Source: a virus. From it: a stretch of DNA of 28,894 nucleotides. Of the stretch, positions 1 to 28,894 are shown one piece after another. Each line of letters starts with the position of its first letter. Within the stretch, counting starts at the first letter, position 1. Made by a program: the position numbers and the translations under genes. Where the stretch lies: IMG/VR virus record IMGVR_UViG_3300027747_004163, positions 1-28,894 of that record; one strand, 5' to 3'. The notes beneath the pieces were generated by a model, which was not told the DNA's origin, searched no databases, and was given only the letters and a program-made list of their open reading frames with translations.

Positions 1-324
1 TTTTGGAGTATAAACCAACAACCTTTGGAGAAAGACGCCGGAGTTGCAAGACTTTTCATCATCAAACACAGAAATGGTAAAAGTAGGTTTCCTTTATATG
101 TATCTTTTGGCTACGATGTCCCAGTTTATGGCGCAACACTGGATATATCGGAAATATCTAATGAAGAATATAAACAAAAAATGAATTTAGTTAATCAGAA
201 AAAAAATGACTCTGTTATGGAAAATAAAGATGGAGTTACTGGTGATTCTAATTCTAAGAAGAAAAAGAAACATCTTTATGATCCCACAAACGAAGATAGT
301 GACAACGTAGATTCTTACTCTTGA
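1..324 (+). CDS. C-terminal end of DnaB-family replicative helicase (gp41-like), partial
   Basis: The frame is open from the first base of the window, so the gene starts upstream; a TTG at position 25 is an internal codon, not a convincing start. The visible peptide contains GVARLFIIKHRNG, which matches the end of DnaB-type (SF4) helicase domains, where a basic K-x-R-N-G segment (AKQRNGPTG in bacterial DnaB) follows a hydrophobic strand. After it comes a charged, disordered-looking tail with SNSKKKKKHLYDP and acidic residues. A helicase fits the neighbours: a UvsY-like mediator 10 bp downstream, then gp32-like and UvsX genes. The Walker motifs lie outside the window, so the call rests on one motif plus context. 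It could be another RecA-fold ATPase. Confidence 0.55.
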   Translation, partial: FWSINQQPLEKDAGVARLFIIKHRNGKSRFPLYVSFGYDVPVYGATLDISEISNEEYKQKMNLVNQKKNDSVMENKDGVTGDSNSKKKKKHLYDPTNEDSDNVDSYS

Positions 325-334
325 AAGGAAAAAT

Positions 335-814
335 ATGGAACCGCCAATTGAAAATCTAAAAGTTATTGTTAACAATAAAGAGATATCCCTAGATCCCAAA
401 AATATGGAGTTTAGTGATAATACAATAAACGAATATATGGAAAGAGAATATGGTTGGGTTGATTTTTTTGGAAAACAATTAGAATACGCACAGAAAGAAA
501 AATTACTTGCTGAAATTGATGCAGAGGCTATCTTTAGTCAAAAATATATAGAAGCAAAAGACGAAGGCGGTACAGAGCAATATGCAAAAGCTAAATCTAA
601 CGCCCACCCAGAAGTAATTACCGCAAAAAAGAAAGTTGTTGAATTAAACGAAACCGTTGGTCAGATCAAAGCTCACTTAAAAGCTTGGGATAGAAACCAT
701 GATAATGCACAAAATAGAGGTTACACACTGAGAAAAGAAATGGACAAGCTCAATAAAGATATTTACAAAATGACAGAAACCTCAGACCTCGACAGATTTG
801 TTTCAGAAGCATGA
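335..814 (+). CDS. uvsY: UvsY-like recombination mediator
   Basis: UvsY loads UvsX recombinase onto gp32-covered ssDNA in T4-type phages. This 159-aa, highly charged, mostly helical protein follows the T4 UvsY (137 aa) pattern as I remember it: an early W-x-x-x-x-K helix (YGWVDFFGKQLEYAQKEK), a central Y-x-x-A-K block (EQYAKAKSNAHPEV) and a C-terminal segment ending NAQNRGYTLRKEMD that parallels AIKSRGFAIKHIQDM of T4. The ATG at 335 has a good Shine-Dalgarno (AAGGA, 8 bases upstream). The 3' end overlaps the next start (ATGA). Location beside helicase, gp32-like and UvsX genes supports the role. The match is by remembered pattern, not by alignment; a generic coiled-coil protein is the alternative. 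Confidence 0.6.
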   Translation: MEPPIENLKVIVNNKEISLDPKNMEFSDNTINEYMEREYGWVDFFGKQLEYAQKEKLLAEIDAEAIFSQKYIEAKDEGGTEQYAKAKSNAHPEVITAKKKVVELNETVGQIKAHLKAWDRNHDNAQNRGYTLRKEMDKLNKDIYKMTETSDLDRFVSEA

Positions 815-1386
815 ACTATAAAATAGACCCAGATAATGTAACTTGTTTCAACCTAGACAAAGAAGGTCTGGAGTTGCAAATTTTGTTTTGGATTTTTGCA
901 GCTGGTAAGAATGGTCACACAGCAGCAAGATGTCTTAATAATATATTGTCTGAACACAGTAAATTAACAGGCTTGATAAGTCCTTTATCAATATTGGGAA
1001 GCATTAAAAATCTAGGTGAGGAACTAAAGAAGTTTGGTGTCGGCTGCTACAATAATAAAAGCAAAGCCATAGTAGATTTAATATCAAAAAATTTAGATTT
1101 ATCAACTTGCTCAATAGAAGATCTTGAAAATGTTTGGGGTTTAGGACCTAAAAGCGTTAGATGTTTTATGATTCACACAAGAAAGAATCAAAATATAGCT
1201 GGATTAGATAGGCATGTTTTAAGATACTTGGGAGAATTAGGATATAAAGTTCCCAAATCTACTCCTAATAAAAAACAATACTTAGAAATTGAAAAAATAT
1301 TTATTGATTTGGCAAAAAGTATGGGTAAAAGCATAAGCGAGCTAGATCTTGAAATATGGACTAAATACAGAAAGAAAACAGCATGA
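811..1386 (+). CDS. HhH-GPD family DNA glycosylase/AP lyase (endonuclease III-like)
   Basis: Enzymes of this family excise damaged bases and, when a lysine is present in the helix-hairpin-helix, cut the abasic site. The hairpin is visible as LENVWGLGPKSVRCF (residues about 105-119), with candidate nucleophile Lys114. The invariant aspartate of the GPD segment is in AGLDRHVLRYLGELG, Asp133, at the same spacing as endonuclease III (Lys120/Asp138). At 191 aa it is slightly short and has no C-terminal four-cysteine iron-sulfur cluster, so it resembles the cluster-less branch. The ATG overlaps the upstream gene (ATGA) and its stop overlaps the next gene, suggesting translational coupling. It could repair phage DNA or act on a modified base; substrate cannot be read from sequence. 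Confidence 0.75.
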   Translation: MNYKIDPDNVTCFNLDKEGLELQILFWIFAAGKNGHTAARCLNNILSEHSKLTGLISPLSILGSIKNLGEELKKFGVGCYNNKSKAIVDLISKNLDLSTCSIEDLENVWGLGPKSVRCFMIHTRKNQNIAGLDRHVLRYLGELGYKVPKSTPNKKQYLEIEKIFIDLAKSMGKSISELDLEIWTKYRKKTA

Positions 1387-1829
1387 TGCCTCCAAGAGAT
1401 GTTCCTTCTTGGGATTATTATTTTTTAAATCTATGTAAAGAAGTTGCAACAAGAAGCAAGGATCCTTCTACACAACACGGCTCGGTGATTGTAGATAAAG
1501 ATAATAGAATTGTAAGCACCGGATATAATGGTGGAAGTAGAAAAATTGACGATAAAGATATGGATTGGTCCAGAGACACCAAATACTCGTACATTATTCA
1601 CGCAGAAGAAAATGGACTATGGTCTGCTGAAAAGAGAAATTTAGAAGGCTGCTCCTTGTATGTTACCGGACCTCCGTGCAGCAAATGTATGCTTAGAATA
1701 TCACATAGTGGAATATCCAGAGTAATTTATGGAGATAAAAAAAGTAATTGTGTTGATGAAAATGATTGGAAAATAAGTTTAGATATAGCAAAAAAATCTA
1801 AAATAAAATTAGAAAATATTAAATGTTAG
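1383..1829 (+). CDS. Deoxycytidylate (dCMP) deaminase
   Basis: Converts dCMP to dUMP, feeding dTTP synthesis. The zinc site is complete: His73-Ala74-Glu75 (the glutamate is the proton shuttle) and Pro98-Cys99-Ser100-Lys101-Cys102, the PCxxC motif. The N-terminal STQHGSVIVDKDNRIVSTGYNGG is typical of dCMP and ComE-type deaminases. At 148 aa it is shorter than T4 Cd (193 aa) and lacks the extra zinc insert. The start overlaps the glycosylase stop (ATGA) and the stop overlaps the next gene, so it belongs to the same polycistronic unit. A related cytidine/tRNA-type deaminase is possible but less likely given phage context and the N-terminal segment. Confidence 0.85.
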   Translation: MMPPRDVPSWDYYFLNLCKEVATRSKDPSTQHGSVIVDKDNRIVSTGYNGGSRKIDDKDMDWSRDTKYSYIIHAEENGLWSAEKRNLEGCSLYVTGPPCSKCMLRISHSGISRVIYGDKKSNCVDENDWKISLDIAKKSKIKLENIKC

Positions 1830-2428
1830 AAGAACTTGAAAAAGATTTAACTAAATCAATAGTCACAACAAACACACTTACTAGTGGTTTTAAATTCATA
1901 GATGAATCAAGCAGAAGAACTGGGGCTTTTAATGATCCTTTGTATATACCTTTTTATTATCACCTTGGAAAGTATTTAAATCCTAAAAGCATGTTGGAAG
2001 TCGGTTTTGACTTAGGTTTTATTGGTAGTTGTTTCTTGAAATCATGCAAAACAGTAGATTACATGTTGGCAATGCAAAACAAAACGGACAGCTACTGGGA
2101 TGAAAAATTAGGAATATCAAATATTAAAAAAAATTATAAAAAAAGCTTTGAATTTTATTATGGAGAGTTATTGGATAAAGAGTTTTTGGATAAAATTGAA
2201 AATAAAACATTTGACTTAGCAATAATTAATTCTCAAGGAAGTTATGATAACCTGTTTGCTTTATGTGATTTTATATATTTGAAATTGAACAAAGATGGCT
2301 TTATTGTAATGGATTTTATAAAAAGCAATAAAAAAAATGAAGAAATATTTTTTAATATTGCAAATGGATATAAAAAAGAATATAAAGTGTTTAACACAAG
2401 ATACGGAACTGGAGTAATTAAAAAATAA
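1823..2428 (+). CDS. Class I methyltransferase-fold protein, possibly without SAM-binding glycines
   Basis: The 201-aa sequence has the outline of a Rossmann-fold SAM methyltransferase. A first strand and turn, PKSMLEVGFDLGFIGSCFL (about residues 54-72), sits where motif I (E-x-G-x-G-x-G) should be. Later FDLAIINSQGSYDNLF resembles the strand-4 region (D-L-V-x-I-D-G-x-H-x-Y) of the Methyltransf_24 type, followed by LNKDGFIVMDF like the post-motif PGGxxxxDD. Motif I has only two glycines, and the usual Asp/Gly/His of the second motif reads Asn-Ser-Gln, so activity is doubtful. It overlaps the deaminase by 7 bases and abuts the next gene (TAATG). The substrate is unknown. Confidence 0.5.
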   Translation: MLEELEKDLTKSIVTTNTLTSGFKFIDESSRRTGAFNDPLYIPFYYHLGKYLNPKSMLEVGFDLGFIGSCFLKSCKTVDYMLAMQNKTDSYWDEKLGISNIKKNYKKSFEFYYGELLDKEFLDKIENKTFDLAIINSQGSYDNLFALCDFIYLKLNKDGFIVMDFIKSNKKNEEIFFNIANGYKKEYKVFNTRYGTGVIKK

Positions 2429-3108
2429 TGGGATATGAAGTAATTTTTTATTATAAGGCAAAAGATAAAGAAACAGGAACTTACAAAGAGGAAGAATCGA
2501 ACAACTTTAAAAAAAGAGTTGGAGATCCTTATGAAGACACCCCAATAGAAAAGCTAGCTTCTGTTATTATGAAGCAGTTGGCAAGAAGAGACGTGTGGGT
2601 TGAAGATATAGAAATATATGAAATTACTAAAAAGAAAATCAGTTTCAAAGAAACTAAAAATGGTATTATAATTAAAAATAAGAAAATTATCTTAGATGAT
2701 AATTTTGAAATAGACATAAAGCAAGAAAGCAATGAAACAGAATCCGTTGGATCAGCACCTTCCCTTGTAGAAATTCCTTTACAACAAAAAAATGAAACTG
2801 GCATTGTGAAAGGAACCACAAGAGTTTTAAGAAGAATGTTGTTCGCCCCAGAGCCACAACAACAGATAAATTTGCTTAAACAGGGCGTTAAACTCACTCC
2901 TGACAAAATTTATGAGATTTATAAAATAGAAAAAGGATTAAACGGAATAAGTGAAATTTATCTTCTATTGGATGATAATAATCACGAAAAAAAGGTTGCG
3001 GATGATTGTTTCGTCCCAGCTACAAATTTATCCCAAGAAGACGAAGAATTAAATGACGGACTAAATTGGGGCGGCGTTATAAAAGGTAGTCTTCCATCAG
3101 TAAGGTAA
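2428..3108 (+). CDS. Conserved-looking phage protein of unknown function
   Basis: A 226-aa protein I cannot assign. The N-terminal 90 residues look like a compact domain: MGYEVIFYYKAKDKETGTY, a helix with EKLASVIMKQLARRD, then VWVEDIEIYEIT and a lysine-rich strand pair. A low-complexity linker (about 95-130) leads to a second part with LTPDKIYEIYKIEKG and ISEIYLLLDD that reads like a small beta-rich (SH3-like) fold. The ATG overlaps the previous stop (TAATG), so it is probably translationally coupled. Lying between nucleotide-metabolism genes and the gp32-like gene, it is probably an early protein of DNA metabolism, but that is inference from position only. Confidence 0.6.
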   Translation: MGYEVIFYYKAKDKETGTYKEEESNNFKKRVGDPYEDTPIEKLASVIMKQLARRDVWVEDIEIYEITKKKISFKETKNGIIIKNKKIILDDNFEIDIKQESNETESVGSAPSLVEIPLQQKNETGIVKGTTRVLRRMLFAPEPQQQINLLKQGVKLTPDKIYEIYKIEKGLNGISEIYLLLDDNNHEKKVADDCFVPATNLSQEDEELNDGLNWGGVIKGSLPSVR

Positions 3109-3111
3109 AAA

Positions 3112-3504
3112 ATGAGTAAAAAACAAAAAGAAAGAAAAAAGAAAAATAGAGAGCAGATAGCAAGAGCTAGGGTCTTGTATAGAAGAAAACAGATTAGAGA
3201 ATCTGTTAAAAAAGAAAAACAAGATCAATTGAGATTTGAAACAGAATATGAATTAAAAAATGGAAAGGAAAAACCTTTTGTGAAAAATATAGATCCTGAA
3301 CAAGAAAAAATAAAAAATGAAAATATTAAAAATAAGCTCGAAAGAAATATGAAGCTTTTAGAAGCTTTAGAGCAAGAATATATCAGAGAGCAAAAAGAGC
3401 GTGAAGAAAATGAAAAGTTAACAGAAGGTATGGACTTAAAAGAAAAAATAAAGACCATAGCAGAAAAAAATCTAGAAGAAAAATCAGAACAACCTATTGA
3501 ATGA
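3112..3504 (+). CDS. Highly charged coiled-coil protein, unknown function
   Basis: A 130-aa protein made almost entirely of Lys, Glu, Arg and Gln with heptad-like leucine/isoleucine spacing, predicted as long helices; the start (MSKKQKERKKKNREQ) is strongly basic and the end acidic. It begins 3 bases after the previous stop with an AAGG Shine-Dalgarno, the last gene before the promoter that precedes the gp32-like gene. Low complexity prevents a family call. An RNA- or DNA-associated accessory protein is conceivable but not shown. Confidence 0.55.
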   Translation: MSKKQKERKKKNREQIARARVLYRRKQIRESVKKEKQDQLRFETEYELKNGKEKPFVKNIDPEQEKIKNENIKNKLERNMKLLEALEQEYIREQKEREENEKLTEGMDLKEKIKTIAEKNLEEKSEQPIE

Positions 3505-3524
3505 AAAAAAGCTTTGGTTATAAT
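3497..3524 (+). promoter_or_regulatory. Sigma70-like promoter for the gp32-like gene
   Basis: TTGAAT (3497-3502) and a perfect TATAAT (3519-3524) are separated by 16 bases, within the accepted range for host sigma70 promoters. Transcription would begin near 3531 and give a leader of about 40 bases to the ATG at 3572. The -35 box overlaps the 3' end of the upstream ORF. The same TTGAAT-16-TATAAT arrangement recurs at 6192-6219, which strengthens the call. Confidence 0.65.
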
Positions 3525-3571
3525 GAAACTGTTCTAGCGAATAACACCCAACTAATCACAGGAGTTTAATT

Positions 3572-4525
3572 ATGGCAGCTTATGAAGCACTTGATCTAAG
3601 TGATCTTGAGTTAGAGAGTAACAGAGTCAATTCAAAGGGTCCAAATGGAGAAGGGAATAATAATTCCTACGTCAGATATCCTGACGCAAATTCGTTCGTT
3701 ACCCTGAGACTCCTCCCCAGACGTAAGGGAGAACCTTTATTTTGTGCAGTCAAATACCATATGCTGAGAGACAGCAATGGAAATAAGAAGATTTTCTTTA
3801 GCCCAAAGCAGCTTGTCAAGACAGACAAGGGTCCAAAGTGGGTTGGAGATAACACAGTTATTGATAAGTATTTAAGGGATCTTTGGGCTAAGAGTGACAA
3901 GGTAACAGGTAAGGCTCAGGATGATCTCCGAAACCAATACAGAGAATTGAAGGGAATTGAGCGATACTATTACAACGTTATGCAAAGACAGGAAAAAGAT
4001 CCTAAAACCGGTGAGACTCTAAAGAACACTGGTCCTAAGATCTTTAGTTGTGGAAAAACAATTCACGCTATGATTGTCAGAGCAATCGTTGGTGACAAAG
4101 ATGCTGGTGAAGAAGCTCTTGGAGATGTAACAAATCCCAAGTCTGGAAGAGACTTTAAGCTGGTCAAAAAGATGAATGGAGAGTATCCAAACTACGATCT
4201 ATCAAAGTTCTTAGATAGTTCGCCGTTGGGCGAGTCGGATGAGGTCAACACTTGGCTAGAGAATCTCCATGATCTTCAGGCTATCAGGGTTGTCAAGACT
4301 GAAGATGAACTCAAACATGCTTTAAAGGTTCATCTCGGTTTGGTTGAAGATGCTACTCAGAGTGATGATAGCTATGATCCATCTGAATTTACCTCAAAAC
4401 CTTCTGCCAAGACTTCAAAGCCAACTTCATCTGCTGATTTGGGGCTGGAGACAGCTTCTTCAACAGTAGTAGAAGAAGAAGTGATGGCTGACGATGAATT
4501 TCTCAAGGAAATAGACGATCTGTGA
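3572..4525 (+). CDS. 32: Single-stranded DNA-binding protein, gp32-like
   Basis: gp32 coats ssDNA during replication and recombination and contacts partners through an acidic tail. Seen here: 317 aa (T4 301), an N-terminal helical arm, a core beginning SFVTLRLLPRRKGEPLF that parallels the start of the T4 OB-fold, an aromatic-rich block with IERYYYNVMQRQ and IFSCGKTIHAMI, and a Ser/Thr-rich linker leading to an acidic end, DDEFLKEIDDL. The zinc-binding cysteines of T4 gp32 are not present: the region after His63 (FSPKQLVKTDKGPKWVGD) carries no Cys. The Shine-Dalgarno is AGGAG with 7-base spacing, preceded by its own promoter and followed by a strong terminator, so it can be made as a monocistronic, abundant transcript. 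Its position just before UvsX supports the assignment. Confidence 0.85.
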   Translation: MAAYEALDLSDLELESNRVNSKGPNGEGNNNSYVRYPDANSFVTLRLLPRRKGEPLFCAVKYHMLRDSNGNKKIFFSPKQLVKTDKGPKWVGDNTVIDKYLRDLWAKSDKVTGKAQDDLRNQYRELKGIERYYYNVMQRQEKDPKTGETLKNTGPKIFSCGKTIHAMIVRAIVGDKDAGEEALGDVTNPKSGRDFKLVKKMNGEYPNYDLSKFLDSSPLGESDEVNTWLENLHDLQAIRVVKTEDELKHALKVHLGLVEDATQSDDSYDPSEFTSKPSAKTSKPTSSADLGLETASSTVVEEEVMADDEFLKEIDDL

Positions 4526-4543
4526 AGTGTGGGTGCCGCTCGA

Positions 4544-4584
4544 CCCCGCAGCCTAGTCAACAGCTAGGCTGCGGGGTTTTTTTT
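4544..4584 (+). terminator. Rho-independent terminator after the gp32-like gene
   Basis: A perfect 13-bp GC-rich stem (4544-4556 with 4564-4576), a 7-base loop (TCAACAG) and a run of eight T (4577-4584). It lies 18 bases after the gp32-like stop and 31 bases before uvsX. It should strongly separate expression of the two, with readthrough or an unseen promoter serving uvsX. Confidence 0.95.
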
Positions 4585-4615
4585 CAAACACAATTATTAA
4601 AAGGAACTGTAAAAA

Positions 4616-5836
4616 ATGAAACGTAAAAAATCAAGTGCATCTGATGACTCTCTCGACGATCTGTTTAAAGAAATTGCTTCTGAAACAGGTGGAGATGTTT
4701 TAGATAAAATAGATAGTGTGAACTACTTTGTAGACACCGGTAGCTTGGCTTTAAACTACATATGTAGTGGAAAATTTATAGATGGTGGAATACCTGGAGG
4801 TAAATTAACTGAAATTTATGGACCTTCAAGCTCGGCAAAAAGCTTGTTTGGCAATAACATTCTTTTTGGATGTCAGAAAATGGGTGGAATCCCAGTTCTT
4901 CTAGACTGTGAGAATAGTGCAAATAAAGAATTTATAATGAAGGCAAGTCATTGTGATCTTAACAAGGTTTTGCGGTATACACCTCAAAGTCTTGAAGAGG
5001 TTTTTGCAAAAATGTATTCAGTAATTGAAAAGATCAGAAAGAAGGACACAGAGAGACCAATTGTAATAGTTTATGACAGCATTGGTGTATCACCAAGTGC
5101 GAGAGAGTTAAGAGAGGTCGATCTCCCAGAAGGTTACGATAAAGCCACGTACAAGAGAATTGTGGGTGGTAATGAACAGCCTGGAGAAAGAGCCAAAATC
5201 TGCTCTAGAGAGTTAAGAAAACTCAACACTGTTATGGAGAAGAGTGGCGCCACTGTAATAATTTTGAATCAGACTCGTGAGAAAATTGGAATAATGTTTG
5301 GCAACCCAGAAACAACAGCAGGTGGTGGTAATGCACTGCCTTTTTATGCAAGTTGCCGAATTAGACCTCAGACTCAAAAGAAAATAGAGAAGAAAATAAC
5401 AGCCAAGAAAAACAAAATTCTTGGTGTTAACATAAAGTTAAAAAATGTTAAAAATAAAACTCACAAACCTTTTGTTGAGTCCGAGGGTATACAGTTACTT
5501 TTTGATAAAGGAATAAATCCCCTTAGTGGTCTTCTCACTTGCTTACTAGAGGCAGAAAGACTAGAGGCAAAGGGTGCTGGTAATTTTATTATAAAAGATG
5601 ATTATTTAGGAGATGACAAAGAAGACAACAAGTTTAAAGCATCTTTGGAAAAGAATGAAATGCCCCTAGATGTGGTGTTAAATCATCCAAAGTTGATTAA
5701 TGCATCAACTAGAGAGCAAGTAGAAAGTTATTTTGCTCCATACATGGAAGCTATTAGTTTTGAAATCTCTGGGGATATTATGGAAGTTGAATCATCTGAC
5801 GATGATGATGATTTGATTGATGCAGAGTTAGTATAA
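4616..5836 (+). CDS. uvsX: UvsX recombinase (RecA superfamily)
   Basis: UvsX forms filaments on ssDNA and carries out strand invasion in recombination-dependent replication. The P-loop is GPSSSAKS (69-76), the UvsX variant in which the canonical last glycine is replaced (GPSKSFKS in T4). The catalytic glutamate region is LLDCENSANKEF (Glu99). Walker B is IVIVYDS (149-155). ETTAGGGNALPFYASCRIR corresponds to the DNA-binding loop 2 region and following strand. The C-terminus is acidic, as in RecA proteins. At 406 aa it matches T4 UvsX (391). The ATG has an AAGGA Shine-Dalgarno. No promoter is evident between the terminator and the gene. With UvsY-like, gp32-like and helicase genes upstream, the recombination machinery is clustered. 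Confidence 0.93.
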   Translation: MKRKKSSASDDSLDDLFKEIASETGGDVLDKIDSVNYFVDTGSLALNYICSGKFIDGGIPGGKLTEIYGPSSSAKSLFGNNILFGCQKMGGIPVLLDCENSANKEFIMKASHCDLNKVLRYTPQSLEEVFAKMYSVIEKIRKKDTERPIVIVYDSIGVSPSARELREVDLPEGYDKATYKRIVGGNEQPGERAKICSRELRKLNTVMEKSGATVIILNQTREKIGIMFGNPETTAGGGNALPFYASCRIRPQTQKKIEKKITAKKNKILGVNIKLKNVKNKTHKPFVESEGIQLLFDKGINPLSGLLTCLLEAERLEAKGAGNFIIKDDYLGDDKEDNKFKASLEKNEMPLDVVLNHPKLINASTREQVESYFAPYMEAISFEISGDIMEVESSDDDDDLIDAELV

Positions 5837-5880
5837 AAAATCAAACCTCCGCCTTGAATTTACTTGGCGGAGGTTTGATT
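5835..5880 (-). terminator. Terminator between convergent genes (best on minus strand)
   Basis: A perfect 15-bp stem (5839-5853 with 5866-5880) with a 12-base loop. Read on the minus strand it is followed by TTTTTT (5840-5835), a canonical terminator for the 5907-6107 gene. Read on the plus strand, after uvsX, the hairpin is the same but the downstream tract is weak (TTTGATTGTTA), so plus-strand termination is less certain. Confidence 0.85.
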
Positions 5881-5906
5881 GTTAGGGTGGATATAGCTTT
5901 TTAAGA

Positions 5907-6107
5907 TCAGCCCTTAGCCTTGCCGCCCTTTAGCTTAAACAAAGCATCAGCGGCGATTGGCAGGAAGTAGGAGTCAGGATACTGACCTCTTGCCACAGCA
6001 TCTGGGTAAGCCCATGTTGCTATGCCGCCTCTTTTTGTCTTTTCGTCAAGAATAAAGACAGGCAGTTCTTTTTTGGTTTCAGTAGCCCAATCAATAAAAT
6101 TTTTCAT
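5907..6107 (-). CDS. Small protein with capsid-targeting-like N-terminus, unknown function
   Basis: A 66-aa protein with a clear Shine-Dalgarno (GAGGT, 5 bases before the ATG) and its own terminator downstream, so it is very probably real. It starts MKNFIDWATETKKE, similar in form to the N-termini of several other proteins in this window, though the protease-site part (ATE) fits less well. The middle has TWAYPDAVARGQYPDSYFLPIAADALFK, a compact amphipathic pattern; the end is Gly/Lys-rich. No family is recognised. It is the only minus-strand gene in the replication-side third of the window. Confidence 0.65.
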   Translation of the reverse strand: MKNFIDWATETKKELPVFILDEKTKRGGIATWAYPDAVARGQYPDSYFLPIAADALFKLKGGKAKG

Positions 6108-6124
6108 TTTTACCTCACTAATGG

Positions 6125-6180
6125 TTGCAATAGTTGCAAAGTATCTATTACTTATATATCAAAAATTATTCAAAAATTAT
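6125..6180. repeat. Short direct repeats in the divergent intergenic region
   Basis: Two pairs of direct repeats lie upstream of the 5907-6107 gene: GTTGCAA twice with 9-base periodicity (TTGCAA at 6125-6130 and 6134-6139), and an exact tandem TCAAAAATTAT (6159-6169, 6170-6180). They are on the upstream side of both divergent genes, so they could be operators, part of a promoter or simple AT-rich repeats. The 203-base gap 6108-6310 holds only these and the promoter at 6192-6219. Confidence 0.45.
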
Positions 6181-6191
6181 TTAGGAAAAGC

Positions 6192-6219
6192 TTGAATTGA
6201 AAAAAAATTTATGTATAAT
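6192..6219 (+). promoter_or_regulatory. Sigma70-like promoter for the 6311-6610 gene
   Basis: TTGAAT (6192-6197), a 16-base spacer and TATAAT (6214-6219), with TG one base before the -10 (TGTATAAT). Same boxes and spacing as 3497-3524, and both spacers contain a run of A. The predicted leader to the ATG is about 85 bases. This probably marks host-polymerase (early) transcription. Confidence 0.65.
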
Positions 6220-6310
6220 AATGTCATCAAGCGAGCAATAAGCAAAAACTTTAAAATAAACGTAATTTTTAAATTTTTTCCTTAAAACTCACACTAAGAA
6301 AGGATTTTTT

Positions 6311-6610
6311 ATGACTAATCTGAATGTTCAGGTATCTTCGAAAAAGATCAGTACCACGAATTATTTCGAGGCAACTGTTGATGTTGATGGTCTTCGTCCA
6401 ACAAAGTTGGAGAGAAAGGCTGATGGTAGCACCTGGTTCTCAACCAGATCAGCCCTTATTACTGCCGCTAAGAACATGGCAAAGAGACTGGGGTACAATA
6501 ATGTTCGTATTATTGAGTCTGGGAATGCGGTAATTAAGAGAGCAAGCAAGTCTGTCCCACCATCAAACAAGACATGCAAGAATAAAAAGAAGGCTATTAT
6601 CAGTAGGTAG
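6311..6610 (+). CDS. Small basic protein, unknown function, single-gene unit
   Basis: A 99-aa protein with strong promoter, AAAGGA Shine-Dalgarno and a perfect terminator, so it is an independent transcription unit. The body (TNYFEATVDVDGLRPTKLER, then WFSTRSALITAAKNMAKRLGY) suggests a small alpha/beta fold: strand pair followed by a long helix. The last 30 residues are rich in Lys/Arg/Ser. The promoter type suggests early expression, which would fit a host-takeover or regulatory role, but that is inference; no family is recognised. Confidence 0.7.
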   Translation: MTNLNVQVSSKKISTTNYFEATVDVDGLRPTKLERKADGSTWFSTRSALITAAKNMAKRLGYNNVRIIESGNAVIKRASKSVPPSNKTCKNKKKAIISR

Positions 6611-6635
6611 TTTTAAACTATAATCGTGTAGTTCG

Positions 6636-6670
6636 AACCCTCCCAGATATCTGTCTGGGAGGGTTTTTTT
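6636..6670 (+). terminator. Rho-independent terminator after 6311-6610
   Basis: A perfect 12-bp stem (6636-6647 with 6654-6665), 6-base loop and seven T (6664-6670). It ends 5 bases before the T4-type late promoter at 6676, so the two transcription units are cleanly separated. Confidence 0.95.
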
Positions 6671-6675
6671 ATCTG

Positions 6676-6683
6676 TATAAATA
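6676..6683 (+). promoter_or_regulatory. T4-type late promoter (TATAAATA)
   Basis: An exact TATAAATA octamer, the T4 late promoter consensus recognised by gp55-type sigma factors, sits directly after a terminator and 38 bases before the ATG at 6722. It is followed by TATATAC, the element shared by other gene starts here. It is the one copy of the exact octamer correctly placed upstream of a gene in this window, and a gp55-like gene is present at 22630-23133. Confidence 0.65.
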
Positions 6684-6721
6684 ATATATACTTTAGGTCC
6701 ATTAACTAAAGGAGTTTAATT

Positions 6722-6934
6722 ATGGGATGTGGATGTTCAAAAAATGCTGGCAGGGTTACAAGAACTCAAGCAACTACACCTAAAATTGTTCAAAATACAC
6801 CAAGACCATCACAAATAGTTGGTCCAAGCAATCTTACACCAAGAGCATCTCAAAGTGTTTCTGGTTTGAATGTAAACAGAAACGCTGTCAATCAAATAAG
6901 ACAAGATGCTATTAAAAGGGCTCTTGGTAAGTAG
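6722..6934 (+). CDS. Small Ser/Thr/Pro-rich protein with MGCGC start
   Basis: A 70-aa protein beginning MGCGCSKNAGRV, then a low-complexity Thr/Pro/Asn/Ser segment and a short C-terminal helix (AVNQIRQDAIKRALGK). Upstream are a late promoter and an AGGAG Shine-Dalgarno in the context AGGAGTTTAATTATGG, identical to the gp32-like gene leader. The cysteine pair near the start could bind metal or be modified; there is no hydrophobic signal peptide for lipoprotein export. The late promoter suggests a virion or assembly role. Its 3' end overlaps the convergent gene by 23 bases, and its terminator lies inside that gene. Confidence 0.65.
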   Translation: MGCGCSKNAGRVTRTQATTPKIVQNTPRPSQIVGPSNLTPRASQSVSGLNVNRNAVNQIRQDAIKRALGK

Positions 6935-7631
6935 GAATCATTTCGTTCAACACCTTATAACCAGAAAAGGGTGTTAAAAAGACGCTTTCATCAATCTTGT
7001 TTTTGAAGGCGTCTTTTATTTTTATCTTTATTTTTATACCTTTTTCAAAAAATGTATACTCTATCTCAGAGCTATTCAAAGCTACAGCTTGAGAAATTTT
7101 ATTTTTTTGATCACTTAATTCATATTTTTTAATTTGTTTGCTTTTTTTGTCTATAAAATAAGAAAATATCAATTCTTTTCTATTTATTTTAACAATATAG
7201 TATTCAGTGTTTTCACTATCATATTTGCTAAACTCTTTGTTTTTTAAAGTTTCCAAAAGCCAGACAATATTAAAACTTTTTTCAAAAACATCTACCATAT
7301 ATTCTTTTTTGGAGTAGAATAATTTTTCTGGGGCTTCATCCCTAGACCAGTACCAGAAATAAGTTTGATTAGCACCAACCTCAACTTGTTTTTTTAAATT
7401 TTTATAAAGATTGAATTTAAAATTATCTTTATTTGTGTATAAAAATCCTTGCAATTCCAGGGTTAAAAAACCTTTTTTTATTTCACAGTCTAAAACAATT
7501 GTTTCCTGCTCAAAATTATTAATAGATTTTCTATCAAAATCTATATGTTCTTTATTTTTGGTGTTTATTAACCACAGTGTGGTTACAGCAAGCAGCAGAA
7601 TTACAGATATTTTTTTAAAAAAATTATACAT
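6912..7631 (-). CDS. Membrane-anchored or secreted protein, unknown function
   Basis: A 239-aa protein with one N-terminal hydrophobic segment after a short basic start (FFKKISVILLLAVTTLWLI, residues about 4-22), that is, a signal anchor or signal peptide with no lipobox cysteine. The rest is beta-rich and charged; QTYFWYWSRDEAPEKLFYS recalls the strand pattern of LolA/LolB-like bacterial envelope proteins, but only weakly. The ATG has no Shine-Dalgarno; GTATATATTAATTA lies directly before it. It may be a horizontally acquired envelope-type protein or a phage superinfection or envelope factor. Function is not assigned. Confidence 0.65.
   Translation of the reverse strand: MYNFFKKISVILLLAVTTLWLINTKNKEHIDFDRKSINNFEQETIVLDCEIKKGFLTLELQGFLYTNKDNFKFNLYKNLKKQVEVGANQTYFWYWSRDEAPEKLFYSKKEYMVDVFEKSFNIVWLLETLKNKEFSKYDSENTEYYIVKINRKELIFSYFIDKKSKQIKKYELSDQKNKISQAVALNSSEIEYTFFEKGIKIKIKIKDAFKNKIDESVFLTPFSGYKVLNEMIPTYQEPF
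6977..7020 (+). terminator. Terminator of 6722-6934 located inside the opposing gene
   Basis: A 14-bp stem (6977-6990 with 7004-7017) interrupted only by one G-T pair, with a 13-base T-rich loop and a TTTT run at its end. It lies 42 bases after the stop of 6722-6934 but within the coding sequence of the convergent 6912-7631 gene, near the codons for its KDAFKNKIDE segment. Confidence 0.75.
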
Positions 7632-7634
7632 TAA

Positions 7635-7645
7635 TTAATATATAC
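7635..7645. promoter_or_regulatory. TTAATATATAC element between divergent genes
   Basis: This AT element lies 34 bases before the ATG of 7680-8681 (which has a Shine-Dalgarno) and, read on the other strand as GTATATATTAA, 3 bases before the ATG at 7631 (which has none). It resembles elements at 8867, 14626, 16563 and 21295 and is a candidate late promoter, perhaps bidirectional. Simple AT richness is the alternative. Confidence 0.4.
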
Positions 7646-7679
7646 ATTTATCACTTTAACTTTTAATTAGAGGTCTAAA

Positions 7680-8681
7680 ATGCTCAGCTACAAACAATGG
7701 AAGCAATTAAACGAATCAGTTTTTGGTTCATTCCCACTAGGTTTATCACAGACTCAATCGTTAGGAATATCTTCAAACGTAGAGGGCGCTGAAATTGAAG
7801 GTGTAGATTTAGAAGAAGGCAGAAAAAAGAAAAAAGTTGAAAAAGATAGTGATATAGTTGTTGCTGCCGAAGAAAAAGATAAGCCAGGATCAGATAGCTG
7901 TGGATGCTCAAAGTGTTCAAAATGCGGCAAAAACTGCAAAAACATGCTTTCAGACGAAGATGATGCTGATAATGAAGATGAAGAAGAGGATAGGGATGAA
8001 GAAGATGCCGAGGATGAGGATTCCGAAGAAGATGAAGATGATGAGGATTCCGAAGAAGATGAAGATGAGGAAGATGAGGATGATGAGGATTCCGAAGAAG
8101 ATGAGGATGAGGATGAGGATGAGGATGAGGATGAGGATGAGGATGATGAAGAAAAAGCTCCAAAAATGATGAAAAAGAAGATGAAAAAAGAAGAGAGAGA
8201 GTGGCTAGGCAGTCTTTTAAATCAAATTGGTGATCCCACTCAAAAGTTCGACAGCGGATTCTCAGACGGTAATTTCTCAGCTGATGAAGCCGGTCCAGGA
8301 GAAGTTGGTTATGCTCCATCTGGAAGAATTGCAGATAATTTCACACCAGTCACAGAAGCTTCAGAAGGATTAACTGCAAAACAAAAAAAACTTCCCAAGG
8401 CTTTACAAGATGCAATTCTTAAAAAGAAAGGCATAAAGTCTGATAAAGATAGTGACGAAAAAGAGTCAGAAGAATCTGGCGAAAAATCTGATAAAGACTC
8501 AGAAGAATCAAGTGAAAAAGGCTCAGATGCCAGCGTAGAAAAGCACTTAAAAGCTTGTCTTAAGAAAAATCCCAAAGCTTCTTTCAAAGAAGCCAAAGAT
8601 TATGTAAAGAAGCAAAAAGGTATGGAAAAGTGCAAAGTGACTTTAAAAGATTATCTTGTTTGTAAGAAAAAATCAAAATGA
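7680..8681 (+). CDS. Acidic repeat protein with capsid-targeting-like N-terminus (possible prohead core protein)
   Basis: A 333-aa protein in modules. It begins MLSYKQWKQLNES, resembling the T4 capsid-targeting peptide (MKTYQEFIAEA), and LNE-S fits the (L/I)xE cleavage rule of the T4 prohead protease gp21. Next is a cysteine cluster (CGCSKCSKCGKNC, residues 74-86, five Cys) that could bind metal. Residues about 91-159 are almost purely Asp/Glu, encoded by tandem repeats. Then follow a Lys/Met basic block, a possible folded segment, a Ser/Glu/Lys-rich linker and a C-terminal helical domain with Cys (VEKHLKACLKKNPKASFKEA). Shine-Dalgarno AGAGGT is present. It may be an internal scaffold/core or DNA-mimic protein; no family is recognised. 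Start of an overlapping three-gene run. Confidence 0.75.
   Translation: MLSYKQWKQLNESVFGSFPLGLSQTQSLGISSNVEGAEIEGVDLEEGRKKKKVEKDSDIVVAAEEKDKPGSDSCGCSKCSKCGKNCKNMLSDEDDADNEDEEEDRDEEDAEDEDSEEDEDDEDSEEDEDEEDEDDEDSEEDEDEDEDEDEDEDEDDEEKAPKMMKKKMKKEEREWLGSLLNQIGDPTQKFDSGFSDGNFSADEAGPGEVGYAPSGRIADNFTPVTEASEGLTAKQKKLPKALQDAILKKKGIKSDKDSDEKESEESGEKSDKDSEESSEKGSDASVEKHLKACLKKNPKASFKEAKDYVKKQKGMEKCKVTLKDYLVCKKKSK
8100..8141 (+). repeat. (GATGAG)7 hexamer tandem repeat in acidic protein gene
   Basis: Seven perfect GATGAG units encode alternating Asp-Glu. Upstream, three near-identical copies of GAGGATTCCGAAGAAGATGA (starting near 8017, 8042 and 8087) show that the acidic region grew by tandem duplication. 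Copy number is likely to vary between isolates without breaking the frame. Confidence 0.9.
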
Positions 8682-8869
8682 AAAGCTTTCTTAATTGGCT
8701 TGAGGATGCAGTAGCTGCGCCTGTAGCAACAACAGTTTCTGGAAGTCCAGGAGCCACCACATCCAATGCAATTGCCCCATACTTACAACCGGTTGGAATT
8801 GGACTAGTAAAAAGACAGTTTCCTGGAGAGCACAGAAGGCATAAAAAACATAAAAAGCATAAAAGGTAA
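8678..8869 (+). CDS. Small protein with targeting-like start and basic His/Lys tail
   Basis: A 63-aa protein overlapping the previous stop (ATGA), so probably translated by coupling. It starts MKSFLNWLEDAVAAP, similar to other N-termini here, continues with an Ala/Thr/Ser/Gly/Pro-rich middle, and ends RRHKKHKKHKR. The basic tail would suit binding to DNA or to the acidic protein encoded just upstream. It may be a small internal virion protein. The tail is low complexity, and the reading frame is supported mainly by the N-terminal motif and coupling. Confidence 0.6.
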   Translation: MKSFLNWLEDAVAAPVATTVSGSPGATTSNAIAPYLQPVGIGLVKRQFPGEHRRHKKHKKHKR

Positions 8870-8876
8870 TATATAT
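8867..8876 (+). promoter_or_regulatory. TAATATATAT element adjacent to start of 8881-9438
   Basis: TAATATATAT ends 4 bases before the ATG at 8881; no Shine-Dalgarno is correctly spaced (the nearest, AAAAGG, is 14 bases away). If it works like the T4 late -10 octamer, transcription would begin at or near the A of the ATG, giving a leaderless mRNA. Confidence 0.4.
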
Positions 8877-8880
8877 CTAT

Positions 8881-9438
8881 ATGCAATTTAAAGATTGGCT
8901 GAATATAAATGAAGCATCAAACCCAGGATCTAAAACTGGTTTATATCCACCTGGATATGGTGGAATAGCTCTTTATCCTCCTCAATGGTATTTAACCAGA
9001 AGTGCCGATGCTATTTTTTATCTATCAATAGATGATAGAATATATAACTTTAAGAATCATAAAATGATTGACACTTCTCTCAACACAGGAGAAGGTGGAT
9101 TGTGGAATATAAAACATATTCCTGGTGGCGGGGATCAAGCAAAGCCTACAAAAGATGGGCTGGGAGTTAATAATGGTGAAGGTGGTATGTGGAATATAAA
9201 GCACATAAAAGGCAAACCAACCTACACCAAGAACAAAGAGTTTGTTCCAGATGCTGGTGAAGGTGGTATGTGGAATATAAAGCACATAAAAGGCGATTCT
9301 ACGCCTCCAAAAATGAATGTTGGAGAAGGAGAGCCTTGGGATATATCTAAATTAAAAGGCAAGCCTAGCTATAAAAAGAACAAAGAGTTTGTCCCAGATG
9401 CTGGTGAAGGTGGAACTTGGAACATAAAGGATATTTAA
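8881..9438 (+). CDS. GEGGxWNIKHI repeat protein with capsid-targeting-like N-terminus
   Basis: A 185-aa protein. The start MQFKDWLNINEAS fits the targeting pattern, with INE-A as a possible gp21-type cleavage site. A short unique domain follows (Pro/Tyr/Gly-rich, then ADAIFYLSIDDRIYNF). From residue 70 to the end there are five copies of an 11-residue motif, GEGGxWNIKHI: positions 70-80, 99-109, 126-136, 148-158 (diverged, GEGEPWDISKL) and 175-185, with an almost repeated 15-residue spacer GKPxYxKNKEFVPDA at 111-125 and 160-174. The conserved Trp and aliphatic residues suggest a linear peptide that docks repeatedly onto one partner. Function unknown; a packaged virion protein is the best guess. 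Confidence 0.75.
   Translation: MQFKDWLNINEASNPGSKTGLYPPGYGGIALYPPQWYLTRSADAIFYLSIDDRIYNFKNHKMIDTSLNTGEGGLWNIKHIPGGGDQAKPTKDGLGVNNGEGGMWNIKHIKGKPTYTKNKEFVPDAGEGGMWNIKHIKGDSTPPKMNVGEGEPWDISKLKGKPSYKKNKEFVPDAGEGGTWNIKDI
9175..9294 (+). repeat. Internal exact repeats in the WNIKHI gene
   Basis: A 39-base sequence at 9175-9213 is repeated exactly at 9256-9294 and encodes GEGGMWNIKHIKG each time. A further near-exact unit (AAGAACAAAGAGTTTGT..CCAGATGCTGGTGAAGGTGG) occurs near 9229 and again near 9378. This indicates recent duplication. Confidence 0.9.
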
Positions 9439-9672
9439 TTATCCTTCCATCTCTTTTTTAAGTATATCCCTACATTTTTGCATGGTTTCTTCAAGTTCCT
9501 TGGGCTTACAGCCTAAAAGCCTACATGCTCCACTTTTATTTAATCTACCTTTTTTAGTGTAAACTTTATTTTCATTTAAAAGTAAAATATCTATTATTTT
9601 TCCATAACCATTGTCTATTAATTTTTGAATTAATTCTTGTCTCTCAATAAGTTCAAGAAAACTTAATTTCAT
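9439..9672 (-). CDS. Small helical, possibly HTH-like protein
   Basis: A 77-aa protein with an AAGGA Shine-Dalgarno. It is predicted all-helical: MKLSFLELIERQELIQKLID, then NKVYTKKGRLNKSGACRLLG and KPKELEETMQKCRDILKKE. The NKSGACRLLGCKPKELEE stretch has the look of a helix-turn-helix (helix, G-C-K turn, helix), so a DNA-binding regulator is possible. The stop is immediately adjacent to the stop of the convergent repeat-protein gene, with no terminator between them. No family is recognised. Confidence 0.6.
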   Translation of the reverse strand: MKLSFLELIERQELIQKLIDNGYGKIIDILLLNENKVYTKKGRLNKSGACRLLGCKPKELEETMQKCRDILKKEMEG

Positions 9673-9739
9673 ATTTTTTTCCTTTTTGTTGCACTTATAA
9701 TAACAATATTTTTATATTAAATCAACGACAAATTTAATT

Positions 9740-10279
9740 TTATGATTCTAAGTACGCTCTATCATATCGAAGAGTTAAATCTATAGTAACAACATCACTG
9801 GTGCTCATATCAAGATCACCAAACTCTATAGAGTTTGGCCATACATTCTCTAAGATCCATTTCTCTATGGTTTCACCAGAGCCATCGAATAACTCTAGAG
9901 AGCATTTGCCCATTTTAAATCCAGATGCGCTAGGCTTCCAAGCAGACCCAGCTGATGTAACCTCATATGATTTTTTAATCCATTCCATAACTGGATTTTT
10001 ATTTTTTTTAATATCATATAAGCTTAAATTTATTGGTTTCCAGTCGGGTTTGCTTGGAAAGTAAATTGTTTCGTTTATATGTTGAGCATCCATTTCTTTA
10101 AACGTTAATCCTGGTCTTCCGCCTTTAAATGGAGGAAGGCACGGGCAGCCGGATCCATCCTCTACTTTTCTGGCTGAAACATTATCTATAAAAAATAGCC
10201 ATCTATTTTTGCGTTTAAAACAAACTTTTGGATCATTGAGTGCTCCATCTCCATAATCCCATCCCATTGGTCTTCCCAT
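9740..10279 (-). CDS. Second gp19-like tail tube protein (tube or tube-initiator paralogue)
   Basis: A 179-aa protein of the phage tail-tube (gp19) fold. Shared with the neighbouring tube protein are an N-terminal FKRKNRWLFFID matching FKRKYRWTFSLA, SLELFDGSGETIEKWIL, and the C-terminal VWPNSIEFGDLDMSTSDVVTIDLTLRYD. These are the family's hallmark segments (WPxSIxFGxLDxSxSDxxTxxxTLRY). In T4 the gp19 paralogue gp54 starts the tube on the baseplate, so this copy may have that job or may be a minor tube subunit. It follows the first tube gene on the same strand but is separated by a strong terminator, so it needs its own promoter. No clear Shine-Dalgarno. Confidence 0.85.
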   Translation of the reverse strand: MGRPMGWDYGDGALNDPKVCFKRKNRWLFFIDNVSARKVEDGSGCPCLPPFKGGRPGLTFKEMDAQHINETIYFPSKPDWKPINLSLYDIKKNKNPVMEWIKKSYEVTSAGSAWKPSASGFKMGKCSLELFDGSGETIEKWILENVWPNSIEFGDLDMSTSDVVTIDLTLRYDRAYLES

Positions 10280-10302
10280 AATACTTTATTTAGTATAAAT
10301 AT

Positions 10303-10341
10303 AAAAAAAAATGCAAGATTGCGAACAATCTTGCATTTTTT
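10303..10341 (-). terminator. Terminator after the tail tube gene
   Basis: Stem 10306-10321 with 10326-10341 (16 bp, core ATGCAAGATTG), loop CGAA, and a T run on the minus strand (complement of the A run 10303-10311). It starts about 10 bases after the stop of 10352-11005. The symmetric A/T flanks would let it act on both strands. Confidence 0.92.
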
Positions 10342-10351
10342 ATGGTTGATT

Positions 10352-11005
10352 TTATTTGCAGCCAACCGGTGTGCATGGATCAAACTTTTTCATGCAACCC
10401 TCGGCTGATGGGTTATACTGTACTTCCGAATATCTTAGTGTAACTTCAACTGTAGCCTCATCACTACTAGAGTAATCAAGCTCACCAAAGCTAATAGACT
10501 GTGGCCAAACGTGACCTAAAACCCACTGCTCTAAAACTTCTCCGCTGCCATCGTACATATTTAATGTAGCCGTGCCAGCATATCCACCCGGACCGCTGAT
10601 CCCGGCGCCAGCCAAGAGAGCTGTCCCCAGTGGCGCAGCTGCGGGTCCATATCCACCTCTGACTGAAGATTGATATAAGTCTACGTTTGAATGAAAAGCA
10701 TATACTCCACTTAACCATTTGTACAGATTTGTTATATCATTCTTGCCCTGAGTGCTGCCCTTTTCCAGTACATCATAAAAAGTTACGGAGGTTGTCTGCC
10801 AAGAAGCTTTTCCTGGTATCCACATTTTTCCATGTAAATAATTTATTTCTGTATCATCTATATCTAATTGCGGTCTATTTGCGACTTTAACCACAGTAGC
10901 TGGAATGTCGCCGCAGGATGTAGCTAGAGAAAATGTCCATCTATATTTACGTTTGAATATAGTGTTTGCTCCCGCCAGAATCCCTAACCCCATAGGTTGT
11001 GCCAT
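10352..11005 (-). CDS. 19: Tail tube protein, gp19-like
   Basis: Forms the inner tube of the contractile tail. The 217-aa sequence has the gp19 signature: FKRKYRWTFSL near the start, ASWQTTSVTFYDV, ATLNMYDGSGEVLEQWVLGHVWPQSISFGELDYSSSDEATVEVTLRYS. It is longer than T4 gp19 (163 aa), with a Gly/Ala/Pro-rich insert (about residues 112-142) and a Cys-containing tail. A strong Shine-Dalgarno (AAGGAGA) precedes the ATG. It lies 26 bases after the sheath gene and before a strong terminator, reproducing the T4 order 18-19, and is probably the major tube subunit. Confidence 0.92.
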   Translation of the reverse strand: MAQPMGLGILAGANTIFKRKYRWTFSLATSCGDIPATVVKVANRPQLDIDDTEINYLHGKMWIPGKASWQTTSVTFYDVLEKGSTQGKNDITNLYKWLSGVYAFHSNVDLYQSSVRGGYGPAAAPLGTALLAGAGISGPGGYAGTATLNMYDGSGEVLEQWVLGHVWPQSISFGELDYSSSDEATVEVTLRYSEVQYNPSAEGCMKKFDPCTPVGCK

Positions 11006-11031
11006 ATTAAATTCTCCTTATGTTAAAAATA

Positions 11032-13473
11032 TTATACAGTCTCGGCAAAACTTCCGGTTCTGTGTATGCTGAATTCAAGGAATATAAATTCTGCTGAACG
11101 TACAGGTTGTATTCCTATTCTTGCTCTAAATTCATTTCTATCTATTACATCGGGAGTATTAAGTTCAGTATCAGCCTTAATTTGATAAGCTGTTATTCCT
11201 CTTCCAACCTTTATACTATCTAATATTCCTGATGCTATATTTGTGAATCTTTGTCTGAATATATCGTCATTTGGTTCAAATATAAGCGATCTACTTGCTG
11301 TTCTCAATCTTTTTTCAACCGTAAGCATAAGTCTTCTTACATTGACTCTATCGAGAGCAGTTGGCTTTCTTTGAAGTGTTTTTTGACCGAATATTACGAA
11401 TCCACCTATATCAACAAACTGAATAATTGGATTAACGCAATTTCTATTTCCATACATTAGATCTCTTTCTTCTAATGTTGGACGATCATAAACATCCAAT
11501 ATATTGTTGACAGTTCCTCTGTTTATACCAGCAGGAGCAAACCAAGGAGCAGCCAAGCTGTCTGACTGAGCTATTGTCGCCATAACAGCACCGCTTGGTG
11601 GAACCCAAACGTCAAGTAGATTATGAGTATCTCTAATCTTAACCCATGGCCAATACAGTGCAGCAAAATCGCTATCAAATCTATATGGATTTAATGGATG
11701 TGATCCATTTTGCCATTGAACTATTTCTTTTACCGTGAGTCCAAATGGAGGATCAATTATAGCCATACAATCCATTCTAACCATTTGACAAAGATCAATT
11801 AGAGCCTGAACAACATTTGTGCTGCTGTGACCTGGAGCAGCAATTAGATCTATATCAATTTGCTCTGGTTCGCTAAGAGAATAAATACCAGTATAACCCA
11901 AAGCACTACCAATGATTAGATCGTCTTGCTTTTCTGGGTCTGAAGGTATTCCGTCCGCACCACCAGTCAGAGAATAAACTCCACTTAAAGGTGAGTATGT
12001 GCTTGAATTTAGTGGAGGTGAGCTTACATCAGTAGCATCAACCACTCTAATATAATCGGACACCTGAGCCAGATAAGATTCAACATAGTAGCTGCTTGCA
12101 GGATCTTTGGTTAAATTGCCCCAAGATTCCACTTGAACTCCATTGCTATAAACCTCCATGGCGAAATTGTTTTCATAAGAATTATTCTTAATCTTAACCT
12201 GTGTTCTATTTCCCTCAATTCCAGGAGAATCGGCATAAACTGTAAAAGTTACCTGACTCATTCCAACATTGTCAGATCCTACAATAATTCCACCAACATT
12301 TGAATCTGAGTTGGAGATAGATCCGTTAACAGCAACAGCACTTGATTGAACTGGGCTGTCACCCATTGCTGTTGATGTGCTCATTCCAAAAACTTCTATT
12401 GCCGCCCCCGCAGCCTTAACTCTAAGTCTGGCATCTCGTCCATAATGCTTGGTGTTAAAAGCAAGGTAGTGTTTAGGATCTTGTTCGGTAGACAACATTG
12501 CACTTGCTTCCCAGCCACCAGGAAGAGTTCCTGTTGTCAAACCACCTTCATCAGATATTCTTTGGTTGTTTATTGATTCAACAATATCGCTTAGAGACAC
12601 ATCTGCCATTCCATCAAACTCCGACAGATCAATGACTTGAACTACATTGTCAATTAAAGGACTGTCTGTTCCATCCAAAACAAGCTGAATGTTTAATCCA
12701 GTCATTCCACTGAAATTAAACATCTCGTCTTCATCAGGTTCTGCTGTTCCACTATAACCGTATTTTGAAGCAACAAGTTCTGCTTGTGTCATGCCTGTAC
12801 CGAGCCCGGTAACGACACCAGCGCCATATATTGAATCTTTTACAGAAACAAACTCCAGACTTGAGTTTGGACCATAAGCCCAAACTGTTTTTACGCCAAT
12901 GTAAGTATCCATTCCAATTGTTTCTGCAAAGAATACAATTCCATCGTTCACAGTGTCTATTTGATCATTCAAAGCAGTTGCTAATTCGCTGGCACTATAA
13001 GTATCAGCAGCTACAACAAGTGTTTTTGAGGATAGAACTGTGTTGAGTCTCCATCTGAAGAATGAGCCATAAATTGCAGTAAATGTATAAGGACCAGCTA
13101 ATTTTGAAATTACTTCAACAACAGAACCGGCACTTGGAACATCAACATAAGCAGATTCAGCTCTTTCATTGCTAACAGCTTCTTCATCTGCAACTCTGAC
13201 TATATAAAGTTCATTGGCTGTGTTTAGATATTGTTCAGCAGCATAAATTAAAAAGGGATCACTAACATCTGGGTGTGGGTATCCAAAAGTTGTGTAAAGC
13301 TGTCTTCTGGTAGAAATTAGTGTGGGTACGTTAATCGGACCCTTGCTAGCAAATCCTACCAAAGCACCTCTGTGGAAAGATTGGTTGGGAGCTATAAAGC
13401 TCAAATCCTTCTCAGCTATTCTAACGCTTGGACTTATTGTATTGGAAGGTGGAAATCCCCTTAAAATTGCCAT
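11032..13473 (-). CDS. 18: Tail sheath protein, gp18-like
   Basis: The contractile sheath subunit. The 813-aa sequence opens with a sheath-type N-terminus (APNQSFHRGALVGFASKGPINVPTLI, FGYPHPDVSDPFLIYAAEQYL) and closes with the conserved C-terminal domain: CVNPIIQFVDIGGFVIFGQKTL, DRVNVRRLMLTVEKRL, FEPNDDIFRQRF, and the final FIFLEFSIHRTGSFAE. It exceeds T4 gp18 (659 aa) by about 150 residues; the extra lies in the beta-rich middle, which in this family faces the outside and is variable. A good Shine-Dalgarno (AGGGAGA) is present. Same strand and order as the tube gene downstream and the gp15-like gene upstream. Confidence 0.97.
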   Translation of the reverse strand: MAILRGFPPSNTISPSVRIAEKDLSFIAPNQSFHRGALVGFASKGPINVPTLISTRRQLYTTFGYPHPDVSDPFLIYAAEQYLNTANELYIVRVADEEAVSNERAESAYVDVPSAGSVVEVISKLAGPYTFTAIYGSFFRWRLNTVLSSKTLVVAADTYSASELATALNDQIDTVNDGIVFFAETIGMDTYIGVKTVWAYGPNSSLEFVSVKDSIYGAGVVTGLGTGMTQAELVASKYGYSGTAEPDEDEMFNFSGMTGLNIQLVLDGTDSPLIDNVVQVIDLSEFDGMADVSLSDIVESINNQRISDEGGLTTGTLPGGWEASAMLSTEQDPKHYLAFNTKHYGRDARLRVKAAGAAIEVFGMSTSTAMGDSPVQSSAVAVNGSISNSDSNVGGIIVGSDNVGMSQVTFTVYADSPGIEGNRTQVKIKNNSYENNFAMEVYSNGVQVESWGNLTKDPASSYYVESYLAQVSDYIRVVDATDVSSPPLNSSTYSPLSGVYSLTGGADGIPSDPEKQDDLIIGSALGYTGIYSLSEPEQIDIDLIAAPGHSSTNVVQALIDLCQMVRMDCMAIIDPPFGLTVKEIVQWQNGSHPLNPYRFDSDFAALYWPWVKIRDTHNLLDVWVPPSGAVMATIAQSDSLAAPWFAPAGINRGTVNNILDVYDRPTLEERDLMYGNRNCVNPIIQFVDIGGFVIFGQKTLQRKPTALDRVNVRRLMLTVEKRLRTASRSLIFEPNDDIFRQRFTNIASGILDSIKVGRGITAYQIKADTELNTPDVIDRNEFRARIGIQPVRSAEFIFLEFSIHRTGSFAETV

Positions 13474-13493
13474 TTTTTATTCTCCCTTTGTAT

Positions 13494-13691
13494 CTAAATT
13501 TTCTTAGTAGTAATTAATCCTTTTTTCTCTGCCCTAAGTATATAGTCAGTTGATCTCTCTTCTTCGAGCAAAAAAATATTTTTTCCTGAACCAACTCCTG
13601 GTACATTTAAAACTGTAAATGTACGGGGCGTCCTTCTTGACAAAACAACTAGTTGCATAGGAAATTTATTTCTGTTTGTTATCTCTAACAC
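13494..13691 (-). CDS. Small beta-rich protein between gp15 and gp18 genes
   Basis: A 65-aa protein with a GTG start at 13691, supported by a strong Shine-Dalgarno (AAGGAGAT, 4 bases away) that lies inside the end of the gp15-like gene; the ORFs overlap by 7 bases. The sequence (LEITNRNKFPMQLVVLSRR, LNVPGVGSGKNIFLLEEERSTDYILRAEKKGLI) suggests a few beta strands followed by a helix. The position between sheath terminator and sheath genes points to a structural or assembly role. I cannot name a family. Confidence 0.7.
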   Translation of the reverse strand: MLEITNRNKFPMQLVVLSRRTPRTFTVLNVPGVGSGKNIFLLEEERSTDYILRAEKKGLITTKKI

Positions 13692-14623
13692 TTCATCTCC
13701 TTAACTGTTTCCTCAATTCGACCCACAATCGCATCTATCTCTTCTTCTATCAAGCCATCTGTCAATTCTATCTTTGTAGACAGAACAGACTTCTTCCTGA
13801 CAATCGGTTGAGGTATATAAGATTCTGCAGTAAGATTGAATTGAAATTTCACAACCCTAACTGCTTGATCACCTGGTTCTATCTCAAGATTATTAGCAAT
13901 TGAATCTAATTTTACTTGAGTTTCCCAGGTCACACCTCTAACCTTTATATATGCAACAGGACTAAATTTTAAAATAATTTGCTCTAATATTTGATTCATA
14001 TCCTCAATATACATAGTCCAAGCATATAAACTATAAGAAATATCTATCGGTATACCCCTGGATGTTCCAAATATTGTATCTCTTTGATATTTCTCACTAT
14101 ACGCATCAGGCTTTCCATCTGCTCTTCTCGGGTAATTAATAGCCTTGTGATATATGTATCTTGATTGATTAAATTGATAATCTTGGCTATGTATAGCCAT
14201 TATTGGAAGTCTAATTCTATCAACAACTAAAGAATTATCTTTTCTTACATTATCTTGAAGTATTGCTGCTACTGCTTTTTCTTGTGTTCCCCAAATAACA
14301 GGAACTGGGTGTGCTTTTCCATCTTCATCCAATACAACAATGTCTTTAAATAAATCCAGCACCGCTTCATCGGCTCCTCTTAAAGATTTGGTATATCTAT
14401 AAATTGTATTGTAATTAGTTCCATCGTTTATGATTTTGCCACTTTGTATGGGATCAGAAAGATCACTTTTTCCGTTTCCTGTTTTTTCATTTATTGAAGA
14501 TTCTTTTAAAAAATCTAAATTGTCTGGATCGCTTGAACAAGTGTCCGGTGTTGTTTTATTTTCTTGAAAATTAAATCCTTTTGGGTTACAATCAACAAAG
14601 CTTTTTTCTGGGTGATTTTGCAT
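13685..14623 (-). CDS. 15: Tail sheath stabilizer/terminator, gp15-like
   Basis: gp15 caps the sheath and tube and joins the tail to the neck. The 312-aa protein parallels T4 gp15 (272 aa) in order: VPVIWGTQEKAVAAI (T4 VPITYASKEHFM), VDRIRLPIMAIHSQDYQFNQSR (T4 LPRINLHLVDFSYNAPFK), IDISYSLYAWTMYIEDMNQILEQIILKFSPVAYIK (T4 IYELSIFTRYEDDMFQIVEQILPYFQPH), and RVVKFQFNLTAESYIPQPI (T4 RRIEWSLTFEVNGWMYPPV). About 65 N-terminal residues are a polar extension. The ATG lacks a Shine-Dalgarno and follows TATATATTATT directly; the divergent neighbour begins only 10 bases away. The order 15-18-19 matches T4 without the terminase genes. Confidence 0.85.
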   Translation of the reverse strand: MQNHPEKSFVDCNPKGFNFQENKTTPDTCSSDPDNLDFLKESSINEKTGNGKSDLSDPIQSGKIINDGTNYNTIYRYTKSLRGADEAVLDLFKDIVVLDEDGKAHPVPVIWGTQEKAVAAILQDNVRKDNSLVVDRIRLPIMAIHSQDYQFNQSRYIYHKAINYPRRADGKPDAYSEKYQRDTIFGTSRGIPIDISYSLYAWTMYIEDMNQILEQIILKFSPVAYIKVRGVTWETQVKLDSIANNLEIEPGDQAVRVVKFQFNLTAESYIPQPIVRKKSVLSTKIELTDGLIEEEIDAIVGRIEETVKEMKC

Positions 14624-14633
14624 AATAATATAT
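14624..14633. promoter_or_regulatory. Ten-base AT spacer between divergent starts
   Basis: The two ATG codons (14623 minus, 14634 plus) are separated only by AATAATATAT. Neither gene has a Shine-Dalgarno, and each would have its promoter inside the other's 5' coding region or in this spacer. The TAATATAT element fits the start-adjacent motif seen elsewhere. Confidence 0.35.
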
Positions 14634-15452
14634 ATGAGTAATCTTAAATTAAAGTGGAGAAGTTTTTTTAATGCAAAAGAATTTCCTCCTACTCAAATAA
14701 AACTTCAAATACCTGGTTGGGCAGGCGACGATAAAACCCATGGAAATGGGTCTAAACCTCAGCCTTGGCATTGCCCACCTTTCGTAGAAGCGAGCACATA
14801 CGGAATAGAATTGATTTATCCATTTGAAACAGAATGCACAGTTAAAAACATAGATGGAAAAACAGTATTCGAAGGCGATTTCTCTGAAGAAGAAAAGAAG
14901 CATAATCACCCAATGCCTCCTTTTATGAACTTTGCCCCAGGACATTTTGGGTTTACATCAAGTTTTGATTTTGAACCACCTTCCGATCACATAATAAGAA
15001 TAGAGCCCCACCCCAAATATTACACAGATTCATCGTGGACAACACCTTTGCCTGTAGCTGGACACATACAGGGAGAATGGTGGTCTAAGATATTTTTTGT
15101 TGTTTTTAAACAGCCTCCTTTAAATTGCAGTTATATATTTAGAAAGGGAGAGCCTTACGCTCAGATATTAATCTTACCAAGAAGAGTGAGCTATGAAATA
15201 TCAGAAATGACAGAACAAGAAAAAGAAAAAAGAATTTTTTTAGAAGCAAATGTTTCAAAATATAGCGAAGAATTTTGTAAAAAATGGAAAGATCACGAAG
15301 GTAATACTTTTGATAATAAATATAAAGTATTGAGCACATCTTTTTCTAAAGATGGAATGACTGGTATAAATAAATTAATTAAACAATCTGCAGATAAGTA
15401 CTTTAAAAAGAAACACCCAAGAGTAAAACTCTTTAGACGAAAAAGAAAATGA
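14634..15452 (+). CDS. Conserved hypothetical protein (DUF6065-like)
   Basis: A 272-aa protein that resembles, from memory, the uncharacterised DUF6065 family: an early IPGWAGDD and PQPWHCPPFVEASTYGIELIYPFETEC, a middle block of Phe-rich strands (PGHFGFTSSFDFEPPSDHIIRIEPHPKYY), then PVAGHIQGEWWSKIFFVVFKQPP and GEPYAQILILPRR. His, Trp and Glu in these motifs could form an active site, but no enzyme activity is known to me. The C-terminal 60 residues are charged and helical, ending KKKHPRVKLFRRKRK. It is a plus-strand gene inserted among minus-strand neck and tail genes. Its stop overlaps the next small ORF (ATGA). Confidence 0.65.
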   Translation: MSNLKLKWRSFFNAKEFPPTQIKLQIPGWAGDDKTHGNGSKPQPWHCPPFVEASTYGIELIYPFETECTVKNIDGKTVFEGDFSEEEKKHNHPMPPFMNFAPGHFGFTSSFDFEPPSDHIIRIEPHPKYYTDSSWTTPLPVAGHIQGEWWSKIFFVVFKQPPLNCSYIFRKGEPYAQILILPRRVSYEISEMTEQEKEKRIFLEANVSKYSEEFCKKWKDHEGNTFDNKYKVLSTSFSKDGMTGINKLIKQSADKYFKKKHPRVKLFRRKRK

Positions 15453-15574
15453 AACTTATAAATAAACCTAAAAATCTTGTAAAGAGAGAACTATTTATTC
15501 CGTTTCCAACCACAGAATATAAGCAGCTTATAAAGCCTAGATTGCCTTTAAAATTATTAAAGAAATCTAAATGA
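15449..15574 (+). CDS. Small 41-aa basic ORF coupled to 14634-15452
   Basis: The ATG overlaps the upstream stop (ATGA), the usual sign of translational coupling in this genome. It encodes a 41-residue Lys/Leu/Pro-rich peptide (MKLINKPKNLVKRELFIPFP at the start, LPLKLLKKSK at the end). It ends 8 bases inside the convergent gp14-like gene. The overlap arrangement and even codon flow support a real gene, but it is short and of no known family. Confidence 0.45.
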   Translation: MKLINKPKNLVKRELFIPFPTTEYKQLIKPRLPLKLLKKSK

Positions 15575-16100
15575 TTTTAAAGTCTTGTTTTGGAGTAGGA
15601 ATTTTACCTTCACCAGAAGTAACACTCTCTTGAAACTTCTGAGAAATTAGTTGTATGTGTAACACACCCCACTGTTTAAATTCGGCTAAATTTCTTTGTA
15701 TGATCACCCAGTTTTCTTGAAGATGTGGTGTATACAATCTTGATCCAATTTTAGGCGGATGTCCAATAGCCTTCAATACAGATCTATAATTAAGTTCAAA
15801 TATTTGTTCGTCAGGTGCGTCTATACCAAATTGATTCACATAGTTCTGGCTTGCAGCCGGTTCATAATAACCCCAGAGTTGAACTGGGGTTGGCGAAAAT
15901 ATTTTTCCTCTATCCTCAAGGTAAATAGGATCTACTGTTGATGATTGTATGAAAACTTCATAATAGAATATTGGAATTCCGCCTCGTTTTATAGCTTCTT
16001 CATCCCAGCTATCATAAAGAGTAAATTGTGGATCCTGAGGATCAAATTGTTGGTAACTTCCTGTTACACAATATGGAGTTCCGTCTTGTTTTCTAATCAT
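15567..16100 (-). CDS. 14: Neck protein, gp14-like (probable)
   Basis: A 177-aa protein from the ATG at 16100; a TTG further upstream (16133) would add 11 residues but is a poorer start. It parallels T4 gp14 neck protein as I recall it: GIPIFYYEVFIQSSTVDPIYLED (T4 [21 protein letters not shown]), VQLWGYYEPAASQNYVNQFGIDAPDEQIFELN (T4 SFFSNFGMQVQDEVTLSIN), then a P-x-x-G-x-x-(I/L)-Y segment and ENWVIIQ (T4 LFEINWV). It is shorter than T4 gp14 (256 aa), lacking the C-terminal part. Position next to gp15, with gp13 also in the window, supports a neck role. No Shine-Dalgarno; a TATATAATTAT stretch touches the ATG. Confidence 0.7.
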   Translation of the reverse strand: MIRKQDGTPYCVTGSYQQFDPQDPQFTLYDSWDEEAIKRGGIPIFYYEVFIQSSTVDPIYLEDRGKIFSPTPVQLWGYYEPAASQNYVNQFGIDAPDEQIFELNYRSVLKAIGHPPKIGSRLYTPHLQENWVIIQRNLAEFKQWGVLHIQLISQKFQESVTSGEGKIPTPKQDFKII

Positions 16101-16112
16101 ATAATTATATAT
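16101..16112 (-). promoter_or_regulatory. TATATAATTAT element adjacent to start of gp14-like gene
   Basis: Read on the minus strand, ATATATAATTAT runs straight into the ATG at 16100, without a Shine-Dalgarno. It is another example of the start-adjacent AT motif and a possible leaderless late promoter. Confidence 0.3.
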
Positions 16113-16129
16113 GGTTATAAAACATATTT

Positions 16130-16534
16130 TCAAGAAACGCCTATATTCAAACTCACAGCTATTGAACCGCCACCGCCTGGAAGTATGAAAGGACTTGTAA
16201 ATCTTTCAACCCAAAGCAATGTGTCAGTTCCATTTATATTAGTTGTCACATAATATCCATACACTGTTATATTGTTGTTAAAAGTAAATATCCATTCTGG
16301 ATATGATGCTGTTGTGATATTACTTGATGTGCTAATAGCCCAGCTAGCTCCGTCCAGAGTTTTGGAAGAATAATTAGCTGTAGAAGCCTGGATTAGATCT
16401 GAAATAATAGTGGTTTTACTTGGATTATAATCATTTACAAAAAGCCTTAAAGTTTGCGCACTATTGGCAGTTTTTGTGCCAAAAATAAATTTTAAAATTG
16501 TCTGATCAGATGTGTTTGGAATTATTAGGCTCAT
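16130..16534 (-). CDS. Predicted virion decoration/structural protein
   Basis: A 134-aa, Ser/Thr/Ile-rich beta protein. The order is a strand with LKFIFGTKTANSAQTLRLFVNDYNP, the YSSKTLDGASWAIS segment, YPEWIFTFNNNITVYGYYVTT, then TLLWVERFTSPFILPGGGGSIAVSLNIGV. I recognise this layout (L-R-L-F-x-N, L-x-G-A-S-W, V-Y-G-Y-x-V, L-W-x-E-R-F-x-x-P) from small uncharacterised virion proteins of many environmental phages, possibly capsid or fibre decorations; that is recollection, not a search. Located just upstream of the gp14-like gene on the same strand. Confidence 0.6.
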   Translation of the reverse strand: MSLIIPNTSDQTILKFIFGTKTANSAQTLRLFVNDYNPSKTTIISDLIQASTANYSSKTLDGASWAISTSSNITTASYPEWIFTFNNNITVYGYYVTTNINGTDTLLWVERFTSPFILPGGGGSIAVSLNIGVS

Positions 16535-16562
16535 TTGTTTGTTCGATTAGATGAATAATTAC

Positions 16563-16572
16563 TAATATATAG
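16563..16572. promoter_or_regulatory. TAATATATAG element between divergent genes
   Basis: TAATATATAG ends 5 bases before the ATG of 16578-17135, which has no Shine-Dalgarno. Read on the other strand (CTATATATTA) it lies 28 bases before the ATG at 16534. The spacing to 16578 would place a late-type start site at or next to the ATG. Confidence 0.4.
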
Positions 16573-16577
16573 ATATC

Positions 16578-17135
16578 ATGGCGATAAAAAATAAAGACGG
16601 AACTGTCTTCAAAATTTCTGGCCCCAATCCTTTGATGGAAGATCAGACTTTGTGGAAAGGTTTTACAAAGCATAATTTCGAATGGACAGAGGAAATAGAC
16701 AAACAAAACAAAGCTAAAAGCTTTGAAATAAAGCAGAACAAAGAAGATGTAGTATTTGAAAAGAAAATAGCAGTAGAAGAACCTAAAATAGTAGAAGAAA
16801 AAAAAGAAGAAGTTAAACAACAAAATAAGACTTCAGACCATAAAACAATTCAATGTTTCTGTCTCCCGGCAAAAATTATAGAGAAAAAAGATAGTTTGTA
16901 TGATGAAGTTTATCAGAGAACAGAGTATCTTGATAAATTTATATTTGAAACAGTAATAATAGAAAAAGCTGATATTTATCTTAAATTTTGGACTATGGAA
17001 AAAATTACCAATAATTCAATTTTATATCCAAAAAATAAAGATAAAAGATGGTGGAAAGTTTCTGATCAGACAGATGCCCCTATGGGTTTCATATACACAG
17101 CTATAATTTCAGACTATACACCTTCTTTTGAATGA
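16578..17135 (+). CDS. Hypothetical phage protein with charged linker
   Basis: A 185-aa protein. The start MAIKNKDGTVFKISGPNPLM is followed by a 35-residue Lys/Glu linker (about 55-90, KKIAVEEPKIVEEKKEEV) and a C-terminal domain with CFCLPAKII, aromatic strands (YLKFWTMEKI) and RWWKVSD. The bipartite layout suggests an adapter, with an N-terminal peptide and a folded C-terminal domain. It lies in a structural region and has a start-adjacent AT element; a virion role is inferred. Its end overlaps the convergent 17114-17380 gene by 22 bases. Confidence 0.65.
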   Translation: MAIKNKDGTVFKISGPNPLMEDQTLWKGFTKHNFEWTEEIDKQNKAKSFEIKQNKEDVVFEKKIAVEEPKIVEEKKEEVKQQNKTSDHKTIQCFCLPAKIIEKKDSLYDEVYQRTEYLDKFIFETVIIEKADIYLKFWTMEKITNNSILYPKNKDKRWWKVSDQTDAPMGFIYTAIISDYTPSFE

Positions 17136-17380
17136 TCTGATATTACTTTTACACTATATCCCAATTGTTCAAACTTTTTTCTGTGGTCATCAACACATTT
17201 TAGATAAGCAGTTTCGTAAACATCAGCGATTAATTTATTGAAATCTGTTACATCTTGTTCTGTGGCTAAATGATATAAGATTCTATCTATTATGTTTTCG
17301 TTTCTACTAAATCTTTCTTTTAAAACTTCAAATATATATTTTTTAATATAATGATTTCTTTGATTTTGTAAAAAGTCCAT
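17114..17380 (-). CDS. Small helical protein following the 1293-aa gene
   Basis: An 88-aa, predicted all-helical protein (YIKKYIFEVLKERFSRNENIIDRILYHLATEQDVTDFNKLIADVYETAYLKCVDDHRKKFEQLGY). Its ATG overlaps the stop of the 1293-aa gene (TAATG), so the two are probably translated together, and it may be a partner or chaperone of that protein. No family is recognised. Confidence 0.65.
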   Translation of the reverse strand: MDFLQNQRNHYIKKYIFEVLKERFSRNENIIDRILYHLATEQDVTDFNKLIADVYETAYLKCVDDHRKKFEQLGYSVKVISDHSKEGV

Positions 17381-20300
17381 TATTTAATTTCTGGATTAAT
17401 TGCTTTTGCTTGCTTTATAAACTCTGATTTAATAGTAGTTAAAGCTGTGGGGATTTGAGAAGCTATTGCATTTTTGCTATTACGAATAGTAGATGAGATT
17501 TCCGACATACCATCTGGTGGTGCGATTTTTAATAATTTTGCAAATTGATTAAAATTATCTGAAATTCTCTTTAAAAATACTTCTGCCGGGTATTTTAAAC
17601 GTCCACCAGAGGTAGACCATCCGCCTATGTGTTTTAAAATAACCTGAATTAATTTTTCTTTCTTAAGATTGTCATTAGAAGCAGGATTTACTAAGGTTTT
17701 GGCTAAACCAATTACAGCCTTATGCCAATTTGTAATAATTGGCTCATCTTTTTTGGTTGTCCAGAAAAAAGTTTTTCCTCTATAACTTTCATCCTCAATT
17801 ATTCCCTCTATCTCCTTCACCAAAGACAGGATGTCCTTATATCCGGATTCTATCTGAGAGTCTACCGGCATTTCTTGTTTTGGAACAATTATTTTCTTGG
17901 TTGCCTTTTTATCAAGCTCTTCTTTCTCATCTTCATAAATATCCTCTATATATTTGGTTATATCTATATCGCACACACGAATGTACGATAGCAAATCCTC
18001 TCCATACCCACCGATCTTATCCATAGTTGTCTTGTAATGTTGAGTGTATTGAGGAAAAGTAGTATCCCAGAAAGATAATAGATTTTTTTTCTCCACATCT
18101 AAAATTTCAATAATTTTCTTGTGGCTAGAAACATCTATTTTATCTGAACTTTCTGATAAAAACCTGAGTATAGTAGAATTTCTATAAAGCGTGTTTATTA
18201 AATCATCTTTATTTTTTCTAAATACATATGGCTGTTTCACATCGGAGTCGGGCATTTGTACTGTAGGCGACCATGTTTTACCTGTATTGCTGGTGAATAC
18301 AATTTGATTGTTTGTATCAAAGAAAATTGACACAACTTGTGCTCTTTTCTGTTTATCAAAAGATTTATCATAAGCAAGAGGTTCGATGTTATTAACATTT
18401 GCCTGAGGCTCATTCGAGCTCTTAGGATTTCTCACAATCATGCTTTCTGTACTCGTTCTTGATTTTCTTGCCTTGCTACCAGTAGCTTCATTGGCTTTAG
18501 AGATAAATTTATCAGCCTCACTGCCAGCCCTAGTCCTTCTTCCCATGGTAGTATAAAGATCTTTATCTTTAGCATTAAGATAAAAAACATCTACTATTTC
18601 ATCATGGATTTTTTGAAAGTCTTTTACTGCTTGCCTTATATCAATTCGGTTGGCATCTACTCCACCATATTTTTTCTTAAAAAATACATCTGTCATTCCC
18701 ATAACAATATCGTTCCAGCCGGAGAGATTACCATACCCGCTTTCTACTGGTTTGATGTCATAATAGTGTTTGTTGGCACCGAATTCTTTATCAAACTTGG
18801 CTGTTAACTTGCCTCCTATTCGTGCACCACTTGTATCTCTTTGTATATCATCTTCAGCTTCTTTTATTATTTTAAAGGATTCACCTAGTTCTATATATCT
18901 GCTACCGCTGCGCGGAACATCATCCGGACCAGTATCCAAAAGATCATATTCTCGATATTTCATGGGCGATACATCTTGTGGAATTAATTCTGGATTTCTT
19001 TTGAAATAATCCCATGTTTCTTTGCCAATAATCAATCCTTGCGATCCCATCACAGGAGTTCCTATCTGAAATATTTTTGCCAACCCTATTCTTGCTTCTT
19101 TGCTGTGAGGCGATCCAGGAACCTGGCTAGAAACTTCTGGTCTAAATCCTGTCACTCTAGTTCCTGGTAGACCATGAGAATATCTTGGAACTTTATAAAA
19201 GTTATTTAATGTTGTTTCTTTTCCATCTTTTCCAAGAATTACTCCACTTCTAGATGTTGTCATTAAACTTTCTTCTGAATCTTCTCCCACAAGTATCATT
19301 AGTTTTTCGATGCTAGCCCTAGTCTTATCTTTAAGATTATCTAAATTCAATAATTTTTTTAAATCATCAATAGAATCTAAATCTATTGAATCAGTACTTA
19401 TTTTTAATTTTTTAAGAGCAGAAGTTATTATATTTTTTAATTTGGAAGCCTCTACAGAATTTGTGTCTACAGAAGATCTAATAAAAGATGGTGTATTCAA
19501 TAATGGAACATATCTGGAATTTTCACCTTCTCCAATCTTTACATGAGGAAGTACTATTTTAGGAGCATCTTGCACTGTTTTTCCATCTTTGTCTGTTCTT
19601 GTTACTCCTATTTTTATTTTTTCATCTTTAATTTTATATGGTATTCTGCCTGTCTTTTGAAAAGTTTCCCAATCTTCAGGTCCTAGTATTTTTTCTAATC
19701 GCTCTCTATCCTCGGGATTTATTTTCTCCAGTTCTTTTTTCCTTATTTCTTCATCTTTAACAGGATCTCCCGTTATTACCAAAGAAAGTACTTTCGGACC
19801 ATGAACAGCTTGTTGTCTAATTATTTCTTTTGTTCTTTCGTTCGAGAAATATTCGGCAAATATCTTTTTTAATTTAGTATTATTGACTACGTTCCAGCCT
19901 GCTTCCCCATCTTTCAAAGGCACTCCTGGCTGTGTCATCCAATTAATAGTACGCATGGTTATCTTACCATTTGTTTTCCAATTTTCTACTTGATCATAGT
20001 TGTCGTGAAATATTTTTTTGAAACTAGCTTCGTCTACCGTAGATAAATCCTCTTCTTTTGCGTTTGGATTTTTAAGAATGTGTCTTATAAGCCATAATCC
20101 ACTTTCCATTTCTTCTTTTTCTTTTAATGGAAACGGGCTATTCTCCAGAAGATCTGCAACTTTTGGATCATTCCAAGACGACAGTTTTTTGTTATTGTTT
20201 ATAAATCTTGTTATAAAATTAAATATATTTCTTTGTATTGTGTTTTGAGCTTCTGTGTCATCAATATCTTGTAATTGTTTTATTCCACTTTTAACTATTC

Positions 20301-21261
20301 TGTAAGTTATATCTCTATCGTGTGAAGGGTCATCGGAAGGTAGACTTCCATAATGTCTATGATAATTCAATGAATAAAGATTGCTGAGAGCCTCTCCCGC
20401 ACCGCTAGATTTAGAAAAGTTAAAACCCCCTTCGGTACCGCCACGCCCATCTGTGCCAGAGCCGGCCCTATATATAATGTCTTTTCCTCCCTTGGTTTTA
20501 ACTTTTCTTGCGTTGGATAAATCTATTCCATATTTTCCATGTGATTCAAACTCTATATCTTTTCCATATACCTGACTAATATGATCTAGTTTTGTTTTTA
20601 TTGTGTGCTCATCACCAGGAAGAGTTTCAAGTTTTTCTATGTATCTGTTGATATAAAACTTTATTCTTTTATTTCCAACGTAGTATTCTTCTTGATCTCC
20701 ACCTTTTACATATATTACTATGTGTTTAATTACCTCGTGAATTAAATCCCTTATTGTTCTAAAATTATCTTCATAACCTCTAGTAGAAGTATTCGTTAAA
20801 TCATAATTATCCATAACTTTATCAAGCCAAGCAGATAGCTCTTCCCTATTTTCTTCTGAAGAAGAAGACTCTCTTCCGTAATTATCATATTTTCCCGATA
20901 TGCTTAGTATGAGATTTTTTATATCTCTTATGTTGGAGCTGGTTATAGATATAACTCTTCTTTTGGAACGCACTCCACCCGCAGCAGTTTTTGATAAGCT
21001 AAATTTAGATTTAATCTCCGACAACATCTCTTTGGCAATTCTATTTCTTATGTTTTGTCTATCTTTTAATAGATTCCAAGTTTTTTGTATTCTTTGCTGT
21101 AGAGCTTCTTTCCAATAAGATTGATCTATTTGATAAAGATAGTCCAGGTCTTCTTCATCTAACAATGTTGGATTTTTAATATAAGTGCCTCTATTAGCCC
21201 TTGCTTCCAATAAGATTGTGTAATCAAAATTTTTGGTAAAGAATTCTTTAAAGTTGTACAT
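17380..21261 (-). CDS. 1293-aa protein of unknown function with capsid-targeting-like N-terminus
   Basis: The largest gene in the window. It starts MYNFKEFFTKNFDYTILLEARANRG (given here for its motif): F-K-E-F and then LLE-A, a good match to a targeting peptide with a (L/I)xE cleavage site. The body is hydrophilic and mainly helical, without membrane segments. Notable parts: Arg/Lys-rich N-terminal helices, a Gly-rich segment (RAGSGTDGRGGTEGGFN) with a following SSGAGEALSNLY helix, a Lys/Glu-rich helical region with DPVKDEEIRKKELEKINPEDRE, and a C-terminal helical domain (IGGWSTSGGRLKYPAEVFLKRIS). I find no ADP-ribosyltransferase, polymerase or lysozyme motif. By size and N-terminus it could be an internal, co-injected head protein comparable in role to T4 Alt. 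Shine-Dalgarno AGGAAG is present. Confidence 0.75.
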   Translation of the reverse strand: MYNFKEFFTKNFDYTILLEARANRGTYIKNPTLLDEEDLDYLYQIDQSYWKEALQQRIQKTWNLLKDRQNIRNRIAKEMLSEIKSKFSLSKTAAGGVRSKRRVISITSSNIRDIKNLILSISGKYDNYGRESSSSEENREELSAWLDKVMDNYDLTNTSTRGYEDNFRTIRDLIHEVIKHIVIYVKGGDQEEYYVGNKRIKFYINRYIEKLETLPGDEHTIKTKLDHISQVYGKDIEFESHGKYGIDLSNARKVKTKGGKDIIYRAGSGTDGRGGTEGGFNFSKSSGAGEALSNLYSLNYHRHYGSLPSDDPSHDRDITYRIVKSGIKQLQDIDDTEAQNTIQRNIFNFITRFINNNKKLSSWNDPKVADLLENSPFPLKEKEEMESGLWLIRHILKNPNAKEEDLSTVDEASFKKIFHDNYDQVENWKTNGKITMRTINWMTQPGVPLKDGEAGWNVVNNTKLKKIFAEYFSNERTKEIIRQQAVHGPKVLSLVITGDPVKDEEIRKKELEKINPEDRERLEKILGPEDWETFQKTGRIPYKIKDEKIKIGVTRTDKDGKTVQDAPKIVLPHVKIGEGENSRYVPLLNTPSFIRSSVDTNSVEASKLKNIITSALKKLKISTDSIDLDSIDDLKKLLNLDNLKDKTRASIEKLMILVGEDSEESLMTTSRSGVILGKDGKETTLNNFYKVPRYSHGLPGTRVTGFRPEVSSQVPGSPHSKEARIGLAKIFQIGTPVMGSQGLIIGKETWDYFKRNPELIPQDVSPMKYREYDLLDTGPDDVPRSGSRYIELGESFKIIKEAEDDIQRDTSGARIGGKLTAKFDKEFGANKHYYDIKPVESGYGNLSGWNDIVMGMTDVFFKKKYGGVDANRIDIRQAVKDFQKIHDEIVDVFYLNAKDKDLYTTMGRRTRAGSEADKFISKANEATGSKARKSRTSTESMIVRNPKSSNEPQANVNNIEPLAYDKSFDKQKRAQVVSIFFDTNNQIVFTSNTGKTWSPTVQMPDSDVKQPYVFRKNKDDLINTLYRNSTILRFLSESSDKIDVSSHKKIIEILDVEKKNLLSFWDTTFPQYTQHYKTTMDKIGGYGEDLLSYIRVCDIDITKYIEDIYEDEKEELDKKATKKIIVPKQEMPVDSQIESGYKDILSLVKEIEGIIEDESYRGKTFFWTTKKDEPIITNWHKAVIGLAKTLVNPASNDNLKKEKLIQVILKHIGGWSTSGGRLKYPAEVFLKRISDNFNQFAKLLKIAPPDGMSEISSTIRNSKNAIASQIPTALTTIKSEFIKQAKAINPEIK

Positions 21262-21286
21262 AGTTTTAATTTCTTCCTGGTTACTT

Positions 21287-21300
21287 TATATATATAATAT
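21287..21300. promoter_or_regulatory. TATATATATAATAT between divergent genes
   Basis: This AT run ends exactly at the ATG of the gp13-like gene (21301), which lacks a Shine-Dalgarno. On the minus strand the same run (ATATTATATATATA) lies about 25 bases before the ATG of the 1293-aa gene, which does have one. It is the likely shared promoter region of both. Confidence 0.4.
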
Positions 21301-22167
21301 ATGAGCAATATTTTAGAAATACCCAGACCTTCTCAAGATGTAAATTGTCAATCTTCGGCTCCTTGTGGATCAAATTTAGGTCCAACAGACCCATTGGTAA
21401 AGATATCACCCAGAAGAAATAGAGAAAAAGTAAGAGAGCAAATAAAGGATTACGTCCTTTTGATGTTGGGTGCACCTGTTGTAAGCATAGAATTGGATCA
21501 ACAGCAACTCGATGGAGCTGTTGATTTTGCACTTCAAATATTTGAAGATTATGCGCCCAGAGAATATTATCAGTGGTATGTTTTTAACACCGTACCAGGA
21601 CAAACAATATATCAAATGCCTAACGATGTAGGAATGGTAAGAGAAGTTGCTTATAAAGAAACGGCTCAATACGCGTTCAGTGCCTCAGACTTAGGTGGAG
21701 TGATACCACTAGAGTATATGGGTGCTGGTGCGTATGGGAGTATTGCTGGCGGTATCAACCCACAGACGCCTGTTTGGGGTAAAATGAATGAATGGATGCT
21801 GTATAAGCAATATGAGGATACGTATAACAGAATGGCAAGCCAGCAAGGAGGTTGGGAGTGGATTGGTGGATATGGAGCTATAAAACTTTATCCAGTTCCT
21901 TATAAATCCCACTTAGTTGCCGTTCATTATTTGCAAAAAAATACGGATTTTAAACAAGTTACACAAGCAATGCAAGAAGGGGCTCTTGCTTTTGCAAAGA
22001 TAATGCTGGGTAGAATTCGCTCAAAGATAACTAATCCTCCTGGACCAAATGGTGGAGTTCAGCTTGACGGTCAGCAAATACTTCAAGAAGGATTGCAAGA
22101 GAAAAAAGATTGGGAAGAAAGACTAATAAATAGGTTTGGAGATCTGCCACAAATTAAATTAGGCTAA
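21301..22167 (+). CDS. 13: Neck protein, gp13-like
   Basis: gp13 closes the filled head and accepts the tail together with gp14. The 288-aa protein (T4 309) has the characteristic opening of the family: a helix leading to YVLLMLGAPVVSIELDQQQLDGAVDFALQIFEDYAPREYYQWYVF, matching the LGAPVI-x-(I/V)-x-(V/L)-D-x-Q-x-x-D pattern of T4-like neck proteins. A beta region follows (TIYQMPNDVGMVREV), then a Gly/Tyr-rich middle and a C-terminal helix bundle. It begins without a Shine-Dalgarno directly after an AT run. It is separated from the gp14 and gp15 genes by the 1293-aa gene and lies on the other strand, so the T4 order 13-14-15 is broken. Confidence 0.8.
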   Translation: MSNILEIPRPSQDVNCQSSAPCGSNLGPTDPLVKISPRRNREKVREQIKDYVLLMLGAPVVSIELDQQQLDGAVDFALQIFEDYAPREYYQWYVFNTVPGQTIYQMPNDVGMVREVAYKETAQYAFSASDLGGVIPLEYMGAGAYGSIAGGINPQTPVWGKMNEWMLYKQYEDTYNRMASQQGGWEWIGGYGAIKLYPVPYKSHLVAVHYLQKNTDFKQVTQAMQEGALAFAKIMLGRIRSKITNPPGPNGGVQLDGQQILQEGLQEKKDWEERLINRFGDLPQIKLG

Positions 22168-22171
22168 AATT

Positions 22172-22633
22172 ATGAAATCATTCAAAGAATGGAAATTGGA
22201 AGAAAGTGTAGATTCAACAAGATATAGCGTTGCTATAAACTACCGGACTGATCCAAACGAAGTCTTAGATGCATATTCAAAAATAGCTCTTGGATATATA
22301 AGCGCTGCAATGAAAAACCATGGATTTCACACAAAGCATGTCTACTCAGAACAACCTTACAGACTAGTTGTTGCAAGCAGAAACTGGGACGACGGCGAGT
22401 GGGTTGGCGTGGTAAGCTGGGATCATAAAAACAAATGCTTTGTAATATCAAAAGGATTTTATAACAAATCAAACAAAACAACATCCATTATAAACACAGA
22501 TAAATGCTCCGGTACTACACCAGGAGATATAAGCAAAGATTTATATAAATTAATGCAAGATTTAAAAGATAAGCCTGATAGATATTCAGAAAAATTAAAA
22601 CCAGTTAATATGAAAAGAGGACCAAAAACTTAA
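22172..22633 (+). CDS. 153-aa protein with capsid-targeting-like N-terminus
   Basis: Starts 4 bases after the gp13-like stop. The N-terminus MKSFKEWKLEESVDS is the closest match here to the T4 targeting peptide (MKTYQEFIAEA): M-K-[ST]-[FY]-x-E-[WF]-x-x-E, with LEE-S as the possible protease site. The remainder looks like a compact alpha/beta domain: DPNEVLDAYSKIALGYISAAMKNHGFHTKHVY, then RLVVASRNWDDGEWVGVVSWD and FVISKGFYNK. A small packaged enzyme or inhibitor is possible, but no family is recognised. It overlaps the convergent sigma-factor gene by 4 bases. Confidence 0.7.
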   Translation: MKSFKEWKLEESVDSTRYSVAINYRTDPNEVLDAYSKIALGYISAAMKNHGFHTKHVYSEQPYRLVVASRNWDDGEWVGVVSWDHKNKCFVISKGFYNKSNKTTSIINTDKCSGTTPGDISKDLYKLMQDLKDKPDRYSEKLKPVNMKRGPKT

Positions 22634-23133
22634 TCTCTTGGCTTGTGTGTTTTTGATACATTGATTTCGTGTTGCATCTCCCTAGACATATGATCTTGAT
22701 ATTTTTTCTTTAATTCTGTATAGTTTCTGGCAGATCTATACAACTGCTTGAAGTGATTTAATATACAAGTTGTCATATAATTAAAAGCTTTTCCAAACCT
22801 CGGATCAAAACGATCAAGTTTTTCAAAACATATAAGAACGCCTTCTTGCACACTGTCATCTGGATCTATCAAATTAAACTTTGCGTATCTGACTATATTT
22901 TCAGATAGAGTATAAAAAGCAGTAGCTAAATCTCTTTGAGTAATATCATAATCATTCAAAGCTATATTGTATTCATTTTTAACAAAAATCCAAGAATCAG
23001 GTTCTTTTTCTTTAACGCCTTGATCTTTGATGTTATTCATCAAATATTGATACATGTTTTTACTTCTTTTTATTTTTTGAAAAGAAACTATCACTTTCTC
23101 TAGTTTCTTGTTATTCAGATATTCTGATGCCAT
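22630..23133 (-). CDS. 55: gp55-like late transcription sigma factor
   Basis: Recruits host RNA polymerase to phage late promoters. Sigma70 region 2 is visible at about residues 69-135: LATAFYTLSENIVRYAKFNLIDPDDSVQEGVLICFEKLDRFDPRFGKAFNYMTTCILNHFKQLYRSARN (cited in parts: DPDDSVQEG, LDRFDPRFGKAFNY, TTCILNHFKQ). This parallels D-L-V-Q-E-G, LDRFDPxRG-x-AF and the -10 recognition helix of bacterial sigmas. Regions 3 and 4 are absent, as in T4 gp55 (185 aa). The C-terminus is basic (SKTHKPRD) and does not show the hydrophobic/acidic sliding-clamp-binding tail of gp55. An AAGGA Shine-Dalgarno precedes the ATG. The window's late-promoter-like sites are its expected targets. Confidence 0.82.
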   Translation of the reverse strand: MASEYLNNKKLEKVIVSFQKIKRSKNMYQYLMNNIKDQGVKEKEPDSWIFVKNEYNIALNDYDITQRDLATAFYTLSENIVRYAKFNLIDPDDSVQEGVLICFEKLDRFDPRFGKAFNYMTTCILNHFKQLYRSARNYTELKKKYQDHMSREMQHEINVSKTHKPRD

Positions 23134-23174
23134 TAATTTCCTTTTAATTTTTAAAGAATATATTCTATTAATTT

Positions 23175-23318
23175 ATGGATTATTATTACATATTCTATAA
23201 AATATTAGAAGATCCAAGATGCATAAAGCACTACAAAGATCTATTGTGTTATTATAAAAGTAAAAATAAACAAAATTTTATAGCCGCAATAGAAAATTTG
23301 ATTGAAAAAATAAAATGA
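23175..23318 (+). CDS. Small 47-aa protein coupled to glycosyltransferase gene
   Basis: The ORF from ATG 23175 ends in an ATGA overlap with the next gene. It encodes a 47-residue Tyr/Lys/Ile-rich helical peptide (MDYYYIFYKILEDPRCIKHY at the start, FIAAIENLIEKIK at the end). Coupling to the downstream gene supports a real product, possibly a partner or translation-coupling leader for it. No Shine-Dalgarno is evident. Confidence 0.5.
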   Translation: MDYYYIFYKILEDPRCIKHYKDLLCYYKSKNKQNFIAAIENLIEKIK

Positions 23319-24253
23319 ATGACAATTTATCTTTTTGTATTGTTACAAAAAATAACGAAGAAACTTTGCCGAGCTGCATAGAATCTTTTTTTGATATTTG
23401 CACGAATATTTCTTATATCGACATGGGATCAACAGATAAAACTATTTCTATACTGGAGAAATACAATGGAAAAAAATTTAAAAAAATAAATGAAGATTTT
23501 GCCTCTAATAAAAATCATTTGATAAATAGTGTCAAAAAAAATTGGCTATTTTTCATTGAGCCAAATGAAAAAATTATAAATGGAAAAAAAGAAATACTGG
23601 ATATTTCTAATAAAAAAGAGGGAATATACAGCATTCTGCTTTTACAAAATGAAGTTTTATCTAAGACGACAAGATTTTTTTGTGATAATAAAATAAAATT
23701 TGAAAATCCAATTTTTGAAACAATATATTCAAAATCTTCTTCCTCAAATATAATTTTGAAAGAATTAACCCTAAGAGAATACCCAGATGAATACGAACAA
23801 ATATTAAAATGGAAATCTAAAGATCCTTTAAAAACACATCCACTTTATTATGAATCATGTTTTTATATTAAAAACAAAAAATGGGAAAATTTTATTAAGA
23901 CAGCTGAAAAGTATCTTTTCATGGAAAAAGATACTAACTTACCAAGTTATATTATGATTAAATATTACCTTTCTTTAATTTTATTTTATACACAAAAAAA
24001 TATTGAAAAATCAATGCAAACAATAGGCTTCTGCATAGAAAAAAATCCCACTATGGCTGAGTTTTGGTGTTTACTCGGAGATATTAATTTTGAAATGAAA
24101 AAATATCAAAAAGCATATTATTTTTATGATAATGCTATAATATTAGGTTCTCAAAGATTAAATGGCGATGAACTGCCAATAGATGTTAAGAAATACAAGG
24201 AATACCCAGATAAAATGAAGATTATATGCAAAGATTCAATAAACAAAGTCTAG
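23315..24253 (+). CDS. GT2-like glycosyltransferase with C-terminal TPR-like repeats
   Basis: Residues 1-100 follow the GT-A fold of family 2: LSFCIVTKNNEETLPSCIES, then SYIDMGSTDKTISIL (the usual D-x-G-S-x-D-x-T signature), DFASNKNHLINS and WLFFIEPNEKI, where the family normally has a metal-binding D-x-D-E. Here it reads E-P-N-E. The C-terminal half has paired helices with the TPR look (YYLSLILFYTQKNIEKSMQTIGFCIEKNPTMAEFWCLLGDINFEMKKYQKAYYFYDNAI), as found in some protein glycosyltransferases. It might decorate virion proteins or host surface glycans; the altered acidic motif leaves activity uncertain. The 3' end overlaps the convergent gene by 18 bases. Confidence 0.7.
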   Translation: MNDNLSFCIVTKNNEETLPSCIESFFDICTNISYIDMGSTDKTISILEKYNGKKFKKINEDFASNKNHLINSVKKNWLFFIEPNEKIINGKKEILDISNKKEGIYSILLLQNEVLSKTTRFFCDNKIKFENPIFETIYSKSSSSNIILKELTLREYPDEYEQILKWKSKDPLKTHPLYYESCFYIKNKKWENFIKTAEKYLFMEKDTNLPSYIMIKYYLSLILFYTQKNIEKSMQTIGFCIEKNPTMAEFWCLLGDINFEMKKYQKAYYFYDNAIILGSQRLNGDELPIDVKKYKEYPDKMKIICKDSINKV

Positions 24254-24616
24254 TTCATTTATAACTACAGTCACCTGATCTTCATATCTGGAGATGGCAA
24301 GCTGTTTTCTTCCTGGGGATAAAGCTCTTAATTTTGATTCAAGTTCATCAATCGAGCAGTTTACTATAGAAAAATTGTTTTGCGATAGCTTGCCAACCTG
24401 TTCTTCTACAGCAACTACTTCCTTGTCTGGGAAGTATTCTTGAAGCTGAGGTTTGGCTTCTGATAATAATCTCTTGTAAAGACTGACATTACAACCACAA
24501 CCCGGATTAGAAATAAATTTGTTTAAATCTTCTTTGAATGTTTCCGGCAGACTATTTCTGAATCTGTCATCTCTTAGGGCTTGTTTTACATCTATTAAAC
24601 TAATAGGTTGTTTCAT
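24236..24616 (-). CDS. Conserved-looking small phage protein, unknown function
   Basis: A 126-aa protein. The N-terminal helical part (SLIDVKQALRDDRFRNSLPETFKEDLNKFISNP) leads to GCGCNVSLYKRLL, where two cysteines around residues 40-42 could be functional. A C-terminal beta part follows (NNFSIVNCSIDELESKLRAL, DQVTVVINELDFVY). The look is that of a small accessory protein conserved in T4-like marine phages, but I cannot assign a role. A weak GGAAA Shine-Dalgarno lies before the ATG. Same strand as the two genes upstream, so likely co-transcribed. Confidence 0.65.
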   Translation of the reverse strand: MKQPISLIDVKQALRDDRFRNSLPETFKEDLNKFISNPGCGCNVSLYKRLLSEAKPQLQEYFPDKEVVAVEEQVGKLSQNNFSIVNCSIDELESKLRALSPGRKQLAISRYEDQVTVVINELDFVY

Positions 24617-24625
24617 TGTGTTTCC

Positions 24626-24925
24626 TTATTTTGTTAAGTTTATTATAGAAGCTTCTAATAAATTTAAAATTACAGCCATCAATTGAGATAATATGCTTCC
24701 GGCACACCCACAAGCAAATACCTGTAAAGGATCTGTTGTTAAAAGTGATGCTCCCATAAACATCCCACACCAGAAGCCCAGGCACATATAACATTCAAAT
24801 AGTTTTGCTATATTCTCAGGAAGATTGTTTTTAATCCAATTTCTTAAAAATTGAAATATAGAACCATCTATTATTATGTGAGTCATTCCTATAGACGCTA
24901 AAATAAACACAACAGTATTGTTCAA
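24626..24925 (-). CDS. Small integral membrane protein
   Basis: A 99-aa protein read from a TTG start, chosen because a strong GGAGG Shine-Dalgarno lies 4 bases upstream, at the end of the preceding gene. Three hydrophobic stretches are visible: NTVVFILASIGMTHIIID, CLGFWCGMFMGASLL and VFACGCAGSILSQLMAVILNLL. The CYMCLGFWCG segment, with a C-x-x-C before the second membrane helix, recalls small uncharacterised phage and bacterial membrane proteins with that Cys pair (DUF1360-like). It may sit in the host inner membrane; function unknown. Confidence 0.65.
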   Translation of the reverse strand: MNNTVVFILASIGMTHIIIDGSIFQFLRNWIKNNLPENIAKLFECYMCLGFWCGMFMGASLLTTDPLQVFACGCAGSILSQLMAVILNLLEASIINLTK

Positions 24926-24926
24926 A

Positions 24927-25286
24927 TTACCTCCACAAAGTTAAATTAAAGTCATCTTTTCCTCTATGCACACAAAACTCTCTATATTCTTTTGCTTCAA
25001 CTGGAACTTCACAATCACTAAGAGAAAAACAAAAGCTTTTTGTGATATTATTATTAATTCTTTTTAAAATAACATTTGATCCAAAATGTTGACTTAATAT
25101 ATCGATGTGTTTTTGTTCAATAGAATTAAGAAGATTCATCTCCATCTCTTTAATCCTAGATGCCATGCCACCTATTCTTTTTGCAAATTTCCACTGATCA
25201 AATATTTCTTTAAAATCAGATAATTTTTTTTGTAACTCTGAGTTTGAAAATATTTTATCTTCCAAGTTATAAAGATTTATTTCCAC
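24927..25286 (-). CDS. Hypothetical helical protein, start uncertain
   Basis: The frame is open back to 25496, but the upper part would overlap the gp26-like gene on the other strand, so the true start is probably inside 25287 or lower. The most natural one is GTG at 25286 (VEINLYNLEDKIF), giving 119 aa; no Shine-Dalgarno is seen, only TTATATTGT directly before it. The protein is helical at first (SELQKKLSDFKEIFDQWKFAKRIGGMASRIKEMEMNLLNSIEQ), then beta (NITKSFCFSLSDCEVPVEAKEYREFCVHRG). Its 3' end contains the GGAGG used by the next gene. No family is recognised. Confidence 0.55.
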   Translation of the reverse strand: MEINLYNLEDKIFSNSELQKKLSDFKEIFDQWKFAKRIGGMASRIKEMEMNLLNSIEQKHIDILSQHFGSNVILKRINNNITKSFCFSLSDCEVPVEAKEYREFCVHRGKDDFNLTLWR

Positions 25287-25365
25287 ACAATATAATAGAA
25301 AAATTAAAAATTTTTCACTATGATAATTTTGATATAAAGATAATTTTTTAAGAAAGGCTACACAT

Positions 25366-26394
25366 ATGTCTGAAGAAGTTTTCCGCCCCAGAAAACCCGA
25401 AGAAAATTTAGAGAAATTAAATGCCGCAGAATCCATTAGACAAGCTGCATCTGGAGAATCAAAAAGACCAGAGGGACAAATGCCCTTTGAAGTCAAAGGA
25501 AATGTCCCCTCCGAATTTTTAAGGGCTATGGGGCAAAATATTCCAGAAGCCGATCCGCAAATATCACCATCATCAATAGACAGACAACCTGTATCAGGAA
25601 ATTTAAAAGATCTACTGGAGGATTTGAAGCAATCAACCTCTGTTTATGAAGAGGTTCGACTTCCATCAAGGGGAATTTTTTATGATGGCGATAATGGACC
25701 TTCAGACGGAATACTACACATAAGACCAATGACAGGCGAAGAAGAACAAATATTGGCTACCCCGAGGTTCGTCAGAAAAGGTCAAGCTTTAAACATGATA
25801 TTCTCCAGATGCATAAAGGATAAGATCAGACCAGAGGATCTTCTCACAGTAGATAGAACATATTTATTGATATACCTAAGAGGTATATCTTATTCTCCTT
25901 TATATGAAGTTGAAATAAAATGCCCAGAGTGTGAAAGAAAGTTCTCAACAGAAATTGACTTGAATACCCTGATGGTTGAATCAGCCCCAGATGACTATGG
26001 TCCATCGCTCGAAGGTATTTTACCAACCTCGAAGTACTCGTTCAGATATAGATTATCTAAGGGTAAAGATGAAACTGATATTCAAGAACATAGAGATCGA
26101 AGAATTAAAAACTTTGGAGATAATTCAACTGATGACACATTGATATATAGAACATCTGTTTTGGTTGATGAAATTCAAGGAATAACAGATAAAAGAGATC
26201 TCCAGACATTGATTAAAAATCTCCCGATTTCAGACGTATCTTATATTAGAAATTGTGTTAACGAACCTCCCTTCGGTGTAGATACAAAGGTAGATATGGC
26301 TTGCCCTAGCTGCCTACAAGAATTTGATGTGGATCTTCCGCTTGAAGCAAATTTTTTCTTCCCGCGTCGGAGGAGGGAGAAAACGCAAGCTTAA
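25366..26394 (+). CDS. 26: Baseplate hub assembly protein, gp26-like
   Basis: Belongs to the T4 baseplate protein family (Pfam T4_baseplate, gp26). Diagnostic segments: VYEEVRLPSRGIFYDGDN (residues about 93-110), DGILHIRPMTGEEEQILATPRFVRKGQALNMIFSRCI (114-150), EDLLTVDRTYLLIYLRGISYSPLYEVEIKCPEC (157-189). Two CxxC pairs (186-189 CPEC, 313-316 CPSC) probably form a zinc site. At 342 aa it is longer than T4 gp26 (208) because of a polar N-terminal 90 residues and the zinc-region insert. An AAAGG Shine-Dalgarno precedes the ATG. The last codons (CGT CGG AGG AGG GAG) are unlike the AGA-dominated arginine usage nearby and form a Shine-Dalgarno-like stretch next to an overlapping -1 frame. Confidence 0.88.
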   Translation: MSEEVFRPRKPEENLEKLNAAESIRQAASGESKRPEGQMPFEVKGNVPSEFLRAMGQNIPEADPQISPSSIDRQPVSGNLKDLLEDLKQSTSVYEEVRLPSRGIFYDGDNGPSDGILHIRPMTGEEEQILATPRFVRKGQALNMIFSRCIKDKIRPEDLLTVDRTYLLIYLRGISYSPLYEVEIKCPECERKFSTEIDLNTLMVESAPDDYGPSLEGILPTSKYSFRYRLSKGKDETDIQEHRDRRIKNFGDNSTDDTLIYRTSVLVDEIQGITDKRDLQTLIKNLPISDVSYIRNCVNEPPFGVDTKVDMACPSCLQEFDVDLPLEANFFFPRRRREKTQA

Positions 26395-26399
26395 GCTTG
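26369..26399 (+). promoter_or_regulatory. Possible -1 ribosomal frameshift signal at the end of the gp26-like gene
   Basis: In order: a purine stretch GGAGGAGGGAG (26369-26379) able to pair with 16S rRNA, AAAA within GAG AAA ACG, and a perfect 14-base palindrome CAAGCTTAAGCTTG (26386-26399) around the gp26 stop codon, able to form a 5-bp hairpin. An open -1 frame begins here and continues to 26576. The slip sequence is not a classic X-XXY-YYZ heptamer, and the hairpin sits closer than usual. Confidence 0.4.
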
Positions 26400-26576
26400 T
26401 GGGAAAACCTGGCAGAAGAAATCTTCTTCTTTCAATATCACATGCGACAAAGCATGAAAGATACTATGATCTTGCCTATTAACCTCAGAAAATGGTTAAT
26501 ACAAAGATATATACAACAAAAAGAAAAAGAGAACGAACAAATGGAAGCAGAAAGAAGAAAAATTAGAAAGAGATAA
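26397..26576 (+). CDS. Small tail/baseplate assembly ORF without AUG start, -1 frame to gp26
   Basis: The frame encodes LWENLAEEIFFFQYHMRQ, then SMKDTMILPINLRKWLIQRYIQQKE and a charged end (MEAERRKIRKR): a helical protein with the W-E-x-x-A-E-E-x-F/aromatic and L-P-x-x-x-R-x-W pattern seen in phage tail-assembly chaperone C-terminal pieces. The conserved-looking part begins before the first ATG (26442), so translation must start at TTG 26397, where no Shine-Dalgarno is suitably spaced, or enter by a -1 frameshift from gp26 near 26380-26385. It ends 2 bases before the next gene. A gp51-like role is possible but not recognised from sequence. Confidence 0.6.
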   Translation: MWENLAEEIFFFQYHMRQSMKDTMILPINLRKWLIQRYIQQKEKENEQMEAERRKIRKR

Positions 26577-26578
26577 AC

Positions 26579-27322
26579 ATGGCTACAAAAGAAAGATTTC
26601 AAAACCCAAATTGTGGCGACGATATAAACCTCAGACTATTCTCTTTTAATTCAAATACAAAAACAAATTTTTATCAAGTGGACAAAGTAGACATCTACTT
26701 CTTAGATCCGGAAGAAATCACATCAGAAAATCCAACTGGTAAAAGACTTGTTCAATCTGTCCTAGGAGAGGATGTTGTCAATAATGATGAAGGAGAGTAT
26801 GTATTAACAGTAAATTTAACAAGCCCTCTTTACACCATAGGTAAATATGTTGATGTTTGGCATGTAAAGTTCGAAGAAGGACAGCCATGCGTAGAATCCA
26901 ATATTGAAAATTACTTCGAAGTATTTCCAAGTCTTTGGTTTACATCTACATCTCCAAGCATATATGACTTCAGCTTTTACTTTAAGCCAAACAAAGTAAC
27001 CAAAGGAAGTAAAAGATACATAATAATAGAGGTTGTTCCCAATGTTCCAAAAAGTGAAGAACTAGAGCGGTATTACAGCAATCTTGCGGTGATAGCAGAT
27101 CTCAAAATTTACATAGAGAAAAATTGCTCAGACTGCTTACCATCTGAACAAGATTTAAGGCTTGTGGTTGATGGAGACAGCGTCTCGTTCAGAGAAAAAA
27201 GATTTGGCTATTACTTTTTAGATACCGCCGAGTTAGACATAGGAATATATGATATTTGGTTTGAATTAAATTATGCTGAAAATATATTCATCTCAGATAG
27301 AAGTCAATTACAAATATATTAG
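26579..27322 (+). CDS. Predicted beta-rich virion protein
   Basis: A 247-aa protein composed of alternating strands, probably two or three immunoglobulin-like or jelly-roll domains: QVDKVDIYFLDPEE and GEYVLTVNLTSPLYTIGKYVDVWHVKF in the first half, RYIIIEVVPNVPKSEELERYY and FLDTAELDIGIYDIWFELNYA in the second. Bacterial-type Ig domains often show the Y-x-V-x-L/x-G-x-Y-x-D-x-W pattern seen here. It follows the gp26 unit with a 2-base gap and precedes a glycosyltransferase, so it is probably a baseplate or tail surface component. One could suspect it is the glycosylation target; that is speculation. Confidence 0.65.
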   Translation: MATKERFQNPNCGDDINLRLFSFNSNTKTNFYQVDKVDIYFLDPEEITSENPTGKRLVQSVLGEDVVNNDEGEYVLTVNLTSPLYTIGKYVDVWHVKFEEGQPCVESNIENYFEVFPSLWFTSTSPSIYDFSFYFKPNKVTKGSKRYIIIEVVPNVPKSEELERYYSNLAVIADLKIYIEKNCSDCLPSEQDLRLVVDGDSVSFREKRFGYYFLDTAELDIGIYDIWFELNYAENIFISDRSQLQIY

Positions 27323-27333
27323 GAATATTTTTT

Positions 27334-28560
27334 ATGGATAAAATATTTGTCAGCATAGCATCATATAGAGATGCTCAATTAATACCAACATTAAAAGATT
27401 TATTAAATAAATCAAAAAATCCAGACAATTTAACCTTTGGAATATGTTGGCAGCATGGGGATGACGAAAATTTAGATGAGTTTAAAAATGACCCAAGATT
27501 CAAGATAATTGATATAAACTATAAAGATAGTAGAGGGGCTTGTTGGGCTAGGAGTAAAGTACAAGAGTTATACTCTGGGGAGAAGTACTACTTTCAACTA
27601 GATTCTCATCATAGATTTCTCCCAGAGTGGGACTCTAAGCTCGTAGAAATGTATAAAGGGTTGAAATCCGACAAGCCATTATTGACAGGTTATTGTACTG
27701 TCTTGGATATGAAAAATGATCAAAAATTAAATAATCAGCCTTTAAAAATAGTTGGATTTGAAACTTTTTCCCAAGATGGAAACTTAATGCTTAAGCCGCA
27801 TTATGTTGATGAATTTAGAACCTTAACCGATCCTATTCCCGCAAGATTTGTTTCTGGGCATTTTGTATTTGTACATGGTAAATGGGTTGAAGAGTGCGGC
27901 TATGATCCTAATTTGTACTTTCACGGAGAAGAAGTAAGTCTGAGCGTAAGATCGTACACACACGGATATGATTTATTTCACCCCCATTATTCAATAATAT
28001 GGCATCAATACATCAGAGAGGGCGACAAGAAACACTGGGATGATCACACAAAAGATAATCCTTGGTGGAATCTTGACTCAAAAGCAAAAAAAAGATTAAG
28101 AAAATTATTGCAACAAGAAGAAAATGATGAACATTTGGGAAAATACTGCTTAGGCACAGCCAGATCTTTTCATGATTATGAACTGTATACAGGAATTGAT
28201 TTCAAAAATAAAAAAATAGGATCCAAAGCTAAAAGGGGACAAAACCCTTATATCATGACCGAAGAAGAGTGGTTAAAAGATTTTGAAAACAAATATAATT
28301 TGAATTTATCTTGGGATCCAAAAGATGTGTCATCGAGGGACGATTGTGATTTTTGGTTCTTTGGAGTAGAAGACGTTGATAATAAGTTAATTTTTAGAAA
28401 TGATTTTTTTCCTGAAAAAAATAAAGAAATAATGGATAAAAAAATCAATATGTTTAATGCTGTTTTTGACTCTAATTCAAATCCCCACCACTTTGTTATA
28501 TGGGCACATAGTAAAAAAGATGGATGGCTTGAGAAGTACACAAAAGAAATCAAAGGTTAG
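27334..28560 (+). CDS. Glycosyltransferase of the GlcNAc-transferase (PF11397) family
   Basis: A 408-aa enzyme of the GT-A fold family typified by the Skp1 hydroxyproline GlcNAc transferase. Family motifs are plain: KIFVSIASYRDAQLIPTLKDLL at the start, FGICWQHGDD, DSRGACWARSKVQELYSGEKYYFQLDSHHRF, with Asp90-Ser91-His92 as the D-x-H/D-x-D metal and sugar-nucleotide site, then ARFVSGHFVFVHGKWVEE and FHGEEVSLSVRSYTHGYDLFHPHYSIIWH. The extra C-terminal 120 residues are variable. It would move GlcNAc, or a similar sugar, from UDP-sugar to a protein or glycan acceptor in the cytoplasm. A weak AGGA Shine-Dalgarno is present. It is last on the plus strand and meets the convergent gene at its stop. 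Confidence 0.85.
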   Translation: MDKIFVSIASYRDAQLIPTLKDLLNKSKNPDNLTFGICWQHGDDENLDEFKNDPRFKIIDINYKDSRGACWARSKVQELYSGEKYYFQLDSHHRFLPEWDSKLVEMYKGLKSDKPLLTGYCTVLDMKNDQKLNNQPLKIVGFETFSQDGNLMLKPHYVDEFRTLTDPIPARFVSGHFVFVHGKWVEECGYDPNLYFHGEEVSLSVRSYTHGYDLFHPHYSIIWHQYIREGDKKHWDDHTKDNPWWNLDSKAKKRLRKLLQQEENDEHLGKYCLGTARSFHDYELYTGIDFKNKKIGSKAKRGQNPYIMTEEEWLKDFENKYNLNLSWDPKDVSSRDDCDFWFFGVEDVDNKLIFRNDFFPEKNKEIMDKKINMFNAVFDSNSNPHHFVIWAHSKKDGWLEKYTKEIKG

Positions 28561-28894
28561 TCTAATGTCAATTCGTCCCGGTACGATGGTGTACCCCTAG
28601 CCCAGTATGTCGTATCATAGTGTGAAACACCACCTGGATTATAATTGTTTATTATTTCATTTGCTTTATTTCTAAGCTCTTCTATTTTTTGATGTAAATT
28701 TTTATTAAAACCGTCCGGAGATAAAATCTTATCTCTAATAAAAGTTAAATTTTTTATAAAAGTGTCTTTATCTTTTGGCAACATTATTTCATCTTCTTTT
28801 TTTATACTTAAATAAACACTATTTATATAATTTGATATTTTACTTATGTTGCCCTTACTCAGTTCTATATTAAGATCTTCTGGTGTATTTAGTT
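28557..28894 (-). CDS. Unknown protein, 5' end outside window
   Basis: The frame is open from the right edge of the window to a stop at 28557, 111 residues visible, so the gene is longer than the stretch beginning at the internal ATG (28784). Visible segments: EDLNIELSKGNISKISNYIN, KDTFIKNLTFIRDKIL, HQKIEELRNKANEIINNYNPGG, and the end THYWARG-like pattern DTTYWARGTPSYRDEL. It is helical with a Gly/Tyr-rich tail. No family is recognised. It overlaps the glycosyltransferase stop by 4 bases. Confidence 0.65.
   Translation of the reverse strand, partial: LNTPEDLNIELSKGNISKISNYINSVYLSIKKEDEIMLPKDKDTFIKNLTFIRDKILSPDGFNKNLHQKIEELRNKANEIINNYNPGGVSHYDTTYWARGTPSYRDELTLD

Follow-up and report, generated by a model that had tools for sequence, protein, structure and literature searches.

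A gp26-like phage gene with a conserved slippery heptamer is predicted to give two proteins by -1 frameshifting, in the manner of lambda gpG and gpGT

The stretch of DNA analysed here, called the window below (28,894 bases of an IMG/VR virus record), contains a gp26-like gene that probably yields two proteins by programmed -1 slippage at the heptamer U UUU UUC, in a manner similar to that of lambda gpG and gpGT; we estimate the probability of this reading at roughly 86%. According to the proposed mechanism, most ribosomes would read to TAA 26392 and give a gp26-like protein of 342 aa, and a minority would slip back one base on the heptamer and give a protein of 403 aa, predicted to consist of gp26 residues 1-331 and 72 residues of the -1 frame. 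Binding of the tape-measure or hub protein may fall to the domain common to both products, and recruitment of the next tail component to the extension; both products presumably leave before the virion is complete. The same two products would come in T4 from separate genes, namely gp26 (domain only) and gp51 (domain and tail). We infer the slippage and its rate, the chaperone function in the window phage and the ancestral order of events from comparative data. The coordinates of the features are collected in Table 1.

Table 1. Features of the gp26-like locus, in positions of the window
Feature	Position	Strand	Basis and remarks
gp26-like gene, 342 aa	25366..26394	+	Open reading frame; PF12322 T4_baseplate / phrog_150; zero-frame product is the putative short chaperone form
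Whole open -1 stretch	26346..26576	+	Translation; begins behind TGA 26343-26345, 6 nt upstream of the heptamer; stop TAA 26574-26576
Slippery heptamer T TTT TTC, gp26 frame	26352..26358	+	Sequence; 80/80 relatives; 62/62 distinct genes
-1 extension, 72 codons and stop	26358..26576	+	Translation, purifying selection, profile links; putatively equivalent to the C-terminal tail of T4 gp51
Purine run GGAGGAGGGAG	26369..26379	+	Coding for Arg-Arg (gp26 frame) and Glu-Glu-Gly (-1 frame)
Palindrome CAAGCTTAAGCTTG	26386..26399	+	Only in the window, L001 and L002 of 57 distinct relatives; probably incidental
Zero-frame stop TAA of the gp26-like protein	26392..26394	+	Sequence; 40 nt past the heptamer start

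The gp26-like protein matched the Pfam profile PF12322 (T4_baseplate) with E 3.5e-18 and 66.5 bits, the curated cut-off of this family being 24.5 bits, and a PHROG search gave phrog_150, 'baseplate hub', with E 2.6e-22. This gene is the sole PF12322 copy in the record of the window. An earlier sequence-only reading of the same DNA had recognised the gp26-like open reading frame and the overlapping -1 frame, and had noticed that the best protein-like part of the latter lies before its first ATG. Both observations are correct: the -1 frame is open over 26346-26573, and the motif LAEEIFFFQYH precedes ATG 26442. The same reading regarded the slip heptamer as imperfect, which was an error, because a perfect T TTT TTC is located just outside the interval it had considered; attention had gone to the AAAA tract instead.

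In the gp26 frame the slip site reads AAT TTT TTC TTC, and after a step of one base back the re-pairing is perfect (TTT TTT). Relatives with 52-89% identity were fetched from IMG/VR, and all 80 of them have an in-frame TTTTTTC 31-46 nt upstream of the gp26 stop and a -1 frame that is open from the heptamer to 167-242 nt past this stop. Thus, an in-frame slippery heptamer of the X XXY YYZ type with an open -1 frame behind it was found in 80/80 relatives. The heptamer and the -1 open reading frame were also found on a contig in a Neisseriaceae MAG, on two further contigs and in LR756511, where the heptamer is 70 nt upstream of the gp26 stop; a second scan of viral contigs gave mostly the same loci again. 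At the other 20,763 codon positions of the same genes in-frame TTTTTTC did not occur even once, and the junction therefore exceeds chance, the heptamer counts coming from related sequences and hence not being independent trials. The codons N/S-TTT-TTC are invariant across 62 distinct genes, with all three synonymous third positions fixed and the N/S codon ending in T. Elsewhere in these 62 genes Phe is encoded by 425 TTT vs 382 TTC and Asn by 692 AAT vs 519 AAC, and for the Pro codon two positions downstream of the slip all four codons are used.

Past the gp26 stop, substitutions in 16 pairs were distributed over -1 codon positions 1/2/3 as 74/56/259, and dN/dS was far less than 1 in every case where an estimate of dS was possible. 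This pattern indicates that strong purifying selection acts on the -1 frame and that the frame encodes a protein; together with the synonymous fixation at the heptamer, the pattern represents the evolutionary constraint expected for a -1 frameshift. The consensus of the extension is FFLP..EEG..LAEEIFFFQYH....LPINLRKW.I.RFI.QKE, and it is conserved over its full length, including the part before any start. The idea, already put forward in the sequence-only reading, that gp26 is linked through a -1 frameshift to an overlapping frame lacking an AUG, as in lambda G/GT, receives strong support from comparative data. A Pfam match of the extension to Tma16 (2.4e-5) was judged probably spurious, as it concerns a charged helix and a eukaryotic family. 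The extension (window 26352-26573) also has a weak Pfam match to DUF6760 (PF20546), with E 0.045.

The mechanism suggested earlier for this junction was different and followed dnaX: an SD-like GGAGGAGGGAG, a slip on AAAA and a hairpin formed by CAAGCTTAAGCTTG. The arginine codons CGG AGG AGG (26368-26376), the AAAA tract (26380-26383) and the palindrome around the gp26 stop do exist, but these elements are not conserved and are situated downstream of the real slip site. Comparison of the junction across relatives, proposed at the same time, gave a constant frame relation (80/80) and conservation neither of the purine stretch (GGAGG in 15/57 distinct relatives) nor of the palindrome (3/57). Owing to its position downstream of the slip site, the purine run is not an upstream SD of the dnaX type. 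The palindrome hairpin and the downstream GGAGG were accordingly rejected as stimulators, and the AAAA slip site was rejected as well, because by inspection the heptamers there permit no re-pairing and the tract varies between relatives.

Conserved RNA structure directly after the slip was not detected (z near 0 over 40 nt). A modest fold signal over 80-120 nt after the slip, with mean z about -1.5 to -1.6, may reflect self-complementary codons of the conserved motif. An SD sequence upstream of the slip is absent in 68/81 of the window clade. In cyanophages, GAG is preferred to GAA at one Glu position ahead of the slip (43/51 genes vs 26% elsewhere), and this preference creates an SD-like sequence, GAGGG, some 10 nt upstream (L107, L109, L115-L194). 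It is possible that GAGGG stimulates slippage, since it sits where a dnaX-type element would; it is missing from the window clade.

Related loci show a variety of decoding arrangements. In 79/80 cyanophage-type loci, T TTT TTC was found 10 nt before the gp26 stop, with the -1 frame coding a tail, and the second Phe of the slip is TTC in 51/51 sequences vs 134/492 elsewhere. In one cyanophage contig (L120, 1501-2240) the slip-site stretch is deleted and gp26 is joined in another frame, by a real deletion or an assembly error. A -1 overlap with TTTTTTC or TTTTTTT was found in PA5oct-like phages (PAC2, L103), Atu_ph07, XacN1 and RAS14, and a +1 overlap in SP-15, LIS04, GXN1, Mel-JY01 and LR756508. 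In SP-15, LIS04 and GXN1, the reading passes to the +1 frame near a common xCC CGA TTY stretch at the 3' end of gp26 (L082:3170-3230, L083:3150-3210, L084:3170-3230), which, with its slow CGA codon, is a candidate +1 slip site. The direction of the shift, -1 or +1, also varies among known G/GT genes (PMC5009743).

The short cyanophage open reading frame called 'gp51' corresponds to the extension, as it codes a homologous C-terminal tail directly after gp26, but it is annotated as an independent truncated gene and, in S-SCSM1, as 'baseplate hub assembly catalyst'. Cyanophage gp51 was described as being without the first ~200 aa (Sullivan et al. 2010, PMC3037559). A link between this open reading frame and frameshifting was not found in the open-access literature.

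T4 gp26 and gp51 are both members of PF12322 (8.8e-64 and 3.9e-52), the family of the window protein. With 249 aa, gp51 is 41 aa longer than gp26 (208 aa) and comprises the domain and a C-terminal tail, gp26 being the domain only. The T4 proteins differ from the window products in that each has a gene of its own, the two lying on opposite strands, and no frameshift is involved. In profile comparison, the gp51 tail was matched by the cyanophage extension (96%, 3e-9), with reversed controls <2%. The whole cyanophage fusion aligns to gp51 residues 8-246 of 249 (99.1%, 7e-19), through the slip point at residue 235, and the alignment of T4 gp26 to this fusion ends at the slip point. The window-clade extension is similar to that of the +1 group (98%, 7e-14), and the latter to those of the cyanophages (64%, 6e-5) and the jumbo group (89%, 2e-6). 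In direct profile comparison with gp51, neither the window-clade extension (0.6% against the tail) nor the whole-fusion profile of the window gave a significant match, and the link between the window extension and the gp51 tail appears to be indirect, running via the +1 and cyanophage groups.

Two PF12322 copies were found in T4, 44RR and Stupor, and a single one in each of 17 further genomes or long contigs. A tree built from the shared domain shows gp26 and gp51 as a sister pair (98/89) that branches with cyanophages and is separate from the window, jumbo and +1 groups. The profile matches between extensions and tail, the copy numbers and the tree together suggest that a single frameshifting gene came first and was duplicated in the T4 lineage; because the root of the tree is not fixed, this order of events is what we infer. 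It seems quite likely, on these sequence comparisons, that the T4-type ancestor made a short and a long chaperone from one frameshifting gene, which the window phage, the cyanophages and several jumbo phages apparently continue to do, and that the T4 lineage duplicated this gene into gp26 (short) and gp51 (long, an in-frame fusion), so that the G/GT rule would hold for T4 also.

Independent initiation is the strongest of the rival explanations, although an improbable one. According to it, the extension would be translated on its own as a small protein, from TTG 26397, from ATG 26442 or from a different start of the -1 open reading frame, possibly with coupling to gp26 termination. A TTG is indeed located 2 nt past the gp26 stop in the window, an ATG follows shortly behind the slip in 39/51 distinct sequences from cyanophages, and separate short genes were called by annotators in S-SCSM1 and Cygsa01. 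In S-SCSM1 (L108:2675-2720) TTTTTTC is kept and the extension is in another frame with an ATG; Cygsa01 (L111:2300-2315) has no perfect heptamer, and its stop and start codons overlap as TAATG. These two phages are possible escapes from frameshifting. With the SP-15-like +1 phages, they are the distant relatives in which the frame relation differs; within the window clade, no relative with a normal ATG and SD or with a variable frame, which would have spoken against the frameshift, was encountered. Against separate initiation, in 26/56 distinct extensions of this clade the EE-FFF motif is preceded by no ATG, GTG or TTG, 43/56 have no ATG there, and a start with an SD-like sequence was found in just one of the 56. 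Moreover, separate initiation explains neither the frozen synonymous sites of the heptamer nor the in-frame fusion of the T4 gp51 tail to a gp26 domain.

Slippage of the RNA polymerase, adding or dropping a U in the T6 tract so that an edited message is translated normally into the fusion, is less probable still. The conserved element is a T6 run, one extra U in the message also gives the -1 frame, and T7 runs are present at the slip in XacN1 and RAS14. However, bacterial polymerase slippage usually requires longer runs, of about 8-9, and selection extends over the whole heptamer, its last C included, and over the codon register, in agreement with tandem re-pairing of tRNAs. That the overlap is open by chance or is left over from a broken gene, without a product, is very improbable in view of the -1 open reading frame conserved in 80/80 relatives under strong purifying selection and of the homologous extensions in cyanophages and +1-type phages.

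The proposed -1 slippage in the window gene invites comparison with lambda G/GT, which was reportedly studied by Levin (1993) and by Xu, Hendrix and Duda (2004, 2013, 2014). As far as the arrangement of the sequence goes, the locus is G/GT-like: one gene, two predicted products, a slip site near its 3' end and an extension without its own start. In lambda, two products arise by -1 slippage near the 3' end, with a short downstream open reading frame that has no AUG. The PF12322 genes as a group share with G/GT a direction that is -1 or +1 in different phages and a role in tail or hub assembly. The window protein differs from gpG in being larger and a Cys-containing PF12322 member, with no sequence relation to gpG detected, and in having U UUU UUC as its slip site. 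No recognised tape-measure gene adjoins the gp26-like gene in the window, where the neighbouring open reading frames on the downstream side are unassigned, and no gpG/TAC family matches of the window protein were found in Pfam or PHROGs. A match of the SP-15 protein to phrog_508 was non-significant (E 0.19). In SP-15 and LIS04, the gene is placed between the tail tube gene and a large tail/tape-measure gene.

The two lambda products, gpG and gpGT, attach to the tape measure and bring in the tube protein, and neither is in the virion (PMC5009743). The T4 proteins gp26 and gp51 are classed as chaperones of hub assembly, and gp51 is required but absent from the particle (PMC3004832). From this role, the lambda parallel and the position of the SP-15 and LIS04 genes, a two-product tail chaperone of the G/GT type appears to be the best reading of the window gene; the binding partners of its two products are presumed by analogy. 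The annotation 'tape measure protein assembly chaperone' in Acinetobacter phage Stupor covers gp26/gp51/gp28 and expresses the same role, and it states neither a frameshift nor an origin from a single gene.

In the review literature, G-T frameshifting is considered to be widely conserved 'except T4' (PMC5009743), and in another review T4 gp51 is described as essential and of unknown function. In our opinion, the gp26/gp51 family appears to supply the missing G/GT case, with one frameshifting gene in many relatives and two paralogues in T4. If this is true, gp51 receives the role of gpGT, and the 'truncated' look of cyanophage gp51 is explained. The role of gp51 becomes testable through the gp26:gp51 ratio and binding to the tape-measure protein gp29. 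Many phage annotations probably miss a fusion protein that assembly of the tail requires. In the open-access literature, no paper was found that connects gp26/gp51 with frameshifting, and baseplate or cyanophage cases are absent from the PRFect paper; as this search covered open-access papers only, the priority of the proposal is not certain.

Searches of solved structures gave no usable match for gp51 (PDB sequence and fold searches) and no match for the window protein (PDB sequence search). An AlphaFold2 model of a gp51 has a mean pLDDT of 82.9; its domain is predicted with confidence and its helical tail (206-249) with low confidence. The model of the window protein is weaker (mean pLDDT 73.7) and matches those of SP-15 and other members of the gp26 family.

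Some other open reading frames of the window deserve mention. Two adjacent ones at 9740-11005 (minus strand), of 179 and 217 aa, are similar to each other and may, judging by their sequences, be paralogous tail tube-like proteins. A 333-aa open reading frame at 7680-8681 has a long Asp/Glu repeat run, and two glycosyltransferase-like ones, recognised by eye at 27334-28560 and 23315-24253, are situated amid structural genes.
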